Both the position numbers and the translations under genes were made by a program. A stretch of DNA of 64,000 nucleotides from Cellulomonas sp. Leaf334. Lineage in GTDB: Bacteria > Actinomycetota > Actinomycetes > Actinomycetales > Cellulomonadaceae. Below the pieces are notes generated by a model. That model was not told the origin of the DNA and did not search any database. It worked only from the letters and a program-made list of their open reading frames with translations. Of the stretch, positions 1 through 64,000 are shown one piece after another. The DNA lies in the NCBI RefSeq assembly GCF_001424195.1, contig NZ_LMOO01000001.1, forward strand, positions 62,001 through 126,000. The letters run 5' to 3'. Position 1 is the stretch's first letter. The number at the start of each line of letters is the position of its first letter.

Positions 1-90
1 CTCCGCCTCGTCCGGACGCAGCTTCTTCTCCAGGTTCCAGGCGGCGTAGAAGCCCGCGTAGCCACCGCCGACGATCACGATCCTCTGCAT
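1..90 (-). CDS. NAD(P)/FAD-dependent oxidoreductase, NDH-2-like (N-terminal fragment)
   Basis: Only the first 30 codons are inside the window; the rest lies beyond the left edge. The N-terminus reads MQRIVIVGGGYAGFYAAW, a Rossmann GxGxxG dinucleotide-binding motif typical of type II NADH dehydrogenases and related pyridine-nucleotide disulfide oxidoreductases. A strong GAGGAGG ribosome-binding site sits about 10 bases upstream of the ATG. A promoter-like motif shared with the gene starting at 1822 lies directly upstream. This fits the 'oxidoreductase' class of ECF41 target genes. The family is clear from the motif; the substrate is not. Confidence 0.75.
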   Translation of the reverse strand, partial: MQRIVIVGGGYAGFYAAWNLEKKLRPDEAE

Positions 91-107
91 CTGTGTCACA
101 CCTCCTC

Positions 108-134
108 GACCACGCAGGACCCCGGAACGTGACA
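108..134 (-). promoter_or_regulatory. Candidate ECF41-type promoter for the oxidoreductase at 1-90
   Basis: Read on the minus strand, TGTCACG (128-134) is followed after 16 bases by GGTCGA (GGTC at 108-111). The published ECF41 promoter is TGTCACA, about 16 bases, CGTC. The same hexamers with the same spacing occur upstream of the gene starting at 1822, on either side of the sigma factor gene. The start codon at 90 is close, so the transcript would have a very short leader beginning near its ribosome-binding site. No experiment supports it, only the matching pair. Confidence 0.55.
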
Positions 135-138
135 CTCC

Positions 139-1071
139 TCAGGCGTCGGGCGCGAACTGCCGCATCTTGCTCGGGGTGACCTGGATGTAGACGTGCTCGA
201 TGCCGCGGTCGGAGCCGTCCAGGGCGAGGATCGCCTGCGGCTCACCTGCGCGCGACGTGACCAGCAGGGCGGTGCCGCCGTTCGCCTCCACGATCCGCAG
301 CGTCGAGTCCTGCCAGTACTTGCGCAGGATGTTGTCCAGGAACGTGACGGTGCGCGCGGCGCCCACCAGCTCGACACGGGACGCGTGCACCTCACCGCCG
401 CCGTCGGGCCGCACGACGACGTCGTCGACGAGGAGGCGTTCCAGTCCGTCGAGGTCCCCGACCCGGGCGGCCGCGACGAACGACTCGAGCAGACGCCGCT
501 GCTGCGCGGGCGACGCGGGCGCCGACCGCTCGGACTCCAGGTGCTCGCGCGCCCGCCGGGCGACCTGACGGGCGTTGACCTCGGTGGTGTCCAGGACCTC
601 GGCGATCTCCCGGTAGGAGTAGGCGAACGCCTCGTGCAGCACGTACGCCGCGCGCTCGGGCGCTGTGAGCTTCTCCAGCAGGAGCAGCACCGCCAGCTCG
701 AGCGCCTCCGCCCGCTCGGCGCCCAGCGCGGGGTCCGCGCTGGTGTCCACCGGCTCGGGCAGCCACGGACCGATGTACGTCTCGCGCCGGGCGTGCGCGG
801 AGGTGGTCGCGTTGATGGCGAGCCGGGTCGTCGTCGTGGTGAGGAACGCCGCAGGGTTGCGCACCACGGCGCGGTCGGTGCCCTGCCAGCGCAGCCACGC
901 GTCCTGCACCACGTCCTCGGCCTCCGCGACGCTGCCCAGCATCCGGTAGGCGATGCCGAACAGGCGGGGACGCACGTCCTCGAACGCGGCCACGTCCGTG
1001 TCCGGGACGTTGGCGTTCCACCCCGCGCTCGGCGCGGTCGGGTTGTCGGCGGTGTCGCTGGTCACCGTCAC
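139..1071 (-). CDS. ECF41-like RNA polymerase sigma factor with SnoaL-like C-terminal extension
   Basis: 310 aa from a GTG start at 1071. The reading frame runs further upstream, but that would overlap the preceding gene, which ends at 1082. Sigma region 2 is at about residues 30-95 (AYRMLG, EDVVQDAWLRW) and region 4 at 125-180 (APERAAYVLHEAF, YREIAEVL). A C-terminal extension covers about 190-310. The linker has WLPEP (103-107), and the extension has DGGG (223-226) and a TPSKM stretch near 300, resembling the WLPEP, DGGGK and NPDKL signatures of ECF41/SigJ factors. In that family the extension modulates sigma activity, and no anti-sigma factor is needed. It lies downstream of the SDR gene in one transcription unit. 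Confidence 0.88.
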   Translation of the reverse strand: MTVTSDTADNPTAPSAGWNANVPDTDVAAFEDVRPRLFGIAYRMLGSVAEAEDVVQDAWLRWQGTDRAVVRNPAAFLTTTTTRLAINATTSAHARRETYIGPWLPEPVDTSADPALGAERAEALELAVLLLLEKLTAPERAAYVLHEAFAYSYREIAEVLDTTEVNARQVARRAREHLESERSAPASPAQQRRLLESFVAAARVGDLDGLERLLVDDVVVRPDGGGEVHASRVELVGAARTVTFLDNILRKYWQDSTLRIVEANGGTALLVTSRAGEPQAILALDGSDRGIEHVYIQVTPSKMRQFAPDA

Positions 1072-1081
1072 AACATAAAGG

Positions 1082-1822
1082 TCAGCGTGCCGACCAGTCC
1101 TCGAAGCTGGTGGTCCCGAGGGTCGCCTCGCCCAGCGGGACGAGCGTGTCCTCCTCCAGCGCGGCACCGAAGTAGGTCGCGGCGGGGTCCGTGACGACCT
1201 CGCGTGCGTCGCCGTGGGCGACCAGGTAGCGACGCCCGAGGTCGTCGAGGCGGAACTGCTCCGGACCGGCGATGTCGACCCGGGTGTTCGTGGGCGCTCC
1301 CACGGCGACGCTCCGGAGCGCTGCGGCGACGTCGTCGGCGGCCATCGGCTGGATCAGCACGTGCGCCAGCCGCACCGTCGAGCCGTCCGTCGCGGAGTCG
1401 ACGATGCCGCCGACGAACTCGAAGAACTGGGTCGCGTGCACCAACGAGTAGGGGATCGGGGAGTCCTCGATGAGCTGCTCCTGCGCGATCTTGGCGCGGA
1501 AGTAGCCGCTCTCGGGCAGCCGCTGCGTGCCGACGACGGACAGCGCGACGTGGTGCCGGACGCCGGCTTCGGCCTCGGCCGCCAGCAGGTTCCCGGTCGA
1601 CGTCCGGAAGAACTCCAGGACCGCGGCCGCCTCGAACGACGGCGAGTTCGACACGTCGACCACGACGTCGGCCCCGGTGAGCACGTCCGCCAGTCCGTCG
1701 CCGGTCAGGGTGTTGACGCCGGTGCCGGGCGACGCGGCGACGGCCTCGTGCCCGTCAGCGGCCAGCAGCGCGACGAGCTTGGAGCCGATGAGCCCCGTGC
1801 CTCCGATGACGACGATCTTCAT
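1082..1822 (-). CDS. NAD(P)H-binding atypical SDR / NmrA-like protein (COE-type ECF41 target)
   Basis: 246 aa. Starts with MKIVVIGGTGLIGS, a glycine-rich NAD(P)-binding loop of the atypical short-chain dehydrogenase (epimerase/NmrA) class. An AGGAGGT ribosome-binding site sits 7 bases before the ATG. The protein lacks the YxxxK catalytic pair of classical SDRs in an obvious position, as is usual in this subgroup. It ends 10 bases before the sigma factor start, so the two are probably co-transcribed. ECF41 sigma factors are typically paired with one carboxymuconolactone decarboxylase, oxidoreductase or epimerase gene, and this gene fits that role. Substrate unknown. Confidence 0.8.
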   Translation of the reverse strand: MKIVVIGGTGLIGSKLVALLAADGHEAVAASPGTGVNTLTGDGLADVLTGADVVVDVSNSPSFEAAAVLEFFRTSTGNLLAAEAEAGVRHHVALSVVGTQRLPESGYFRAKIAQEQLIEDSPIPYSLVHATQFFEFVGGIVDSATDGSTVRLAHVLIQPMAADDVAAALRSVAVGAPTNTRVDIAGPEQFRLDDLGRRYLVAHGDAREVVTDPAATYFGAALEEDTLVPLGEATLGTTSFEDWSAR

Positions 1823-1871
1823 GGGTGTACCTCCTGTGTCTGTGACCAGCGACGCGCTGGACACCACCTTC

Positions 1872-1898
1872 GACCACGCGGCGCGGACAGACGTGACA
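1872..1898 (-). promoter_or_regulatory. Candidate ECF41-type promoter for the SDR-sigma operon
   Basis: On the minus strand TGTCACG (1892-1898) is followed after exactly 16 bases by GGTC (1872-1875). The element is the same as the one at 108-134, and the neighbouring bases GCGTGGTCGA are also shared. Initiation would give a leader of roughly 45 bases before the SDR start at 1822. Control of both flanking genes and of its own operon by the sigma factor is inferred from this duplication. Confidence 0.6.
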
Positions 1899-1906
1899 CT
1901 GGGCGC

Positions 1907-3961
1907 GTGACCGTGGACTGGAACGACGTCTCGGCCTTCGCCGACACCCTGGTGCCGCAGGACGAGTACCCGTCCGCGTCGCAGGCGGGCGTCGTCGACC
2001 GGTTGCGTGCCGACGCCGAGGGCCTGAACCGCGCGCTGTGGTCGTCGCTGCTGGGCCCCGGCATGTCGTGCCTGACCGACGAGATCGCCGTCCGGGGCGC
2101 GGAGGGTCTCGTCCCGGACCTGCTCGCGGGACGCACGACCGTGCCGTGGACCGTCGACAGCGCACTGTTCGTGGAGACCATGACCAGGCTCTGCGCGGAG
2201 CAGTACTACGGCGCACGTGACGCTCCTGGCTGGGCGATGGTCGGGTACCGGGCAGGTCCCCGACGCGGCCCCGACCTCCTCGGCCCCGGCCCGGCACCGC
2301 TGCGCACCCGGCGCCTGGCGGACGCCACCGACCGGTACGACGCGGTCGTCGTCGGATCGGGTGCCGGCGGGGGAGTCGCGGCCTCCGTGCTGACGCGTGC
2401 GGGGCTGCGGGTGCTGCTCCTGGAACGTGGTGAGGCGCTGTCCTCCGAGCAGGTGGGGAACGACCACCTGCGCAACTTCCGGATCAGCCGCTACGGGCAC
2501 AACGTGCCGCCGTACCTCGGCGACGGGGGCGTCCGCGTCGTCGTCGACCCGGACGGGACCGAGCGGGTCGAGCCGCCGTGGGGACCGGGCTACGGCGCCT
2601 TGCCGTACACGCTGGGCGGAGGGACGCGGCTCTACCAGGGCATGGCGTGGCGGCTCACGCCGGAGGACTTCCACCTGGCGACCACGCACGGGGTGCCGGA
2701 CGGCAGCTCGCTGAGCGACTGGCCGCTGACGTACGCCGACCTGGAGCCGTTCTACACGCGCGCCGAGCAGGAGATCGGCGTCTCGGGGGACGGCACGGCC
2801 CACCACAACCAGGGCGCACGCTCGGCCGGCTACCCGATGCCGCCGCTGCCGGACAACACCGAGGCGCAGATGCTGCGGCGCGGCGCCGAACGGCTGGGGC
2901 TGACCACCGGGCCGGTGCCGATGCTCATCAACTCGGTCCCGCGGTCCGGCCGCGGACGGTGCGTGCAGTGCGGCGAGTGCGTCGGGTTCGCGTGCCCCAG
3001 CGACGCCAAGAACGGTCCGTACAACACGGTCCTGCCCGATGCGGTGGGCGCCGGGTGCCACCTCGTGACCGGCGCCAGAGCCCTCGAGGTGCGCAGCGAC
3101 GCGGCGGGGAGGGTCACCGGGGTGCTCGTGGTCGACGAGGCGACGGGGGAGCGGCGGACGGTCTCCGCGGCCCACGTGGTGCTCGCCTGCGCCGCGGTCG
3201 AGACCGCGCGGCTGCTGCTGGCCAGCCGGTCCGACGCGCACCCCGACGGACTCGGCAACCACTCCGACCAGGTGGGCCGCCACCTGCAGGGACACGTCTA
3301 CGTCGGCGGGTTCGGCCTGTTCGACGACCCGGTCATCGACGGGCCCGGACCGAACGTCCGCATCGCGACCTGCGACTACGTCAACCGGCTCCCGGGCGCG
3401 ATCGGCGGCGGGGTGCTGGCGAACGAGGTGCTCAAGCTCCCGATCGCGCACTGGTCCGGCGCCCTGCCGCCCGAGACGCCGCGGTGGGGGCTCGCGGGCA
3501 AGCACGCGATGCGCGACCTGTACCGGCGCACCAGCCACGTGTTCGGCCCTGTGCAGGAGATCCCGGTGCCGGACCTGCGCGTCACGCTCGACCACCGGCA
3601 CGTGGACCGCCACGGGATGCCGGTCGCCCGGCTCGCCGGCCGGCAGCACCCGCTGACGCTCGTCGCGGCCGGCCTGCAGTCGGAGCGGGCGCTGGAGTGG
3701 CTCGACGCCTCCGGTGCCTGTCGCGTCTGGTCGACCGGACCGGTGTGGGACGGCGTCTCCGCGGGCCAGCACCAGGCGGGCACGTGCCGGATGGGGAACG
3801 ACCCGGCGACGTCGGTCACCGACCCGTTCGGTCGCGTGCACGGGCACGACAACCTGTGGGTCATGGACGGGTCGGTCCACGTGACCAACGGCGGGTTCAA
3901 CCCGGTCCTGACGATCCTGGCCCTGGCCTACCGGAGCGCGGAGCACCTCGCGGCGCGCTGA
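1907..3961 (+). CDS. GMC oxidoreductase with fused N-terminal gluconate 2-dehydrogenase subunit 3-like domain
   Basis: 684 aa from a GTG at 1907. Residues 1-125 resemble the gluconate 2-dehydrogenase subunit 3 family (VDSALFVETMTRLCAEQYYG, then a GWAMVGYRAG segment). The FAD-binding loop VVVGSGAGGGVAAS is near 147-160. A cysteine cluster CVQCGECVGFACPSDAKN lies near 351-368. The C-terminal GMC signature includes HQAGTCRMG near 621 and a final NGGFNPVLTI segment. The family oxidises alcohols or sugars; no cytochrome subunit gene is adjacent. It is divergent from the SDR-sigma operon with an 84-base gap. A start further upstream is possible in frame but would run into that promoter. Confidence 0.85.
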   Translation: MTVDWNDVSAFADTLVPQDEYPSASQAGVVDRLRADAEGLNRALWSSLLGPGMSCLTDEIAVRGAEGLVPDLLAGRTTVPWTVDSALFVETMTRLCAEQYYGARDAPGWAMVGYRAGPRRGPDLLGPGPAPLRTRRLADATDRYDAVVVGSGAGGGVAASVLTRAGLRVLLLERGEALSSEQVGNDHLRNFRISRYGHNVPPYLGDGGVRVVVDPDGTERVEPPWGPGYGALPYTLGGGTRLYQGMAWRLTPEDFHLATTHGVPDGSSLSDWPLTYADLEPFYTRAEQEIGVSGDGTAHHNQGARSAGYPMPPLPDNTEAQMLRRGAERLGLTTGPVPMLINSVPRSGRGRCVQCGECVGFACPSDAKNGPYNTVLPDAVGAGCHLVTGARALEVRSDAAGRVTGVLVVDEATGERRTVSAAHVVLACAAVETARLLLASRSDAHPDGLGNHSDQVGRHLQGHVYVGGFGLFDDPVIDGPGPNVRIATCDYVNRLPGAIGGGVLANEVLKLPIAHWSGALPPETPRWGLAGKHAMRDLYRRTSHVFGPVQEIPVPDLRVTLDHRHVDRHGMPVARLAGRQHPLTLVAAGLQSERALEWLDASGACRVWSTGPVWDGVSAGQHQAGTCRMGNDPATSVTDPFGRVHGHDNLWVMDGSVHVTNGGFNPVLTILALAYRSAEHLAAR

Positions 3962-4009
3962 CGGCGTGTCCGCGTCCCGCACGCGCGCCCGTCCACGGAT
4001 CCTGGTCCG

Positions 4010-5194
4010 ATGAGCGCGCACACCCACGACGTCACACCCGCCTCACCGCAGGTTCGTCGGCACGCGCGCCGGATCTTCACCGCGATCCTGGTACCCGCGC
4101 TGCTGGTCACCCTGGTGGGTGCGTGGGTGCTCTGGCCCACCGGGGAGCGACCCGTGCTGGAGACCTCCCCGCCAGGCATGACGTTCCCCACGGTCACCGT
4201 GGCCGAGGTGTTCCCCGACGCCTCCGACCCGTTGCGCCAGGTCCGCGCGACCACCGCGGACGGGTCGAGCGCGTGGGTCCAGGTCCCGCCCGAGTACCTG
4301 CCCGAGATCGATCCGGGCGACCGGATCATCGCCGCCGACCTCGGCAGCCTGGGCACCCCGGACTCGGGTCTCGTCTTCACGGACTTCGTGCGCGGCCCGC
4401 CGCTCGGCCTGCTCGCCGCGGTGTTCACGGTGCTGGTGGTCGCCGTGGCCCGGTGGCGGGGCTTCGCCGCCCTGCTCGGGCTCGGCATCTCGATGGCCGT
4501 CATCGGGGCGTTCATGCTGCCCGCGCTGCTCGAGGGCAAACCGGCTCTGCCCGTGGCGCTGGTGACGTCGTCGGCCATCATGTTCGTGGTCCTCTACCTG
4601 GCGCACGGCTTCTCCCTGCGCACGTCCACGGCCCTCGTCGGCACGCTGCTCGGCCTGCTCGCGACCGGGTTCCTCGCGACGTGGGCGAGCGGTGCGGCAC
4701 ACCTGACGGGCCTGTCGGGGGAGTACGCCCTCGACCTGCTGTCCTACGCCCCGCAGGCGCGGATGAGCGCGGTGCTGCTGTGCGGCATGGTCATCGCAGG
4801 GCTCGGCGTGCTGAACGACGTGACGATCACGCAGGCGTCCGCGGTGTGGGAGCTGCACGGCAGCTCACCGGACGCCGGCTGGCGGGAGCTGTTCGGCCGC
4901 GGCATGCGGATCGGTCGCGACCACATCGCGTCGACGGTCTACACCATCGTGTTCGCGTACGTCGGGGCGACCCTGCCGCTGGTCCTGCTGGTCAGCATCT
5001 CCGACCGCGCGATGCTGGACGCCCTGACCAGCGGGGAGCTGGCCGAGGAGGTGGCCCGGACGCTGGTCGGGTCGATCGGGCTCGTGCTGGCCATCCCGCT
5101 CACGACGGCGATCGCCGCGTGGGTCGTGCGGGCCACCCGGTCGGCGCAGGCGACGCAGGGGGAGCCCGAGCTAGTGGACGTGACTGTGCCCTGA
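4010..5194 (+). CDS. YibE/F family integral membrane protein
   Basis: 394 aa with an N-terminal membrane segment (about 20-45), an extracytoplasmic stretch (about 50-130) and several helices from about 140 to the end. The core GVLNDVTITQASAVWELH is characteristic of YibE/F (PF07907), a predicted multipass family of unknown function. Residues such as RIGRDHIASTVYTIVFAY are nearly the same in the convergent gene that follows, so the two are paralogues. Its 3' end overlaps that gene's 3' end by 24 bases. Confidence 0.82.
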   Translation: MSAHTHDVTPASPQVRRHARRIFTAILVPALLVTLVGAWVLWPTGERPVLETSPPGMTFPTVTVAEVFPDASDPLRQVRATTADGSSAWVQVPPEYLPEIDPGDRIIAADLGSLGTPDSGLVFTDFVRGPPLGLLAAVFTVLVVAVARWRGFAALLGLGISMAVIGAFMLPALLEGKPALPVALVTSSAIMFVVLYLAHGFSLRTSTALVGTLLGLLATGFLATWASGAAHLTGLSGEYALDLLSYAPQARMSAVLLCGMVIAGLGVLNDVTITQASAVWELHGSSPDAGWRELFGRGMRIGRDHIASTVYTIVFAYVGATLPLVLLVSISDRAMLDALTSGELAEEVARTLVGSIGLVLAIPLTTAIAAWVVRATRSAQATQGEPELVDVTVP

Positions 5195-6427
5195 GGTCCG
5201 GCCCAGCCGCGCCGGCTCCTGCCCGTGGGCGACGACGGCCGCGATCGCGGTGGTGAACGGGATCGCGAGGATGAGCCCGATGGCGCCGGCCAGCGTGCGG
5301 ACGATCTCCTGCGCGAACTGGCCGCTGGTCAAGGTCTGGCCCAGGGGCAGCTCGTAGATCTGCAGGAGCAGCAGGACCGGGAGCGAGGCGCCCGCGTAGG
5401 CGAAGGCGATGGTGTAGATGGTCGACGCGATGTGGTCCCGGCCGATCCGCATGCCGCCCGTGAACAGTCCGCGCCAGGTCGCGTGCGGGTCGACGGCGCG
5501 CAGCTCCCAGACCGCTGACGCCTGCGTGATGGTGACGTCGTTCAGCACCCCGAGACCGGCGAGCACGACGCCGCAGAGGAAGACGCCGCGCAGCGCCGCC
5601 GCGCCGTTGTCGCCGAGGAGGGCCGCCAACCGGTAGTCCTCCTCGGTCGTCGCGCCGGTCAGGTGCGCCGCATCCGCCCCGAGGGCGCCGAGCGCCCCGA
5701 CCAGCAGGAGCCCGGTGAGGGTGCCGAGCAGCGCCGTGCTGGTCCGCAGGGAGAACCCGTGCGCGAGGTACAGCACGACGGCCATGATCACCGCCGACCC
5801 GCACAGGGCGAGCACGACGGCGTTCTCCCCGGCGATCAGCCCCGGCAGGACGTACTGCCACAGCACGACGAACGCGAGGGCCAGCCCGACGATCGCCCGC
5901 AGGCCACGCCACCCGGCGACCAGGGCCGTGATCAGCACGAACGCCAGCGCGAGGGTGGCGAGCGGGACGCCGCGGGCGAAGTCCGACCAGGCCCACGTCT
6001 CAGGGGCGCCGTCGGCCGCCGGGTAGTGCTGGACGACGATCCGGGTCCCCTCGGGGACGTCGGTGGCCGTGAGCGTCGCGGTAGCCCACACCTCGATGTC
6101 GGTCCCGGCCTGCGCGCCGGACGTGACGGTGGCAAGGACGAGGAGGCACGGGACCTCCTCCGGCTGCGAGCCGTCCGGGAGACGGTCCTCGACCGTCGAC
6201 TCGCACTGCTCCGTCCGGGTGCCGGTGACCTCCGCCGTGACGTGCTCGACGCCGACGTCGACGAGCCCGGCCCGCTGCCCGCTCCCGCCGTCGTCGTGCG
6301 GCCACGTCAGGATCATGCCGACGACCGCGGCAAGCAGCAGGGGCGCGAGGACCAGTCCGAGCACGAGGGTGGACCGGGACGACCGGCGCTGGCGAGGGCG
6401 GGTGGTCTGCTCGTCCGGTGCGATCAC
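5171..6427 (-). CDS. YibE/F family integral membrane protein (paralogue of the preceding gene)
   Basis: 418 aa with the same architecture: an N-terminal helix (about 18-40), an extracytoplasmic region with a Cys pair (ECE-like segment TEQCEST and EVPCLL), then multiple helices. The shared core GVLNDVTITQASAVWELR and GGMRIGRDHIASTIYTI place it in YibE/F. The C-terminus carries a His-containing tail (SGHSHVH). It is encoded tail-to-tail with its paralogue. Function is unknown in the family; transport has been proposed but is not shown by the sequence. Confidence 0.82.
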   Translation of the reverse strand: MIAPDEQTTRPRQRRSSRSTLVLGLVLAPLLLAAVVGMILTWPHDDGGSGQRAGLVDVGVEHVTAEVTGTRTEQCESTVEDRLPDGSQPEEVPCLLVLATVTSGAQAGTDIEVWATATLTATDVPEGTRIVVQHYPAADGAPETWAWSDFARGVPLATLALAFVLITALVAGWRGLRAIVGLALAFVVLWQYVLPGLIAGENAVVLALCGSAVIMAVVLYLAHGFSLRTSTALLGTLTGLLLVGALGALGADAAHLTGATTEEDYRLAALLGDNGAAALRGVFLCGVVLAGLGVLNDVTITQASAVWELRAVDPHATWRGLFTGGMRIGRDHIASTIYTIAFAYAGASLPVLLLLQIYELPLGQTLTSGQFAQEIVRTLAGAIGLILAIPFTTAIAAVVAHGQEPARLGRTSGHSHVH

Positions 6428-6493
6428 GGGGTCGATTGTGCATGAGCGAGGCGCCGAGCCTGTTCGGCTGCGGCGCCCCGGCTGTGCAAGGTC

Positions 6494-6640
6494 CTAGCGG
6501 GGGTCGACGTTCTGCTCGTCGATCCCGTCGGCCTTGATCTTCTCGGCGTCGGTCAGCTCCGCCTCGGCCTCGGCCTTGACGTCGTGGACCACCGGGCTGT
6601 CGTCTCCGGTGTCGTGGACGATCCTGTCGTCGGTGTGCAT
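6494..6640 (-). CDS. Small acidic hypothetical protein (48 aa)
   Basis: The peptide begins MHTDDRIVHDTGDD and ends IDEQNVDPR. It is rich in Asp and Glu, with no membrane segment and no Cys. A strong GAGGAGG ribosome-binding site lies 6 bases upstream of the ATG, which is the main reason to accept it as real. I do not recognise a family. It sits between the YibE/F gene start and the DUF72 gene. Confidence 0.6.
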   Translation of the reverse strand: MHTDDRIVHDTGDDSPVVHDVKAEAEAELTDAEKIKADGIDEQNVDPR

Positions 6641-6727
6641 CTCGACCTCCTCGTCGTACAGCTTCGTGCGAGAGGCGAGCGTAGGTCCGGCTCGTCGTCC
6701 GCGCGCGGCGAGCGGCGGACACGCAGG

Positions 6728-7456
6728 TCAGGCGCCCAGGAGCTGGCGCAGCGTGCGGGCGTTGCGCACCGCGTTCCCGTCCCCGTCGTTGTTGAGGTAG
6801 AGCAGGACGTCGTGGCCGGCGCCGGACCACTCGCGGACCCGGTCCGCCCACCAGCGCAGGTCGTCGTCGGAGTAGGAGCCGCCGTAGAGGTGGTCGTGGT
6901 CGGGGCCGTGCAGCCGCACGTACACGGTGGACGCGGTCGCCCGCAGCACGCACGGCAGGTGGGCGCCGCTCATGACGACGTTGGCGGCCCCGTGGCGCTC
7001 CAGGATCGCGAACACGTCGTCGTGTTGCCACGACGGGTGCCGCAGCTCGACGGCCACCCGCACCCAGCCGGGCAGCGTCCGGAGGAACCAGTCCAGCCGG
7101 GCGTCGTCGCGCTCCTGGTCCGGCCGCAGCTGGACGAGGAGAACCTCGCGCCGGTCCCCGAGCTCGTGCCACGAGCGCGCGATCCGGTCCGACCAGGCCT
7201 CCGGCCCGTACAGCCGCTTGGCGTGGGTCAGGCCGCGCGACGCCTTGACGGACATGCCGAACCCGGGCGGGAGCCGGCGTCGCCACCCGGCGAACGTCGA
7301 GTCGCGCGGCCAGCGGTAGAAGCTGGCGTTGAGCTCGACCGTGTCGAACTCCTGGACGTAGCGACCCAGCCGCTCCCCGGAGGGGAGCCCCGGCGGGTAG
7401 AGGACGTGCTCCCAGTGGTCGTACGACCACCCCGACGTACCTATGCGGATGCTCAC
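6728..7456 (-). CDS. DUF72 domain protein (YecE-like TIM-barrel)
   Basis: 242 aa from a GTG at 7456. It opens with IRIGTSGWSYDHW and carries YVQEFDTVELNASFYRWP, both hallmarks of DUF72 (PF01904). Further family segments are VELRHPSW (about 117-124) and VYVRLHGP. DUF72 proteins have a TIM-barrel fold and no established reaction. It is monocistronic, divergent from the GlsB-like gene with a 100-base gap. Confidence 0.88.
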   Translation of the reverse strand: MSIRIGTSGWSYDHWEHVLYPPGLPSGERLGRYVQEFDTVELNASFYRWPRDSTFAGWRRRLPPGFGMSVKASRGLTHAKRLYGPEAWSDRIARSWHELGDRREVLLVQLRPDQERDDARLDWFLRTLPGWVRVAVELRHPSWQHDDVFAILERHGAANVVMSGAHLPCVLRATASTVYVRLHGPDHDHLYGGSYSDDDLRWWADRVREWSGAGHDVLLYLNNDGDGNAVRNARTLRQLLGA

Positions 7457-7556
7457 ACCCGGACAAACCTCTCGTCTCAGCGCGCGGAGTTGGCGAATCG
7501 CCCCTAGATTCACTCGTCGCCGTACCCGGCGCACCATCACCGTGAGGAGCCTCATC

Positions 7557-7820
7557 ATGACCCCCGCAGGCATCATCTCCGCGATCATCATCGGCGCCAT
7601 CATCGGCGTCCTCGGCCGCCTGGTCGTCCGCGGAAAGCAGAACATCTCCATCCTCGTCACGATCATCGTCGGCATCGTCGCGGCGCTCCTGGGCACCTGG
7701 CTGGCCGGCCTGGTCGGCGTCCAGACGACGGACGGTATCGACTGGATCGAGCTGCTCTTCCAGGTGGTCCTCGCCGCGATCGGTGTGGCGATCGTCGCCG
7801 GCTCCGGCCGCCGTCGCTGA
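7557..7820 (+). CDS. GlsB/YeaQ/YmgE family stress-response membrane protein
   Basis: 87 aa, almost entirely three hydrophobic helices (about 4-22, 30-52, 65-82) separated by a short basic loop (RLVVRGKQN) and ending in RRR. The pattern with GAIIGVLGRL and the C-terminal AAIGVAIVAG matches transglycosylase-associated/GlsB proteins. A GTGAGGAGC ribosome-binding site precedes the ATG. Family members are induced by general or envelope stress; their molecular role is unknown. An SDR gene follows 134 bases downstream on the same strand. Confidence 0.85.
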   Translation: MTPAGIISAIIIGAIIGVLGRLVVRGKQNISILVTIIVGIVAALLGTWLAGLVGVQTTDGIDWIELLFQVVLAAIGVAIVAGSGRRR

Positions 7821-7954
7821 CCGGACGACGGGAGCGGTCCACCTGGTTGGTGGGCCGCTCCCGTCGCGTCGAGATGCGGGCGGGGTCCCCGCGGCCGACG
7901 ATGAAGCAGCCGAAGAAGCCGGCGACGCGACGGACGCACCTCGCAGGAGCACCC

Positions 7955-8809
7955 GTGCCAGACCAGTTCCCCGCACAGCAGCAGCAGCCCCCCGGGCTCA
8001 CGGAGCCCATGACCCCGACCCCCGACCACGGGGAGTCCAGCTACGAGGGCCACGGCTCCCTGACCGGCCGGAAGGCCCTGATCACCGGCGGCGACTCGGG
8101 CATCGGCCGGGCGGTCGCCATCGCGTACGCCCGGGAGGGCGCCGACGTGGCGATCGTGTACCTCCCGCAGGAGCAGGAGGACGCCGACGAGACCGCGCGC
8201 TGGGTCGAGGAGGCCGGTCGCCGGTGCGTGCAGATCCCGACCGACCTGACGGACGAGCAGTCCGCGCGCGCAGCCGTGCGGACGGCGGTGACCGAGCTGG
8301 GCGGGCTCGACGTCCTGGTGAACAACGCCGGGTTCCAGATGGCGCGCCGCGAGTCGATCGCGGACATCTCCTCGGAGGACCTGGACCGGACCTTCAAGAC
8401 GAACCTGTACGCGCTGTTCTGGGTCACCCAGACGGCGCTGGAGCACATGGGCGAGGGCGGCGTGATCCTCAACAACTCGTCGATCCAGGCGTACCAGCCG
8501 TCCGAGACGCTCCTGGACTACGCCTCGACCAAGGCGGCGATCAACAACGTGACCGTCAACCTGGCCGCGGAGCTGGGACCGCGGGGGATCCGCGTGAACG
8601 CCGTCGCACCGGGACCCATCTGGACACCGCTGCAGCCGGCGACGCAGTTCACGGAGAAGGTCGAGAAGTTCGGCTCGGACACCCCGCTCGGGCGTGCGGG
8701 ACAGCCGGCCGAGGTCGCGCCCGCCTTCGTCTTCCTCGCGGCGGACGCGACCGCGTCCTACGTGTCCGGCACCGTCCTGGGGGTCACGGGCGGCAAGCCG
8801 GTCTTCTGA
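7955..8809 (+). CDS. SDR family oxidoreductase (general-stress type)
   Basis: 284 aa from a GTG at 7955, chosen because GCAGGAGC sits just upstream and earlier in-frame starts add low-complexity Arg-rich sequence. There is a Gln/Pro-rich N-terminus, then the cofactor loop TGGDSGIGRAVA (about 44-55), NNAG (about 126-129), catalytic Ser-Tyr-Lys in NNSSIQAY and YASTKAA, and a VAPGPIWTPL loop. The GGDSGIG variant and the N-terminal extension are typical of the YhxD/YdaD-type general-stress dehydrogenase group. Substrate unknown. Confidence 0.87.
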   Translation: MPDQFPAQQQQPPGLTEPMTPTPDHGESSYEGHGSLTGRKALITGGDSGIGRAVAIAYAREGADVAIVYLPQEQEDADETARWVEEAGRRCVQIPTDLTDEQSARAAVRTAVTELGGLDVLVNNAGFQMARRESIADISSEDLDRTFKTNLYALFWVTQTALEHMGEGGVILNNSSIQAYQPSETLLDYASTKAAINNVTVNLAAELGPRGIRVNAVAPGPIWTPLQPATQFTEKVEKFGSDTPLGRAGQPAEVAPAFVFLAADATASYVSGTVLGVTGGKPVF

Positions 8810-8812
8810 GAG

Positions 8813-9484
8813 CTACCCCTGGTTCACGACGGGGTGGCCCTCGGAGGCCTGCACGACCACGAAGCCCTGCCCGACGAGCCCGAGCTGGTAGGCCTCGCCG
8901 GAGCCGCGCCCGATGACCGCCCCGATCTTCGCGGTCTTGCGGACCGTCGACTGCAGCGACGTCGACCACAGCACGGCTGCCTGCATGTCCACGTAGGTCG
9001 GCACGTCGACCTGCAGGACGACCGGGGTGCCGTACGCGGTCACGGCCAGCGCACCGGTGCCGGTGAAGGTGGTGTTGAACAGACCTCCGCTGAGCATCGA
9101 GGCGCCTTCGACCCGGTTGATGTCCCAGGTCAGGGTGCTCTCGAACGCGAGGATGGCGGAGCCGCTGACGGTCACGCTCTCGCCCTCGAGGTGGATGATG
9201 AAGATCTCGTCGGCGTCCTGGGCCAGGAAGACGTCGCCGCTGCCCGAGACCTTCATCAGCGACATGCCCTCGCCGGTGAAGGCCTTCTTGAACATCTTGG
9301 CGACGCCGCCGCTGCCCTGGTAGTTGAAGTCGACGTCGCCCTGGTAGGCCACCATCGACCCCTGCTTCGCGTAGAAGAACCCGCCCGTTCCGGCGAGGTC
9401 GACCTTGAGCATCCGCTCGTTCTGGAGCACGAAGCTGCCGGGCTCGGTGGACCGTTCGGCGTTCTGCATGAGTGAGCTGCGCAT
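8813..9484 (-). CDS. AIM24 family protein
   Basis: 223 aa of beta-rich sequence with GTGGFFYAKQGSMVAYQG near the N-terminus and SGSGDVFLAQDADEIFIIHL in the middle. The C-terminal part has a Gly-rich SGEAYQLGLVGQGFVVVQASEG. This is the AIM24 / TIGR00266 fold, a double-psi-like beta domain of unknown function, widespread in actinobacteria. The start at 9484 is uncertain: a second Met lies five residues in (MQNAERS). It is convergent with the SDR gene, 3 bases apart. Confidence 0.83.
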   Translation of the reverse strand: MRSSLMQNAERSTEPGSFVLQNERMLKVDLAGTGGFFYAKQGSMVAYQGDVDFNYQGSGGVAKMFKKAFTGEGMSLMKVSGSGDVFLAQDADEIFIIHLEGESVTVSGSAILAFESTLTWDINRVEGASMLSGGLFNTTFTGTGALAVTAYGTPVVLQVDVPTYVDMQAAVLWSTSLQSTVRKTAKIGAVIGRGSGEAYQLGLVGQGFVVVQASEGHPVVNQG

Positions 9485-9518
9485 CGACGCATGCTAGCCG
9501 TCGGAGCACACTGGTCAG

Positions 9519-10649
9519 GTGGTCGACAGACCGGTCCCACCGCCGCCCAGCTGCCCGATCGGGTGGCAGCCGCAGGCGCTCGCGCCCGTGTTCTGGGGCG
9601 TCCGCTCCCTCGGACCGGCCGACGGTGCTCCGGTCGACCTGCGGATCTTCTTCCCCAGCCTTGACGGAGCGGTCGAGTCCGCGCGTCTGCTCGAGGGCTG
9701 CGGGCGGTACCCGGTGGTGCTGTTCGCGCACGGGCACTGCCACCAGGACACCGACCACTACCGACGCTGGTTCCTCGTGCCCGCGATGCTCGCGCGCAGC
9801 GGGTACGTGGTCGTCGTCCCGCGTCTGGCCGGCAACGAGGGTGGCCAGAACCCGTCCGTGCCCGACCACCCGGACGAGGCCACCCTGGACGCGGTGCTCG
9901 ACTGGGTGCGGACGGGGTGGGAGCACGCGGACGTGCTCCTGCCGCCCCCGGCGACCGGTGTGGTCGGGCACAGCTTCGGCGCGATGCTGGGTGCCCGGTT
10001 CGCCGTGGGCCGCGAGATCGGTGCGTTCGCCGGGCTGAGCGGCGGGTGGCAGGACTGGTACGGCGGGTCACTCTTCCCGCTGCCGCTGCTCGACCTTCCC
10101 ACGCTGCTGGTGTGGGGCATGGACCTGGACCTGTTCAGCCAGCTCACGGAGGCGCAGTGGCAGGCGATGCACCGGCCGCGGCACCGCGTGGTGTTCGACG
10201 AGGGCACGCACTGGGACTACCTCGGGGACGTCGACCTCCCGTGCCGGCCGGGACGCGGCGCGTGCACGCAGATCGCGGGGGCGACCGCGGACCTGGTGAC
10301 GATGTTCTTCGCCCGGTACCTCCCACCCGAGCTGGCGACGAACCTCGCGGTGGAGGTGCCGTCGTCGCTCGTCCCGCCCGAGCTCGACCTCACCTCGGAG
10401 CAGGAGTTCTTCGCCGGCGGGTTCCTCGGTGGCTTCCACCGCCTCGGCAGCGAGCCGCGGTGCGGCGTGACGGTGTCGTCCGACAGCGAGCGCCTGCTCG
10501 CCAACCGCCGGACGCGGGAGACGCACTCCCTCGACCACCCGTGCGTGTGGGTGTCGAGGATCGCGACCCGGAACCGGCAGCCCGTCGGTGCGCGCCCGGC
10601 CGGGTACCACTGGTGCGACGTGTGCTTCCCCAGCCGGGCGGACGGTTAG
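9519..10649 (+). CDS. Alpha/beta hydrolase family protein (dienelactone hydrolase/PET-hydrolase-like)
   Basis: 376 aa from a GTG. VVLFAHGHCHQDTDHYRRW (about 67-85) supplies the oxyanion strand, and GHSFGAMLGARFA (nucleophile Ser near 150) is the GxSxG elbow. A C-terminal part of about 90 residues holds several Cys and ends in a WCDVCFPSR segment, unusual for a plain hydrolase. No signal peptide is evident. The 3' end overlaps the convergent permease gene by 4 bases. Substrate cannot be told from sequence. Confidence 0.75.
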   Translation: MVDRPVPPPPSCPIGWQPQALAPVFWGVRSLGPADGAPVDLRIFFPSLDGAVESARLLEGCGRYPVVLFAHGHCHQDTDHYRRWFLVPAMLARSGYVVVVPRLAGNEGGQNPSVPDHPDEATLDAVLDWVRTGWEHADVLLPPPATGVVGHSFGAMLGARFAVGREIGAFAGLSGGWQDWYGGSLFPLPLLDLPTLLVWGMDLDLFSQLTEAQWQAMHRPRHRVVFDEGTHWDYLGDVDLPCRPGRGACTQIAGATADLVTMFFARYLPPELATNLAVEVPSSLVPPELDLTSEQEFFAGGFLGGFHRLGSEPRCGVTVSSDSERLLANRRTRETHSLDHPCVWVSRIATRNRQPVGARPAGYHWCDVCFPSRADG

Positions 10650-11545
10650 CGGGCCGACGCCTGCCCGGTCAGGCCGCGGGAGTGCAGGACGTGACGTTCC
10701 AGCGGCGCGAAGACGACGAGCTCGATCACGATGCCCACGAGGAAGATCAGCCCGATCGACGCGATGACCAACGACATGTCGCTGGTGACCCGGCCGAGGT
10801 CGAGGATCTGCCCGAGCCCGGTGCCGAGGCCGGTCTGCACGATGAGCTCGGCGGCCATGAGCGAGCGCCACGCGAACGCCCACCCCTGCTTGAGCCCGCC
10901 GAGGAACCCGGGCAGCGCGGCGGGCAGCAGGACGAACCGGATCCGCGTCCAGCCCGTCGCGCCGAGCACCCGGCCCACGCGCAGGTACAGCGGAGGCACC
11001 TGGTCGGTCCCGGCGAGGAGGCCGTTCACGATCGACGGCACTGCGCCGAGCAGGATGACCGCGTACATCGTCGCGTCGGTCAGCTGGAACCAGATGATCG
11101 CGGCCGGCACCCAGGCGACCGACGGGAGCGACTGCAGGCCGGTGATGATCGGCCCGAACGCGCGGCGCAGGAGCGGGGACGCGGCCAGCGCGACACCGAT
11201 CGCGACGCCGACGACGACCGACATCGAGAAGCCGACCGCCGCGCGCTGCACGCTGAGGGTGACGGCGCGCCACGCCGAGCCGTCCTGAATGGTGCCGAGC
11301 AGGGTATGCCAGGTGTCCGCCGGGCTGGGCAGGGCGTAGGGCGGCTTGAGCTCCAGCAGGTAGGCGACCTGCCACACGACGAGCAGCGCGCCGAGGGCGG
11401 CGAGCACGGGCCAGACCGCCCGCCACGCGGCCCGCCAGACGGAGCTGCGGGGTGCGGCGATCGGTGTCTCGAGCGCATCGAGGCCGGCCGCGAGGTCGTC
11501 GTCCGCCGTCCTGCGGGTCGGGGGAGCCGAGGTGTCAGTGGCCAT
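10646..11545 (-). CDS. ABC transporter permease, sulfonate/taurine/nitrate type (SsuC/TauC-like)
   Basis: 299 aa with about six membrane helices, beginning around residue 45. The coupling motif is in the segment MAAELIVQTGLGTGLGQI (EAA-like loop), typical of the BPD_transp_1 NitT/TauT family. It is the third gene of a substrate-binding protein / ATPase / permease operon and overlaps the ATPase gene by 11 bases. Organosulfur substrates are inferred from the family and from the Cys-rich leader peptide upstream of the operon. Confidence 0.85.
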   Translation of the reverse strand: MATDTSAPPTRRTADDDLAAGLDALETPIAAPRSSVWRAAWRAVWPVLAALGALLVVWQVAYLLELKPPYALPSPADTWHTLLGTIQDGSAWRAVTLSVQRAAVGFSMSVVVGVAIGVALAASPLLRRAFGPIITGLQSLPSVAWVPAAIIWFQLTDATMYAVILLGAVPSIVNGLLAGTDQVPPLYLRVGRVLGATGWTRIRFVLLPAALPGFLGGLKQGWAFAWRSLMAAELIVQTGLGTGLGQILDLGRVTSDMSLVIASIGLIFLVGIVIELVVFAPLERHVLHSRGLTGQASAR

Positions 11546-12326
11546 GGCGGGCGATCTCCTGTCGCAGGTCCTCGGTGATCTCGGCGCTGAGCCGGGACAC
11601 GTCGGGGTCGTCGATGCGGCGCGGCTGGGGGATGTCGACCGACCACTCGCGGGCGACGCGTCCGGGGCGCGAGGAGAGCAGCACGACGCGCTGCCCCAGC
11701 CGGACCGCCTCGCGCACGTTGTGCGTCACGAAGATGACGGCCCGTCCCGTCTCGGTCCAGATGCGGGTGAGCTCCTCGTGCAGGACGTCCCGGGTGATGG
11801 CGTCGAGCGCCGCGAACGGCTCGTCCATGAGCAGGAGGTCGCCCTCCTGGGCCAGCGCGCGGGCGAGGGCGACGCGCTGCCGCATCCCGCCCGACAGCTC
11901 GTGCACGCGCTTCGGGCCGGAGCCCTCCAGCCGGACGAGGGTGAGCAGGCGCTGCGCCTCCTCGCGGCGCTCCGCCCGGGCGACGCCCCGCAGGCGCAGC
12001 GCGAGCTCGACGTTCCCCGCGGCGGTGAGCCACGGGTAGAGCGCGGGCTCCTGGAACATGAGCGCCGGCCGGCCGCCGGGGACCTCGACGGTGCCGGAGA
12101 CCGGCTGGTCCAGGCCCGCGACCAGCGAGAGGAGCGTCGACTTGCCGCAGCCCGACGCCCCGAGCAGGCAGACGAACTCGCCCGGTGCCACGGTCAGGTC
12201 GATGCGGTCGAGGACCGGGGGTCGCGACGCCTCGCCGAAGTGGTGCGTCACCCCGGTCAGGCGCGCCGCGACGGCGGCCGGGGCCGTGGAGCCCTGGCCG
12301 TCGACCGCCGTCACGGTGGTGGTCAC
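11535..12326 (-). CDS. ABC transporter ATP-binding protein, SsuB/TauB-like
   Basis: 263 aa from a GTG whose GTGA overlaps the stop of the substrate-binding protein gene by 4 bases, indicating translational coupling. Walker A GASGCGKST (about 52-60), Q-loop FQEPALYPWL, signature LSGGMRQRVALARAL and Walker B LLLMDEPFAALD are all intact, with the H-loop in FVTHNVREA. The PALYPWL Q-loop is characteristic of the nitrate/sulfonate/taurine class. It energises import through the permease encoded immediately downstream. Confidence 0.92.
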   Translation of the reverse strand: MTTTVTAVDGQGSTAPAAVAARLTGVTHHFGEASRPPVLDRIDLTVAPGEFVCLLGASGCGKSTLLSLVAGLDQPVSGTVEVPGGRPALMFQEPALYPWLTAAGNVELALRLRGVARAERREEAQRLLTLVRLEGSGPKRVHELSGGMRQRVALARALAQEGDLLLMDEPFAALDAITRDVLHEELTRIWTETGRAVIFVTHNVREAVRLGQRVVLLSSRPGRVAREWSVDIPQPRRIDDPDVSRLSAEITEDLRQEIARHGH

Positions 12327-13435
12327 GTGCCCGACGCCCCGAGGCCGCCGTCGGAGACCGGCTCCTGGTCGTTCTCGGCGAGCACCTCGTTGAGCAGGGT
12401 CAGGTCGTAGATGCCCTGCAGGTCGGTCTTCTTGGAGGTGCCTGCCTCGACAGCGTGGTCGGCCGATGTCTGCAGGCTCGCGGCGATCGGGTCGAGCGTG
12501 ATCCGCAGGTTGCCCCACGCGCGGTCCAGCACCTCGGCGGAGAGCGGCTTGCCGCTGAGCTTCTCGATCACGGTGTTCGACAGGGTCTTGGCCTCGTCGG
12601 GGTTCGCCGCGATCCACTCGGACGTGGCGTACTCGGCCTCGAGGAGCTTCTTGACGGTGCCCGGGTACTTGGACAGGTACTCCGTGGCGACGATCAGGTG
12701 CGTGGTGACGAAGTCGCCGTCGGGCCACAGCTCCAACTCGTCGAGCAGGACGTGCGCACCGGCGTCGACGACGAGCCGCGACGCCCACGGCTCCGGTAGC
12801 CACGCACCGTCCAGCTGCCCGGCCTTGAACAGGTCGAGCGTCTGCGAGTTCTCCTGCGGCGCGATCGTCACGTCGCTGGCGCCACCGGTGAGCGAGGTCT
12901 CGAGCCCCTCCTCGGCGAGCCAGGCGCGCAGCGCGACGTCCTGGGTGTTGCCCAGCTGCGGGGTGGCGAGCGTGGCACCGACGAGGTCCTCGGGGGAGTC
13001 GATGCCCTCGCGGACGACCAGCTGCGCCCCGCCGGAGGTCGCACCGGAGACGATGCGGACGGCCTCGCCGTTCGACTGCGCGAACGCGTTGATGGCCGGG
13101 TTGGGGCCGATGAACGTCGCGTCGATCGCGCCACCGAACAGGGCCTCGACCGCAGCCGGACCGGCGTTGAAGATCGAGGTGGTGAGCGTCGTGTCGCCCA
13201 GCGCCTCCTGGTAGGTGCCGTCGTCGACCCCGACGAGGGCGACGGCGTGCGTGAGGTTGGCGAAGTAGCCGAGGCGCAGCTCCGGTGCCTCCGCGAGGTC
13301 CGCGGGTGCCGCGGACGAGTCGGCTGTCGTGTCCGTGCCGGGCTCCTCGGCGGCGGAGGAGGCGCACGCACCGAGGGACGCGAGGAGGCCGGCGGCGAGG
13401 AGGGCGGCGGTCAGACGGGCGGGACGGGCGGTCAT
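12323..13435 (-). CDS. ABC transporter substrate-binding lipoprotein, SsuA/TauA-like
   Basis: 370 aa starting at MTARPAR. The signal peptide ends in a lipobox-like LGAC (Cys near 25), so it is probably a lipoprotein anchored outside the membrane. The mature part contains LRLGYFANLTHAVALVG and the GPNPAINAF segment typical of NMT1/THI5-like sulfonate- and taurine-binding proteins. A longer in-frame extension exists but is rejected because the signal peptide would be internal. First gene of the operon; a Cys-rich leader ORF lies 222 bases upstream. Confidence 0.88.
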   Translation of the reverse strand: MTARPARLTAALLAAGLLASLGACASSAAEEPGTDTTADSSAAPADLAEAPELRLGYFANLTHAVALVGVDDGTYQEALGDTTLTTSIFNAGPAAVEALFGGAIDATFIGPNPAINAFAQSNGEAVRIVSGATSGGAQLVVREGIDSPEDLVGATLATPQLGNTQDVALRAWLAEEGLETSLTGGASDVTIAPQENSQTLDLFKAGQLDGAWLPEPWASRLVVDAGAHVLLDELELWPDGDFVTTHLIVATEYLSKYPGTVKKLLEAEYATSEWIAANPDEAKTLSNTVIEKLSGKPLSAEVLDRAWGNLRITLDPIAASLQTSADHAVEAGTSKKTDLQGIYDLTLLNEVLAENDQEPVSDGGLGASGT

Positions 13436-13657
13436 GTCAGGTCCTTGGGGGTCGCGGGTCGAGTGGGCGGGCGGTCGTCGACGACGACATCGCCGCGCAG
13501 GCTCGGTGCGCGCGTGCTGAGCGAGATGGGGCCGGCTGGGCGCCATGGGGTGGGTCCTCCGCGGGGGACGGGGTGGAGGCGCACGCGTCACGCCGAGTCG
13601 TCGTGGGGATCGACGAGGGCCGGGCGTCGGACGCGCGGCCGGGGGACGGTGCCGCGT
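13436..13657 (-). promoter_or_regulatory. Untranslated leader between the Cys-rich peptide and the ssu-like operon
   Basis: These 222 bases separate the stop of the leader peptide at 13658 from the substrate-binding protein start at 13435. The stretch is G/C-rich and can form several hairpins, but I could not assign a unique terminator/antiterminator pair. It is the natural place for attenuation linked to cysteine-codon translation. No competing gene is convincing here. Confidence 0.4.
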
Positions 13658-13738
13658 TCAGACGTTCCGCGGACAGCAGGGGCGCGCGGAAGCCAGGACG
13701 GCGTGACAGCACGTCGAGGCGGCGCGGCGGGTCTGCAT
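13658..13738 (-). CDS. Putative cysteine-responsive leader peptide (26 aa) of the ssu-like operon
   Basis: A short ORF with two Cys-Cys doublets (residues 10-11 in ASTCCHA and 21-22 in ARPCCPR). It opens MQTRRAAST. It precedes a sulfonate-type importer, where cysteine-limited translation would make sense as a signal. Poly-Cys short ORFs that attenuate sulfur genes in response to cysteine are known from mycobacteria. Two other sulfur loci in this window also have Cys-containing leader ORFs. No obvious ribosome-binding site is seen, so translation could be weak or the transcript leaderless. Function is inferred. Confidence 0.55.
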   Translation of the reverse strand: MQTRRAASTCCHAVLASARPCCPRNV

Positions 13739-13829
13739 GGGATGAGGATGGCCGTCTGCGGGCCCCGGCAACAGCACCGTCTCTTAATGTGGACACGGCA
13801 GGTCGGAATACGAGACTTTACAGCGAGAC

Positions 13830-13864
13830 GGCCGCGCCCGGGGCTCGGTGCCCCGGACGCGGCC
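13830..13864 (-). terminator. Hairpin terminator after the manganese catalase gene
   Basis: GGCCGCGCCCGGGG (13830-13843) pairs with CCCCGGACGCGGCC (13851-13864): 13 of 14 pairs around a 7-base loop. It lies 14 bases past the catalase stop on the minus strand and is followed by a mildly T-containing stretch. The lack of a strong T-run is usual in high-GC actinobacteria. Confidence 0.7.
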
Positions 13865-13877
13865 GACTCGGGTCCTG

Positions 13878-14852
13878 CTACTTCGCCGGCTTCTTCTCCG
13901 GCGGGACCGGCCCGTACAGCGGCGGCGCGGGCTCGGCCATCTCCAGGTCGGCCGTCGCCTGGATGAGCGCGAGCAGATCGGTGTCGAGGCCGGGGGAGAA
14001 CTCCTCGAACCGCTCGTCGGCGATCTCCGACGGCACGCCGGCGGGCGCCTGCTCGGTGCCGTCGAGCTCGGTGCCGTCCTTCGAGGGGGACATCCCCTGG
14101 AAGATCCGGCCCGCCTCCGAGGACGCGGTCAGGTCGAATGTGTACTGCTTGCTCTGCAGCCCCAGATCGACCAGCTTCTTGACCTCGGGGAACTTCTCCG
14201 CGTTGGTCTTCGGGATCGGCAGCAGCGACGCCCAGTTCACGCCGAGGGTCTCCAGCGCGCGGGCGTACGCGTTCTCGTGGGCCTGGTCGCGCACGATCAG
14301 GTACGAGATGGTCGAGCGGGCCGTCTTGTTCTCGGTCATCTCGTAGATCCGGCACTTCTGCAGGCGGCCCGTGGACTCGAGCATCAGGTTGTAGAGCAGG
14401 TCGAGCACGAGGTTGCCCGAGTTGTAGACGTAGGACCCGGACCACGGGTTGCCCGCGGCGTCCACCGGTAGTGCGCCTTGGGCGGCGACCAGGTAGTGGT
14501 GGATGTTGCCCGCGTCCAGCGCGGACTCCAGCGGGGTGGCACCACCGGCGCCGGGCGTGTCCAGCGGGTCGGTCTTCTTGCCGTTGTACCGCGGGGAGCC
14601 GTCGAGCAGGCGCGCGATGGTGGTGCCGATCAGCTCGACGTGGCTGATCTCCTCGGTGCCGATGCCCTGGAGCAGGTCCCGGTACGGCTTCCCGCTCTTC
14701 CCGCGGAAGTTGATGCTCTGGAACAGGTACTGCATCATCGTGCGCATCTCGCCGAACTGGCCGCCGAGACCCTCCTGCAGGGCGTTCGCTGCTGCCGGGT
14801 CCGGCTCGTCCGCCTCGATGTCGTTGATGAGTCGCTGCACGTGCAGGTACAT
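13878..14852 (-). CDS. Manganese catalase family protein
   Basis: 324 aa. Candidate dimanganese ligands are in GGQFGEMRTMMQYLFQ (Glu near 35), IGTEEISHVELI (Glu and His near 66-71), the LLYNLMLESTGRL segment and RDQAHENAYARAL (His), matching the ferritin-like four-helix catalase fold. It disproportionates hydrogen peroxide in the cytoplasm. The C-terminus ends in a Pro-rich stretch (PAPPLYGPVPPEKKPAK). It follows the YihY gene by 15 bases and probably closes the minus-strand stress cluster; a hairpin terminator follows. Confidence 0.92.
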   Translation of the reverse strand: MYLHVQRLINDIEADEPDPAAANALQEGLGGQFGEMRTMMQYLFQSINFRGKSGKPYRDLLQGIGTEEISHVELIGTTIARLLDGSPRYNGKKTDPLDTPGAGGATPLESALDAGNIHHYLVAAQGALPVDAAGNPWSGSYVYNSGNLVLDLLYNLMLESTGRLQKCRIYEMTENKTARSTISYLIVRDQAHENAYARALETLGVNWASLLPIPKTNAEKFPEVKKLVDLGLQSKQYTFDLTASSEAGRIFQGMSPSKDGTELDGTEQAPAGVPSEIADERFEEFSPGLDTDLLALIQATADLEMAEPAPPLYGPVPPEKKPAK

Positions 14853-14867
14853 GGCGTTCCCTCCGGG

Positions 14868-15944
14868 TCAGGCGTCGTCGTCCTTGTTCTCGGCCCCGCG
14901 CGACTGGCGCAGAGCACGGCCGAGCCGTACGTCCTCCTCCTGCTTGGCCTGCTTCTTCTCGCTCGCACGCGTGTCCCGCGGCGGGAGCTGGATGGTCTTC
15001 TCGGCCTCGATGCCGCCCTGCAGCTGGCGGCCCCGCTCGACCTCCGCGTCGAGCTCCGCCCCGAAGAGCAGGGCGAGGTTGGTGATCCACAGCCAGAGCA
15101 GGAACACGATCACCCCCGCCAGCGAGCCGTACGTGTCGCCGTAGCTGGCGAAGTTCGCGACGTAGAAGCCGAACCCTGCCGACGCGAGCACCCACACGAC
15201 CAGCGCCACGATCGCCCCGAGGCTGATCCACCGGAACTTCGGCTGCTGCACGTTCGGCGTCGCGTAGTAGAGGACAGCGATCGCGACCACCACGAGGGCG
15301 ATGATCACCGGCCACTTCACGATGCTCCAGGCCGTGACTGTGACGTCGCTCAGGCCGAGGGCCTCGCCGACCGAGCGGGCGACCCCACCGGACAGCACGA
15401 CGGCCGTGACGATCACGACGGCGATCAGGACCAGGACCACGGTGACGGCGAGGAGCGCCGGCCGCAGCTTCCAGATCGGGCGGCCCTCGTCGACCTCGTA
15501 CACCCGGTTCATGCCCCGGCTGAACGCCGCGACGTACCCCGACGCCGACCACAGGGCCAGCACGAGACCGAAGACCAGCGCGAACCCGGCAGCGGGCGCC
15601 TCCGTCAGCTGCGTGAGGATCGGCTTCAGCGTGTCGTCGACCGAGGAGACGCCGACGTCCCCGGCGATCGTGAGGACGTCGGCGACCATCTTCTCCGGGT
15701 CGCCCACGAGGCCGAGGATCGAGATGACGGCCAGCAGGGCCGGGGCGATCGCGAGGACCGCGTAGTACGTCAGGGCGGCCGCGAGGTCGGTGCACTGGTC
15801 CTTGCCGAACTCGCGCAGCGTCTTGCGCAGGACGTAGAGCCAGGACCGCTTCGTCATGTCGTCGGGGGAGTCGGGCTTGCGCGGGTCCTCCGGCGCCGGG
15901 GCGGCGGCCTTCTCGGTGCTGCGGGTGCTGGACGTGTCGTGCAT
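14868..15944 (-). CDS. YihY/virulence factor BrkB family membrane protein
   Basis: 358 aa with a charged N-terminus, about six transmembrane helices between residues 60 and 300, and a long charged C-terminal tail rich in Lys/Glu. DLAAALTYYAVLAIAPALLA and LWSASGYVAAFSRGMNRVY are hallmarks of YihY/BrkB (PF03631). The family was once called ribonuclease BN, which is a misassignment; its role is unknown. GGGGAGA precedes the ATG. It is 74 bases downstream of the DUF3618 gene. Confidence 0.9.
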   Translation of the reverse strand: MHDTSSTRSTEKAAAPAPEDPRKPDSPDDMTKRSWLYVLRKTLREFGKDQCTDLAAALTYYAVLAIAPALLAVISILGLVGDPEKMVADVLTIAGDVGVSSVDDTLKPILTQLTEAPAAGFALVFGLVLALWSASGYVAAFSRGMNRVYEVDEGRPIWKLRPALLAVTVVLVLIAVVIVTAVVLSGGVARSVGEALGLSDVTVTAWSIVKWPVIIALVVVAIAVLYYATPNVQQPKFRWISLGAIVALVVWVLASAGFGFYVANFASYGDTYGSLAGVIVFLLWLWITNLALLFGAELDAEVERGRQLQGGIEAEKTIQLPPRDTRASEKKQAKQEEDVRLGRALRQSRGAENKDDDA

Positions 15945-16018
15945 GCGGTCGGTCTCCCCATGGGTGTGGTTCGGTCCTGCGCCGCGTGGCGGGGCGCTGG
16001 GCCCCGCCACGCAGGCTC

Positions 16019-16624
16019 CTAGATGCCGGGCTGGTCGCTGCTCGCGGCGTGGGCGCCACGGACGTCGTCCGCTGCCTGGGTGGCGTCGGAGCGCAGGTCG
16101 GACGCGGCGGACCGCCCCTCGTCCTTCAGGGACGCGCCGGCCTCGGTAGCACGGTCCTTGACCGCGGCCGCGGCCCCCAGGGCGGGCTCGCGCAGGTTCT
16201 CCGCGAGGCCCTGGGCTGCGTCCTTCGCCTCCTGGACCAGCGGGGCCGCCTGCTCCTTCGCCGCCGTGGCCAGCTGCTGCTCCTGACGGGTGGCGGGCAG
16301 CAGCGAGGCGATCAGCCAGCCGGCACCGAACGCGACCAGACCGGCGGCGAGCGGGTTGCCGCGGGCCCTGTCCTTCGCGGCGTGCGGCAGCCCGGCAGCC
16401 GTCCCACCGAGGCTCGACGCTGCGGAGCCGGCGCCGTCGACGCCGTCGGAGACGCCGCCCATCACCTTCTCCTTGACGTCCGAGACGGCCGAGCGGACCT
16501 TGTCGGCCTGCCGCTGCGCGACCTGGGTGGGGCTGACCTTGTCGGTCAGGGCGTCGACGTCCGAGCTCAGCTCGGCACGCGTGCGCTCGATGTCCTCGCG
16601 GATCTGGTCCGGGTCGGTGCTCAT
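16019..16624 (-). CDS. DUF3618 domain protein
   Basis: 201 aa. The N-terminal motif IREDIERTRAELSSDVDAL is diagnostic for DUF3618, an actinobacterial envelope-associated family. One short membrane segment (LAAGLVAFGAGWLIASLLP, about 95-113) is followed by a long Ala/Lys/Glu amphipathic helix up to the C-terminus. The ATG overlaps the stop of the Holin-X gene by 4 bases. DUF3618, Holin-X and the next upstream gene are a frequent actinobacterial trio of unknown role, probably in envelope stress. Confidence 0.88.
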   Translation of the reverse strand: MSTDPDQIREDIERTRAELSSDVDALTDKVSPTQVAQRQADKVRSAVSDVKEKVMGGVSDGVDGAGSAASSLGGTAAGLPHAAKDRARGNPLAAGLVAFGAGWLIASLLPATRQEQQLATAAKEQAAPLVQEAKDAAQGLAENLREPALGAAAAVKDRATEAGASLKDEGRSAASDLRSDATQAADDVRGAHAASSDQPGI

Positions 16625-17031
16625 GCGTTCTTCTCCTCGTGGCCGTGCAGTGCGTGGGGGATCTTCTTGACGGTGTCGGTGGTCTGGGGGAGCCCACCCA
16701 CCCGCGTGGTCTCGGCCCTGCCGCGGGCGGCCAGGACGGCTGCGACGATCGCCCAGATCACGGCGACGATCACGGCCGACCAGCCCATCGAGTCCATCGC
16801 GTCGCCGAGCGCCCACCACAGGGCGATCGACAGGAAGAGCAGGACGAAGTGCCCGGCGACGGCGGCACCGGCGAACATCGATCCGCCCTTGGCGGCCGCC
16901 TTCGCCGACTGGGTGGCCTCGGCCTTGGCGAGGGCGACCTCCTGGCGCATGAGCGTCGAGAGGTCGCGGGTCACCTCACCGAGCAGGTCACCCACCGACT
17001 GGCGCGGCGGAGCGTCCAGCGGGTCGCTCAT
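16621..17031 (-). CDS. Actinobacterial Holin-X (phage holin-like) family membrane protein
   Basis: 136 aa. The N-terminal amphipathic segment SVGDLLGEVTRDLSTLMRQE with EVALAKAEA is the standard Holin-X (PF07332) motif, followed by two membrane helices (about 52-75 and 82-101). The name is historical; in this context it is a chromosomal envelope protein, not a phage lysis protein. It overlaps both neighbours by 4 bases. Confidence 0.88.
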   Translation of the reverse strand: MSDPLDAPPRQSVGDLLGEVTRDLSTLMRQEVALAKAEATQSAKAAAKGGSMFAGAAVAGHFVLLFLSIALWWALGDAMDSMGWSAVIVAVIWAIVAAVLAARGRAETTRVGGLPQTTDTVKKIPHALHGHEEKNA

Positions 17032-17708
17032 CGCTGGTCCCAGCCGGTCGAGGGCACCGGCGAGGCGAGCTCGTCCGTGAACCGCGGGCGCTCCTCGACC
17101 ACGTCCGCGTACACCGGCAGCGGCTCGGAGACAGGCTCGGGCATCACCGAGGTGCGCACCGGGACGGTCGGGGCCGAGGTCGGTGCTGCCTGCTGCGGCG
17201 AGGACGGGGCGTCCTTCAGTCCCCGGGTCAGGCGGCCCAGGACGATGCCTGCGCCCGCCGCGACCAGGAGGAAGGTGCCGGGACGGCGCCGGGCGAAGCT
17301 GCGGACCTCGGCCAGCACCTCGTCCGGTCCGTGGTTCTCGAGCCACTGGCCCAGACCGTCCACCCGCTGCCCGACCTCGCGCACGATGTCGGTGGCGAGG
17401 TTCTGCTCGTCGGGCGCTGAGGCCATCTGGGAGAACTGGGAGCCCACAGCGGTCAGGCCGCCGGCGATCCTGCTCTGCTGGGTTCGTGCCTGCTCGGAGA
17501 CCTCCGTGCGGGCCTGCGACCACAGGTCGTCCAGCTGGCGGCGCGCCTCCTGGGTGACCGCGGCGGCCTCACCCTTGGCCTCGCCGAGCAGGTGCCCACC
17601 GGCGTCGGTGGCCTTGTCCTTCAGGGTGCCGGCCTGCTCCTTGGCCGCGTCGGCTGTGCTCGGCGGCGGCGCGCCGTGCTGGGGGTAGGGGCTGGTGTGG
17701 TCGCTCAT
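17028..17708 (-). CDS. Hypothetical membrane-anchored protein of the DUF3618/Holin-X cluster
   Basis: 226 aa. A Pro/Ser-rich start is followed by a long Ala/Glu/Lys helix (about 20-140) with AKEQAGTLKDKATDAGGHLLGEAKGEA, reminiscent of LEA/CsbD-like or apolipoprotein-like repeats. There is one membrane segment (TFLLVAAGAGIVLGRLTRGL, about 146-165) and a Pro-rich tail. First gene of the cluster, with a 4-base overlap to Holin-X. No family function known; its placement suggests an envelope or desiccation/stress role. Confidence 0.75.
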   Translation of the reverse strand: MSDHTSPYPQHGAPPPSTADAAKEQAGTLKDKATDAGGHLLGEAKGEAAAVTQEARRQLDDLWSQARTEVSEQARTQQSRIAGGLTAVGSQFSQMASAPDEQNLATDIVREVGQRVDGLGQWLENHGPDEVLAEVRSFARRRPGTFLLVAAGAGIVLGRLTRGLKDAPSSPQQAAPTSAPTVPVRTSVMPEPVSEPLPVYADVVEERPRFTDELASPVPSTGWDQR

Positions 17709-18021
17709 GAGGGTGCCTCGTCTCGCTCTGTCGGGTCGGCGGACGGGTCCGCGACGACCGGGGCGCGCGGGGGCGCACAGGTCGAGGGACCGACGTGACG
17801 CGAGGCTGCTTTCGCGCGATCGTCCGCATGGGGTGCAGGGCGCCGCTGCGGCGTCCTGCTGCCAGCTGTCGTGGTGCGTGAGCGCGTCGGCTCCGCACGG
17901 AGTCCCCTGTCCGGCGACGTGTCCTGTCCCGGGCGACGGTGCGCGGGACCGACCGTGCCGGTCCAGCACGAGGGACGTTAATTCCGTTCGGGCGACCCCG
18001 CCACCCGAGCCGACGGATCCG
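17709..18021. other. Intergenic region upstream of the envelope stress cluster
   Basis: 313 bases between the first gene of the minus-strand cluster and the end of the GAF-ANTAR gene. It must hold the promoter of the 17708 gene. I see no convincing sigma-factor consensus, no tRNA and no credible short gene. A locally A/T-richer patch (GTTAATTCCG near 17979) is the only visible anomaly. Confidence 0.5.
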
Positions 18022-18756
18022 TCAGACGCGGGCCCGGAAGGCCCCGAGGTTCTCCGGCGGGCTGCCGGTGACGGCCTCGACGATCGAGGCGGCGACCTCA
18101 CGGAGCTTGACCTTGCGGTGCTGGGCCGCGCTGCGCAGGATCGCCAGGGCGTCCTGCGCGGTGCACCGGTTCTCCGCCATGATCACGCCGATCGCCTGGT
18201 CGATCACGGCCCGCGACACCAGCGCGGCGCGCAGGTCGGCGTTCATCTCGGCCTGGTCGGCGCTGCGCAGGAACAGCTCGACGGTGCGGGCGATCTCGTC
18301 GGCGTACATGTCCGCCACGGCGATGGCGTCGTCGTCCCAGGCGTACGCCCCCACCGCATAGAGGTTCAGCGCGATCTGCACCCCGGGGCGGACGTCGCGG
18401 GGCAGGGCGGCGGCGGATCCGTACCCATGCTCCTGCGCCGCGGAGCGCCACGCCGGCCACCGCGTCTCCTGCGCGACGTCGGGCACGTGGACGGTGCTGC
18501 CCACCTCGATCGCGGTCAGGCAGGGGCCGTCGGCCGCGGCGTACTCGACCTCGTCGCACACGGCGGCGTGCGGGTCGCTCGCGGCGACCAGTGTCGGCCG
18601 CTTGTCGCGGCGCAACGTGATCGTCGCCGAGCTGGCCGCGCCGACGTGCCGCGCGGCCGCGCGGGCGACCCCGTCGACGAAGTCGTCGACACCGGGCGTG
18701 GTGAGCAGCAGCGACTGCAGCTCGGTCATCGCGGCGGCTCGGGCGCTGTCGTTCAT
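18022..18756 (-). CDS. GAF and ANTAR domain regulator
   Basis: 244 aa. A GAF-like sensor domain occupies about residues 15-160. The C-terminal ANTAR helix bundle (about 175-230) carries LRAALVSRAVIDQAIGVIMAENRCTAQDAL, the canonical ANTAR core. ANTAR proteins bind paired hairpins in nascent RNA and prevent termination. The ligand of the GAF domain is unknown. The start codon is 19 bases downstream of a paralogous gene, so the two are likely co-transcribed. Confidence 0.9.
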   Translation of the reverse strand: MNDSARAAAMTELQSLLLTTPGVDDFVDGVARAAARHVGAASSATITLRRDKRPTLVAASDPHAAVCDEVEYAAADGPCLTAIEVGSTVHVPDVAQETRWPAWRSAAQEHGYGSAAALPRDVRPGVQIALNLYAVGAYAWDDDAIAVADMYADEIARTVELFLRSADQAEMNADLRAALVSRAVIDQAIGVIMAENRCTAQDALAILRSAAQHRKVKLREVAASIVEAVTGSPPENLGAFRARV

Positions 18757-18775
18757 GGGGTCTCCTCGGTCGTGC

Positions 18776-19501
18776 TCACGGACGGACCAGCGCACGCGCG
18801 GCGTCGACGTCCTCGATGCCGGCGCGTTGCGCGCTGAGGTGCAGCAGGGCCCGGGCCTCGTCGATGCCGAGGCGCTGCGAGTGGGCCAGGACGCCGACCG
18901 CCTGGTCGACGACAGCGAGGTCGTCGAGCCGTGCAGGTGCGGCGAGCGCGTCGTCGCGCGACCGGAACGACAGGTCCGCGTTCGTGATGGCGACCCCGGC
19001 GCTGGCACCCACGATCGCCGCGAGCCGGACCTCGTGGCCGAGGAACGCCCCGGGTGCAGCGGCGTAGAAGTTGACCGTGCCGACGAGCGCACCGTCGTCG
19101 AGCACGGGCAGCGACAGCGAGGAGCGGACACCACGCGCCGCCGCCGTCCGCGCGAACACGCGCCACCGGTCCTCGTCGAGCACGTCCTCGACGGAGACGA
19201 CGGTCCCGTCGCGGCCGGCCTCGAGGCACGGTCCGTCCTCGACGTACTGCGCGGCATCCAGCACGGCGGAGTCGGCCGAGGTGGCGACCACGGTGAACGT
19301 GAGGTCCTCCGACCCCAGGCAGTAGCTGAAGCCGACGCACGACGGGACCTCGGCGGCGACGCGGGCGCCGGCGTCGGCGACGAGCGCGACGAGGTCGACG
19401 TCGCTGGACTCGCCGAGCCGCCTCAGCGCCTCGGCCGTCTCCGGGAGGAGCTCCATCGGACCCCGATCGCTGGGTACCCGGTCTGCGCGCGCCTGCATCA
19501 C
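18776..19501 (-). CDS. GAF and ANTAR domain regulator (second copy)
   Basis: 241 aa as the longest frame; an internal Met at 19456 (MELLPETAEALRRLG) is an equally plausible start and has GGAGGAG-like sequence close by. GAF domain about 25-165, ANTAR core LDDLAVVDQAVGVLAHSQRLGIDEA at about 190-215. The middle differs substantially from its neighbour, so this is an old duplication or a separate acquisition rather than a recent tandem copy. Predicted RNA-binding antiterminator. Confidence 0.87.
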   Translation of the reverse strand: MMQARADRVPSDRGPMELLPETAEALRRLGESSDVDLVALVADAGARVAAEVPSCVGFSYCLGSEDLTFTVVATSADSAVLDAAQYVEDGPCLEAGRDGTVVSVEDVLDEDRWRVFARTAAARGVRSSLSLPVLDDGALVGTVNFYAAAPGAFLGHEVRLAAIVGASAGVAITNADLSFRSRDDALAAPARLDDLAVVDQAVGVLAHSQRLGIDEARALLHLSAQRAGIEDVDAARALVRP

Positions 19502-19587
19502 GCTCGCTGACCGTACGTCGGGCGTGTCGCCGCCGCGCGCCGGCAGACCGGTTGCGCCACGGCTGCCGGCACGTACGGTCGGGACTC

Positions 19588-20088
19588 GTGCACGTCCTCC
19601 TGCTCGCCGACACCCACGTCCCCCGCCGGGCCCGCGACCTGCCCGCCGAGGTGTGGTCCGCGGTCGAGCGCGCCGACGTCGTCCTGCACGCCGGCGACTG
19701 GGTCGGCGAGGACCTGCTCGACCGCCTGGACGCCCGCGCCCGTCGGCTCGTGGCGTGCGTCGGCAACAACGACGGAGCAGGGCTCCGCGCGCGGCTCCCG
19801 CTCGTCGCGCACGTCGAGCTGGACGGGCTGCGCGTCGGCGTCGTGCACGAGACGGGCCCGGCCGCCGGCCGCGAGCGGCGGTGCGACGTCGAGCACCCCG
19901 ACCTGGACCTGCTGGTGTTCGGTCACAGCCACATCCCGTGGGACACCGTCACGCCTGGCGGGATGCGGTTGCTCAACCCGGGATCGCCGACCGACCGGCG
20001 CCGGCAGCCGTTCGCGACCTACATGACGGCGACGGTCGTCGACGGTCGTCTCGACGACGTGGCCGTCCATCGCGTGACCCGGCACTGA
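19588..20088 (+). CDS. YfcE-like metallophosphoesterase
   Basis: 166 aa from a GTG at 19588; the upstream in-frame ATG adds residues that do not match the family. Metal-binding motifs: LLLADTHVP (DxH), VVLHAGDWV (GD), ACVGNNDG (GNND), and GHSHIPW (GHxH) near 108-112. This is the small calcineurin-like phosphodiesterase fold of YfcE/MJ0936. Substrate unknown. It is divergent from the ANTAR pair. Confidence 0.9.
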   Translation: MHVLLLADTHVPRRARDLPAEVWSAVERADVVLHAGDWVGEDLLDRLDARARRLVACVGNNDGAGLRARLPLVAHVELDGLRVGVVHETGPAAGRERRCDVEHPDLDLLVFGHSHIPWDTVTPGGMRLLNPGSPTDRRRQPFATYMTATVVDGRLDDVAVHRVTRH

Positions 20089-20189
20089 GGACCCACCTCC
20101 GGTTGCGCATCGGTCAGCGCGTGCGACCGTGAGTCCGAAGAGCTTGCTCCAGAACCGGGCGGGTGCACGCACCAGGACGGATCCCGATC

Positions 20190-21206
20190 ATGAAGCTCCC
20201 CTCCCCGCGCGGACCCCTCGGGGCGTCCCTGACCGACCTGCTCGTCCACCCGTCGCGGGACGTCGACCACCTCGACGACGAGGTGCTCACGCGCTGGCGC
20301 AACGCCGCGGCGACCGCCGACGCGCTGACCGACGACGATCTCCAGCTCACGCTGTGGACGCTCTACGCCTTGCACTACCGCGGGTTCGAGGGCGTGGACG
20401 AGGCGTGGGAGTGGCACCCGGACCTCCTGCGCCTGCGTCGCATCCTCGAGGTCGCGGTCGAGGCGGCGCTGCGCGACCAGGTCCCGGACCACGTCGAGAC
20501 ACCCGCCGAGCGGGAGGCCGTCGCGGCCGCGCTCTTCGCGATGACCGCTCCGGGACCCGGACCGAGCGTCGCCCGCTACGTCGCCCGGTCGGCCGACGCG
20601 ACGCAGGCCGAGGAGTTCCTCATCCACCGGTCGCTGTACACGCTGATGGAGGCCGACCCGCACACGTGGGCGGTCCCGCGGCTGACGGGGGCGCCCAAGG
20701 CGGCGCTGGTCGAGGTGCAGTCCGACGAGTACGGCGGCGGTCGGCCCGAACGGATGCACAGCGCCCTCTTCGCCCGGACGATGCGCGGTGCCGGGCTCGT
20801 CGACGAGTACGGGTACTACGTGGACCGGCTGCCCGCCGTCACGATCGCGGCGCTCAACCTGATGTCGCTGTTCGGGCTGCACCGCCGCTGGCGCGGGGCG
20901 ATTGCCGGGCACCTCGCGGCCTTCGAGATGACGTCGTCGTTGCCCAACCGCCTCTACGGGGACGGGTTCCGCCGCCTCGGCCACGACGGGGGCACGACCG
21001 ACTACTTCGACGAGCACGTCGAGGCGGACGCCGTGCACGAGCAGATCGCCGGCCGGGACCTGGCGGGGCGGCTCGCGGAGCAGGAGCCCGAGCTGGTGGA
21101 CGACATCCTGTTCGGTGCGGCGGCCTGCCTGTACCTCGACGAGCTCGTCGGACGGCACCTGCTCGACGCGTGGACCGCGGGGGCCTCCTCGCTGCGTGCG
21201 GCATGA
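20190..21206 (+). CDS. Iron-containing redox enzyme family protein (haem-oxygenase-like diiron fold)
   Basis: 338 aa from an ATG at 20190 with AGGA upstream. TLWTLYALHYRGFEGVDEAWEWHP and YVARSADATQAEEFLIHRSLY carry Glu/His sets, and VEVQSDEYGGGRPERMHSALF and FFDEHVEADAVHEQ-like segments supply further conserved Glu/His of the HDO (haem-oxygenase-like diiron oxygenase) superfamily. The family includes enzymes cutting C-C or oxidising N, but this subgroup is uncharacterised. It overlaps the CDGSH gene by 4 bases, suggesting an electron-transfer partnership. Confidence 0.83.
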   Translation: MKLPSPRGPLGASLTDLLVHPSRDVDHLDDEVLTRWRNAAATADALTDDDLQLTLWTLYALHYRGFEGVDEAWEWHPDLLRLRRILEVAVEAALRDQVPDHVETPAEREAVAAALFAMTAPGPGPSVARYVARSADATQAEEFLIHRSLYTLMEADPHTWAVPRLTGAPKAALVEVQSDEYGGGRPERMHSALFARTMRGAGLVDEYGYYVDRLPAVTIAALNLMSLFGLHRRWRGAIAGHLAAFEMTSSLPNRLYGDGFRRLGHDGGTTDYFDEHVEADAVHEQIAGRDLAGRLAEQEPELVDDILFGAAACLYLDELVGRHLLDAWTAGASSLRAA

Positions 21207-21412
21207 CCGGCCGCGCACCGCAGCGGGCCACGATCGAGGCGTGCCCGAACGGCCCGCTCCTCGTCCGCGGCGACGTGGAGCTGGTCGACTCCGACGGCAA
21301 CCCGATCGAGCGGCACCGACGCACGGTCGCGCTGTGCCGGTGCGGGACGTCCGCCATCGCGCCGTTCTGCGACGGGAGCCACAAGGCGATCGGCTTCGTC
21401 ACCCCCTCATGA
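21203..21412 (+). CDS. CDGSH iron-sulfur domain protein
   Basis: 69 aa. The single motif ALCRCGTSAIAPFCDGSHK gives the C-x-C-x9-C-x3-H set (here CRC, FC, GSH) that binds a [2Fe-2S] cluster. Start and stop both overlap their neighbours (ATGA), so it is translationally coupled to the diiron enzyme and the membrane protein. Likely a small electron carrier for the upstream oxidase-like enzyme; this is inferred from position. Confidence 0.93.
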   Translation: MTGRAPQRATIEACPNGPLLVRGDVELVDSDGNPIERHRRTVALCRCGTSAIAPFCDGSHKAIGFVTPS

Positions 21413-21948
21413 GAGCGGCGACCGGACAGGTGACGAGGCTGGTGCCGGGCGATGTCGTCCGCGTGCTGGCGCTGGTCAGCGTCGTCGTCGGTACCTGGCG
21501 GTCCGGTCCGGTCGCGGCGGCCTTGTTCCTGCTGGTGCTCGGCGGCGTGATGGTGCCGCGGGCGATCGCCGCCCCGACCTGGCTCGACGTCACGTACAGC
21601 AGCACGATCCTATTCGCCGCGTGGGCCGCGCAGCTCGACTGGTACGTGGCGGTGAGCTGGCTGGACGTCGCGGTGCACGCGGTCGCGACGGGCCTGGTCG
21701 CCGTCCTGGGCGTGCAGGCGCTGCATGCCTGGGGGGTCGTCGGTCGCGGCGGGTCACGCACGGAGGTGGCCCTGCTCGTCGTCGGGCTCGGTGCGGTGCT
21801 CGCGGTGCTCTGGGAGCTGGGGGAGTGGGCCGGCAACGCGTGGTTCGACCGCAGGATCCAGGTGGGGTACGACGACACGATGGGCGATCTCGCCGCGGGG
21901 CTCGCCGGTAGCGTCGTCGTCACGGGCGTCGTGGTGCGGCGCCCGTGA
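21409..21948 (+). CDS. Multipass membrane protein, YjdF/DUF2238-like
   Basis: 179 aa with four to five helices (about 12-30, 33-52, 60-75, 82-100, 113-140) and a conserved acidic segment WELGEWAGNAWFD followed by VGYDDTMGDLAAGL. The WE...D and YDDTxxDL pattern resembles the YjdF/DUF2238 inner-membrane family, of unknown function. It lies in a coupled set with the CDGSH gene upstream and the glycosyltransferase downstream. Confidence 0.68.
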   Translation: MRAATGQVTRLVPGDVVRVLALVSVVVGTWRSGPVAAALFLLVLGGVMVPRAIAAPTWLDVTYSSTILFAAWAAQLDWYVAVSWLDVAVHAVATGLVAVLGVQALHAWGVVGRGGSRTEVALLVVGLGAVLAVLWELGEWAGNAWFDRRIQVGYDDTMGDLAAGLAGSVVVTGVVVRRP

Positions 21949-22685
21949 TCGCCGGGCCGGGGGTCAGCGTCTCGGTGGTCATCCCCGCCCGCGACGACGC
22001 GGTCGCCCTGGCGGAGTGCCTCGCGCGGCTCCGCCGGCAGACGGTCGCGCCGTACGAGGTGCTGGTCGTCGACAACGGCTCGACGGACGACACCGCGGCG
22101 GTCGCAGCGTCGTGGGGTGCGCGGGTGGTGGCGGAGCCGCGGGTCGGCATCCCCGCCGCGGCAGCGACCGGGTACGACCACGCGCGCGGCGACGTGATCG
22201 CCCGGCTCGACGCGGACTCCCGTCCGGACGAGCGGTGGGTGGAGCGCATCGTGGACTGCATGCTCGCGGACCCGCGGCTCGACGCCGTCTCGGGCACCGG
22301 GCAGTTCTTCGACCTCCCGGTGGCCCTGCGGGCCGGCGTCTCGGGGGTCTACCTGGGTGCGTACTACCTCCTCGCGCACCTCGCCCTCGGGCACACCGCG
22401 CTGTGGGGCTCGTCGATGGCGGTGCGCCGCGAGGCGTGGCTCGCCGTCCGCTCCCGGGTGAGCCGGGACGACCCCGAGGTGCACGACGACCTCGACCTCG
22501 CGTTCGCCCTCGGACCCGGGCGGCGGATCCGGTACGACCCGTCGCTGCGCGTGGGGGTGTCGGCACGGTCCCTGCGTGGGCACGCCCAGCGGGTGCGTCG
22601 CTTCGACCGGGCGTGGCGCACGCTGCGCGTCAACTGGCGGGTTGCGCCGCCCTGGGACCGGTGGCGGGCACGGTTGGCGCGCTGA
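21945..22685 (+). CDS. Glycosyltransferase family 2
   Basis: 246 aa from a GTG overlapping the previous stop. VSVVIPARDD at the N-terminus, LVVDNGSTDDTAAVA (about 38-52) and the DxD-like ARLDADSRPD (about 86-95) are the nucleotide-sugar motifs of GT-A family 2. No membrane helices, so probably a peripheral cytoplasmic enzyme. Its 3' end overlaps the convergent GNAT gene by 56 bases. The acceptor is unknown; its pairing with a diiron/CDGSH set is common in actinobacteria. Confidence 0.87.
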   Translation: MIAGPGVSVSVVIPARDDAVALAECLARLRRQTVAPYEVLVVDNGSTDDTAAVAASWGARVVAEPRVGIPAAAATGYDHARGDVIARLDADSRPDERWVERIVDCMLADPRLDAVSGTGQFFDLPVALRAGVSGVYLGAYYLLAHLALGHTALWGSSMAVRREAWLAVRSRVSRDDPEVHDDLDLAFALGPGRRIRYDPSLRVGVSARSLRGHAQRVRRFDRAWRTLRVNWRVAPPWDRWRARLAR

Positions 22686-23154
22686 GCGTCAGCCGGTAGA
22701 AGACGCTGTGCGGGTCGAGGACGTAGTCGGCGAACGGGGGGCTCTCGACGAAGCCGGCGCGCTCGTACAGGCGGCGGGCGGGGGCGAAGTAGCCCTCGGT
22801 GCCGGTCTCGAGGTGGACGGTGCCGATGCCCCGGGCCGCTGCGGCGCCGAGCACGTGCGCGAGCATCGCGGCGCCGACGCCCTGCCCGCGGGACGCGGCG
22901 GTGGTCCGCATCGACTTGAGCTCGCCGTCGGCCGGCCCGAGCTCCTTGAGCGCCGCGCACCCGAGCAGCACGCCGGTGCCGTCGCGGGCGGTCCAGAACG
23001 TGATGCCCGGCGCCGCGAGCGCCGACGGGTCGAGGGCGTGCACGGACTCGGCGGGCGAGGTCGCGTACATGTCCGAGAGGTGCTCGCCGAGGAGGTCCAG
23101 CACGTCGGGGGCGGTCGGGTCGTCGATGGCGATCGTCACGGTCACGGTGCTCAT
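22630..23154 (-). CDS. GNAT family N-acetyltransferase
   Basis: 174 aa. The acetyl-CoA loop is SMRTTAASRGQGVGAAML (about 79-97), with the family's R/Q-x-x-G-x-G/A in RGQGVG. YERAGF sits near 129-134. YVLDPHSVFYRL close to the C-terminus resembles the PhnO/YedL-type group. The sequence GTVHLETGTEGYFAPARRLY supports an amino-acid or aminoglycoside-like small acceptor. It is divergent from the riboswitch-controlled operon. Confidence 0.87.
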   Translation of the reverse strand: MSTVTVTIAIDDPTAPDVLDLLGEHLSDMYATSPAESVHALDPSALAAPGITFWTARDGTGVLLGCAALKELGPADGELKSMRTTAASRGQGVGAAMLAHVLGAAAARGIGTVHLETGTEGYFAPARRLYERAGFVESPPFADYVLDPHSVFYRLTLSAPTVPATGPRAAQPAS

Positions 23155-23210
23155 TCTTCCTCAGCGGGCGGGATGTCCCGTCCCATCATCTGGACTTTCC
23201 CCTCGGATCA

Positions 23211-23239
23211 TTGACTCGCTCCTCGTTTATGTCTACTTT
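23211..23239 (+). promoter_or_regulatory. Housekeeping-type promoter of the SAM-IV operon
   Basis: TTGACT (23211-23216), 17 bases, TACTTT (23234-23239). Close to the sigma-70 consensus and unusually A/T-rich for this DNA. Initiation about 7 bases later would start the transcript just before the first pairing strand of the riboswitch at 23252, which strongly supports the call. Confidence 0.75.
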
Positions 23240-23251
23240 CCCGACCTGTTA

Positions 23252-23400
23252 GGTCATGAATTCCAGCGACAAGCCCCGGCTCGCTGGGTGGCAACCCTCC
23301 TGCGTGTGGGGTGCCCCGGGTGACGACCTGGTCCTGTGCGAGCACCCGCTCGTGCCCGACAACGACGCAGCGCCCGCCCGGCGGGCACGAAGGGACGCAC
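23252..23400 (+). promoter_or_regulatory. SAM-IV riboswitch
   Basis: The core 23252-23328 follows the SAM-IV order. GGTC (23252) pairs with GACC (23325-23328) as P1. CCAGCGA and TCGCTGG form a stem enclosing CAAGCCCCGGC. Then come GGCAACCCTCC and GTGGGGTGCCCCGGGTGA, which are almost letter-for-letter those of mycobacterial SAM-IV. A distal GAGC/GCTC hairpin and a GC-rich 3' region complete it. The class binds S-adenosylmethionine and lowers expression of sulfur genes. Here it leads into the monooxygenase/transporter run beginning at 23644. Confidence 0.92.
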
Positions 23401-23401
23401 G

Positions 23402-23506
23402 ATGAGCACGGACGGACAGCCCGCGGCGATCGCCGACGGCCTCTCTCGCGTGTCCTCCTGCTGTCCCGGCGCCGGCTCCGGCGCGCTCAGCACCTGGTGT
23501 TGCTGA
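23402..23506 (+). CDS. Putative poly-cysteine leader peptide (34 aa) downstream of the SAM-IV riboswitch
   Basis: It begins MSTDGQPAAIADG and carries Cys-Cys at residues 20-21 (VSSCCPG) and again as the last two residues (STWCC). GAAGGGA lies just upstream of the ATG as a possible ribosome-binding site. A perfect 7-bp stem (23469-23475 with 23478-23484) lies between the two doublets. The second doublet is inside an imperfect CAGCACC/GGTGTTGCTG fold. Ribosome stalling at Cys codons could therefore change folding. The regulatory role is inferred by analogy with mycobacterial poly-Cys attenuators. Confidence 0.65.
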   Translation: MSTDGQPAAIADGLSRVSSCCPGAGSGALSTWCC

Positions 23507-23643
23507 CCCGTCTCCTGGCCTGACCGGCCGCTGACGAGCCCCTGCGATCGACGGCTCCGCCGTCTCGCGCCCGCACCCCACGCACCGTCCGTCGCACCTC
23601 TGTGTGCGCGCGGCGCGTCCGCGACTCCTGAACGGACACCCCC

Positions 23644-24801
23644 ATGGCACACCCCACATCGTCCCCCCGGCCGCTGCACCTCGGCGTCGACCTCAGCGAC
23701 GCCGGAGCCCACCCCGCCGCCTGGCGCACCCACGGCTCCCAGGCCCAGCGACTCTTCGACGCCGAACGGCTCCAGCACCTGGTCGACACCGCCCAGCGCG
23801 GCACGCTCGACCTCGTCGTCATCGACGACTCCTTCTCGCTGCAGCCCACCCGCTCCACCACCCTGCGGGGCAGGCTCGACGCAGCTCTCGTCGCGGCGCG
23901 GCTGGCGCCCCGGTCGCGGGGCATCGGCCTGGTGCCGACCGTCGCGACGACGCACACCGAGCCGTTCCACGTGTCCAAGGCGATCGCGACGATCGACCAC
24001 GTCAGCGGCGGCCGTGCGGGCTGGCAGCTCGGCTGGTCCTCGGACGACGCCGACGCCGGCCACTTCGGCCGCGGGGCCGCGCTGTCCGAGGCAGCGGCCG
24101 TGGCCGAGGCCGAGGAGGCCGTCGAGGTCGTCTCTGCGCTCTGGGACAGCTGGGAGGACGACGCGGAGATCCGCGACCGGGAGACGCACCGCTACGTCGA
24201 CCGCGCGAAGCTCCACTACGTCGAGCACGACGGCGTGCACTTCGCGGTCAAGGGGCCGTCGATCACCCCGCGCCCCCCGCAGGGGCAGCCGCCGATCGTG
24301 GTGCGCGTCGGGTCCGACGAGTCGTTCGGCCTCGCCGCCCGGCACGCCGACCTGGTCCGGATCAGCGCCACCAGCCGCGACGAGGCGCTCGACCTGCGGC
24401 TGCGGTTGCGCGCCGCGGCCGCCGCGGCGGGCCGCGAGCCCGGTGACCTGCGGGTGCTCGTCGACGCGTTCGTCGTGACCGGGCCGGACCAGGCGAGCGC
24501 GCGTGCGCGCCTCGACCTGCTCACCGAGCTCGAGGGCGTCCGGTGGGACACCGACTCGCTCACCCACGTCGGCACCGCCCGCGAGCTGACCGACACGTTC
24601 CTGTCGTGGTGGGAGATCGGTGCCGTGGACGGGTTCGTCGTGCGGCCCTCCTCGCTCCACACCGACCTCGACGTGCTGGTCGACGGCGTCGTCCCGATGC
24701 TGCGCACCGCGCGGGCGTTCCGCGAGCACTACAACGGCCCCACGCTCCGCGACCAGCTGGGCCTGCGCAACCCGGCCAACCGCTACGCCGCGATCGCCTG
24801 A
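23644..24801 (+). CDS. LLM-class flavin-dependent monooxygenase
   Basis: 385 aa luciferase-like TIM-barrel. LHLGVDLSDAGAHPAAWR opens the barrel. VSKAIATIDHVSGGRAGWQLGW (about 107-128) is the family's 'hxSGGR..w' core, and LVVIDDSFSL and LAARHADLVRISA mark FMN-contact strands. It most resembles the nitrilotriacetate/pristinamycin-type subfamily. First structural gene after the riboswitch and leader peptide. Such enzymes use FMNH2 and O2 to cleave C-S or C-N bonds; the substrate is not predictable, but the regulation points to organosulfur. Confidence 0.87.
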   Translation: MAHPTSSPRPLHLGVDLSDAGAHPAAWRTHGSQAQRLFDAERLQHLVDTAQRGTLDLVVIDDSFSLQPTRSTTLRGRLDAALVAARLAPRSRGIGLVPTVATTHTEPFHVSKAIATIDHVSGGRAGWQLGWSSDDADAGHFGRGAALSEAAAVAEAEEAVEVVSALWDSWEDDAEIRDRETHRYVDRAKLHYVEHDGVHFAVKGPSITPRPPQGQPPIVVRVGSDESFGLAARHADLVRISATSRDEALDLRLRLRAAAAAAGREPGDLRVLVDAFVVTGPDQASARARLDLLTELEGVRWDTDSLTHVGTARELTDTFLSWWEIGAVDGFVVRPSSLHTDLDVLVDGVVPMLRTARAFREHYNGPTLRDQLGLRNPANRYAAIA

Positions 24802-24809
24802 GCCCCGCG

Positions 24810-26192
24810 ATGACCACCCCCCGCAAGCAGGTCCACCTCGGCGCACACTTCCCCGGCGTCAACAACACGACCGTCTGGAGCGACCCTCGCTCCGGGAGCC
24901 AGATCGACTTCGCGTCGTTCGAGCACCTCGCCCGTCGCGCGGAGGCCGCGCACCTCGACTTCTTCTTCCTCGCCGAGGGCCTGCGCCTGCGCGAGCACAA
25001 GGGGCAGATCCACGACCTCGACGTCGTCGGTCGGCCGGACACGCTGCCCGTGCTCGCGGCGCTCGCCGCGGTCACGGACCGGATCGGGCTGGCGGGCACG
25101 ATCAACACGACCTTCAACGAGCCGTGGGAGCTGGCCCGGCAGTTCGCGACGCTCGACCTCCTGTCCGGCGGTCGCGCGGCGTGGAACCTGGTGACCAGCT
25201 CCGACGCCTTCACCGGGGAGAACTTCCGTCGCGGCGGGTTCCTGCCGCACGAGCAGCGCTACGAGCGGGCGGCCGAGCTGGTCCAGGTCGCGCGGGCGCT
25301 GTGGGACTCCTGGGACGACGACGCGGTCGTCGCGCACGCCCGCACCGGGCAGTTCGTGCGGCCCGGGTCGGTGCGCGAGGTCCGGCACGAGGGACCGCAC
25401 TTCCAGGTGCGCGGGGAGTTCACCACGCCGCGCGGGCCCCAGGGGCACCCGGTGCTGTTCCAGGCCGGAGACTCGGCCGACGGGCGCGACTTCGCGGCGG
25501 CCACGGCCGACGTCGTCTTCTCGGCGCATTCCACGTTCGAGGCGGGCAAGGCGTTCTTCGCCGACGTGAAGGGCCGGCTCGCCGCTCACCGGCGGACGCC
25601 GGACCAGCTCCTGATCCTGCCCGCGACCACGGTCGTGCTCGGCGCGACCGCGCAGGAGGCGGCCGAGCGGTCCCACGAGATCCGGCTCCAGCAGGTGCCC
25701 GGGCCGACGGCGATCGCGTTCCTGGAGCAGGTCTGGGGTCGGGACCTGACCGACCACGACCCCGAAGGTCCGCTACCGCGGATCGAGCCTGACGTCGAGA
25801 ACCTCGACATCACGCGAGGGCGGGTGCGGCACGTCAAGGACCCGCGTGCGATCGCCGGTGCGTGGCGCGCGCAGGCCGACGCGAACGGCTGGTCGATCCG
25901 CCGGCTCGTCATCGAGGTGACGTCGCGCGGCGGGTTCGTCGGCACGGCCACGCAGGTCGCGGACGCCATCGACCGGCACGTCCAGGAGGACGCGTCCGAC
26001 GGGTTCATCCTCGTCCCGCACCTGACCCCCGCCGGCCTGGACGACGTGTTCGACCAGGTGGTCCCGCTGCTCCAGGAACGCGGCTCGTTCCGCACCGAGT
26101 ACGCCGGGACGACGCTCCGCGACCACCTCGGCCTGACCCGACCGGCACCCCGGAACACCCGCTCATACGCCGACCGTGCCCTCGTCGGCTGA
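24810..26192 (+). CDS. NtaA/DmoA family FMN-dependent monooxygenase (CmoJ/YtnJ-like)
   Basis: 460 aa. VHLGAHFPGVNNTTVWSDP, LDFFFLAEGLRLREH and LDLLSGGRAAWNLVTSSD are textbook NtaA/SnaA/DszA/DmoA motifs. The length fits the family (about 440-480). This group oxidises substrates such as nitrilotriacetate, dibenzothiophene sulfone and dimethyl sulfide. Bacillus YtnJ/CmoJ acts on N-acetylated S-alkyl-cysteine. It starts 8 bases after the previous stop. FMNH2 would come from the reductases at 40384-41489. Confidence 0.92.
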   Translation: MTTPRKQVHLGAHFPGVNNTTVWSDPRSGSQIDFASFEHLARRAEAAHLDFFFLAEGLRLREHKGQIHDLDVVGRPDTLPVLAALAAVTDRIGLAGTINTTFNEPWELARQFATLDLLSGGRAAWNLVTSSDAFTGENFRRGGFLPHEQRYERAAELVQVARALWDSWDDDAVVAHARTGQFVRPGSVREVRHEGPHFQVRGEFTTPRGPQGHPVLFQAGDSADGRDFAAATADVVFSAHSTFEAGKAFFADVKGRLAAHRRTPDQLLILPATTVVLGATAQEAAERSHEIRLQQVPGPTAIAFLEQVWGRDLTDHDPEGPLPRIEPDVENLDITRGRVRHVKDPRAIAGAWRAQADANGWSIRRLVIEVTSRGGFVGTATQVADAIDRHVQEDASDGFILVPHLTPAGLDDVFDQVVPLLQERGSFRTEYAGTTLRDHLGLTRPAPRNTRSYADRALVG

Positions 26193-26229
26193 CCCGCCCC
26201 CACCCACCCCTGACCGAAGGACCCCCGTC

Positions 26230-27867
26230 ATGCTCCGCTCGACCCGTGCCCGGTCCGTGCTCCTGACCACCCTCGTCGTCCCCGGCCTCCTGCTGACCGC
26301 GTGCAGCTCCGGCGGTGCCCCGGCCGCGTCCCCGACGGCCGACCAGAGCGCGACCGCGACCCCCGGTGGCACGCTGCGGTTCGCCCTCGGCGCGTCACCG
26401 AGCGGCGTCGACCCCCAGCAGGTCGGCTCGAACGTCAGCATCTACATCGCCCGCCAGCTGGCGGACTCGCTGACCGACCAGGACACCGAGACCGGCGAGA
26501 TCGTGCCGTGGCTCGCGACGAGCTGGAAGGTCAGCGACGATCTGACCCGGTTCACGTTCCACCTGCGTGACGACGTGACGTTCTCTGACGGCACGCCCCT
26601 GACCGCGACGACCGTCAAGGCGAACTTCGACGCCCTCGTCGGCCCCCTCGCCGCCACGGCACCCCTGGCCGGGTCCTACCTCTCGGGCTACCAGGCCACG
26701 ACCGTCGACGACGAGCACACCGTCACGGTCGCTTTCGCGACGCCGAACGCGCAGTTCCTGCAGGCGACCTCCACGGTGTCGCTGGCGATCCTGTCCGACG
26801 CGACCGCGACGACGGACCCGGCGGCACGTCTCCAGGGCGAGGTCGTCGGATCGGGCCCGTTCGAGCTCGAGGAGTACACGCAGGACCAGGGGGCGACGAT
26901 CGTGCGCCGCGACGGGTACGCGTGGCCGTCGGACGTCTCCGAGAACCCCGGCGAGGCGTACCTCGACCAGATCGACTTCTCGATCGTGCCCGAGTCGGGC
27001 GTGCGGTCCGGCGGGCTGGCCTCCGACCAGTTCGACGCGGTCGGCGACGTGCTGCCGCAGGACGTGCCGCAGGTCGAGGGTTCGGGCGGTTCCGTGCTCA
27101 CCCGCACCAACCCGGGTGTCGCCTTCGTGCTCCAGCCGAACGTGAGCGCCGGTCCGCTGGCCGACCCTGACGTGCGCGCCGCCGTGCAGGTGGCGATCAA
27201 CCGCCAGGAGCTCGTGGACACGGTGCTCAGCGAGGCGTTCAAGCCCGCGACGAGCGTCCTGGCCAGCACGACGCCGGGCTATGTGGACCTCTCAGACGAG
27301 CTCGCGTTCGACCAGGACGGTGCCGCGGACGCGCTCGACGACGCCGGCTGGACGCTCGGTGCCGACGGGATCCGCGAGAAGGGCGGCGAGAAGCTGTCGT
27401 TCGACGTGGTGTACGCGCCGCTCTTCACCGGCAGCCAGGCCGTGCTGGAGCTCACGCAGCAGCAGCTCAAGGCCGTCGGGGTCGACCTCCAGGTCCGCCA
27501 GCAGACGCCCGCCGAGCAGCAGGCGGCTCTCGCAGCCGGTGACTACGACACGTACTACTACAACGTCACGCGCGCCGACGGCGACATCCTGCGCACACAG
27601 TTCTCCTCGAAGTTCCGCAACATCAACAAGCGACCGGCCGACACGGTCCTCGACCCGCTGCTCGACGAGCAGCTGGCGCAGGGCGACCCGGCGAAGCGGG
27701 CGGACGACCTGGCCACCGCGCAGCAGACCATCCTCGACGAGGGCCTGGCGATCCCGCTGTTCGAGCTCGCACAGTCCATCGGCGTCGGCCCCGACGTGCA
27801 CGGGCTCGCGTTCGACGCCTCGTCCCGGCTGCTGTTCCACGACACCTGGATCGGCGGCGACCGGTGA
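26230..27867 (+). CDS. ABC transporter substrate-binding lipoprotein, peptide/nickel/opine type (SBP_bac_5)
   Basis: 545 aa with a signal peptide ending in LLTAC (Cys near 21), then a Ser/Ala/Thr-rich linker. GGTLRFALGASPSGVDPQQ and IVPWLATSWKVSDDLTRFTF are the conserved N-terminal family 5 segments. ILDEGLAIPLFELAQ is near the end. It captures small peptides or similar solutes outside the membrane for the permeases that follow. It overlaps the first permease gene by 4 bases. In this setting the ligand may be a sulfur-containing peptide or conjugate. Confidence 0.9.
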   Translation: MLRSTRARSVLLTTLVVPGLLLTACSSGGAPAASPTADQSATATPGGTLRFALGASPSGVDPQQVGSNVSIYIARQLADSLTDQDTETGEIVPWLATSWKVSDDLTRFTFHLRDDVTFSDGTPLTATTVKANFDALVGPLAATAPLAGSYLSGYQATTVDDEHTVTVAFATPNAQFLQATSTVSLAILSDATATTDPAARLQGEVVGSGPFELEEYTQDQGATIVRRDGYAWPSDVSENPGEAYLDQIDFSIVPESGVRSGGLASDQFDAVGDVLPQDVPQVEGSGGSVLTRTNPGVAFVLQPNVSAGPLADPDVRAAVQVAINRQELVDTVLSEAFKPATSVLASTTPGYVDLSDELAFDQDGAADALDDAGWTLGADGIREKGGEKLSFDVVYAPLFTGSQAVLELTQQQLKAVGVDLQVRQQTPAEQQAALAAGDYDTYYYNVTRADGDILRTQFSSKFRNINKRPADTVLDPLLDEQLAQGDPAKRADDLATAQQTILDEGLAIPLFELAQSIGVGPDVHGLAFDASSRLLFHDTWIGGDR

Positions 27868-28811
27868 CGGGCTACGTCCTGCGCCGGCTCGGCGCCGCGG
27901 TCCTGGTGCTCTGGGCGGCGTTCACGGTCTCGTTCGCGGTGCTGTACCTGCTGCCCAGCGACCCGGTGAGCATCATGCTCGACGGGGCCAACCCGGGCGG
28001 CACCGTGGACCCGGAGCAGGTCGCGGAGCTGAGTGCCCGGTACGGGTTCGACCGCCCGCCGCTCGAGCAGTACGTCGTGCTGCTCGGGCGGGCGCTGACC
28101 GGTGACCTCGGTGTGTCGGTGACGTCCGGCGCCCCCGTGTCGCAGCTCCTCGCGGACGCGTTCCCGCAGACGCTGGCCCTGACCAGCTTCGCCCTCGGGA
28201 TCGCCTTGCTGCTCGGTGGGGCGATCGCCGCGGTCTCCTCCTGGTCGCGGTCCACCCGCCTGCGCGGGGCGCTGCTGGCGCTGCCTCCGCTGGGCGTCTC
28301 GATGCCCACGTTCTGGATCGGGCTGCTGCTCCTGCAGCTGTTCTCGTTCCGGCTCCCGCTGTTCCCGGCGGTCGGCAACCAGGGCTTCGGCAGCCTGGTG
28401 CTCCCGGCGGTCACGCTCGCCATCCCGCTGTCCGCGGTCATCGCGCAGGTACTGGCCCGGTCCATGCGGACCGCCTGGGACGCGCCCTACGTGGAGACCG
28501 CGCTGGCCAAGGGCGCCAGCCGGGGGCGGGTGCAGTGGCGGCACGTGACCCGCAACGCCGCGCTCCCGGCGCTGACGCTGCTGGGCATCGCGGTGGGCAA
28601 CCTGCTCGCCGGGGCCGTGGTCGTCGAGACGGTCTTCTCGCGGGCCGGGTTCGGCGGCCTCGTCGAGAAGGCGGTCCGCGCTCAGGACATCCCCGTGGTC
28701 CAGGGCGTCGTGGTCGTCGGCGCGCTCGTGTTCGTGGTCGTCAACCTCGTCGTCGACCTCGCCTACCCGGCGCTCGACCCCCGGATCGCCCGCACCCCGG
28801 CCACGGCCTGA
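27864..28811 (+). CDS. ABC transporter permease, DppB-like
   Basis: 315 aa from a GTG. Begins TGYVLRRLGAAVLVLWAAF, the standard first helix of DppB/OppB. The conserved LLPSDPV segment and EAA-like loop ETALAKGASRGRVQWRHVTRNAALP are present. About six helices. It partners with the DppC-like protein encoded 18 bases downstream. Confidence 0.92.
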   Translation: MTGYVLRRLGAAVLVLWAAFTVSFAVLYLLPSDPVSIMLDGANPGGTVDPEQVAELSARYGFDRPPLEQYVVLLGRALTGDLGVSVTSGAPVSQLLADAFPQTLALTSFALGIALLLGGAIAAVSSWSRSTRLRGALLALPPLGVSMPTFWIGLLLLQLFSFRLPLFPAVGNQGFGSLVLPAVTLAIPLSAVIAQVLARSMRTAWDAPYVETALAKGASRGRVQWRHVTRNAALPALTLLGIAVGNLLAGAVVVETVFSRAGFGGLVEKAVRAQDIPVVQGVVVVGALVFVVVNLVVDLAYPALDPRIARTPATA

Positions 28812-28829
28812 CGCAGGGAAGGAACCGTC

Positions 28830-29714
28830 ATGACAGTCGTCTCGCAGGCACCGACCGCCGTCGCCGCACCCAGCGTCGTCCTGGCACGTCCGGTACCCGG
28901 CCGCCGCCGACGCCACCCCCTGGCGACGCCCGGTGTGCTCGCATCGTTCGCGGTCGTGCTCGTCGTCCTCGGCTGGGCGCTCGTGCCCGGGCTGTTCACG
29001 GCGGCGGACCCGCTCGTGGGCGTCCCGGCCGACAAGCTGAGCGCGCCGAGCGCGGAGCACTGGTTCGGCACCGACAACCTGGGCCGCGACCTGTACGCCC
29101 GCACCGTGCACGGCACCAGCCTGTCGCTGCAGGCGGCGCTGCTGGCGCTCGGCCTCGGGCTGGTCGTGGGTGCCCTGGTGGGGCTCGTCGCCGGGTACCT
29201 CGGGGGAGCGGTCGACGCCGTGCTCATGCGGACGACCGACGTGCTGCTGGCGATCCCCGGCCTGCTGCTGTCGCTCGCGGTCGTCACGGCGCTCGGCTTC
29301 GGCACGCTGAAGGTCGCCATCGCGGTCGGGGTCGCGGAGGTGGCGACGTTCGCCCGCGTCATGCGCTCCGAGGTGCTCCGGGTGCGGACGACGACCTACG
29401 TCGAGGCCGCCGTCCTGGCCGGCGCGCGGCGTCCGGCGGTCCTCGCCCGGCACGTGCTGCCCAACGCCGCGGCGCCGATCCTGGTGCTCGCCACCGTGCA
29501 GCTCGGCGTGATCGTGCTCGCCGTGTCCTCGCTGAGCTTCCTCGGCTTCGGCGCCGTGCCGCCCACGCCCGAGTGGGGGTCGCTCGTCGCCGAAGGACGC
29601 AACTACCTGTCGGTGGCCTGGTGGTTCACCACGCTGCCGGGGCTGGTCATCGCCGCACTGGTCCTGGCTGCCAACCGGCTGGGTCGACTCCTCGAAGGGA
29701 GGGCGCACCGATGA
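28830..29714 (+). CDS. ABC transporter permease, DppC-like
   Basis: 294 aa. A long cytosolic N-terminus, then helices starting near residue 35. It contains AEHWFGTDNLGRDLYAR, the diagnostic DppC/OppC segment, and the loop YVEAAVLAGARRPAVLARHVLPN. The stop overlaps the ATPase start by 4 bases. Confidence 0.92.
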   Translation: MTVVSQAPTAVAAPSVVLARPVPGRRRRHPLATPGVLASFAVVLVVLGWALVPGLFTAADPLVGVPADKLSAPSAEHWFGTDNLGRDLYARTVHGTSLSLQAALLALGLGLVVGALVGLVAGYLGGAVDAVLMRTTDVLLAIPGLLLSLAVVTALGFGTLKVAIAVGVAEVATFARVMRSEVLRVRTTTYVEAAVLAGARRPAVLARHVLPNAAAPILVLATVQLGVIVLAVSSLSFLGFGAVPPTPEWGSLVAEGRNYLSVAWWFTTLPGLVIAALVLAANRLGRLLEGRAHR

Positions 29715-31360
29715 GCGCCCCGACAACCCCCGTCCTGCAGGTCCGCGACCTGGTCGTCGAGTACGAGGTCCATCGCAGCAGCAGTGAGCGGGTCCAGGCC
29801 GTGCGCGGGGTGAGCTTCGACGTGCACGCCGGCGAGGCCGTCGCGCTCGTCGGCGAGTCCGGCTCCGGCAAGTCGACGACCGCGCACGCGGTGGTCGGCC
29901 TCCTGCCCGGCGGTGGCCGGGTGGTGGGGGGCAGCGTCCGCCTGCACGGCGGGGAGCTCGTCGGCCTGGGCGCCAAGGCGTGGCAGCAGGTGCGGGGCGC
30001 GCGGATCGGCCTGGTCCCGCAGGACCCGGGCATCGCACTCAACCCGGTGACCCGGATCGGCGACCAGGTGGCGGAGGTGCTGCGCATCCACGGCCGGGTG
30101 CGCCGGGCCGCCGCCGCTCAGCAGGCGGTCGAGATCCTGCGGTCCGTCGGGCTGAGCGACCCGGAAGCCCGTGCCCGCCAGTACCCGCACGAGCTGTCCG
30201 GCGGCATGCGGCAGCGCGTCCTCATCGGCATCGCGCTCGCGCTCGAACCCGCCCTGGTGATCGCCGACGAGCCCACCAGCGCGCTCGACGTCACGGTGCA
30301 GCGCCGGGTGCTCGACCTGCTCGACGACCTCACGTCGCGCACCGGATCGGCCGTCCTGTTCATCACGCACGACCTGGCGGTCGCGGCCGACCGCGCCGAC
30401 CGTGTGGTGGTGATGAAGGACGGCGAGATCGTCGAGCAGGGACTGACGGCTCAGGTGCTCGGTGCGCCGCGCCACCCGTACACGCGGTCCCTGCTGGCCG
30501 CCGCGCCGCAGCTGTCGGTCCGCGAGCGGGTCGCGGACCCGGCACCGCCCGTCGGCGAGACGCCGCTCCTCGACGTCCTGTCCGTCAGCAAGGCGTTCCG
30601 GCTCCCGGGCGGACGCACCGTGCAGGCCGTCGACGACGTCAGCGTGTCGATCCCGCGCGGTGGAGCGTTCGGGCTCGTCGGGGAGTCCGGCTCGGGCAAG
30701 TCGACCGTCGCGCGGCTCGTGCTGCAGCTGACCTCGCCGGACTCCGGGACCGTGCTCCTCGACGGTGCCCCCGTGTCCGACGCCGCCGGCCGCGCGGTCC
30801 TGCGTCGCCGGTCGCAGCTGGTGCACCAGAACCCGTTCGCGTCGCTGGACCCCCGGTTCACGGTCGCGAAGATCATCGACGAGCCCCTGCGGTCCCACCG
30901 CGTGGGCTCCCGGTCGCAGCGGCGGGACCGGGTCGACGAGCTGCTGGAGCAGGTCGCTCTCGGTGCGGCGTACGCGACCCGGCGGCCCGGCGAGCTCTCC
31001 GGTGGGCAGCGGCAGCGGGTCGCGATCGCCCGGGCGCTCGCCCTCGAGCCCGACCTGCTCGTCCTCGACGAGCCGACCAGCGCCCTCGACGTCTCGGTCC
31101 AGGCCCAGATCCTCGCGCTGCTCGACCGGCTGCGGCGCGAGCGCGACCTGACCTACCTGTTCATCTCCCACGACCTCGCGGTCGTGCGTCAGGTGGCCGA
31201 CCGGGTCGGGGTGCTGCACGACGGCCGGCTGGTCGAGGTCGGACCGACCGCCGACGTGTTCGACGACCCGCACGACCCGTACACCGCCGAGCTGGTCGGC
31301 GCGATCCCCGGCCACCGTGCCGACGTCTTCACCGACACGCTCGAGAGGAGCACCCGATGA
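29711..31360 (+). CDS. Fused dipeptide ABC transporter ATPase (DppD-DppF in one chain)
   Basis: 549 aa containing two complete nucleotide-binding domains. Domain 1: GESGSGKSTTAH (about 52-63), [31 protein letters not shown]. Domain 2: GESGSGKSTVAR (about 324-335), [30 protein letters not shown]. This equals one DppD plus one DppF, so a single gene completes the transporter. Both domains look catalytically intact. Confidence 0.94.
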   Translation: MSAPTTPVLQVRDLVVEYEVHRSSSERVQAVRGVSFDVHAGEAVALVGESGSGKSTTAHAVVGLLPGGGRVVGGSVRLHGGELVGLGAKAWQQVRGARIGLVPQDPGIALNPVTRIGDQVAEVLRIHGRVRRAAAAQQAVEILRSVGLSDPEARARQYPHELSGGMRQRVLIGIALALEPALVIADEPTSALDVTVQRRVLDLLDDLTSRTGSAVLFITHDLAVAADRADRVVVMKDGEIVEQGLTAQVLGAPRHPYTRSLLAAAPQLSVRERVADPAPPVGETPLLDVLSVSKAFRLPGGRTVQAVDDVSVSIPRGGAFGLVGESGSGKSTVARLVLQLTSPDSGTVLLDGAPVSDAAGRAVLRRRSQLVHQNPFASLDPRFTVAKIIDEPLRSHRVGSRSQRRDRVDELLEQVALGAAYATRRPGELSGGQRQRVAIARALALEPDLLVLDEPTSALDVSVQAQILALLDRLRRERDLTYLFISHDLAVVRQVADRVGVLHDGRLVEVGPTADVFDDPHDPYTAELVGAIPGHRADVFTDTLERSTR

Positions 31361-32187
31361 CCACGCTCGCCATCGACCCGACCGCCGACCTGCTGCGCTG
31401 GCGCAGCGACCGCGAGGAGACGCTGCGCCAGCCGCACGGCTGGCTCAGCCTGGTCGGCCTGTACGCGCTGACCGCGACCCCGCGCCCGGTCCCGGGGGTT
31501 CCCGGCCGGTGGTCGACCGACGGCGCCGACGCGCTGGTCGAGACCGACGCCGCCGACGGCGTGACCGACCCCCAGTCGCGCGAAGCGCTCGTGGGCGTCT
31601 GGCGACGGACGGTCAGGGAGGGCCGGTCGACGCTCGTCGCGGCGTACGTGCCGGCGGGCCGCGACGACGAGGACCGCCTCGTCGTCGAGCTGCTCCGCCG
31701 CACCGGTCGGCTGTACCTGCGCGTCCGCGACCCGCGCGCCGCAGCGCGCACCGGCTTCGACGGAGTCCCGACGCACCCGTACGACCCGTCGTGGGTCCTC
31801 GACGTCCCCGTGCGCTGGTACGACGAGCCCGTCGAGGTGACGGTCGGCGCGGCGCAGCACGGGCTCGTCCACCACGTCCGGCTGGTCGGGGAGATCGACG
31901 TCGAGCGCGACGGTGTGCGGCACACGCTGCGACTGTCCGGTGGGCACGTCCCACGATCGGTCGCCGTCCTGTTCAGCGACGAGGCCGAGGACCTGGCGCC
32001 CTGGCGCATGCTGACCATCGACGTCGCCGACCGCAGCGCAGGCCCGCTGAGGATCGACCTCAACCGGACCCTCAACCTGCCGTACGCGTTCAGCGACTCC
32101 GGCACGTGCCCGGCACCCGTCGAGGGCAACCATCTGCCGTTCGCCGTGTCGGTGGGGGAGCGCGACCCGCGCGGGAGCGCGTCGTGA
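31357..32187 (+). CDS. DUF1684 domain protein
   Basis: 276 aa, coupled by a 4-base overlap to the ATPase and to the GNAT gene. The start LLRWRSDREETLRQPHGWLSLVGLYAL and the late segment RIDLNRTLNLPYAFSDSGTCPAPVEGN are classic DUF1684. The C-x-P-P-like Cys in GTCPAP and the invariant N-x-L pattern are retained. No reaction is established for the family; its position inside a sulfur-regulated operon is a clue worth testing. Confidence 0.88.
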   Translation: MTTLAIDPTADLLRWRSDREETLRQPHGWLSLVGLYALTATPRPVPGVPGRWSTDGADALVETDAADGVTDPQSREALVGVWRRTVREGRSTLVAAYVPAGRDDEDRLVVELLRRTGRLYLRVRDPRAAARTGFDGVPTHPYDPSWVLDVPVRWYDEPVEVTVGAAQHGLVHHVRLVGEIDVERDGVRHTLRLSGGHVPRSVAVLFSDEAEDLAPWRMLTIDVADRSAGPLRIDLNRTLNLPYAFSDSGTCPAPVEGNHLPFAVSVGERDPRGSAS

Positions 32188-32747
32188 CGACCTCGACCCT
32201 GACGGTCCGCTGGACCGACCTCGCCGACCCGCTGGTGCAGCCGCTGCTGGACGAGCTGGCCGACGAGTACGCCACCCGGTATCAGGGCATCCTGGCCGTC
32301 GACCAGATCCGTGCCGAGCTGGAGCACTACCCGGCGGCGGAGTTCGCGGCGCCCGACGGTGCGCTCGTCCTGCTGCTCGAGGCCGGCGTCCCGGTCGCAG
32401 GCGGCGCGTTCCGTCGACGGATGGAGCCGGAGCTCGGTGACGCCGACCGCCGCCCGCGCGCCGAGGGGCGCGACGAGGCCGGCCTGCCGACCGTCCCCAC
32501 AGCCGAGCTCAAGCGCATCTGGACGCACCACGCGCACCGTCGTCGGGGCCTGGCCGCGCGCGTCGTCGCCGAGCTGGAGCAGCGCGCCTCCGACCTCGGC
32601 TACCCGCGGCTGTACCTGACGACCGGGCCGCGGCAGCCGGAGGCCGTCGGCCTCTACCTGCGCGCCGGCTACACGCCCCTGTTCGACCCGGCGGCCGAGG
32701 CGACCGGGCCGCTCCCGTTCGAGAAGTGGCTGGGGGCGACGTCGTGA
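32184..32747 (+). CDS. GNAT family N-acetyltransferase (possible SnaA-like role)
   Basis: 187 aa from a GTG. The acetyl-CoA site is [21 protein letters not shown] (about 113-133), and the C-terminal part [20 protein letters not shown] is typical of GNAT. In Bacillus the ytmI operon puts a GNAT (SnaA) with a TcyJKLMN amino-acid transporter and LLM monooxygenases to process S-modified cysteines by N-acetylation. The same gene classes surround this one, so an equivalent acetylation step is plausible but unproven. Confidence 0.83.
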
Positions 32748-33832
32748 GCGTCTTCCAGGACGAGTCGCGCCTGCTGGCACCGCCGCCGGTCCAGCCCGAG
32801 CGCGGGGGCGACGCCGCGACGCTCGCGTGGCTGCGCGTCGTGCCCACCCGGCACCCGGGGCGCTGGCTCGCCACCGCCGTGGTCGCGGTGCTGCTCGCGA
32901 TGGTCGTGAGCTCGTTGGTGACCAACGACCGGTGGCAGTGGTCCGTCGTGGCGCAGTACCTGACCTGGCCGTCGGTTCTCACGGGGTTGTGGGGCACCCT
33001 GCGGCTCACCTTCGCCGCCGCCGTCATCGGGTTCGGGCTGGGCACGGTGCTCGCCCTGATGCGGCTGTCGCGCTCGCCGTTGCTGCGCAGCGTCGCGTGG
33101 GGCTACACCTGGGTGTTCCGGTCGGTGCCGCTGATCCTGCAGCTGCTGCTCTGGTACAACCTCGCGTACCTGTACCCGGAGATCTCGTTCGGCATCCCGT
33201 TCGGCCCGGCGTTCACCGAGGTGGACACCCTGTCGATCGTCGGCAAGTTCGGCGCCGCGGTGCTCGGGCTCGGGCTCTCCCAGGCGGCGTACTCGGCCGA
33301 GATCGTCCGCGCGGGGATCCTCGGTGTCGACCAGGGCCAGCACGAGGCCGCCGCCGCGCTCGGGATCCCGCGCGCGCGCCAGCAGCTGCGCATCGTGCTC
33401 CCGCAGGCGATGCGGACGATCGTGCCGACGTCGATCAACGAGATCATCGGGCTGGTCAAGGGCACGTCGGTCGTCTACGTGCTGGCCTACGGCGAGCTCT
33501 TCTACACGGTCGGGGTCATCTACGGCCGCAACCTCAAGGTCGTCCCGCTGCTCATGGTCGCGGCGATCTGGTACCTGATCATCACGACGGTCCTCACCGT
33601 CGGGCAGTACTACCTGGAGCGCCACTACGCGAAGGGCGCCCTGCGCACGCTGCCCCCGACGCCGGTGCAGCGGCTGCGCTGGACCGCGGTCTCGCTGGTC
33701 AGCCGGGTCAGCGGCCGGCCGCTGCCCGCGAGCGTGCCCCCGGCCTACGCGGCGCGCTCCACCCTCGGTGGCCACCTGTTCCGGACGGGGTCGACAGTCC
33801 CGCCGCGCGACGACGTCGGGAGCGGGCCGTGA
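32744..33832 (+). CDS. Amino-acid ABC transporter permease (HisM/TcyL-like)
   Basis: 362 aa from a GTG. A cytosolic N-terminus of about 40 residues precedes five to six helices. [23 protein letters not shown] and [16 protein letters not shown] are the conserved polar amino-acid permease segments, with the EAA loop [23 protein letters not shown]. Longer than usual (about 220-300) because of both termini. It overlaps its neighbours by 4 bases each. Confidence 0.9.
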
Positions 33833-34593
33833 GCGCCGGCCTGGTCGAGGTGCACGGCGTGCACAAGAGCTACGGCACGCTCGAGGTGCTCGCGGGCATC
33901 GACCTCGTGGTGCAGCCGGGTGAGGTGACCGTCGTGATCGGCCCGTCGGGCTCCGGCAAGTCCACCCTGCTGCGCGTCATCAACCACCTGGAGCGGGTCG
34001 ACCGCGGGTTCGTCGCGGTCGGCGGGGAGGTCGTCGGCTACGAGCGTCGCGGCGACACCCTGCGCGAGCTGCGCGAGAAGGAGGTGCTCCGGCAGCGCAC
34101 CCGGATCGGCTTCGTGTTCCAGAGCTTCAACCTCTTCCCGCACCTGACCGTGCTCGAGAACCTCCTCGAGGCGCCCGTGCACGCGCAGGGCCGCCCGCGG
34201 CGCGAGGTCGAGGCCGAGGCGCGCGTGCTGCTCGAACGCGTCGGCCTGTCCGACAAGGCCGACGCCCGGCCCCGACAGCTGTCGGGCGGTCAGCAGCAGC
34301 GTGTCGCGATCGCCCGGGCGCTCGCCACGAAGCCCGAGGTCCTCCTGTTCGACGAGCCGACGTCCGCCCTCGACCCGGAGCTCGTGGGTGAGGTGCTCGA
34401 CGTCATCAAGGACCTCGCGCACAGCGGCACGACGCTGGTCGTCGTCACGCACGAGATGGGCTTCGCCCGGGAGCTGGCCGACACCGTCGTGTTCATGGAC
34501 GGCGGCCGGATCGTCGAGCAGGGGCCTCCCGCGCAGGTCCTCGACCACCCGCAGCAGGCCCGCACCCGCGCGTTCCTCGACAAGGTCCTCTGA
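33829..34593 (+). CDS. Amino-acid ABC transporter ATP-binding protein (GlnQ/TcyN-like)
   Basis: 254 aa from a GTG. Walker [13 protein letters not shown] (about 39-50), Q-loop [15 protein letters not shown], signature [16 protein letters not shown], Walker [16 protein letters not shown]-loop [12 protein letters not shown]. Every catalytic residue of the polar amino-acid importer class is present. Pairs with the permease and the binding protein on either side. Confidence 0.95.
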
Positions 34594-34617
34594 ACCACCC
34601 CACCCCGAAGAGAGAAG

Positions 34618-35622
34618 ATGATGTCCACCACCACCCGCTCGTCCCGCACCCGGCTGCTCGCCGCGCTCGTCCTGACCCCCTTGCTCGCTGGGCTCGCGGC
34701 GTGCTCCTCGAGCGCCGAGGCCGAGCCGGGTGGCGGTGACCTCCAGGAGGCGGCCAAGGCCGCCGGACTCACGGTCAACACCACCGCGGACCAGGACCGC
34801 ATCCGCACGACCGAGTCGGCCGAGGCGATCGCGCTCCTGCCGGCGGAGGTCAAGGAGAAGGGCACGCTCACGGTCGCCGTCAGCGCCTACGTGGCGCCGC
34901 TGGCGTTCCTGGCCGACGACGAGAAGACGCCGATCGGCAACGAGACCGACATCGCCCAGCTGGTGGCCGATGCGCTCGGTCTGGAGCTGAAGCACGAGGT
35001 CAAGGCGTGGGCCGACTGGCCGCTCGCCGTGCAGTCCGGCGCCGTCGACGCGGTGATCTCGAACGTGACGGTCACCGAGGAGCGCAAGGAGCTCTACGAC
35101 TTCTCGTCCTACCGCAACGACCAGCTCGGCTGGCTCGTGCGCGCCGACAACGACGACCTCACGGAGATCTCCGAGCCGAAGGACATCGCCGGCCTGACGG
35201 TCGCGGTGGGCTCGGGCACCAACCAGGAGAAGATCCTGCTCGCCTGGGACGAGGAGAACCGGGCGGCCGGGCTCGAGGCCGCCAAGGTCGAGTACTTCGA
35301 GAACGACGGCGACACGATCCTCGCGCTGCAGTCGGGTCGCATCGACGTCTCGTTCGGCCCGAACGCGACCGCTGCCTACAAGGCCGCCGTCTCGCCGGAG
35401 GACTTCAAGGTCATCGGCACGCTCAACGGCGGCTGGCCCGCGACCGCGCAGATCGCCGTCGGCACCCTCAAGGGCAACGGTCTGGCACCGGCCGTCACCG
35501 CGGCGCTCAACCACGCGTTCGAGGACGGCACCTACGCCGGGGTGCTGGAGCGCTGGGGCCTGCAGGACGAGGCCATCGACGCGTCCGAGCTGAACCCGCC
35601 CGGTCTGCCCAAGACGGACTGA
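34618..35622 (+). CDS. Amino-acid ABC transporter substrate-binding lipoprotein (SBP family 3)
   Basis: 334 aa with a signal peptide and lipobox LAAC (Cys near 29). KGTLTVAVSAYVAPLAFLADD and IGNETDIAQLVADALG followed by AVISNVTVTEERKELYDFSSY are family 3 segments. AGLTVAVGSGTNQEKIL forms part of the second lobe. A ribosome-binding site AGAGAAG precedes the ATG. The likely ligand is a modified amino acid; an organosulfur one is inferred from the operon. Confidence 0.9.
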   Translation: MMSTTTRSSRTRLLAALVLTPLLAGLAACSSSAEAEPGGGDLQEAAKAAGLTVNTTADQDRIRTTESAEAIALLPAEVKEKGTLTVAVSAYVAPLAFLADDEKTPIGNETDIAQLVADALGLELKHEVKAWADWPLAVQSGAVDAVISNVTVTEERKELYDFSSYRNDQLGWLVRADNDDLTEISEPKDIAGLTVAVGSGTNQEKILLAWDEENRAAGLEAAKVEYFENDGDTILALQSGRIDVSFGPNATAAYKAAVSPEDFKVIGTLNGGWPATAQIAVGTLKGNGLAPAVTAALNHAFEDGTYAGVLERWGLQDEAIDASELNPPGLPKTD

Positions 35623-35659
35623 CCCCACAGACGGGGCGGCTTGGGGAGTCGCCTCACAC

Positions 35660-35694
35660 GGCCGGCTGGGTGGACGGGGGTCGCCCAGCCGGCC
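35660..35694 (+). terminator. Perfect 11-bp hairpin inside the operon
   Basis: GGCCGGCTGGG (35660-35670) pairs exactly with CCCAGCCGGCC (35684-35694) around a 13-base loop, between the amino-acid transporter and the FAD oxidoreductase gene. There is no T-run. It may partially terminate or stabilise mRNA and so set the expression ratio of the two halves of the operon. Confidence 0.5.
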
Positions 35695-35718
35695 GACCCA
35701 CACGCGCAGGAGGAACAG

Positions 35719-36855
35719 ATGAGCGAGCACGTGGACCACGTCGTCGTGGGCGGCGGGGTCATGGGCGCCGCGGCCGCGTGGCAGCTGGCCCGGCGCGGAG
35801 CGCAGGTGGTGCTGCTCGAACGGTTCGGCCGCGGGCACACCTGGGGTGCGTCGCACGGCGCGTCCCGGATCTACCGGAACACCTACGCCCGCGCGGAGTA
35901 CCTCGACCTGGTGCAGGAGGCGTTCGACCTGTGGCGGGTGCTCGAGGACGAGGCGCCCGCGGTCGGGGAGCTGCTGACCATCACGGGCGGGGTCAGCCAG
36001 GGCTCGCTCGCGTCGCGCGAGGTGGCGGACGCGTTCGTCGAGCGGGGCATCCCGCACGAGTGGCTGTCCGCCGCCGACGCGCACGCACGCTGGCCGGGCC
36101 TCGCGTTCGAGGGTGACGTCCTGCACGAGACGAGCACCGCCGGACGGCTGTACGCCGACCGTGCGGTCGAGGCGTTCCTCCAGGCCGCGACCGGTGCGGG
36201 CGCGCGCGTGCTGCACGAGACCCCGGTGCGGGCGGTCGAGCAGACGGGCGACGGCGTGCGGGTGGTCACCGACACGGGCACGTGGCACGCGACGAGCGCC
36301 GTCGTGGCGGTCGGCGCCTGGACCTCCGGCCTGCTCGCCGGGATCCCCGAGCTCGCCGACCGGCTGGTGGTGACGCAGGAGCAGCCCGCGCACTTCGCGC
36401 TGCTCCCGGACGCACCCGTCGCCGACCTCTGGCCGTCGTTCACGCACGACCCGCCCGCACCGCACCCGTGGCCCAGCGGCGTCTACGGCCTGGCCACTCC
36501 CGGAGAGGGCATCAAGGTGGGCTTCCACGGCGTCGGCCCCCGGACCGACCCGGACCGACGGTCGTTCACCGCGGAGCCGGGACAGCTGCGGCAGCTGCGC
36601 GACTACGTGGACCGCTGGGTGCCCGGCGCAGACCCGGACCACCTCGTGCCGATCTCGTGCACGTACACGACCACGCCGGACCACGACTTCGTCCTCGACC
36701 GCCGCGGACGCGTCGTCGTCGCGGCCGGGTTCTCCGGGCACGGATTCAAGTTCGCCCCTGCCGTCGGACGCGTGCTGGCGGACCTCGCGGCCGAGCCGGC
36801 ATCTGTGCCGCACCCGGCCTTCGCCGCCGCCCGGCTCGCGGCCCTGCCCGCCTGA
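35719..36855 (+). CDS. SolA/sarcosine-oxidase-like FAD-dependent amine oxidoreductase
   Basis: 378 aa, with AGGAGG close to the ATG. Dinucleotide loop HVVVGGGVMGAAAAWQLARRG (about 7-27), then HGASRIYRN, the conserved monomeric sarcosine oxidase / N-methyltryptophan oxidase motif. A CTYTTTPDHDFVLDR segment near 315 contains the Cys that carries covalent FAD in this family (SCTYT). It oxidises secondary amines or amino acids to imines. It may dealkylate the imported amino acid. Confidence 0.88.
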   Translation: MSEHVDHVVVGGGVMGAAAAWQLARRGAQVVLLERFGRGHTWGASHGASRIYRNTYARAEYLDLVQEAFDLWRVLEDEAPAVGELLTITGGVSQGSLASREVADAFVERGIPHEWLSAADAHARWPGLAFEGDVLHETSTAGRLYADRAVEAFLQAATGAGARVLHETPVRAVEQTGDGVRVVTDTGTWHATSAVVAVGAWTSGLLAGIPELADRLVVTQEQPAHFALLPDAPVADLWPSFTHDPPAPHPWPSGVYGLATPGEGIKVGFHGVGPRTDPDRRSFTAEPGQLRQLRDYVDRWVPGADPDHLVPISCTYTTTPDHDFVLDRRGRVVVAAGFSGHGFKFAPAVGRVLADLAAEPASVPHPAFAAARLAALPA

Positions 36856-36879
36856 CCCTGACTCCCACGGAGGACCCCC

Positions 36880-38046
36880 ATGACCACGAACGTCCCGCTG
36901 TCCATCCTCGAGCTGGCGACCGTCGGTGTCGGCCAGACCGGCGCCGACGCCCTGCGCGCGACGCTCGACCTCGCGGTCGCCGCAGACCGGCTCGGCTACC
37001 GCAGGCTCTGGTTCGCGGAGCACCACCTCGCGCCCGGGGTGGCGTCGGCCTCTCCCGCGGTCCTCGCGGCCCTCGCCGCCGAGCGCACCCGCCGCTTGAA
37101 GGTCGGCTCGGGTGCCGTGCTGCTGGGGACCACGAGCCCGCTGATCGCCGCCGAGCAGTTCGGCACCATCGCGGCGCTGCACCCCGGACGCGTGGACCTG
37201 GGACTCGGCCGCGCGTTCACGCCGCCGTCCGAGGGGTTCGTCGCGCCTGCGCGCACCGAGGCGCGTGACGTCGACGGCTTGCACGTCCCGGGCACGCCGC
37301 CGATCGACTTCACGGACTCCGCCCTGCGGGCCCGCATCCTCGCGCAGAAGGAGGTCATCGGTGCCAGTCGCACGGGTCAGGACTTCCGCGCCGAGCTCGA
37401 GCTGGTGCTCGGTCTGCTCGCCGACTCCTGCGTCGACAGCGCCGGCAACGCCTACGTGAGCCCGCCGGTCGCGGGTGCGGCGTTCGACCTGTGGGTGCTG
37501 GCGTCCAGCGGCGGCGAGAGCGCGCGCGTCGCCGGTGCCCTCGGCCTGCCGCTCGCGGCGAACTACCACGTGAGCCCGTCGAACGTGCTCGGCACGGTCG
37601 AGGCGTACCGGTCGGCGTTCCGCCCCGGCGTGCTGGCCGAGCCGTACGTCGTGGTCTCCGCGGACGTGCTCGCCGCCGAGACGGCCGAGCGCGCACGGCA
37701 CCTGGCCGACCCGTTCGCCGAGTGGGTGCTGTCGATCCGTCGCGGCGCCCAGGGCGCGATCGCCTACCCGGAGCCGGGCACGACGACGCCGTGGGAGCAG
37801 CGCAGCGCCGCCGACCAGGACGTGCTGCGCGACCGGATCGACACCCGGATCGTCGGCACCCGCGACGAGGTCGCGGCCGGCCTCGCGACCCTGCAGCGCG
37901 TGACCGGGGCCGACGAGCTCCTCGTCACGACCGAGACCCACGACCCCCGCGACCGCGTGCGCTCGTTCGAGCTGCTCGCCGACGCCTGGGGGTTGCACGC
38001 CGACGTGTCCGACCTCGCCTACGACCTGGTGCCCTCGGGCGCCTGA
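36880..38046 (+). CDS. LLM-class flavin-dependent monooxygenase, MsnO8 family (CmoO/YtmO-like)
   Basis: 388 aa. LSILELATVGVGQTGADAL, YRRLWFAEHHLAPGVASASP and LIAAEQFGTIAALHPGRVDLGLGRA define the MsnO8 subgroup, which includes the Bacillus YtmO/CmoO-type enzymes. It is translated 24 bases after the oxidase gene. It is a predicted FMNH2-dependent oxidation enzyme. Together with the NtaA/DmoA-type gene at 24810 it matches the monooxygenase pair of the Bacillus S-alkyl-cysteine pathway. Confidence 0.9.
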   Translation: MTTNVPLSILELATVGVGQTGADALRATLDLAVAADRLGYRRLWFAEHHLAPGVASASPAVLAALAAERTRRLKVGSGAVLLGTTSPLIAAEQFGTIAALHPGRVDLGLGRAFTPPSEGFVAPARTEARDVDGLHVPGTPPIDFTDSALRARILAQKEVIGASRTGQDFRAELELVLGLLADSCVDSAGNAYVSPPVAGAAFDLWVLASSGGESARVAGALGLPLAANYHVSPSNVLGTVEAYRSAFRPGVLAEPYVVVSADVLAAETAERARHLADPFAEWVLSIRRGAQGAIAYPEPGTTTPWEQRSAADQDVLRDRIDTRIVGTRDEVAAGLATLQRVTGADELLVTTETHDPRDRVRSFELLADAWGLHADVSDLAYDLVPSGA

Positions 38047-38071
38047 CCCCCACCACGAGAAGGAGCCCCCC

Positions 38072-39178
38072 GTGCCTGTCGACTTCCTCGGCATCGCCAC
38101 CACCAGCAACGCCTCGGAGACGCAAGCTCCCACGACGGCGCCGTTCGACCTGCGCTACCTGGAGCGCATCGTCCGCGCCCACGAGGACAACGGCTGGACC
38201 CGCGTGCTGTTCGCGTACGGCTCCAGCGGTCCGGAACCGTCGGTGCTCGCCGCCCACGCCGCTGCCCGGCTCGACTCGATCGAGCTGCTGCTCGCGCACC
38301 GCCCGAACGTCTCGTACCCGACGTTCGCCGCCAAGTCCTTCGCGACGCTCGACCAGCTCTCCGGCGGACGCCTCTCGGTGCACTTCATCACCGGCGGCAA
38401 CGACCACGAGCAGCAGCGCGAGGGCGACACGCTGACCAAGGACCAGCGGTACGCGCGGACCCAGGAGTACATCCAGATCGTCAAGAAGGCGTGGACCAGC
38501 GCGGAGCCGTTCGACCACGACGGCGAGTACTACCAGTTCCGCGACTTCGTCCTCGACGCCAAGGCGGTCGACGGGCGCTCGCCGACGATCTCGTTCGGCG
38601 GGTCCTCCGACGCCGCGTACCGGGTCGGTGCCGCGGAGGCGGACATCTACGCCGTGTGGGGCGAGCCGCTGGACCGCACCGCCGAGCAGATCGCGCGGAT
38701 CCGCCGCGAGGCCATCGCCGCAGGTCGGACCACGCCACCGCGCATCCACGCCGCGTTCCGGCCGATCATCGCGCCGACCGAGGAGCTGGCCTGGGAGAAG
38801 GCCCACCGGGTCCTCGGGGCGATCGAGGCCCGCAAGGCGGCCGCAGGCGGCGTGCTGAGCCGACGGCACCCGATCGACAAGCCCGAGAACGCCGGGTCGC
38901 AGCGGCTCCTGGAGATCGCCGCAGAGGGTGACCGGTTCGACTCCGTGCTCTGGACGGCGCCCGCGAAGGCCACCGGCGGCGCCGGCAACTCGAACGCGCT
39001 CGTCGGGACGCCCGAGCAGGTCGCCGAGGCGCTCCTGGCGTACTACGACCTCGGCGTGAGCGTGATCTCCGCGCGCGGGTACGACCTGCTCGACGACGCG
39101 ATCGACTTCGGCCGCTACGTGATCCCGCTGGTCCGTGAGGGCGTCGCCGCCCGCGACGCCGCGCGCACCGCGGCCTGA
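38072..39178 (+). CDS. LLM-class monooxygenase, SsuD (alkanesulfonate monooxygenase)-like
   Basis: 368 aa from a GTG with AAGGAGC upstream. ATLDQLSGGRLSVHFITGGNDHEQQ followed by KDQRYARTQEYIQIVKKAW and FDHDGEYYQF is the SsuD pattern; SsuD has V(V)TGGDP at the same place. Known SsuD releases sulfite from alkanesulfonates using FMNH2. The C-terminal third (STSNALVGTP-like NSNALVGTPEQVAEAL) supports the group. No substrate-level call is possible. Confidence 0.87.
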   Translation: MPVDFLGIATTSNASETQAPTTAPFDLRYLERIVRAHEDNGWTRVLFAYGSSGPEPSVLAAHAAARLDSIELLLAHRPNVSYPTFAAKSFATLDQLSGGRLSVHFITGGNDHEQQREGDTLTKDQRYARTQEYIQIVKKAWTSAEPFDHDGEYYQFRDFVLDAKAVDGRSPTISFGGSSDAAYRVGAAEADIYAVWGEPLDRTAEQIARIRREAIAAGRTTPPRIHAAFRPIIAPTEELAWEKAHRVLGAIEARKAAAGGVLSRRHPIDKPENAGSQRLLEIAAEGDRFDSVLWTAPAKATGGAGNSNALVGTPEQVAEALLAYYDLGVSVISARGYDLLDDAIDFGRYVIPLVREGVAARDAARTAA

Positions 39179-39189
39179 GAGGGACGGCC

Positions 39190-40290
39190 ATGCGCTTCCA
39201 GGTCCTCGACATCGTCTTCAACCCGCCGCACCCCGTCACGGGGGAGGCGGTCCCGCCGGCCGACCGGCTCACCCGGGTGGTCGAGACGGCCGTGCTCGCC
39301 GAGCAGCTCGGGATCGACGCGTTCGCGGTGGGGGAGCGGCACGCCGGTGAGGTGCTCTCCTCGTCGCCCACCGTGCTGCTCGGCGCGCTCGCCGCGAGCA
39401 CGTCCCGCATCCTGCTCAGCACCGGCGTGACCGTGCTGTCGCTGCTCGACCCGATCCGGGTCGCCGAGGACTACGCCACGATCGACCAGCTCAGCCGCGG
39501 TCGGCTCGAGATCGTCATCGGCAAGGGCAACGAGGCGCTCCAGTACCCGCTGCTGGGGCTCGACCTCGACAAGCAGTACGAGTACCTCGAGGAGAACTAC
39601 GAGCTGCTCAGCCTGCTGCTCAGCCGCGAGGACGTCGAGTGGGTGGGCCGCCACCGTCCCGACCTGCACGGTGCGACGACCCTGCCCCGGCCGTTCTCCG
39701 GGCCGTTCCGGATCTGGCACGGGTCGGCCACCTCGCAGTTCGCGGTCGACCTCGCGGCCAGGCACGGCGACCCGATCGTCAGCGCCAACGCGCTGCAGCC
39801 GCGGGAGAACTACCAGGTGCTCATCGACCGGTACCGCGAGCAGTACGCGGCCCACGGGCACGACCCGGCGTACGCGTTCGTGGGCTCCGGCTCCGGCGGG
39901 CTGTTCCTCGCCGACACCACCGAGCAGGCCGTCGCACAGTACCGGCCGTTCTACGAAGGAGCCGTCGCGCGGCAGGACCTGCGCAAGCACGACCCCGCGG
40001 CCGTGGGCAAGGTGACCAGCTTCCGGACCATCGAGGACGCCGTCGAACGTGGGCCGGCGCTCGTCGGGTCACCCGAGCGCGTCGCGGAGAAGATCCTCGA
40101 CTACCACGCCAGCTACCGGCACGACCTGCAGTCGGTGTCGATCAACCACGTCCTCGACCCCGAGCAGCAGCACGACGTCCTGCGCCGGTTCGCCGAGGAG
40201 GTCGTCCCGCTGGTCAAGGCCGAGGTGAAGACCGACCTGTGGGGCCCGGCCGACGCCCGGCGTCCGGCAGGGTTCACCGCCGTCGACTGA
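39190..40290 (+). CDS. LLM-class flavin-dependent monooxygenase, CE1758 family-like
   Basis: 366 aa. FQVLDIVFNPPHPVTGEAV is an unusual opening shared with the CE1758-type actinobacterial group. FAVGERHAGEVLSSSPTVLLGAL and YATIDQLSRGRLEIVIGKGNEA follow the barrel. It is the last gene before the terminator at 40298. It acts with the same FMNH2 pool; the reaction is undefined. Confidence 0.87.
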   Translation: MRFQVLDIVFNPPHPVTGEAVPPADRLTRVVETAVLAEQLGIDAFAVGERHAGEVLSSSPTVLLGALAASTSRILLSTGVTVLSLLDPIRVAEDYATIDQLSRGRLEIVIGKGNEALQYPLLGLDLDKQYEYLEENYELLSLLLSREDVEWVGRHRPDLHGATTLPRPFSGPFRIWHGSATSQFAVDLAARHGDPIVSANALQPRENYQVLIDRYREQYAAHGHDPAYAFVGSGSGGLFLADTTEQAVAQYRPFYEGAVARQDLRKHDPAAVGKVTSFRTIEDAVERGPALVGSPERVAEKILDYHASYRHDLQSVSINHVLDPEQQHDVLRRFAEEVVPLVKAEVKTDLWGPADARRPAGFTAVD

Positions 40291-40297
40291 GACGCGC

Positions 40298-40330
40298 AGA
40301 AGCCCCCCGCCCGAGAGGCGGGGGGCTTCT
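40298..40330 (+). terminator. Strong rho-independent-type terminator of the organosulfur operon
   Basis: AGAAGCCCCCCGC (40298-40310) pairs perfectly with GCGGGGGGCTTCT (40318-40330), a 13-bp stem with a 7-base loop, 7 bases after the last stop. It lies between convergent genes and could serve both strands. Confidence 0.9.
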
Positions 40331-40383
40331 GTGTCGGTACCTGCCCGACCCCGGCTGCATGCGCGACGGCCGGGGTCGGAGCG

Positions 40384-40926
40384 TCAGATCGCCGTGTGCG
40401 CGCCGATCCGGTGGTAGCTGCGGTCGTGGTAGACCAGCGGCGTCGAGTCGGCGGACGTGCCGTGCTCGAGCGCCCGCAGCGAGACGAGGTAGCTGTCGCC
40501 GACCGGCGTGCGCTGCAGGACGCGCCCACGCACCCAGGACACGGAGCCCTCGATGACGGGCTCCCCGGTGCCCAGGTCGTACCAGCCGCCGGCCGCGAAC
40601 CTGTCGATCCCGCTCGTGGCGAAGCGCGCCGAGACGTCGTCCTGGTCCGCGGACAGGAAGCTGACCGTGAGGGTGCGGACCCGGGACAGCGCGTCCCACG
40701 ACGAGGACGTCGAGGCCAGCGAGAACGCCAGCAGCGGGGGAGCGGCGGACACGGAGATGACCGAGGTCGCCGTGAACCCGATCCGGCGCTCGCCGTCCCG
40801 CAGCGCGACGACCGCGACGCCCGCGGGGTGCTGGCGGAAGACCTCCTTGTACTGCTGCGGCGAGAGCTGCGGCTCGTCCTGGTCCCGGAGCAGGCGGTCC
40901 AGCGCCTGCAGCGTCTCGGCGGTCAT
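40384..40926 (-). CDS. Flavin reductase family protein (FMN reductase component)
   Basis: 180 aa. YKEVFRQHPAGVAVVALRD and GFTATSVISVSAAPPLLAFSLAS are the FMN-binding split-barrel motifs of the HpaC/ActVB family, with VSWVRGRVLQ in the middle. It reduces FMN with NAD(P)H to supply two-component monooxygenases, which fits the five LLM genes encoded convergently next door. The start overlaps the stop of the FMN reductase gene by 4 bases. Confidence 0.92.
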   Translation of the reverse strand: MTAETLQALDRLLRDQDEPQLSPQQYKEVFRQHPAGVAVVALRDGERRIGFTATSVISVSAAPPLLAFSLASTSSSWDALSRVRTLTVSFLSADQDDVSARFATSGIDRFAAGGWYDLGTGEPVIEGSVSWVRGRVLQRTPVGDSYLVSLRALEHGTSADSTPLVYHDRSYHRIGAHTAI

Positions 40927-41489
40927 GCGTTGGCCTCCGCCAGCTCGGGCGTGACGACGACCAGGGCGCTCAGGGCGCGGCCGCCCTCGGCCCACCACCG
41001 CTCGACCACCGGGTCCGGGTCTGCGAGCTGCGACTCGACCAGGGTGAGCGCCCGCGTGGGCACGACGGCACCGAGCTCGACGAGCAGGGGCCGCAGGTGC
41101 ACCTCGCCGACGAGCGCGTGCGCGGGGTTGCCCGACACGACGAGAGGGACCGCGACGACCCCGGCGAGCCCGCCGGGACCGTACAGGTCCAGGAACGCCT
41201 TCAGCAGGCCGGTGTAGGACGCCTTGTAGACGGGCGTCGCGACGACGAGCACCGTGGCGTCGGCGACCGTGCGCAGCGCCACGTCGGCGGCCGGGTGCGT
41301 GTCGGCGAGGATCTCGGCGGCGAACCGTGCGAGCTCGACGGTCTCGACGGGCTCCGTGGAGCCGAGGAGCCGTGCGGTCTCCTCGCCGACCCGGACCGCG
41401 GCGGCGGTGGTGCGCGAGCCCGCCCGCGGGTTGCCCGACAGCACCACCACGCGGGCTCTGGGGTTCTCGGACGACGTCTGATGGGTCAT
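40923..41489 (-). CDS. NADPH-dependent FMN reductase (SsuE/MsuE-like)
   Basis: 188 aa flavodoxin-fold protein. VVVLSGNPRAGSRTTAAA (about 15-32) is the phosphate-binding loop, and ATPVYKASYTGLLKAFLDLYG is the hallmark of SsuE/MsuE-type reductases paired with alkanesulfonate monooxygenases. Two reductases of different folds therefore sit together, both plausible FMNH2 sources. The upstream region has a TATACC-like -10 near 41557. Confidence 0.92.
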   Translation of the reverse strand: MTHQTSSENPRARVVVLSGNPRAGSRTTAAAVRVGEETARLLGSTEPVETVELARFAAEILADTHPAADVALRTVADATVLVVATPVYKASYTGLLKAFLDLYGPGGLAGVVAVPLVVSGNPAHALVGEVHLRPLLVELGAVVPTRALTLVESQLADPDPVVERWWAEGGRALSALVVVTPELAEANA

Positions 41490-41644
41490 GGCTGGGTCCT
41501 CGATCTCCGCTCCGGTGAACCCGCCGCACGGTCCGGGCGGGTTCGCTGGGACGGGTATAACAACAATCCCGACTGGTCCAGCCGGTTTGGTTGACTTTCT
41601 CGCATGCCGGACGGACGTCGTGGTCCAGCCGGGCCGACGGGACG

Positions 41645-41680
41645 CGGACGGCCCCGACGCGTGTGCGTCGGGGCCGTCCG
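41645..41680 (-). terminator. Perfect 16-bp hairpin terminator downstream of the UDP-sugar dehydrogenase gene
   Basis: CGGACGGCCCCGACGC (41645-41660) pairs base for base with GCGTCGGGGCCGTCCG (41665-41680) around GTGT. It is 24 bases past the stop of the minus-strand polysaccharide operon and upstream of the flavin reductase operon's promoter region. Confidence 0.85.
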
Positions 41681-41704
41681 GTCGTGCAGGGGGAGCGGTG
41701 CGCG

Positions 41705-43093
41705 TCAGGCGGCGGCGCGGCCGAGCCCACGGAAGGACCAGCCGGCCTCGCGCCAGCGCGCCGCGTCCAGCTTGCCTCGCGCGTCGATCACGCTCGGCTG
41801 GTGGGTCAGTCCGGCGAGCCGGGCGGGCTCCGCGTCGACGAACTCGTCCCACTCGGTCAGGACGAGCACCACGTCGGCACCCTCGACGGCCTCGTCCACG
41901 CTCGTCGCGTAGCCGAGGGTCGGGAAGCTGGACCGTGCGGTGTCGCCTGCCTGCGGGTCGTAGACCGTGACCTGCGCACCGCGCAGGTGCAGGGCCGCCG
42001 CGACGTTGAGCGCCGGGGAGTCCCGCACGTCGTCGGTGTGCGGCTTGAACGCGGCACCGAGGACGCCGACGCGCCGGTTGAGGACCGAGCCGCCGCAGGC
42101 CTCGAGCGCGAGGTCGATCACCCGCGAGCGCTGGCCCATGTTGATCTCGTCGACCTGCTGGAGCAGTGCCGACGCCTGGTGGGCGCCCAGCTCGTTGGAC
42201 CGGTGCATGAGGGCGCGGATGTCCTTGGGCAGGCACCCGCCACCGAACCCGAGGCCGGCGTCGAGGAACTGCCGACCGATCCGCACGTCGTGCCCGAGCG
42301 CGTCGGCCAGCACGGTGACGTCCGCGTCGGCGGCCTCGCAGACACCGGAGATCGCGTTGATGAACGAGATCTTGGTGGCCAGGAACGCGTTGGCGCTCAC
42401 CTTGACCAGCTCGGCGGTCGGCAGGTCGCACACCACCACGGGGCTGCCCTCGGCGATCGGCCCGGCGTAGACGCGGCGCAGGAGGGCCTCGGACTCGGGT
42501 GTCGTGCCGCCCAGGACGATCCGGTCGGGGTGCAGGGTGTCCTGCACGGCCTTGCCCTCGCGCAGGAACTCGGGGTTCCAGACGAGCTCGGCACGGACCC
42601 CCGCAGGGGCAGCAGTGGCGACGAGCTCGCGCAGACGCGCTCCCGTCCCGACGGGCACCGTGGACTTGCCCACGATGAGCGCGTCGTGCGTGAGGTTCTG
42701 CGCGATGGACGTGGTCGCCGCCTCGACGAAGCGCAGGTCGGCGGCGTGGCTGGTCTTCGACTGCGGGGTGCCGACGCAGACGAAGTGCACGTCCGCCCAG
42801 CCCACCGCCTCGGCGACGTCGGTGGTGAACCGCAGGCGTCCGGTGGCCAGCTGCTCGGTGAGCAGCTCGGGCAGGCCGGGCTCGTAGAACGGCACCTTGC
42901 CGGCGGTCAGCATCGCGACCTTGTTCGGGTCGGTGTCCACGCCGACGACATCCATGCCCAGCTGGGCCATGGCCACGGCGTGGGTGGCGCCGAGGTAGCC
43001 GGTGCCGAGGACGGCGATCCGGGGAGCCGGTCCGTCGGGGTCGAAGGTCGAGCGGGGGAACAGGTCGGTCAGGTCGTTCGTGCGGGTGCTCAT
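41705..43093 (-). CDS. UDP-glucose/GDP-mannose dehydrogenase family protein (UDP-glucose 6-dehydrogenase-like)
   Basis: 462 aa. NAD loop GTGYLG (30-35), LVWNPEFLREGKA (170-181), the ISFINAISGVCE segment and catalytic Cys286 in GFGGGCLPKDI are all conserved. It oxidises a nucleotide sugar to the uronic acid, most often UDP-glucose to UDP-glucuronate. Its ATG overlaps the stop of the GH26 gene (TGATG), so it is translationally coupled to it. It likely supplies precursor for the glycan made by the GT2 enzyme two genes upstream. Confidence 0.92.
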   Translation of the reverse strand: MSTRTNDLTDLFPRSTFDPDGPAPRIAVLGTGYLGATHAVAMAQLGMDVVGVDTDPNKVAMLTAGKVPFYEPGLPELLTEQLATGRLRFTTDVAEAVGWADVHFVCVGTPQSKTSHAADLRFVEAATTSIAQNLTHDALIVGKSTVPVGTGARLRELVATAAPAGVRAELVWNPEFLREGKAVQDTLHPDRIVLGGTTPESEALLRRVYAGPIAEGSPVVVCDLPTAELVKVSANAFLATKISFINAISGVCEAADADVTVLADALGHDVRIGRQFLDAGLGFGGGCLPKDIRALMHRSNELGAHQASALLQQVDEINMGQRSRVIDLALEACGGSVLNRRVGVLGAAFKPHTDDVRDSPALNVAAALHLRGAQVTVYDPQAGDTARSSFPTLGYATSVDEAVEGADVVLVLTEWDEFVDAEPARLAGLTHQPSVIDARGKLDAARWREAGWSFRGLGRAAA

Positions 43094-44643
43094 CACGGCT
43101 CCTGGGTGGTGGTCGGGGTGGGGACGAAGCCGGCGGCCGGGTCCTGGACGCCGTCCACGAACGCCTGCAGCGAGTCCGCGCGGGACTCGATCCGCCAGTC
43201 GTTGGTGACGACCTCGCCGCGGCTGGTGCTGGTGACGGTGTGGTTGAACCAGGCGAACCCGCGGATGTCCGCGTTCTCGGGCCGGGCCAGGGCGTCGAAC
43301 AGGTCGGCGACCCAGGCGGGCTTGTTGCCGCCGACCTCCGACGCCCCGATCTCCGCGAGGAAGATCGGCTTGCTGGTGATGGACCGGAGCTGGTCGAGGG
43401 AGCGGCCGAACGTGTAGTCGAACGTCGGCGTCTGGTCGTCCTTGTACGGCGGCCGGAAGTAGCCGGACAGGCCCACCCAGTCCACGTACTCGTCGCCGGG
43501 GTACAGGCTGCGCATGTACGACGCGTCCTTCTTGGCGTAGTCCGCCAGCGAGTTGACGATGTTGGGTGCCCAGATCCACAGGACGTACTGGTTGGCGCCC
43601 TCGGCCTCGAAGATGTCGTGCACGTGCTGCCACATCCGCACGTAGTCACCCTCGCCGTTGCCGTTGAGCGGGTCCCCGCCCCAGGTGCGCTCGCCCCACG
43701 GGTACCAGTCGCCGTTCATCTCGTGGTCGAGCCGGATCGCCATCGGCAGCCCCAGCGCGGTCACGTCGCGGGCGTACTGCCGCAGGTAGTCGTCGTAGCC
43801 GCCCCCGATGATCGTCGGGAGCGAGAACGCGGGGTCCTCCGACTGGTTGTTGGCGGCCTTGAGCGGACGCGACTCCCACGTGAGCAGCGGGAGCATGCCC
43901 CGCTCCCAGGAACGTGTCACGGCGTCGGCCCGGAACGGTCCGTCCCAGCCCTGGAAGTAGCCGGCGATGGTCGGCGTGGTGCCGACGTTCGCCGCGACGC
44001 TGTCGAGCTCGGCCCAGTTGAAGGGCGACTGCGGCGTGTACAGCCCCAACTGGCGCTGCTCGGACGCGAGGAGCTCGGACAGCGCCGGGGCGGTGGGCTT
44101 GACCGCGGGTGCCGGGGATGTCGGCTGCGGGGCGCTGGCCTGGGCGTTCGCCCGGGCTCGTGCCGCGTCGGCCTCGGCCTGGTCCGCCCGGGACGCGGCG
44201 GAGCGCGCCTTGCCCCGGGCGGCTGCGGCCGCCTTCTCGGCGGCGACCTTGGCCTGGGTGCGGGCAGCGGCCTCGGCGCGCTCGGCCTCGGCCTTCTGGG
44301 CGCCCTCCGCCGCGGCCGCTTCCTGCTCGGCGGCGGCCTTGGCCTTGCCGGCCTCGGAGGCGGCCTTGCGCTCGGCCGCGGCCTTGGCCTGCGAGCGCTC
44401 CAGGGAGTCGACCTCGTCCTCGCGCGCCTCGAGCGAGTTCTTGAGCTTCTCGTTCTCGGCGGCCAGCCGGAGCTCGGCGGGGCTGGCCTTCGCCGACTCG
44501 GTGACGGCGACGGACGGCGACAACCACACCCCCGCCGTCACCGCGACCAGGGCGATCGCGACGCCGGCAGCAGCGAGCCGCTTGCGGGGGGACGGGCGGA
44601 TGGCGCGGGACCACCAGTGGGTGTTCTCGATGTGCTCAGACAT
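43093..44643 (-). CDS. Membrane-anchored glycoside hydrolase family 26-like protein with coiled-coil stalk
   Basis: 516 aa. N-terminal membrane anchor (about 23-45), then an Ala/Glu/Lys-rich heptad region (about 58-165), a Pro-rich linker and a catalytic domain from about 190. The acid/base Glu is in IRLDHEMNGDWYPWG and the nucleophile Glu in KPIFLAEIGAS, matching GH26 (beta-mannanase, lichenase, xylanase family). The catalytic domain would sit outside the cell on a stalk. Its 5' end overlaps the GT2 gene by 8 bases. It probably trims or releases the nascent polymer. Confidence 0.87.
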   Translation of the reverse strand: MSEHIENTHWWSRAIRPSPRKRLAAAGVAIALVAVTAGVWLSPSVAVTESAKASPAELRLAAENEKLKNSLEAREDEVDSLERSQAKAAAERKAASEAGKAKAAAEQEAAAAEGAQKAEAERAEAAARTQAKVAAEKAAAAARGKARSAASRADQAEADAARARANAQASAPQPTSPAPAVKPTAPALSELLASEQRQLGLYTPQSPFNWAELDSVAANVGTTPTIAGYFQGWDGPFRADAVTRSWERGMLPLLTWESRPLKAANNQSEDPAFSLPTIIGGGYDDYLRQYARDVTALGLPMAIRLDHEMNGDWYPWGERTWGGDPLNGNGEGDYVRMWQHVHDIFEAEGANQYVLWIWAPNIVNSLADYAKKDASYMRSLYPGDEYVDWVGLSGYFRPPYKDDQTPTFDYTFGRSLDQLRSITSKPIFLAEIGASEVGGNKPAWVADLFDALARPENADIRGFAWFNHTVTSTSRGEVVTNDWRIESRADSLQAFVDGVQDPAAGFVPTPTTTQEP

Positions 44644-46153
44644 AGACGAGGGCCTCCAGGGCGAAGATGACCAGCGCGATCCCGTAGGGGATCGCGGCCA
44701 GCGGGTTCAGGCGGCGGCGTCGGGCGGGTGCCGCCGGTGCGGGAGCCACGGCGCGACGGGCACGCACGGGTGCCGGTGCGGCGGTCAGGACGGTTCCGTC
44801 GGGTGCGGTGCGCTGGGTGGGCAGGACGCCCGTGGGCGCCGCCCGGTCGACCACGTCGGCCGGCCCGTCCGGTGCCTTCTCGAGCTCGGCGATCAGGTCG
44901 TCGCCGCCCCCCGAGTAGGCCCCGGAGCGCGTGCCCCAGCCGCTCGCGTGCGCCATGCGCAGGAAGCCGAGCAGCCGGATCGGCATGAGGAAGAGCGTCG
45001 AGACGATGATGAAGACGGGCAGCCGCAGGAAGTCGGACGGCTTCTCGTGGAGGTGCCGGATCTGGCGGATGGCCATCGACAGGACGGACGACACGATCAT
45101 CGTCGCGACGACCCACACCCAGCCGCTCAAGCCCGTGTAGGTCTCGAGGATCGCCTGGTAGAGGTTGATGCCCGTGCCGGAGACCGCCCGGTAGATCCAG
45201 CCCGCGATCGTCCCGAACAGCAGGAACGGCAGGATGATGTCGGCGACGAAGAAGATCGCCAGGACCGGGGCGTGCCCGACCATCCAGGGGAGCATGCGCA
45301 GGGTGTTGTACTGGCTCCCGCGGGCCCACCGCAGCTGCTGCTTGGCCAGCTTCTTCACCTGCAGCGGGGCGTCCGTGTAGACGAGGCTCGTGTACTGGTA
45401 GACCGACCGGTAGCCCGCCTTGAGCGTGAGGTTGGTCAGCGTGCGGTCGTCGGAGACCTCGAGGAAGACACCCAGGAACTTCTGGTGCATGAAGTCGTCC
45501 ATGACCTGGACGAGGATGTGCCGGCGGAATGCGATGGTGCGCCCGGGGAGGCAGCCCACCTGGCCGAGCGCGGACTGCGCGGGCATCGAGTAGAGCGCCC
45601 GGGTGTTCTCCAGCCAGTCGGCCCAGCGCGTGATCCAGGACCGCTCGGGGTCGAGGATGCGCTGCCGGGTGGTCACCCCGCCGACCGAAGCGTCGGCGAA
45701 CGGCTTGACCAGCTCGGGCAGCGTGCCGTCGGTCCAGACGGTGTCGGAGTCGACGAGCACCGTGATCTCGCCGCGGGACAGCTCGGTGCCGATCTTCACG
45801 GCGTTGCGCTTGCCGGGGACGGGGGTGTGCACCCAGCGGACCAGCGGGGCGAACTCCTCGCTGACCTCCTGGAGGGCCGGGTTGACCGCGCCGTTGATGA
45901 CGACGATGACCTCGTCGGGGCGCTGCTCGACGATGCGGGTCAGCACGTCACGGAACAGGTCGAGCGGTTCGTCGACGACGGGAATGACCACGCTCGTGGT
46001 GCCGTGGTACTCGCCGGTGTAGGGCTTGTAGCGCCGTGACAACAGCACCTTGAGCAGCCACAACGCCCAGATGATGACGGAGAAGAATGCGAACAGGTAG
46101 AACTCGGACTGGCCCTCGAACATTTGCCGGAGCTGCAGGACGAAAACGAACAT
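44636..46153 (-). CDS. Processive membrane glycosyltransferase family 2 (hyaluronan/cellulose synthase-like)
   Basis: 505 aa. First helix about 18-38. GT-A core with DSD (135-137), EVSDD (232-236) and QQLRW (272-276), i.e. the D, DxD, D, QxxRW set of processive beta-glycan synthases. More helices follow at about 290-410. A long cytosolic tail rich in Ala/Pro/Arg precedes a last helix at the C-terminus. The start at 46153 has a poor ribosome-binding site; MFEGQSEF eleven residues in is an alternative. First gene of an exopolysaccharide operon. The polymer is unknown; UDP-glucuronate may be one donor. Confidence 0.88.
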   Translation of the reverse strand: MFVFVLQLRQMFEGQSEFYLFAFFSVIIWALWLLKVLLSRRYKPYTGEYHGTTSVVIPVVDEPLDLFRDVLTRIVEQRPDEVIVVINGAVNPALQEVSEEFAPLVRWVHTPVPGKRNAVKIGTELSRGEITVLVDSDTVWTDGTLPELVKPFADASVGGVTTRQRILDPERSWITRWADWLENTRALYSMPAQSALGQVGCLPGRTIAFRRHILVQVMDDFMHQKFLGVFLEVSDDRTLTNLTLKAGYRSVYQYTSLVYTDAPLQVKKLAKQQLRWARGSQYNTLRMLPWMVGHAPVLAIFFVADIILPFLLFGTIAGWIYRAVSGTGINLYQAILETYTGLSGWVWVVATMIVSSVLSMAIRQIRHLHEKPSDFLRLPVFIIVSTLFLMPIRLLGFLRMAHASGWGTRSGAYSGGGDDLIAELEKAPDGPADVVDRAAPTGVLPTQRTAPDGTVLTAAPAPVRARRAVAPAPAAPARRRRLNPLAAIPYGIALVIFALEALVYV

Positions 46154-46575
46154 GGCGGTACCCCGCTTTGTACGGTCAACGGAACTTCAGGGCTGACCGG
46201 CGTCGTCGGCGATACAGCGAGAACGTCGAGGAGGTCGCTCTGGTAGGCGCTTTCCTCGCGTCGAACAGTCACGAAGCACGTCTGAGGGAGCTGGGTGACG
46301 GGGGGCTCTGCCCCTCACGTAGAGGGTGCACGGAAAGGAACGGCTGCCGCTCGCCAACCTCGTCAGGAGGCCACGGGCTCGCTCGATGAAACGAACGTAC
46401 CAGGCAGTAACGGACGATTCAGTCGGACGCGCGTCCAGGTGTGACAGCGGTCACCGACATTGTTGCTGCCTCGTCCCGTAATGGTCCGAATTGCCCCGTC
46501 GCGATTTACCGGAACTTTACATGGAATTCATAGGGGTCACGGGGCGCCGAGGCTTGTCCGGGTGTGGTGCACGCC
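46154..46575. promoter_or_regulatory. Long regulatory region upstream of the polysaccharide operon, with a Crp-like site
   Basis: 422 bases, clearly A/T-richer than average, between the gamma-glutamyltransferase stop and the GT2 start, both on the minus strand. At 46440-46455 TGTGA, six bases, TCACC matches the Crp/GlxR operator TGTGA-N6-TCACA except for one base. No gene is convincing: a short minus-strand frame here runs into the GT2 frame. Nothing was found that matches a c-di-GMP riboswitch. The exact promoter is not resolved. Confidence 0.55.
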
Positions 46576-48366
46576 TCAGCTGCCGTGCACCACCACCGCC
46601 GCGCTCCCGCCGCCCCGCCGCGTCGGCTCGGCGACCGCCTGCATCGCGCCGCCGTCGAGGAACTCGATCCCGGTCGCCGCCCCGATCTCGGGGTTGTCCG
46701 CGAAGGTGTGCCCGAGCGCCTGCAGCGCCGTCCGGTCGAACCCGGGCTCGGCCTGCACCGCGGCGGTGTTGCGCTGGGTCGCGCGGGGCGCCGCGACCGC
46801 GGCCGGCAGGTCCATCCCGAGGTCCAGCCGGTTCACCAGGATCTGCAGGACGGTCGTGATGATGGTCGAGCCACCCGGGGACCCCAGCGCCAGGAACGGC
46901 GTGCCGTCGGCCAGGATGATCGTCGGCGCCATCGAGCTGCGCGGCCGCTTGCCAGGGCCGGGCAGGTTCGGGTCGGCGCCGCCCTGCGTGTCCGTGAAGT
47001 TGAAGTCGGTCAGCTCGTTGTTCAGCAGGAAACCACGCCCCGGCACGACGATGCCGTTGCCGCCGAGCGACTCGATGGTCAGCGTGTACGCCACCACGTT
47101 GCCCCAGCGGTCCGCCGTGGTCAGGTGCGTCGTCGACTGACCGTCCGAGCCTTCCGTGCCGACGGCAGCCGTCTCGCACTCCGCCGAGTAGTCGCCGTCC
47201 GGGACACCCGGGGAGACCGGCTTGGTGAGGGCGACCTCCGGGTCGATGAGGCACGCGCGCTCCGCCGCGAACTCGTCGGACAGGAGCTCCTCCAGCGGCA
47301 CGTCCACGAAGGCGTCGTCGCCGACGTAGCGGTTCCGGTCGGCGAACGCCAGGGCGCTCGCCTCCAGGTAGTGGTGGAGCGTCTGCGTCGTGTCCCCGAG
47401 GTCGGAGGCCTCCAGGATGTTCAGCGCCTCGCCCACCGTCGAGCCGCCGGACGAGGGCGGCGCCATCCCGTAGACGTCGAGCCCGCGGTAGGTCACGTGC
47501 GTCGGCTCGCGCAGCGGGGCCTGGTAGGCCGCCAGGTCACCGAGCTCCAGGAGCCCCGGACGCACGACGAGCGGGCTGTTCCGGCGGACCGGGGGATCCT
47601 GGACCGTCCGGACGATCTCCTGCGCCAACCGGCCGGTGTAGAGCGCGTCGGCGCCCTTGCGGGCGAGCAGGTCGTACGTGTCCGCCAGGTCGCGGTTGCG
47701 GAAGACCGAGCCGACGGCGGGCGGTGCGCCGCGGCGCAGGAACAGGTCCGACGAGGACCGGAAGGCGGAGAACCGGGCGACGTTGGCCGTCGTCTGGTCC
47801 ACGAACGTCTGGTCCACCACGAACCCGCGACGCGCGACGTCCGTCGCCCCCCGCAGGGCGCGGCGCAGGTCGAGGGACCCCCACTGCTCCAGGGCCGTCG
47901 CCCACGTCCGCGGGGTGCCGGGCACCCCGACGGACAGGCCGGACGTCACGGCGTCGGCGAACAGGAGCGGCACACCGTTCTCGAGGAACGAGTCGCTGCG
48001 CATCGTCATCGGTGCGGTCTCACGGCCGTCGATCGTGTGGACCTTCCCGGTCGCCGCGTCGTAGTAGACGAAGAAGCCGCCACCGCCGATGCCCGACGAG
48101 AACGGCTCGGTGACCCCGAGGGTCGCCGCGGCCGCGACGGCGGCGTCGACCGCGTTCCCGCCCTTGCGCAGCACGTCGAGACCGACTCTCGTCGCGTCGG
48201 CGTCCACGGTCGCGACAGCGCCTCCGTAGCCGGTGGCCTCGGACACCTTGCCCCCGTGGCCCGGGTGCGGCGGGTGCGCCGAGGCGGGCGTGACGCCCAC
48301 CCCGAACGCGAGAGCAGCGGCGGCGACGAGCGCCACCAGCGAACCGGTCGGCCTGGACGATCGCAT
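46576..48366 (-). CDS. ggt: Gamma-glutamyltransferase (secreted)
   Basis: 596 aa with an N-terminal signal peptide (about 1-30, ending ASA). The autocatalytic Thr is in DGQSTTHLTTAD near residue 411. The PSSGGSTVGEALNILE and SPGGSTIITTVLQI segments form the gamma-glutamyl site. RGLDVYGMAPPSS and LNNELTDF are family hallmarks. It hydrolyses or transfers gamma-glutamyl groups, e.g. from glutathione, outside the cell and liberates Cys-Gly. It lies 69 bases downstream of the rhodanese gene on the same strand. Confidence 0.93.
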   Translation of the reverse strand: MRSSRPTGSLVALVAAAALAFGVGVTPASAHPPHPGHGGKVSEATGYGGAVATVDADATRVGLDVLRKGGNAVDAAVAAAATLGVTEPFSSGIGGGGFFVYYDAATGKVHTIDGRETAPMTMRSDSFLENGVPLLFADAVTSGLSVGVPGTPRTWATALEQWGSLDLRRALRGATDVARRGFVVDQTFVDQTTANVARFSAFRSSSDLFLRRGAPPAVGSVFRNRDLADTYDLLARKGADALYTGRLAQEIVRTVQDPPVRRNSPLVVRPGLLELGDLAAYQAPLREPTHVTYRGLDVYGMAPPSSGGSTVGEALNILEASDLGDTTQTLHHYLEASALAFADRNRYVGDDAFVDVPLEELLSDEFAAERACLIDPEVALTKPVSPGVPDGDYSAECETAAVGTEGSDGQSTTHLTTADRWGNVVAYTLTIESLGGNGIVVPGRGFLLNNELTDFNFTDTQGGADPNLPGPGKRPRSSMAPTIILADGTPFLALGSPGGSTIITTVLQILVNRLDLGMDLPAAVAAPRATQRNTAAVQAEPGFDRTALQALGHTFADNPEIGAATGIEFLDGGAMQAVAEPTRRGGGSAAVVVHGS

Positions 48367-48435
48367 GAGATCTCCTCGGGCGAGGGAGCGGGTGAGACCC
48401 GGTCTACCACTCGCCGGAGCCCGGCGCTCCCGGGG

Positions 48436-48870
48436 TCAGACGCGCGCGTGCACCCCGGGCCCTACCAGCGCGCCGAGACCGGTGCCTCCGGTCACGGGCA
48501 GACCCGCCGCGGCCCACGCGTGGAACCCGCCCACGACGTCGGTCGCGCGGTGCAGCCCGAGGTCGGCCAGCGCGGCCGCCGCCAGGCTCGACGTGTACCC
48601 CTCGGAGCAGAGCACGATCACCTGCAGGTCGTAGCCGGTCGCGGCAGGGATCCGGTGGTCGCTGGCCGGGTCCAGCCGCCACTCGAGGACGTTCCGCTCG
48701 ATCGCGACCGCCTGCGGCACCTCGCCCTCGGCCGCACGTTGCGCCGCAGGACGGATGTCGACGAGCAGGGCGCCCGCGGCGAGGGCGTCCCACGCGTCGA
48801 CCGGGTGGAGCCGGTCCAGCCCGGCGCGGGCCTCGGCCAGGACGTCGTCGATGGTCCGGCGGCGGGTCAC
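48436..48870 (-). CDS. Single-domain rhodanese-like protein
   Basis: 144 aa. LVDIRPAAQRAAEGEVPQA and VLEWRLD precede the active-site loop LCSEGYTSS with Cys88 as persulfide-carrying residue. It probably transfers sulfane sulfur. It overlaps the cysteine dioxygenase gene by 4 bases, so it likely acts on sulfur released during cysteine catabolism. A hairpin-like sequence follows its stop. Confidence 0.9.
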   Translation of the reverse strand: MTRRRTIDDVLAEARAGLDRLHPVDAWDALAAGALLVDIRPAAQRAAEGEVPQAVAIERNVLEWRLDPASDHRIPAATGYDLQVIVLCSEGYTSSLAAAALADLGLHRATDVVGGFHAWAAAGLPVTGGTGLGALVGPGVHARV

Positions 48871-49355
48871 TTGTCGGACTCCGGCTCGTCGGTGTCGACG
48901 GTGCGCGACGGGACGAGGGTGCCGTCCGGTGCGGTCGCCCAGTACGTCATCCGGGTCAGCGGCGGGGAGTAGGCGTGGATGCTCACCGCCGGCGCGGTCC
49001 CGGTGTTGAGCACGTCGTGCCGGTCGCCGGGGTCCACGGTCTGGGTCCGGTCCGCGGGGAAATCCTGCGGGACCAGCTCACCGTCACGGGTCGGTCGGAC
49101 CTCCGTGAGGGTTCCGGCGACGATGGTGAAGGCTGCGGCGGAGTCGCCGTGGTCGTGCAGCTCGGTGCCCTGCGACGGCAGCCAGGACAGCAACCAGACG
49201 TCGACCCCGGGAGGGCCGTCGAGGCGGGTCCACCAGCGGCCGCTCTCCTGGAACTGGACCAAGGGCTGCCAGAGGTCGGGCTGCGCGGCGAGCGAGCGCG
49301 TGAGCGCACTGAGCTCGTCGACATCGAGCGTGCGGGGGGACAGGGCGATGCTCAT
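48867..49355 (-). CDS. Cysteine dioxygenase family protein
   Basis: 162 aa cupin. Metal-binding LHDHGDSAAAFTIVAGTLTE (His-x-His near 66-68) and a later HDVLNTG and SIHAYSPPL supply the three-His site of bacterial cysteine dioxygenases. It converts cysteine to cysteine sulfinate with O2. A Cys-containing leader ORF lies 95 bases upstream on the same strand. This is a sensible place for cysteine-dependent control. Confidence 0.9.
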   Translation of the reverse strand: MSIALSPRTLDVDELSALTRSLAAQPDLWQPLVQFQESGRWWTRLDGPPGVDVWLLSWLPSQGTELHDHGDSAAAFTIVAGTLTEVRPTRDGELVPQDFPADRTQTVDPGDRHDVLNTGTAPAVSIHAYSPPLTRMTYWATAPDGTLVPSRTVDTDEPESDK

Positions 49356-49383
49356 GGTGATGCCTCTCGGGTGCGTCTGCGGG

Positions 49384-49414
49384 CCGACCCGGACGCGTCG
49401 AGGCGTGGGGTCGG
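49384..49414 (-). promoter_or_regulatory. Hairpin between the CDO leader peptide and the CDO start
   Basis: CCGACCC pairs with GGGTCGG (forward coordinates 49384-49390 with 49408-49414), a 7-bp stem and 17-base loop. It lies between the leader ORF stop (49451) and the CDO start (49355). It may form part of an attenuation switch; alternatives are not excluded. Confidence 0.35.
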
Positions 49415-49450
49415 ACGGGGCCTGCTGCCGGCGGGGGCCGGACGGGTGCG

Positions 49451-49528
49451 TCAGTGCTGACAGCGGGCCGGACAGGAACGCAGCGCGAGGGCGGCGCGAC
49501 GGGACGGGAGCGCGGTGACGATGGTCAT
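49451..49528 (-). CDS. Putative Cys-containing leader peptide (25 aa) of the cysteine dioxygenase operon
   Basis: The peptide runs MTIVTALPSRRAALALRS and ends with CPARCQH, with Cys at residues 19 and 23. A strong GGGAGGAG site 8 bases before the ATG supports translation. Short ORFs with basic middle parts and late Cys, in front of sulfur genes, are frequent in actinobacteria and often annotated only as 'putative leader peptide'. Position and composition support cysteine-sensing, but no alternative hairpins could be proven. Confidence 0.65.
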   Translation of the reverse strand: MTIVTALPSRRAALALRSCPARCQH

Positions 49529-49631
49529 CGGGTGCTCCTCCCAGGTCGGCTCGGTCGCGGCGGGCACAGAGCAGCACGCGCCCGTGGGGCCGGTCAAGAG
49601 TTCGGCCAGGACTCTCGCATGGTGGACGAGG

Positions 49632-50708
49632 TCAGATCCGGCCGCGCACCGGGGTCCGGTCGGCCGGGTCCGCGTCGTCGGGCATCGCCATCTCGGCACG
49701 CACACCGAGCAACCGGATCTCCCGGTCCTCGACCTTCTCCAGGAGCGCCAGCACCGCGTCGACGATCGTCGCGGGGTCCCGGGTGGCCTCCGGGAGCTTG
49801 CGGCTCGTGCTCGTCGTCACGAACGGTGCGTACCGCACCTTGAGGGCCACCCGGACGACCGGGCGGTCGTCCTTCGCGGTGTCGTCGACGACCTCGAGCG
49901 CCATCGCCCGGACCGCGTCGCGCACCTGCTCCGGCGTCGTGAGGTTCTGCTGGAACGTCGTCTCGCGGCTGTGCCCGCGCGGCACCCAGGGGGCGTCGTC
50001 CACGGCGGTCGGCCCGAGGCCCTGACCGAGCTCGTGGTACCAGACGCCCATCCGCGGCCCGAACTCGGCGACCAGGGGGTCGGCGGACGCGTCGGCCAGC
50101 TCTTGGACGGTGGTGACCCCCAGCCCGGCAAGGCGACGTGAGACCTTCGTCCCGACGCCCCACAGGTCGATGGTCGGGCGGTGCCCCATCACCTCGAACC
50201 AGTTCTCGGCGGTGAGCCGGAAGACTCCCGCGGGCTTGCCGAACTCGGTGGCGATCTTCGCGCGGACCTTGTTGTCGCCGATGCCCACCGAGCAGTGCAG
50301 CAGCGTCTCCCGCAGGACCGCTTCCTGTGCGAGCCGGGCCAGCGCCTCCGGGTCGTCCGTCTGCGCGCCCAGGAACGCCTCGTCCCAGCCGAGCACCTCG
50401 ACGACGACGTCGAGCGAGCGCAACGTCGCCATCACCCGCTCGGACACCGCCTCGTACTCCGGACCGTCCACGGGCAGGAACACGGCGTCGGGGAGCTTGC
50501 GCGCGGCGGTCCGCAGCGGCATCCCGGAGCGGACCCCGAAGACCCGCGCCTCGTAGGAGGCCGTGGAGACGACGCCGCGCTCGGTCGGGTCACCGCGCCC
50601 ACCGACGACGACCGGCCTGCCCGCCAGCTCGGGCCGGCGCAGCACCTCGACGGCCGCGACGAACTGGTCGAGGTCGACGTGCAGCACCCACGCGGTCTGC
50701 GAGCCCAT
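49632..50708 (-). CDS. dinB: DNA polymerase IV (Y-family, DinB-like)
   Basis: 358 aa. WVLHVDLDQFVAAVEVLRRPEL gives the first metal-binding Asp, and YEARVFGVRSGMPLRTA and SVGIGDNKVRAKIATEFGKPAGV follow the Y-family order, ending with a thumb/little finger of normal size. The second acidic site reads LGWDEAFLG, where most DinB proteins have SIDEAFLD; the DE pair is kept. It performs error-prone bypass synthesis. No LexA-type site was recognised upstream. Confidence 0.92.
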   Translation of the reverse strand: MGSQTAWVLHVDLDQFVAAVEVLRRPELAGRPVVVGGRGDPTERGVVSTASYEARVFGVRSGMPLRTAARKLPDAVFLPVDGPEYEAVSERVMATLRSLDVVVEVLGWDEAFLGAQTDDPEALARLAQEAVLRETLLHCSVGIGDNKVRAKIATEFGKPAGVFRLTAENWFEVMGHRPTIDLWGVGTKVSRRLAGLGVTTVQELADASADPLVAEFGPRMGVWYHELGQGLGPTAVDDAPWVPRGHSRETTFQQNLTTPEQVRDAVRAMALEVVDDTAKDDRPVVRVALKVRYAPFVTTSTSRKLPEATRDPATIVDAVLALLEKVEDREIRLLGVRAEMAMPDDADPADRTPVRGRI

Positions 50709-50731
50709 GGTCCGAGTCTGCCCGACGGGCC

Positions 50732-51619
50732 CTAGGTGAGCCGTGCGACGAGGGTCGCCGTGTCCTGCCGGTGCCGCGCGGTGTCCACGTCGTACTCCAG
50801 GCACCACAGCAGCTGGTAGACCCTCGCCCGCTGCTCCCACCCGTCCAGGGCCGGCATCTCCGCGCGGTAGACCGACCAGAAGTCCGGGCCGGTCATGTCG
50901 TCCCAGAAGGCCATGCGGGCGACGTCCGACTCGGCGGACCCGGCCCACGCCTTGTCCCAGTCGAGGACGCCCGCCAGCGTCCAGCCGCCGGCGCCCTGCC
51001 GGAAGAGCAGGTTGGCGTGGTGGAGGTCGTCGTGCGTGAGGGTCGGCCGTCCCGGTGTGGTGAACAGACCGGCATGGCGCTGCAGGACGTCGTGCGCCCG
51101 CCGCCGTCGTGCGCCGTCGGGGACCCGCAGGCCGACGCGCGCGTGCAGGGCGTCCACCAGGCTCTGCGGCGCAGGGTCGTCCAGTGCGCCGAACGACGGG
51201 AGGACGACGGACTGGAGGGCGAGGACCGCCCCGGCGATCTCCGCCGCGGCACGGGCATGCTCCGCGGGCCGCAGGTGCGGCCGCACCGTGCGCCACTCGA
51301 TGCCCTGGACCTCCTCCTGGAGCAGGTACTGGACCGTGGGCAGCTCGGTGTCCACGCCCGCGGCGACGACCGTGCCGACGGGGACACCCGCTCGCCGGGC
51401 CAGCTCCTGCGCGGCGGCGGACCGTGCGAGGTCGACGCCCGGGCGGGCGCTGCTTGCCGCGATCTTCAGCACCAGGCGCGTGGCGCCGGCCCGGACGAGC
51501 AGGACGGCGTGCGTCGCGCTCGAGCCCAGCAGGTCCAGCTCGGCGTGCCCGACGTGCCGGTGGGCGAGCGTGCGGGCGGCCGGCAGCCACGACTCCGGAC
51601 CGCCGTGGCTGTCGGGCAC
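50732..51619 (-). CDS. APH-like phosphotransferase family protein
   Basis: 295 aa kinase-fold protein. The catalytic loop is LTHDDLHHANLLF (about 192-204), with the magnesium-binding VLDWDKAWAG near 218-227. VQYLLQEEVQGIEW is the hinge region. This fold phosphorylates aminoglycosides, homoserine or other small molecules; which one is not evident. It ends 23 bases before the dinB start and could be co-transcribed. Confidence 0.85.
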   Translation of the reverse strand: MPDSHGGPESWLPAARTLAHRHVGHAELDLLGSSATHAVLLVRAGATRLVLKIAASSARPGVDLARSAAAQELARRAGVPVGTVVAAGVDTELPTVQYLLQEEVQGIEWRTVRPHLRPAEHARAAAEIAGAVLALQSVVLPSFGALDDPAPQSLVDALHARVGLRVPDGARRRRAHDVLQRHAGLFTTPGRPTLTHDDLHHANLLFRQGAGGWTLAGVLDWDKAWAGSAESDVARMAFWDDMTGPDFWSVYRAEMPALDGWEQRARVYQLLWCLEYDVDTARHRQDTATLVARLT

Positions 51620-51686
51620 GGTTCGCCCCCTGCGGCTCGTCGGGTCACCTCGTCGTCAGCATCCTCCCCGGCCACGACGCGGCGCA

Positions 51687-52262
51687 TCAGCTCTCCTGGT
51701 GGGGACTTCCCGCGAGCGCCTTCTCGACGGCCGGCAGGAAGTCGTCCAGGTCGTCCGGCCGGCGCGAGGTGACCAGGGTGAACGGACCGTCGTCGTCGAC
51801 CGAGACGGACCGGTCCACCCAGGTGGCCCCGGCGTTGCGCAGGTCGGTGCGCAGCGACGGGTACGACGTGACCGTCCTGCCCTCGACCACGCCCGCCTCG
51901 GCGAGCGCCCACGGACCGTGGCAGATCGCGGCGATCGGGCGGCCGGACGCCGCGAAGGCGCGGACCGTGTCGACCGCACCGTCCTCCAGGCGCAGCGCGT
52001 CGGCATTCAGGGTGCCGCCGGGGATGAGGAGCAGGTCGAAGTCCGAGCCGGCGTCGGCGAACGTGGTGTCGGGCTGCACGGTCCGTCCGGGGGCCTTGTC
52101 GCCGACGAGGGTCTGGATCGCGTCCCTGGCCGCGGCCGCGACCACCACCGTGGCTCCGCGTTCACGAAGGTGCTCGACCGGCACGACGAGCTCGTCCTGC
52201 TCGACGCCGTAGTTGGTCACGATCGCCAGGACGCGGTAGCCGCTCAGCGTTGTCTCGCTCAT
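51687..52262 (-). CDS. DJ-1/PfpI family protein
   Basis: 191 aa. The nucleophile elbow AAICHGPWALAEAG (Cys near 114) and LLIPGGTLNADALR with a catalytic Glu/Asp surround are the PfpI (intracellular protease / class I amidotransferase-like) pattern. VTSYPSLRTDLRNAGATWVDR is diagnostic. Roles include glyoxalase/deglycase or stress protection; the reaction is not proven. It is divergent from the hsp20 gene. Confidence 0.9.
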   Translation of the reverse strand: MSETTLSGYRVLAIVTNYGVEQDELVVPVEHLRERGATVVVAAAARDAIQTLVGDKAPGRTVQPDTTFADAGSDFDLLLIPGGTLNADALRLEDGAVDTVRAFAASGRPIAAICHGPWALAEAGVVEGRTVTSYPSLRTDLRNAGATWVDRSVSVDDDGPFTLVTSRRPDDLDDFLPAVEKALAGSPHQES

Positions 52263-52382
52263 GGGAGGTCCCTCGTGGACTGCTCGACGGTCAGCGCGGC
52301 TGCCTCACGACTGACGTGACGACGCTACGCCGCGGGCGATCCGAACGCGCGTTCGCCCCACGCGAACAGCCCTCCTCCACGG

Positions 52383-52409
52383 CTGGCACTCTGCGGGCGA
52401 GAGTGCTAA
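52383..52409 (+). promoter_or_regulatory. CIRCE element (HrcA operator) upstream of hsp20
   Basis: CTGGCACTC (52383-52391), nine bases, GAGTGCTAA (52401-52409). The consensus is TTAGCACTC-N9-GAGTGCTAA: the right arm is perfect, the left arm keeps GCACTC, and the spacing is exact. It lies 91 bases before the Hsp20 start. HrcA repression released by heat is the expected control. Confidence 0.88.
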
Positions 52410-52500
52410 TTCTTTGTCCTGTAGCCAGTCCGGCCACGGGGGCCGGACAGCACCCGAGGCCCGGACGGTCCGGCGCCTCGCCGTGAAGGAGGTGACGGTC

Positions 52501-52941
52501 ATGGCTACGCGATTCGACCCGTTCCAGGAGTTCGACCGCCTGTTCGCCCAGGTCGCGTCGGCGGAGCGCGCCGCAGCGACGATGCCGATGGACCTGTACC
52601 GCTCCGGGGACCACTACGTGCTGCACGTGGACCTGCCGGGTGCCGACCCGGGCACGATCGACGTGAACGTCGAGGACCGCACGCTCACGATCAGGGCGCA
52701 GCGGACGCCGCGCACCGAGCAGGACGTCCAGTGGCTGGCCAAGGAACGGCCCGTCGGCACGTACGCACGACAGCTCACGGTGGGCCGGGGCCTCGCGCTC
52801 GACGCCATCTCGGCCACCTACGCCGACGGCGTCCTCACGTTGAGCATCCCGGTCGCCGAGGAGGCCAAGCCGCGGCGCATCGAGGTGCAGCACGCCAGTG
52901 ACACCAACCAGATCACGGCGGAGGCGCGCGCCGACGGGTGA
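52501..52941 (+). CDS. Hsp20/alpha-crystallin family small heat-shock protein
   Basis: 146 aa from the ATG at 52501, with AAGGAGG upstream; the longer frame lacks a family match. The alpha-crystallin domain spans about 22-125 (YVLHVDLPGADPGTIDVNVEDRTL, RQLTVGRGLALDAISATYADGVLTLSIPV) with the terminal GVLTLSIPV strand. ATP-independent chaperone. The C-terminal IxI motif is weak (RRIEV). CIRCE-controlled; see the operator entry. Confidence 0.93.
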   Translation: MATRFDPFQEFDRLFAQVASAERAAATMPMDLYRSGDHYVLHVDLPGADPGTIDVNVEDRTLTIRAQRTPRTEQDVQWLAKERPVGTYARQLTVGRGLALDAISATYADGVLTLSIPVAEEAKPRRIEVQHASDTNQITAEARADG

Positions 52942-53045
52942 CGGACGACGGTGGGGGCGCGCGCCGTGCGAGAGCACGGTCAGGACCCTCGGGACGCCCT
53001 GTGCGGGCGAGCCGACCCCGTGCCCCCACCGGCCGCCGGCGGTCG

Positions 53046-54140
53046 TCAGGACGGCACGTGGCGCCAGTCGGCCGAGCGGGCACCCGGCCGGTAGGGCGCC
53101 GCGCGCCGCTTCGCCACGATCCCGTCGAGGCCGTTGTCCGCAGCGGCCGCCAGCACCGCCGCGCCGGGCCCGTCGAACGTGGGCGGCACCCGCCACGAGC
53201 GGCCGGACAGCTCCAGTCCGTCCAGCAGGGCCCGTCGCTCGTCGTACGGGCGTCCCACGGTCGAGCGGCCCTCCAGGTGCAGCACGTCGTGGACGAGGTA
53301 GGTCACCGGGTGGGTGCGAGCGAGACGCCGTGCGGAGCCGCCGGTGACGCCCTCGCGCTCGCTCAGCCGCTCAGGATCGGGGGCACCGGTGGCGTCGAGG
53401 GCGACGAGCTCCCCGTCGAGCGCGACGACCGTGGAACCGAGCTGCTCGCCCAGGCCGGTGATCTCGGGGTAGGAGCCGGTGACGTCGTCGCCACCGGACC
53501 ACATCCGCACCCGCCCGCCGTCGACGAGCGCGAGTGCGCGCACCCCGCCCCAGGCCATCTCGAAGGCCCACGTCCCGTCGTCCGGTGGTAGGTCGCCCCG
53601 CTGGGCGAGCATCGGGCGAAGGTCGGTGGGCAACGGGGTCCACGCGGGATCCGTCGGCGGGTCCATCCGGTGGACCATCCAGCTCCGGCCGTCGTCGGCG
53701 GCGCCCTTCGAGCGCGTCGCGAACAGCACGTACCGGCCCTGGACCCGCTCGCCGTGCAGCACGACCTGGACCTCGCGGTCCGTCCACTTCAGCTCCTCGT
53801 AGGTGCCGTGGTCCCAGACGGTGACCTGGCCGCCGCCGTACTCGCCCGCGCCGATCTCGCCCTCGAACGTCGCGTACTCGAGCGGGTGGTCCTCGGTGTG
53901 CACCGCGAGGTGGTTGACCTTCGGGTCGGGCGGCAGGCCCTTCGGCACCGCCCAGGACACCAGGACGCCGTCCCGCTCGAGCCGGACGTCCCAGTGCAGC
54001 GCGCGGGCGTGGTGCTCCTGGACGACGAAGGTCCGGCCTTCGACCTCCGGCGTGTCGGGGTCGGTGGCGGGGACGGGCTCGGGCGTGCGCGCGGGGTCGC
54101 GCTTCGCCCGGTACGCGGCGAGGCGCTCGGGGTCGGGCAC
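53046..54140 (-). CDS. LigD-like 3'-phosphoesterase plus degenerate ATP-dependent ligase domain
   Basis: 364 aa. Residues 30-160 are the LigD phosphoesterase domain (VVQEHHARALHWDVRLE, the KGLP loop, HPLEYATFEGEIGAGEYGGG). From 165 it resembles the adenylation domain of an ATP-dependent DNA ligase (MLAQ, FEMAWGGVRALA, LDGELVAL, DGIVAKRR). The AMP-accepting Lys that should follow the FExx motif is Ala196 (AWGG instead of KWDG). The usual C-terminal OB domain is absent after DWRHVPS. So a phosphoesterase is likely while ligation is doubtful. Monocistronic, convergent with hsp20. Confidence 0.85.
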   Translation of the reverse strand: MPDPERLAAYRAKRDPARTPEPVPATDPDTPEVEGRTFVVQEHHARALHWDVRLERDGVLVSWAVPKGLPPDPKVNHLAVHTEDHPLEYATFEGEIGAGEYGGGQVTVWDHGTYEELKWTDREVQVVLHGERVQGRYVLFATRSKGAADDGRSWMVHRMDPPTDPAWTPLPTDLRPMLAQRGDLPPDDGTWAFEMAWGGVRALALVDGGRVRMWSGGDDVTGSYPEITGLGEQLGSTVVALDGELVALDATGAPDPERLSEREGVTGGSARRLARTHPVTYLVHDVLHLEGRSTVGRPYDERRALLDGLELSGRSWRVPPTFDGPGAAVLAAAADNGLDGIVAKRRAAPYRPGARSADWRHVPS

Positions 54141-54219
54141 GTGCCGAGTGTCCCGCCGACGCGGCGCCGGTGCGCGCCGGACGGGTTGCCGATCGGCCCC
54201 GGGTGGCTACCGTCGGGTG

Positions 54220-54660
54220 ATGGCGACCGTCACCCGCGACCTGAGCTGCCCGCCGTCGGCCGTGCTGGCGGTGCTCGCCGACGGCTGGAGCTACGCCACG
54301 TGGGTCGTCGGGACGTCCCGGATCCGCGCGGTCGACCCCGCGTGGCCCGCCCCGGGCTCGACGATCGCGCACTCGGTCGGGATCTGGCCCGCGCTCCTCG
54401 ACGACGTGTCGGTGTCCCGTGGCTGGGACCCGGGGCTCGGTATCGACCTGCAGGCGCGCGGCTGGCCGGCCGGTGAGGCCCACGTCAGGGTCGGGGTGCG
54501 ACCGCGTGCCGGCGGAGGGTGCACGGTGACGATGTCGGAGGACGCCGTGCGCGGACCGGGGTCCCTGGTTCCCCGGCCGTTGCGCACGGCGGTCCTGGTC
54601 CCGCGCAACACCGAGTCGCTGCGGCGGCTCGCCTACCTCGCCGAGGGCCGCCCCGCGTAG
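54220..54660 (+). CDS. SRPBCC (START/Bet v1-like) family protein
   Basis: 146 aa. VTRDLSCPPSAVLAVLADGWSYATWV opens the helix-grip fold, followed by alternating beta strands and a C-terminal helix (RNTESLRRLAYLAEG). The Pro-rich VRGPGSLVPRPLRTAVLV is typical of polyketide-cyclase-like SRPBCC members in actinobacteria. The ligand is unknown. It lies 79 bases from the LigD-like start, divergent. Confidence 0.85.
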   Translation: MATVTRDLSCPPSAVLAVLADGWSYATWVVGTSRIRAVDPAWPAPGSTIAHSVGIWPALLDDVSVSRGWDPGLGIDLQARGWPAGEAHVRVGVRPRAGGGCTVTMSEDAVRGPGSLVPRPLRTAVLVPRNTESLRRLAYLAEGRPA

Positions 54661-54758
54661 TCCGCCCCCAGGGTGCGGCGAGGCCGTGCCTCGCGGACCA
54701 TGGAGGCCCGGCGTCGTGCAGCGTGCGCCGGTGGCTGACCGGACTCCCGGAGGAACTG

Positions 54759-54947
54759 ATGTGGGCCCTGCTGTTCCGTCGTGTACGGCTGATGGTCGTC
54801 GTGGTCGTCCTGCTCCCCGTCGTGGCGTCGCTCGCGCGCCGGCTCGCCGAACGGGTCGAGCGTCAGCAGGAGCACCCGACGTTCGGGTCGCGCGGTCTGC
54901 GCATCGTGGAGTCGACGGCGACGCGGGCCCGGTCGTTCCTGCGGTGA
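54759..54947 (+). CDS. Small membrane protein (62 aa)
   Basis: It starts MWALLFRRVRLMVVVVVLLPVV, giving one N-terminal helix, and ends in a basic tail. GGAGG 6 bases before the ATG supports translation. No family recognised. It lies 98 bases after the SRPBCC gene and converges with the GH3 gene. Confidence 0.6.
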   Translation: MWALLFRRVRLMVVVVVLLPVVASLARRLAERVERQQEHPTFGSRGLRIVESTATRARSFLR

Positions 54948-54980
54948 GCGCCGCGAGGACGGCCGGGCCGCGTCACCGGG

Positions 54981-57701
54981 TCACCGTCCGGCGCGTGCTC
55001 CCGTCCGCAGGGTGCCGGTCAGGTGGAGGTCGGTCGACGACGAGCCGACGTACACGGGGATGTCACCGCGGGGCGTGCGCCACCGGTCACGGTCGACGTC
55101 CCAGTAGGACACCGACTCCGGGCTGAGCGCGACGGTGACCTGCTTGCGCTCGCCCGGCTGGAGCGTCACCGTCGCCCAGCCCGCCAGCACCTTCGGGGCG
55201 CTCTGCACCTGCCGGGTCGGCAGGTTGCCGACGTACACCTGCACGGTCTCGGTCCCGGCGACGGCCCCGGTGTTCCGGACGGCGACCTTCACCTGGAGCG
55301 CGCCGTTCGCGGCCGGTGCGGTGCGCAGGTTGCGGTAGTCGTACGTCGTGTACGACAGCCCGTGCCCGAACGGGTACTGGGGTTCGATGCCGAACTCCTC
55401 GTACCCGCGGTAGCCCACGTAGATGCCCTCGGTGAAGAGCTGGTCGAGCCCGTCACCGGGGTACTGCTCGGGGCTGCTCACCGGCGTGCTGTCCTCGTCG
55501 ACGGGCAACGTGATCGGCAGCCGGCCGGACGGGTTGACGTCACCGAACAGGATGCCTGCCAGCGCGTTGCCCTGCTCCTGGCCGCCGAACCACGAGTGCA
55601 CGATCGCCGGGACCCCCTGCTCCCAGTCGGACGTCTGCACGGCACCTCCGGCGACGAGCACGACGACCGTGCGGGGGTTGGCTGCGGCGACCTGGCGGAC
55701 GAGCTCGGCCTGACCGTTGGGCAGGTCGAGGTCGGGCTTGTCGCCGCCCTCGCTGGAGTAGTCGCGGACGAGCACCACGGCGGCCTGCGACGAGCGCGCG
55801 AGGTCGGCCGCGGCCTGGGCCTGCGGCGCGACGACGCCGGCCGGTGTGGTCCAGCCGAGCTGGAACACCGCTCCCGCATCCGTGCCGCCGGGTCCGTCGT
55901 TGACGTACTCGACGAGCAGCTCGTGCGTCTCACCGGCCGCCAGGTCGACGTCCACGGAGGTCGTCGAGACCTCTCCCGTCGGGTCCGCGGTGAGCACCGC
56001 GACACCGTCCAGGGTGACCGTCGCACTCCCCGTGGTGGTGACCGCGATGCCGTACGTCCCGTCGACCGGAGCGGTCAGCGTGCCGGTCCAGCGGATGGAC
56101 CCCGCCATGTCCCGCGTCTGCAGCGGGAAGTGCGGCGACTGCGCGTTGAACCCCTGGAACAGGAAGAACCCCGCGTTGATCGCGGCGTAGGGGTCGGTGC
56201 GGTCCGCGATCGGCCCGGTGAAGTCCGGCTCGGCGAAATACTCGGCCCGCAGACCGTTCTCGGTGCCGGTCGACAGGAAGTCGGACGGGATCGGGTCCGG
56301 GCCGGGGATGAGCGACGCGGACGTCACGGGGTCGGCGCCGGCGACGTGCCGGACGAGGACCCCCGCCCCCGCACGTGCCTGGATGCCCTCGAGCGGGCTC
56401 ACCGTGTACGTCGGCTTGACCAGCGAGCTGCCGCCCCCGGCCACGACGGTGTCGGCGTCCGCGCCGATGACGGCGATCGACCCGACGTTCGCCTGCAGGG
56501 GCAGTGCCGCCGACTGGTTCTTGAGCAGCACGGCCGACCGCTCGGCCACCTGCCGCGCGAACGCACCGTGCTCGGCCTCGGGCAGGGCCGAGACCACGGG
56601 CGGGTTGTCGAACAGCCCGAGCGCGAACATGGGCCGCAGGATCCGCAGGACGGCGTCGTCGATGCGGGAGACCGGAACCTGACCGGCGCGGACGGCGTCG
56701 AGGAGCGGCCCGCAGAAGAAGCACGCGCCCGGACCGGTCTGCGGGGTCGTGTTGCCCGGCATCTCCTGGTCGAGGCCGCCGAGGATCGACTGGACGGTGC
56801 TGTGCGTGGCGCCGTAGTCGCTCATCACCCAGCCCTCGAAGTCGAGCTGAGCCTTGAGGATCCGGTTCATGAGCTCGTCGCTCTCGCACGCGTACACGCC
56901 GTTGACCTTGTTGAACGCGCACATCGCGGAGCCTGGCCGGCCCTGCTCGACACCGATCGCGTACGGGCGCGTGTAGATCTCCTGCAGCGTCCGCTCGTCG
57001 AGGACGGCGTTCCCGCCGCTGAGCCGGTTCTCCTCCTGCGTGTACACGTTGTAGTGCTTGATGTCCGCGACGACCGGGTGCGACTGGATGCCCCGGATCT
57101 CGGCAGCGCCGATCGTGCCGGACAGCAGCGGGTCCTCGCCGAGGGCCTCGAACGCGCGACCGGCCTGCGCCACGCGGGCGATGTCGACGGCGGGGGAGAG
57201 CAGGACGTTGTGGCCGGTGCGGAAGGCCTCGTCCCCGGCGACCTGCCCGTACTGCTCGGCGAGCGCCGTGTCCCACGTGGCCGCCAGGGCGATCGGGGCC
57301 GGCAGCTGCGTGGCCTCCTGCTCGTTGACGTCGGGGTTCGCGATGCGCACCCCGGCAGGCCCGTCGGCCATCGTCAGCGCGGGGATGCCCAACCGCGCGA
57401 TCGGACCGTTGTAGAAGCCGTAGAAGTTGTTCAGCTCCCCGTGGAGCATGTCCACCTTCTCGTCGAGGGTCATCTGCCGCAGCAGCGCCCTCGCGCGTCG
57501 GGTGTCGGGACCGGACTCGTCCCACCACCACTGCGACGGCAGCGACTGCACCTCGGCTTCCTGGAGGCGTTGCGTGACGGCAGCCTCGCCGTCGGGATCG
57601 TCCGGGGCCGCCGATGCGGCGCCGGCGGGGACGGCGAGCGCGAGAGCGCAGAGTACGACGAGCGCGGAACGGGACCGCGCGCGGTGGAGTCGAGAACGCA
57701 T
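54981..57701 (-). CDS. Secreted glycoside hydrolase family 3 beta-glucosidase with PA14 insert
   Basis: 906 aa with a signal peptide (about 1-32, ending ASAAP). The N-terminal GH3 barrel has SPAVDIARV, DIKHYNVY and the nucleophile Asp in WVMSDYGATHS near 294. The (alpha/beta) domain contains LLKNQSAALPL. A PA14-like beta insert (NGLRAEYFAEPDFTGPI to about 620) is followed by the rest of the GH3 C-terminal domain and a fibronectin-III-like end (TETVQVYVGN, YWDVDRDRW). It hydrolyses beta-linked glucosides or similar outside the cell. The PA14 insert often blocks or shapes the active site. Confidence 0.93.
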   Translation of the reverse strand: MRSRLHRARSRSALVVLCALALAVPAGAASAAPDDPDGEAAVTQRLQEAEVQSLPSQWWWDESGPDTRRARALLRQMTLDEKVDMLHGELNNFYGFYNGPIARLGIPALTMADGPAGVRIANPDVNEQEATQLPAPIALAATWDTALAEQYGQVAGDEAFRTGHNVLLSPAVDIARVAQAGRAFEALGEDPLLSGTIGAAEIRGIQSHPVVADIKHYNVYTQEENRLSGGNAVLDERTLQEIYTRPYAIGVEQGRPGSAMCAFNKVNGVYACESDELMNRILKAQLDFEGWVMSDYGATHSTVQSILGGLDQEMPGNTTPQTGPGACFFCGPLLDAVRAGQVPVSRIDDAVLRILRPMFALGLFDNPPVVSALPEAEHGAFARQVAERSAVLLKNQSAALPLQANVGSIAVIGADADTVVAGGGSSLVKPTYTVSPLEGIQARAGAGVLVRHVAGADPVTSASLIPGPDPIPSDFLSTGTENGLRAEYFAEPDFTGPIADRTDPYAAINAGFFLFQGFNAQSPHFPLQTRDMAGSIRWTGTLTAPVDGTYGIAVTTTGSATVTLDGVAVLTADPTGEVSTTSVDVDLAAGETHELLVEYVNDGPGGTDAGAVFQLGWTTPAGVVAPQAQAAADLARSSQAAVVLVRDYSSEGGDKPDLDLPNGQAELVRQVAAANPRTVVVLVAGGAVQTSDWEQGVPAIVHSWFGGQEQGNALAGILFGDVNPSGRLPITLPVDEDSTPVSSPEQYPGDGLDQLFTEGIYVGYRGYEEFGIEPQYPFGHGLSYTTYDYRNLRTAPAANGALQVKVAVRNTGAVAGTETVQVYVGNLPTRQVQSAPKVLAGWATVTLQPGERKQVTVALSPESVSYWDVDRDRWRTPRGDIPVYVGSSSTDLHLTGTLRTGARAGR

Positions 57702-57849
57702 GGGACACCCCCTAGCAGTGCAGAGGTGCCTGCGAGCGTCGTTGCCGTTCGGCGGTCCTCTGCCGAACGGCCCAGTCTTCACCCGCTCCGACAGGCCGCA
57801 ACCCCGAGGGGCCACAGGGCGGACACCGGTCCCACAGAGTGTCCGCGGG

Positions 57850-59031
57850 TCAGTCCTCGGTCGAGGGTGACGGCTCCGGCTCCTCGGTGGGCACCTCGGT
57901 GGGCTCCTCGGCGGCGGCCGCCTTCGCGTCGGCGAGGGCGCGCTGGAACGCAGCGAGCGTGGCGGCGTCGACCGTCCCCGTGACGGGGACGGCCAGGTCC
58001 GTCTGGGCAGTCCCGACCGCCGCGGTCAGGGCGTCCGTCCACTGCCCGTCGACCGGCCCGTCCCAGTACCCGGCGAGCTTGAGGGTCTGCTGGAGCGCGG
58101 CGGTCGACGCCAGGCTCGCCTGCGCGGCCGCACCGCCGGCCGCCTCGAGCTGAGCCCGCAGCGCGGCCTCGGTGGCCTTGTCCATCGTGCCGGTCTCCGG
58201 GAGCCCGGCGGCGTTCTGCAGGGCCTCGACGGCCGCGACCGTCAGCGGGCCGTAGATGCCGTCGACCTCGCCCGTGTAGTACCCCGCATCGGTCAGCTGC
58301 TGCTGGAGCGCCGCCGTGTAGGCGCTCACGGCGGCCGCCGCCTCCGCCTGCCGCTCGTCGGAGAGGCACCCGGACTGGACGAACAGCTGGATCCAGGCCA
58401 TCTCGAGCGCGACGACGGCGGAGTTGAACTGCTCGGCCGCCTGGACGAGCGGGGTGTCGTCGCTGAGGCCGCCCCGAGTGGCGTCGAGGTCCTCCTGCGC
58501 CTCCTGCACCCGGGCCACGGTGGCCGGTGGCAGCGTGGCGGGTGCGTCGGTGGGCTCGGCGGGCGCCGGCTCCGGGGGCTCCTGGCCCGCGACGGTCGCC
58601 TCGGCCGCCGCGAGCGCGGCCTGTGCGTCGACGAGGTCCTGCTGCGCGTCGGTGAGCGCCTCGCGGGTGCTGACCACGGCCTCCGCCGCGTCCGTCGTCT
58701 CCGCACCGGGCGCGGTGAGGTCCTCGCCCGCGACGCGGACGTCACCGACGGTGACCGCCGTGTCGTCGAGGACGTCGCCGTAGCGGTCCAGGGCGGTGAT
58801 GTAGGCGGATCCCGCGGTGCAGAACTGCGCCTCCGCGTCCGTGGCCGCGGTCTGCGCCTCGGCGAGCGCCTCCTCCTTCTCCGCGACGTCGGCCTGCGCG
58901 AGCTCCACCGGAGACCGCTCGGCCTCCGCCGTGCAGCCTGACAGGGCGACCAGGAGGCCGGCGGCGACGACGCCCGTTGCTGCCCGCCACTGACGTCGGT
59001 GCTGGTCGGCCGTGCTGATGGTCCGGTCCAC
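57850..59031 (-). CDS. Peptidoglycan-binding lipoprotein with coiled-coil and two PG_binding_1 domains
   Basis: 393 aa. The lipobox LSGC puts Cys near 33. A long Ala/Glu helix region (about 45-160) is followed by two peptidoglycan-binding repeats (about 245-300 and 305-365), each with an LQ..L...GYY/YW motif: TAALQQQLTDAGYYTGEVDGIYGPLTVAAV and TAALQQTLKLAGYWDGPVDG are both visible, quoted here in parts. The acidic C-terminus ends PSPSTED. Likely tethers a surface structure to the wall. Confidence 0.88.
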   Translation of the reverse strand: MDRTISTADQHRRQWRAATGVVAAGLLVALSGCTAEAERSPVELAQADVAEKEEALAEAQTAATDAEAQFCTAGSAYITALDRYGDVLDDTAVTVGDVRVAGEDLTAPGAETTDAAEAVVSTREALTDAQQDLVDAQAALAAAEATVAGQEPPEPAPAEPTDAPATLPPATVARVQEAQEDLDATRGGLSDDTPLVQAAEQFNSAVVALEMAWIQLFVQSGCLSDERQAEAAAAVSAYTAALQQQLTDAGYYTGEVDGIYGPLTVAAVEALQNAAGLPETGTMDKATEAALRAQLEAAGGAAAQASLASTAALQQTLKLAGYWDGPVDGQWTDALTAAVGTAQTDLAVPVTGTVDAATLAAFQRALADAKAAAAEEPTEVPTEEPEPSPSTED

Positions 59032-59069
59032 GGTCCTCGTCCTCTCGATGGAGCGGCGGCTCGGAGGGC

Positions 59070-59231
59070 CTAGATGCGTCGGCGCCGGCCCGGTGTCACC
59101 GCAGCGGCCACCACCGCGGTCTTGGCGATCGGGGCGGGCCCCGGTGTGACTGCCTTGGCGACGACGGCGGTCTTGGCGACGGGGTGGCCGATCACGCCGA
59201 CCCGCCCGATGCGTGCTGGCCTCAGTGGCAT
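59070..59231 (-). CDS. Small basic protein with internal AKTAVVA repeat (53 aa)
   Basis: An AGGAGGT ribosome-binding site 6 bases before the ATG supports it. The peptide has a duplicated segment: AKTAVVAKAVTPGPAP and IAKTAVVAAAVTPG, followed by RRRRI. It is too short and repetitive for a family call. It follows the DUF6325 gene at a gap of one base, so it is translationally linked. Similar small repeats accompany DUF6325 in related actinobacteria. Confidence 0.68.
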   Translation of the reverse strand: MPLRPARIGRVGVIGHPVAKTAVVAKAVTPGPAPIAKTAVVAAAVTPGRRRRI

Positions 59232-59232
59232 G

Positions 59233-59691
59233 TCAGACCTCCTGCGCTGCGAGCGCCACGTCGGCCTCGATCGAGGCGAGGATCGCTTGGATGGGGATGC
59301 GGCCGTCGGCGATCAGCTGCCCACCGGACCGGCGTGCGGCGGAGGCGAATCCGGCCGCCCAGAGGTTCTCCCAGATGAGGACCCCGGCGGTGCTGCCCGG
59401 GTCCATCGCGGCGGCGAGGTGCTCGACGTCGTCGGCCGCCAGGAGCTCCGCCAGCTCGGCCTCGAGCTTCTGCAGCTCGCCCAGCTGCGGGACGTCGGAC
59501 AGCTCCAGGGCGTCGACGGAGCCGTCCTCGTTCTTCGTGAGGATCAGCACGTCGATCACGCGGATCGTCCCCGCGTCGACGAGCTTGATCAGCTCGTCGA
59601 CCATCTCGCCGGTGAAGCTGCTCTGCCCCGCGGGGAACTCGACGACGACGTAGTCGACAGGCCCCAGCTGGTCCAGTGGTGTGTCAGTCAC
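59233..59691 (-). CDS. DUF6325 (DUF1269-like) family protein
   Basis: 152 aa from a GTG at 59691. LGPVDYVVVEFPAGQSSFTGEMV opens it, followed by VIDVLILTKNEDGSVDALEL, the signature of this actinobacterial family, sometimes annotated as DUF1269-like. A C-terminal Ala/Gly-rich membrane-friendly helix is present. Function unknown; often next to SHOCT proteins, as here. Confidence 0.85.
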   Translation of the reverse strand: MTDTPLDQLGPVDYVVVEFPAGQSSFTGEMVDELIKLVDAGTIRVIDVLILTKNEDGSVDALELSDVPQLGELQKLEAELAELLAADDVEHLAAAMDPGSTAGVLIWENLWAAGFASAARRSGGQLIADGRIPIQAILASIEADVALAAQEV

Positions 59692-59716
59692 GTGCTGGCC
59701 TTCCGTCGTGCGGCCC

Positions 59717-60112
59717 TCAGGCGAGGGCCGCGGCCTTGAGCTTGGCGAACTCGGCCTGGTCGATCGCACCGGAGTCGAGCAGGGACTTCGCCTGCGCGAT
59801 CTGGTCGGCCGGCGACGACGACGAGGTCGCGCTGCGGATGCGGTCGTCGAAGGCGGACTGTGCGGCCTGCATCTGCGCGGCCTGGCGGGTTCCCATGCCC
59901 TTTCCGCGCACGATCAGGTAGAGCAGGATCCCGAGGAACGGCAGCAGGATCAGCAGCACGACCCACAGGGCCTTGACCCCGCCGCCCGTCTCGGAGTCGC
60001 GGAACAGGTCGCTGAAGATGGCGATGAGCAGCCAGAACCAGATGACGAACAAGAAGAACTCGAGCATCCAGAGCAGGACGTCGCCGCTCCCGAACGTCGC
60101 AGAGATACCCAT
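59717..60112 (-). CDS. PLDc_N/SHOCT domain membrane protein
   Basis: 131 aa. Two N-terminal helices (about 10-33, 49-66) form a PLDc_N-like membrane module: LFRDSETGGGVKALWVVLLILLPFLG. The C-terminal SHOCT motif is LLDSGAIDQAEFAKLKAAAL (about 110-130). SHOCT is a short oligomerisation motif. First gene of the SHOCT/DUF6325/small-protein set; divergent from the LuxR-type regulator at a 215-base gap. Confidence 0.87.
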   Translation of the reverse strand: MGISATFGSGDVLLWMLEFFLFVIWFWLLIAIFSDLFRDSETGGGVKALWVVLLILLPFLGILLYLIVRGKGMGTRQAAQMQAAQSAFDDRIRSATSSSSPADQIAQAKSLLDSGAIDQAEFAKLKAAALA

Positions 60113-60238
60113 GACGGCCTCCTTCGTCGTGACGTGACCGTGCGGGCGTGGTGCCCGGGAGGTCGCGGGTCCGCTGTCGGGGGCCCGAGGTGATCGTGGG
60201 TCGACGCAGCAGGCCGCGGGATCACCCCTTCCTCTGAT

Positions 60239-60252
60239 CACCCGGGTGAGCG
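60239..60252 (+). promoter_or_regulatory. 14-base motif upstream of the MalT/LuxR regulator (copy 1)
   Basis: CACCCGGGTGAGCG, with the palindrome CACCCGGGTG at its core. The identical 14 bases in the same orientation occur at 62591-62604, and the flanks are partly shared (GA before, CCGGG soon after). A regulator-binding site is inferred. Confidence 0.55.
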
Positions 60253-60327
60253 TGTCCGGGATGACCGGTGTGTCCCCGTCGGTGTCGTGGGGTCTAGGGT
60301 GCGAACAAGCGGCCCTGGGGAGAGTTC

Positions 60328-62589
60328 GTGACGTACGACATCGGCTCTGAGCAGGCACGACCCGTCCGGCCGGTGTCGGACTGGGGTGTCATCCGGGCCA
60401 AGCTCGCACCGCCGCGGCTGCCGCGCGGCGTCGTCGTCCGGCCGGGCCTGCTGGACACCCTGCGCGAGGGTCGTGGACGGCGGCTGACGCTGGTGTCCGC
60501 ACCCGCCGGGTTCGGCAAGACGACCCTCCTCGCGCAGTGGGTCCAGGCCGACCTCCCCGGCCGGTTCGCGTGGGTGTCGCTCGATGCGGGGGACTGCGAG
60601 CCGGAGCGCTTCTGGGCCCACGTCGCCGCCGCGCTGGCGGTCGTCGAACCCCGGGTCACGGACGTCACGGTCGCCGGGCTGCGTGCGCGTCCCCAGCGCA
60701 CCGGCGACGTCGTCCTCCCGCTGCTGTACGAGGCGCTGGCCGGCGGCGGCGAGGACCTGGTGCTCGTCCTCGACGACTACCACCGCGCGGAGACCCCCGA
60801 GATCGGTGCAGCGCTCGCCGAGTTCATGCGGTACCGCCCGGAACGCGTCCAGCTGGTGGTCTCGACCCGGTCGGACCCCGCTCTGGGGGTGGCGCGGCTG
60901 CGTGCCGGCGGGGAGCTGGTGGAGGTCCGGGCGGACGCGCTGCGCTTCGACGAGGCGGAGGTGGCGAGCTTCTTCGACGGGATCGGGCTCGCGGGACTGA
61001 CCCCGGCGGAGGGTCACCAGCTGGCGGAACGCACAGGTGGTTGGCCGGCCCCGCTGCGGCTGGCCTCGCTGCTCATGCCGGAGCGCGGGCGGGCCACGTT
61101 CATCGAGCAGTTCTCCGGGGCGAGCCGGCACGTCGTCGACTACCTCGCGCAGGACGTGCTCGACCTCGTCGACCCGGCCACCCGTGACTTCCTGCTGCAG
61201 GTCTCCATCCTCGGGCGGTTCACCGGGGCGCTGTGCGACGCGGTCGCCGGGACCACCGGCTCGGGCGCGCTGCTGGCCGACCTCGAACGGGCGAACCTGT
61301 TCATCTCGGTGGACAGCACGGGGGAGTGGTACCACCCCCACCAGCTGTTCACCGAGGCGCTGCGGGTCGAGCTGACGCGGACCCGTCCCACGCTCGTGCC
61401 GGTGCTGCACGCGCGCGCCGCGGCGTGGCTCGAGGCGGCCGGCGACCTCGAGGCCGCGACGGACCACGCGATCGCGGCGCACGACGTTCGCCTCGCGTCA
61501 CGTCTGGTTGCCGGGCAGGTCCAGCCGATGTCGGCGGGCGGGCGCAGCGCGGGCATCCGGCGGTGGCTTGCGGCGCTCTCCTGGCCCGAGGCGCTCCGTG
61601 ACCCGGAGCTCGCGTTCGTCCGGGCCGTGGCAGCAAGCCTGGCGAACGAGCTCGACGAGGCGACCCACTGGCTCGACGTCGCCCGGTCGGGCGACCCGCT
61701 GGCCCTGGACGCGGGCGGGCTGCCGCTCGGGTTCCGGGTGGACTTCCTGACCAGCGTCATGGGCGTCAACGACGTGGAGCAGGCCCGGGCCGCGGCGCAG
61801 CGGGCGATCGACGCCGCACCGAACCCCAGCTGGCACGGCATCGCGCTGGCCTGCCTCGGGCAGGCGCAGTACCTGGCGGGCCAGGGGCCGGAGGCGGTCG
61901 CGACGCTGCGGGTCGCGGTGGGGGGGATCTCCGACGCGAACCCGATCATGCTCGCGTTCGCCGTCGGGAACCTCGGCCTGGCGGAATCCGCGGCGGGCGC
62001 CGAGCCGCACGCGGACCCGCTGCTGGACCGCCTGACCGACGTGCTCCGTGCGGCGGGCGCCGACCGGTCCGTCCCCGCCGCCCTCCTGCTGCTCGCGCAG
62101 GGTGAGCGGTCCCGCCGGCTGGGCGACCCGCAGGGTGCACTGGGCGGGCTGCGCCGCGCGATCGACATCCTGGAGGACATGCCCCGCAGCGCGTGGCTCG
62201 CCAACGCGTTCCTCCTGCTCGCCGCTGTGGAGCGCCTCGTCGGCCACGGCCCGGACGCGCTCGAGGCGGTCGACCGCGCGCAGGGGATCCTCGACCGGCT
62301 CCCCGACCCCGGCGCACTCGTCGCGCGTTCGACGGAGCTGCGTGCCGCCCTGGCGGCACCGGTCCGGCACGCCGCGGAGTTCGGCGAGGAGCTGTCCGAG
62401 CGGGAGGTCGTCGTACTGCGCCTCGCGGCGGACGGGCTCCAGCAGCGCGAGATCGCCGACCAGCTCTTCATCTCCTACAACACCGTGAAGTCCCACCTGA
62501 AGGCCGCCTACCGCAAGCTGGGCGTCGCGTCCCGCGAGGCAGCGATCGCCCGGCTGCGGCAGCTGGACGGCGCTCCGGCTCCCCGCTGA
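60328..62589 (+). CDS. MalT-like LuxR-family transcriptional activator (STAND ATPase)
   Basis: 753 aa from a GTG. NTPase Walker A APAGFGKTTLL (about 59-69), Walker B-like VLVLDDYHRAE (about 147-157), and the ARC/winged-helix region. Then TPR-like repeats (about 390-660) and a C-terminal LuxR helix-turn-helix ERE..LRLAADGLQQREIADQLFISYNTV. This is the MalT/STAND architecture, activated by a small inducer. It is divergent from the SHOCT gene and followed by the sulfatase pair. The motif repeats at 60239 and 62591 may be its sites. Confidence 0.93.
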   Translation: MTYDIGSEQARPVRPVSDWGVIRAKLAPPRLPRGVVVRPGLLDTLREGRGRRLTLVSAPAGFGKTTLLAQWVQADLPGRFAWVSLDAGDCEPERFWAHVAAALAVVEPRVTDVTVAGLRARPQRTGDVVLPLLYEALAGGGEDLVLVLDDYHRAETPEIGAALAEFMRYRPERVQLVVSTRSDPALGVARLRAGGELVEVRADALRFDEAEVASFFDGIGLAGLTPAEGHQLAERTGGWPAPLRLASLLMPERGRATFIEQFSGASRHVVDYLAQDVLDLVDPATRDFLLQVSILGRFTGALCDAVAGTTGSGALLADLERANLFISVDSTGEWYHPHQLFTEALRVELTRTRPTLVPVLHARAAAWLEAAGDLEAATDHAIAAHDVRLASRLVAGQVQPMSAGGRSAGIRRWLAALSWPEALRDPELAFVRAVAASLANELDEATHWLDVARSGDPLALDAGGLPLGFRVDFLTSVMGVNDVEQARAAAQRAIDAAPNPSWHGIALACLGQAQYLAGQGPEAVATLRVAVGGISDANPIMLAFAVGNLGLAESAAGAEPHADPLLDRLTDVLRAAGADRSVPAALLLLAQGERSRRLGDPQGALGGLRRAIDILEDMPRSAWLANAFLLLAAVERLVGHGPDALEAVDRAQGILDRLPDPGALVARSTELRAALAAPVRHAAEFGEELSEREVVVLRLAADGLQQREIADQLFISYNTVKSHLKAAYRKLGVASREAAIARLRQLDGAPAPR

Positions 62590-62590
62590 C

Positions 62591-62604
62591 CACCCGGGTG
62601 AGCG
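62591..62604 (+). promoter_or_regulatory. 14-base motif upstream of the sulfatase operon (copy 2)
   Basis: CACCCGGGTGAGCG, identical to 60239-60252, located one base after the regulator's stop and 52 bases before the next start codon (ATG at 62656). It supports co-regulation of the regulator and the sulfatase pair. Confidence 0.55.
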
Positions 62605-62655
62605 GCCGGGCGGGTGGTCCCTCCTCGGCCCGCGGGTGCGCACGATGTCCGGGTG

Positions 62656-62895
62656 ATGCTCTGCACGATCGTCGTCGCCGGTGAGCTCGACCCCCGGTTC
62701 GGCGACGCCGTGGAGGGGATGACGCTCACCGCCGCCGAGGGCCGGACCGAGCTCGTCGGCACCCTGACCGACCAGGCGCACGTCCAGGGGGTCCTCCACC
62801 AGCTGTTCGACCTGGGGCTCGAGGTGCTCTCGTTCTCGACCGCCCCGGCGAGCGCTGCCGACGGCCCAGTCCCGAAGGAGAGTCATGAGCGCTGA
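62656..62895 (+). CDS. Small hypothetical protein (79 aa) coupled to the arylsulfatase
   Basis: It runs MLCTIVVAGELDPRFGDA to the PKESHER end. A GTG three bases earlier is an alternative start. VGTLTDQAHVQGVLHQLFDL resembles a ligand-binding helix seen in other small proteins preceding sulfatases. It overlaps the sulfatase gene by 11 bases. No family or function is assigned. Confidence 0.7.
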   Translation: MLCTIVVAGELDPRFGDAVEGMTLTAAEGRTELVGTLTDQAHVQGVLHQLFDLGLEVLSFSTAPASAADGPVPKESHER

Positions 62896-64000
62896 CCGGC
62901 ACGCACGGACGATGCTGCCCATCCCGGACCGGCCCGCGCCGGGGCTGACCACGTACGACGCGAAGGACCCGGACACGTCGTACCCGCCGATCGAGCCCCT
63001 GCTGCCACCCGAGGGTGCGCCGAACGTGCTGATCATCCTGCTCGACGACGTGGGCTTCGGGGCGTCCAGCGCGTTCGGCGGCCCGTGCGCGACACCGAAC
63101 GCCGAGCGCCTCGCGGCGCGCGGGCTGAAGTTCAACCGGTTCCACACCACGGCGCTGTGCGCGCCGACCCGGCAGGCCATGCTGACCGGTCGCAACCACC
63201 ACTCGGTCGGCATGGGCAGCATCACGGAGACGGCGACGTCGGCGCCCGGGAACAGCTCCCTGCGGCCGAACACCAAGGCGCCGCTGGCGATGACGCTCAA
63301 GCTCAACGGGTACTCCACCGCGCAGTTCGGCAAGTGCCACGAGGTCCCGGTCTGGCAGTCGTCCCCGATGGGGCCGTTCGACGCGTGGCCGTCGGGCGGT
63401 GGCGGCTTCGAGACGTTCTACGGCTTCATCGGCGGGGAGAACAACCAGTACGACCCGGCCCTGTACTCCGGGACCACCCCGGTGGAGCCCCCGCGGTCGG
63501 CCGAGGAGGGCTACCACCTGACCGAGGACCTCGCGGACCACGCGGTCGGCTGGGTGCGCCAGCAGAAGGCGCTGATGCCTGACCGGCCGTTCTTCCTGTA
63601 CTTCGCACCCGGCGCCACGCACGCCCCGCACCACGTCCCGGCGGAGTGGATCGAGAAGTACGCGGGCCGGTTCGACGAGGGCTGGGACGTGGAGCGGGAG
63701 CGCACGTTCGCGCGCCAGAAGGAGCTCGGCGTCGTCCCGGCGGACACCGTCCTGACCGAGCGGCACGCCGAGATCCCGGCGTGGGCGGACATGCCCGACG
63801 AGCTCAAGCCGGTGCTGGCCCGGCAGATGGAGGTGTACGCCGCGTTCCTGGAGCACACCGACCACCACGTCGGTCGCCTGCTCGACGCCATCGAGGACCT
63901 CGGGGTGCTCGACGACACGCTGATCTACTACGTCATCGGCGACAACGGCGCCTCGGCCGAGGGCACCGTGAACGGTGCGTTCAACGAGATGGCCAACTTC
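62885..64000 (+). CDS. Arylsulfatase (N-terminal part; runs off the right edge)
   Basis: 372 codons are visible with no stop. NVLIILLDDVGFGASSAFGG (about 48-67) supplies metal-binding Asp residues. The formylglycine motif TALCAPTRQAMLTGR has Cys92 in C-x-P-x-R, so it should be activated by formylglycine-generating enzyme. GKCHE and IYYVIGDNGASAEG further match the alkaline-phosphatase-fold sulfatases. No signal peptide is seen. It releases sulfate from sulfate esters, fitting the sulfur theme. Confidence 0.92.
   Translation, partial: MSADRHARTMLPIPDRPAPGLTTYDAKDPDTSYPPIEPLLPPEGAPNVLIILLDDVGFGASSAFGGPCATPNAERLAARGLKFNRFHTTALCAPTRQAMLTGRNHHSVGMGSITETATSAPGNSSLRPNTKAPLAMTLKLNGYSTAQFGKCHEVPVWQSSPMGPFDAWPSGGGGFETFYGFIGGENNQYDPALYSGTTPVEPPRSAEEGYHLTEDLADHAVGWVRQQKALMPDRPFFLYFAPGATHAPHHVPAEWIEKYAGRFDEGWDVERERTFARQKELGVVPADTVLTERHAEIPAWADMPDELKPVLARQMEVYAAFLEHTDHHVGRLLDAIEDLGVLDDTLIYYVIGDNGASAEGTVNGAFNEMANF

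Follow-up and report, generated by a model that had tools for sequence, protein, structure and literature searches.

The window, by which we mean the whole stretch of 64,000 nucleotides of Cellulomonas sp. Leaf334 analysed here, carries on its forward strand a leader made up of a SAM-IV riboswitch and a short upstream ORF (uORF), followed by a cluster of genes for FMN monooxygenases and ABC importers (Table 1). The first of the two monooxygenases is preceded by a weak Shine-Dalgarno (SD) sequence (GAACGGA at 23630) and scored 274.9 bits with TIGR03860, just under the NCBIfam cut-off of 279.7; the NCBIfam matches of the peptide/nickel-type importer were also below their cut-offs. The protein families fit the uptake and oxidation of organosulfur compounds, and we infer organosulfur scavenging as the probable role of the cluster, all genes of which are assumed to lie on one transcript.

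Table 1 Features of the leader and of the gene cluster behind it, in positions of the window
Feature	Position	Strand	Remarks
Likely promoter, TTGACT (23211-23216), 17-base spacer, TACTTT (23234-23239)	23211-23239	+	by eye
SAM-IV riboswitch aptamer (RF00634)	23252-23371	+	covariance match, recovered in a second search
Hairpin GCCCG-CCCGG-CGGGC, interval between aptamer and SD of the uORF	23372-23386	+	sequence
Shine-Dalgarno GAAGGGA of the uORF	23389-23395	+	identical in 8 aligned leaders
uORF, 34 codons and TGA stop	23402-23506	+	ATG at 23402, SD-led
Spacer from uORF stop to first enzyme gene, C-rich and G-poor	23507-23643	+	137 bases
First operon gene, luciferase-like FMN monooxygenase, NtaA/DmoA-like	23644-24801	+	PF00296, E 4.6e-35
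Second NtaA/DmoA-family FMN monooxygenase	24810-26192	+	TIGR03860, 426 bits (cut-off 279.7)
Peptide/nickel-type ABC importer: SBP family 5 (26230), permeases (27864, 28830), fused double ATPase (29711-31360)	26230-31360	+	
DUF1684 protein and GNAT acetyltransferase	31357-32747	+	Pfam
Amino-acid-type ABC importer (permease, ATPase, SBP family 3)	32726-35622	+	Pfam
FAD-dependent (DAO-type) oxidoreductase, candidate member of the transcript	35719-36855	+	Pfam

An earlier, sequence-only reading of the locus had placed the core of a SAM-IV riboswitch at 23252-23400. A covariance search with RF00634 bore this out with a full-length match (model positions 1-116 of 116) at 23252-23371, with a score of 78.5 bits (gathering score 38) and an E-value of 2.7e-12. 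It is the sole Rfam match above the gathering threshold within the window. The same genome has one further SAM-IV, located 5' of a gene of the aminotransferase cluster, whose sister gene in L007 is Pfam Aminotran_5.

The likely promoter adjoins the aptamer, its end lying 12 bases upstream, and the pattern TTGAC(t/a/g)-17-TACTTT is kept, by eye, in all eight leaders of the window's group. This site was absent from the output of a consensus promoter scan, which reported instead a minus-strand site over the same bases; the latter (TAGACA-17-AATGAT, 23207-23235) is promoter-like, overlaps the likely riboswitch promoter and faces a divergent ORF at 22630-23154. About 55 bases 5' of the aptamer, CATCTGGACT (23187-23196) is identical in 8/8 leaders of the group and is possibly a regulator site. 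In the hairpin that follows the aptamer, the 3' arm overlaps CGGGCACGA (23382-23390), for which TCGTGCCCG (23350-23358), part of the last helix of the aptamer, is a possible alternative pairing partner. The hairpin is kept across the aligned leaders, except for loop bases and one C-to-T change in L082 and L086, and we infer only a possible regulatory role for it.

The peptide encoded by the uORF is MSTDGQPAAIADGLSRVSSCCPGAGSGALSTWCC. Its Cys codons are numbers 20 and 21 (TGC TGT) and 33 and 34 (TGT TGC, directly followed by the TGA stop), which agrees with the two Cys-Cys doublets, one of them terminal, that had been read from the sequence. The 7-bp hairpin that had been drawn between the doublets (23469-23484) did not hold up: its loop would have only 2 bases, 6 bp with a 4-base loop being realistic, and it is not conserved. 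Among the eight closest leaders, the hairpin segment is missing from L082 and L086 and part of it from L083, and all three retain four Cys codons. The hairpin was therefore rejected as an essential part of the leader, since it is absent in the relatives L082 and L086.

Comparison of the ORF codon by codon across relatives, which had been proposed as a check, revealed indels that keep the frame, retention of most Cys columns and a peptide that otherwise drifts. In the alignment of the eight leaders of the window's group the uORFs differ in length by 9, 12 and 21 bases, each divisible by three, and the exceptions to the conserved Cys columns are one C-to-G and one C-to-W replacement. In the window's species one of the four usual Cys residues has become Trp and the final Arg has become Cys, so that the terminal doublet is preserved. 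The dN/dS ratio was 0.78 in the window's group, 0.29-0.60 in four other groups and 2.9 in one pair; five of the six groups thus lie at 0.3-0.8, and constraint on the whole peptide is weak. The uORF is thus short, looks translated and has Cys near its stop, with conservation concentrated on the Cys codons by both column comparison and dN/dS, as in the cysteine leader peptides of actinobacteria. A profile search of the window uORF gave no match to any NCBIfam leader-peptide model, including NF042934, NF042933 and NF042936.

Recurrence of this arrangement was examined in the genus, where SAM-IV was found in 76 of 81 genomes. The set comprised 113 oriented leaders, the window's own locus being counted twice, and was clustered by downstream gene: aminotransferase class-V (38), luciferase-like monooxygenase (31 rows, 30 of them distinct since L002 and the window row are one locus), NADPH-dependent FMN reductase (17), ABC permease (10), SDF symporter (5) and small groups, with names taken from Pfam on one or more members each. 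SD-led ORFs of 8-70 codons, selected with no cysteine criterion, were searched for in 54 leaders (30 monooxygenase, 10 permease and 14 mixed). Exactly one was present in 28 of the 30 monooxygenase leaders and none in the other two (L071, L108), in which the enzyme starts at +142 or +145, directly behind SAM-IV. These two stand outside the 28, and two leaders on cut contigs with Cys uORFs and no gene picked (L067, L080) are uncounted. At least two Cys in the last 12 residues occurred in all 28 uORFs versus 145 of the 3825 dinucleotide-shuffled leaders with a usable ORF (3.8%; 8400 shuffles in total). Cys codons made up 90/825 of the codons in frame (0.109), against 33/797 (0.041) and 9/797 (0.011) in the other frames. 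The Cys-rich ends are therefore beyond chance. By eye the 28 uORFs form about 11 families with unrelated N-termini, and therefore do not represent 28 independent events.

A functional Cys-rich micro-protein, binding metal, active in redox or modified as a peptide, would account for the Cys-Cys pairs and for the conserved translation frame. Across lineages, however, the uORFs have almost only Cys near the stop in common and vary from 15 to 50 codons; the dN/dS values of the window's group and of the one pair, together with the lack of a family match for the window peptide, also speak against this explanation, which we regard as very improbable.

The permease leaders provided an internal control: 9 of the 10 have SD-led mini-ORFs of 9-23 codons with 0 Cys (L040, L043, L045, L048, L050, L051, L054, L063, L078), and 8 of these 9 overlap the picked permease start by 4 bases (ATGA type) and are probably coupling ORFs. 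Such ORFs lend some weight to a different explanation of the monooxygenase leaders, namely that the uORF relays SAM-IV control to the distant gene by holding ribosomes on the leader, with Cys codons that do not respond to cysteine. The available passages on the Mycobacterium tuberculosis (Mtb) Mbox, where a riboswitch-controlled uORF is described (PMC12810186), and on the interplay of a B12 riboswitch with a uORF (PMC11260477) point the same way. A relay of this kind leaves unexplained, however, the Cys-rich ends in 28/28 uORFs, the frame-specific Cys excess, the codon bias described below and the existence of leaders with the Cys uORF only, and the 137 bases between the window uORF and the enzyme start are beyond simple overlap coupling. 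We consider it unlikely.

Small ORFs with Cys codons were also noted elsewhere among these leaders. The five SDF-family symporter leaders (L019, L034, L110, L111, L112; assignment by Pfam on L110, TcyP-like by eye) have GTG or ATG mini-ORFs behind SAM-IV, of which four carry a C.C pair (RCSCAAF, RCSCAAP, RCRCTTA) and the one in L111 a single Cys (RCLHV). In the aminotransferase class-V genes directly behind SAM-IV the N-terminus is variable, with a Cys within the first 34 residues in 34 of 38, by eye mostly at about codon 8-13; the same is seen in other families (L170, L172, L174). A search of the window's own genome for further Cys uORFs with the motif TGYTGYCGCTGA, which is blind to uORFs with other endings, gave 12 places compared with 11 for the reversed control pattern. 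One of them, L263, can be read as a 20-codon GTG ORF ending in SCCR and was rejected, having no Shine-Dalgarno match and being intragenic by eye; the other places were not short ORFs with a start.

The Cys codons of the uORFs are strongly biased. In the 28 uORFs UGU and UGC were used 72:18 times, against 31:236 in the first genes, which were identified in 109 of the 113 leaders (p 2e-33). The ratio was 26:5 (p 7e-17) with one uORF per family, 72:16 in 25 further named loci, and 19:12 in the class-wide set described below against 44:189 in its genes. In most bacteria a single tRNA reads both Cys codons. The bias could slow decoding or reflect a need at the RNA level, and is a lead, open to testing, on how codons are chosen for sensing amino acids. 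An alternative explanation is that an RNA motif (CUGUCGCUGA-like) is conserved, with Cys coding as a by-product, as suggested by the many uORFs that end in TGT-CGC-TGA and by the retention of TGT rather than TGC. Against it, the contexts and spacing of the Cys codons vary (CCPGACCR, CRCRP..SCR, CCHCSCR, WCC), some are TGC, the window uORF itself ends in TGG-TGT-TGC-TGA, and TGYTGYCGCTGA is not enriched in its own genome by the counts given above; we give this possibility very little credence.

Reckoned from the aptamer start, the uORFs begin at a median of +150 and the enzymes behind them at a median of +396, while genes directly behind SAM-IV begin at medians of +153 (38 aminotransferase class-V) and +125 (17 FMN reductase). 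The uORF therefore sits where the first gene would otherwise start, as expected of a uORF under riboswitch control.

The first operon gene is 86-96% identical to its closest named relatives, in Cellulomonas strains such as C. humilata, C. terrae and C. xylanilytica. A scan of named genomes for the monooxygenase yielded 51 loci, of which 50 were placed in a tree and L159, with 78 bases of upstream DNA, was omitted. Both modules were assigned to 36 loci, the SAM-IV of 11 of these being taken from the genome search. They belong to Cellulomonas, Cellulosimicrobium, Oerskovia, Xylanimonas, Promicromonospora and Krasilnikoviella, to which are added Sanguibacter hominis, a MAG and a record labelled Sphaerisporangium. 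The last (L123, Sphaerisporangium cinnabarinum) is nested among Cellulosimicrobium in the tree and is probably mislabelled or contaminated. The uORF has at least two Cys in 35 of the 36 and one in Krasilnikoviella (L149). Together with two Luteimicrobium loci, which likewise keep SAM-IV and a uORF with one Cys only, this last case is a counterpoint to cysteine sensing. Five loci (two Sanguibacter, three Cellulomonas) have a Cys uORF with no SAM-IV even at E-values up to 1, for example C. edaphi, whose uORF ends in ...SCCRCCR. SAM-IV stands directly before the enzyme in L151 (87.7 bits) and in L152 (31.4 bits, below the cut-off), three loci have it further upstream with intervening genes, and two have neither module. 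With 28 of 30 in the genus, SAM-IV with a Cys uORF is the common leader of the monooxygenase operon among the leaders examined; it turns up sporadically elsewhere in the class and is not unique to the window.

The best monooxygenase tree has 15 open branches among its 47 inner ones and eight long rows; on it two changes are required for the Cys-only state and one for the SAM-only state, and well-supported branches force one each. Separate gain or loss of the modules, at least once each, is therefore possible. Their occurrence alone in relatives is compatible with two parallel controls, SAM-IV acting on elongation or stability and the uORF sensing cysteine independently, with no serial licensing, and folding of the leaders revealed no expression platform. 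This explanation leaves aside, however, that the uORF starts at the position of the genes directly behind SAM-IV, and no intrinsic terminator was found in 23100-23750; in our estimate it is improbable.

Beyond the genus, 114 of the 197 class genomes sampled, from 51 of 91 genera, had SAM-IV. From these, 90 SAM-IV leaders were assembled, 30 automatically and 60 chosen by hand, the latter mostly second hits, and the set is therefore not random; the core of L190 was not located in it. In 13 of the 90, distributed over 9 families, an SD-led uORF begins between +125 and +200 and has Cys near its end, where a Cys in the last 8 residues and a picked gene at least 200 bases away were required; L250 (MCCCRMQQVTGA) fails the tail rule and is uncounted. 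Several of these uORFs carry an RRHVDL..SS..C motif. When 10 SAM-IV-linked peptides (seven class uORFs and one each from Cellulomonas, Cellulosimicrobium and Promicromonospora) were compared with NF042934, 'putative leader peptide', four scored above the cut-off, three below, and three, all of the CCR type, gave no match. The class Cys leaders precede, among others, genes for SBP family 5 or 3, for luciferase-like proteins and for FMN-reductase proteins. In further leaders, mini-ORFs of only 9-15 codons (MCCCCRMTRR, MCIRRMCCR) stand upstream of genes for enzymes of the Cys/Met PLP type (Pfam on L220); being so short, they are weaker evidence.

Coupling to SAM-IV as a rule for the RRHVDL-type family was rejected, as most NF042934 members among the matches listed stand alone; one of these matches (G126:C16) lies, by eye, within 300 bases 3' of a listed SAM-IV on the same strand. 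Back-to-back pairs of SAM-IV on opposite strands also occur among the matches listed, at G049:C1:3953835-3954279 and in G005:C15, G055:C3, G012:C35, G030:C14 and G126:C16.

That one transcript might read SAM (S-adenosylmethionine) through SAM-IV and cysteine through the leader ORF before any enzyme is made, as the sequence-only reading had suggested, is supported by comparison because the Cys codons are conserved, the indels keep the frame, the uORF begins at the start position controlled by SAM-IV, and the modules are separable. The reading we prefer, with a probability of roughly 60%, is a serial two-input leader: SAM-IV would license translation of the uORF, and stalling at the Cys codons would release the operon. 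SAM-IV would set the loading of ribosomes on the uORF, as is presumed for enzyme genes directly behind SAM-IV. When Cys-tRNA is short, the ribosome would linger on the Cys codons before the stop and the operon would be expressed; when cysteine is plentiful, the ribosome would complete the uORF and expression of the operon would stay low. The likely outcome would be an AND gate, with low SAM and low cysteine together giving two flavin monooxygenases and two importers for organic sulfur. Binding of SAM, the direction of its effect and responsiveness to cysteine are predictions from the sequence comparison. Stops occur in all three frames after the uORF end (23504-23534; offsets 0, 17 and 28, by eye) and would form a trap for ribosomes slipping at the Cys codons.

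The final step would take one of two routes, Rho-dependent termination within the C-rich spacer or a masked start of the downstream gene. The absence of an intrinsic terminator from 23100-23750 sets the leader apart from a classical transcription attenuator. The C/G ratio of the spacer is 1.69 in the window, with a median of 1.80 in the 28 leaders versus 1.31 in genes and 1.19 in uORFs; a C-rich, G-poor spacer would suit Rho and is a weak sign of Rho sites. Masking was examined by partition-function folding of the 28 leaders with a masked ribosome footprint, and accessibility of the main-gene SD was 0.41 with a ribosome on the last Cys codon versus 0.43 without it. Complementarity between uORF tail and SD, computed with RNAduplex against 200 shuffles per leader, had a mean z of about 0 in the same 28, L089 alone lying at 1% of its shuffles. 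Anti-SD pairing by the uORF tail was rejected as a general mechanism, there being no excess over shuffled tails. Strong pairing of the uORF with the start region is predicted in the sister leaders L074 and L095, and in the window over three bases.

Folding was also carried out with the closing helix of the aptamer forced, in a program whose model leaves pseudoknots and ligand energy outside. The predicted accessibility of the uORF SD rose in 22 of 27 leaders, and that of genes directly behind SAM-IV rose in 30 of the 40 that were analysable (of 66). The sign is the same for direct genes and for uORFs, and folding can therefore neither give the direction of the SAM effect nor alone indicate repression of the uORF.

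A wider reading joins these results. The riboswitch would license a ribosome that senses an amino acid; Actinobacteria would have placed SAM-IV repeatedly before unrelated cysteine leader peptides; organosulfur would be scavenged only when SAM and cysteine are both short; and the rare UGU codon would have been selected at the sensing positions, sharpening the cysteine response. Taken as a whole we hold this reading tentatively, at somewhat less than an even chance. Riboswitches and leader-peptide attenuators are usually regarded as alternative devices. In these leaders the two seem to be arranged one after the other, at the start codon normally used by the riboswitch's gene, in a genus and its relatives and now and then across the class. 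This opens a direct test of whether a first RNA sensor can gate a second and raises the question why both the end product (SAM) and the precursor (cysteine) of one pathway should be read. Cys-only and SAM-only leaders of the same gene are natural single-input controls.

Two signals are also combined at one locus in the mgtL/mgtA leader of Salmonella, one of them via a leader ORF, and the ubiG operon of Clostridium acetobutylicum is under S-box/T-box control with sensors for SAM and Cys. These systems use other sensors in another arrangement, and neither is known to include a SAM-IV or a cysteine leader peptide. SAM-IV itself has been placed before an O-acetylhomoserine sulfhydrylase in M. avium (PMC3774663), a cysteine desulfurase in S. 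lividans (PMC8079986) and an aminotransferase class V protein in S. clavuligerus (PMC8269248). In these cases, as far as the available passages go, a single enzyme gene stands behind the riboswitch, whereas here the nearest start codon is that of the cysteine uORF. In the titles, abstract beginnings and passages that made up the literature searched, no description of SAM-IV combined with a cysteine leader peptide was found.

The second module resembles the actinobacterial cysteine leader peptides of Seliverstov 2005 (PMC1262725), where, in the part available, Rho was offered as a weak suggestion for Mycobacterium: in both there is a short ORF with Cys near its stop, before a sulfur operon (in our case a presumed one), and no conserved terminator. 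By title, the cysteine attenuators of mycobacteria reported by Canestrari 2020 (cited in PMC9031893, PMC9094748 and PMC13236596) are leaderless; unlike them, the window uORF is SD-led and begins about 150 bases into the RNA behind the riboswitch, reckoned from the aptamer start rather than from a mapped transcript start. The uORFC-8-2 motif, in the passages at hand, has a uORF carrying a tandem pair of Cys codons, which its authors interpret as ribosome-mediated attenuation and in which UGC dominates with some UGU (PMC8632094). That motif stands before a tRNA synthetase gene and has a terminator-like U run, with no riboswitch mentioned in those passages, whereas UGU dominates here.

Among the sources at hand, the nearest described system is the Mtb Mbox leader (Mbox-pe20), in which the riboswitch acts on translation of a uORF and Rho termination is reported (PMC12810186). 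In the B12 riboswitches of Mycobacterium (PMC11260477), too, it is translation of a uORF that is acted on, and in both, as in the leaders described here, the uORF lies between aptamer and main gene. The several TGC/TGT codons of the poorly conserved Mbox uORF1 are treated by the authors as rare codons (PMC12810186), and the available text of neither paper contains the word cysteine or presents such codons as a cysteine sensor. Each of the two modules is known; their combination appears to be new as far as the literature searched goes, and is recurrent and conserved by sequence comparison.
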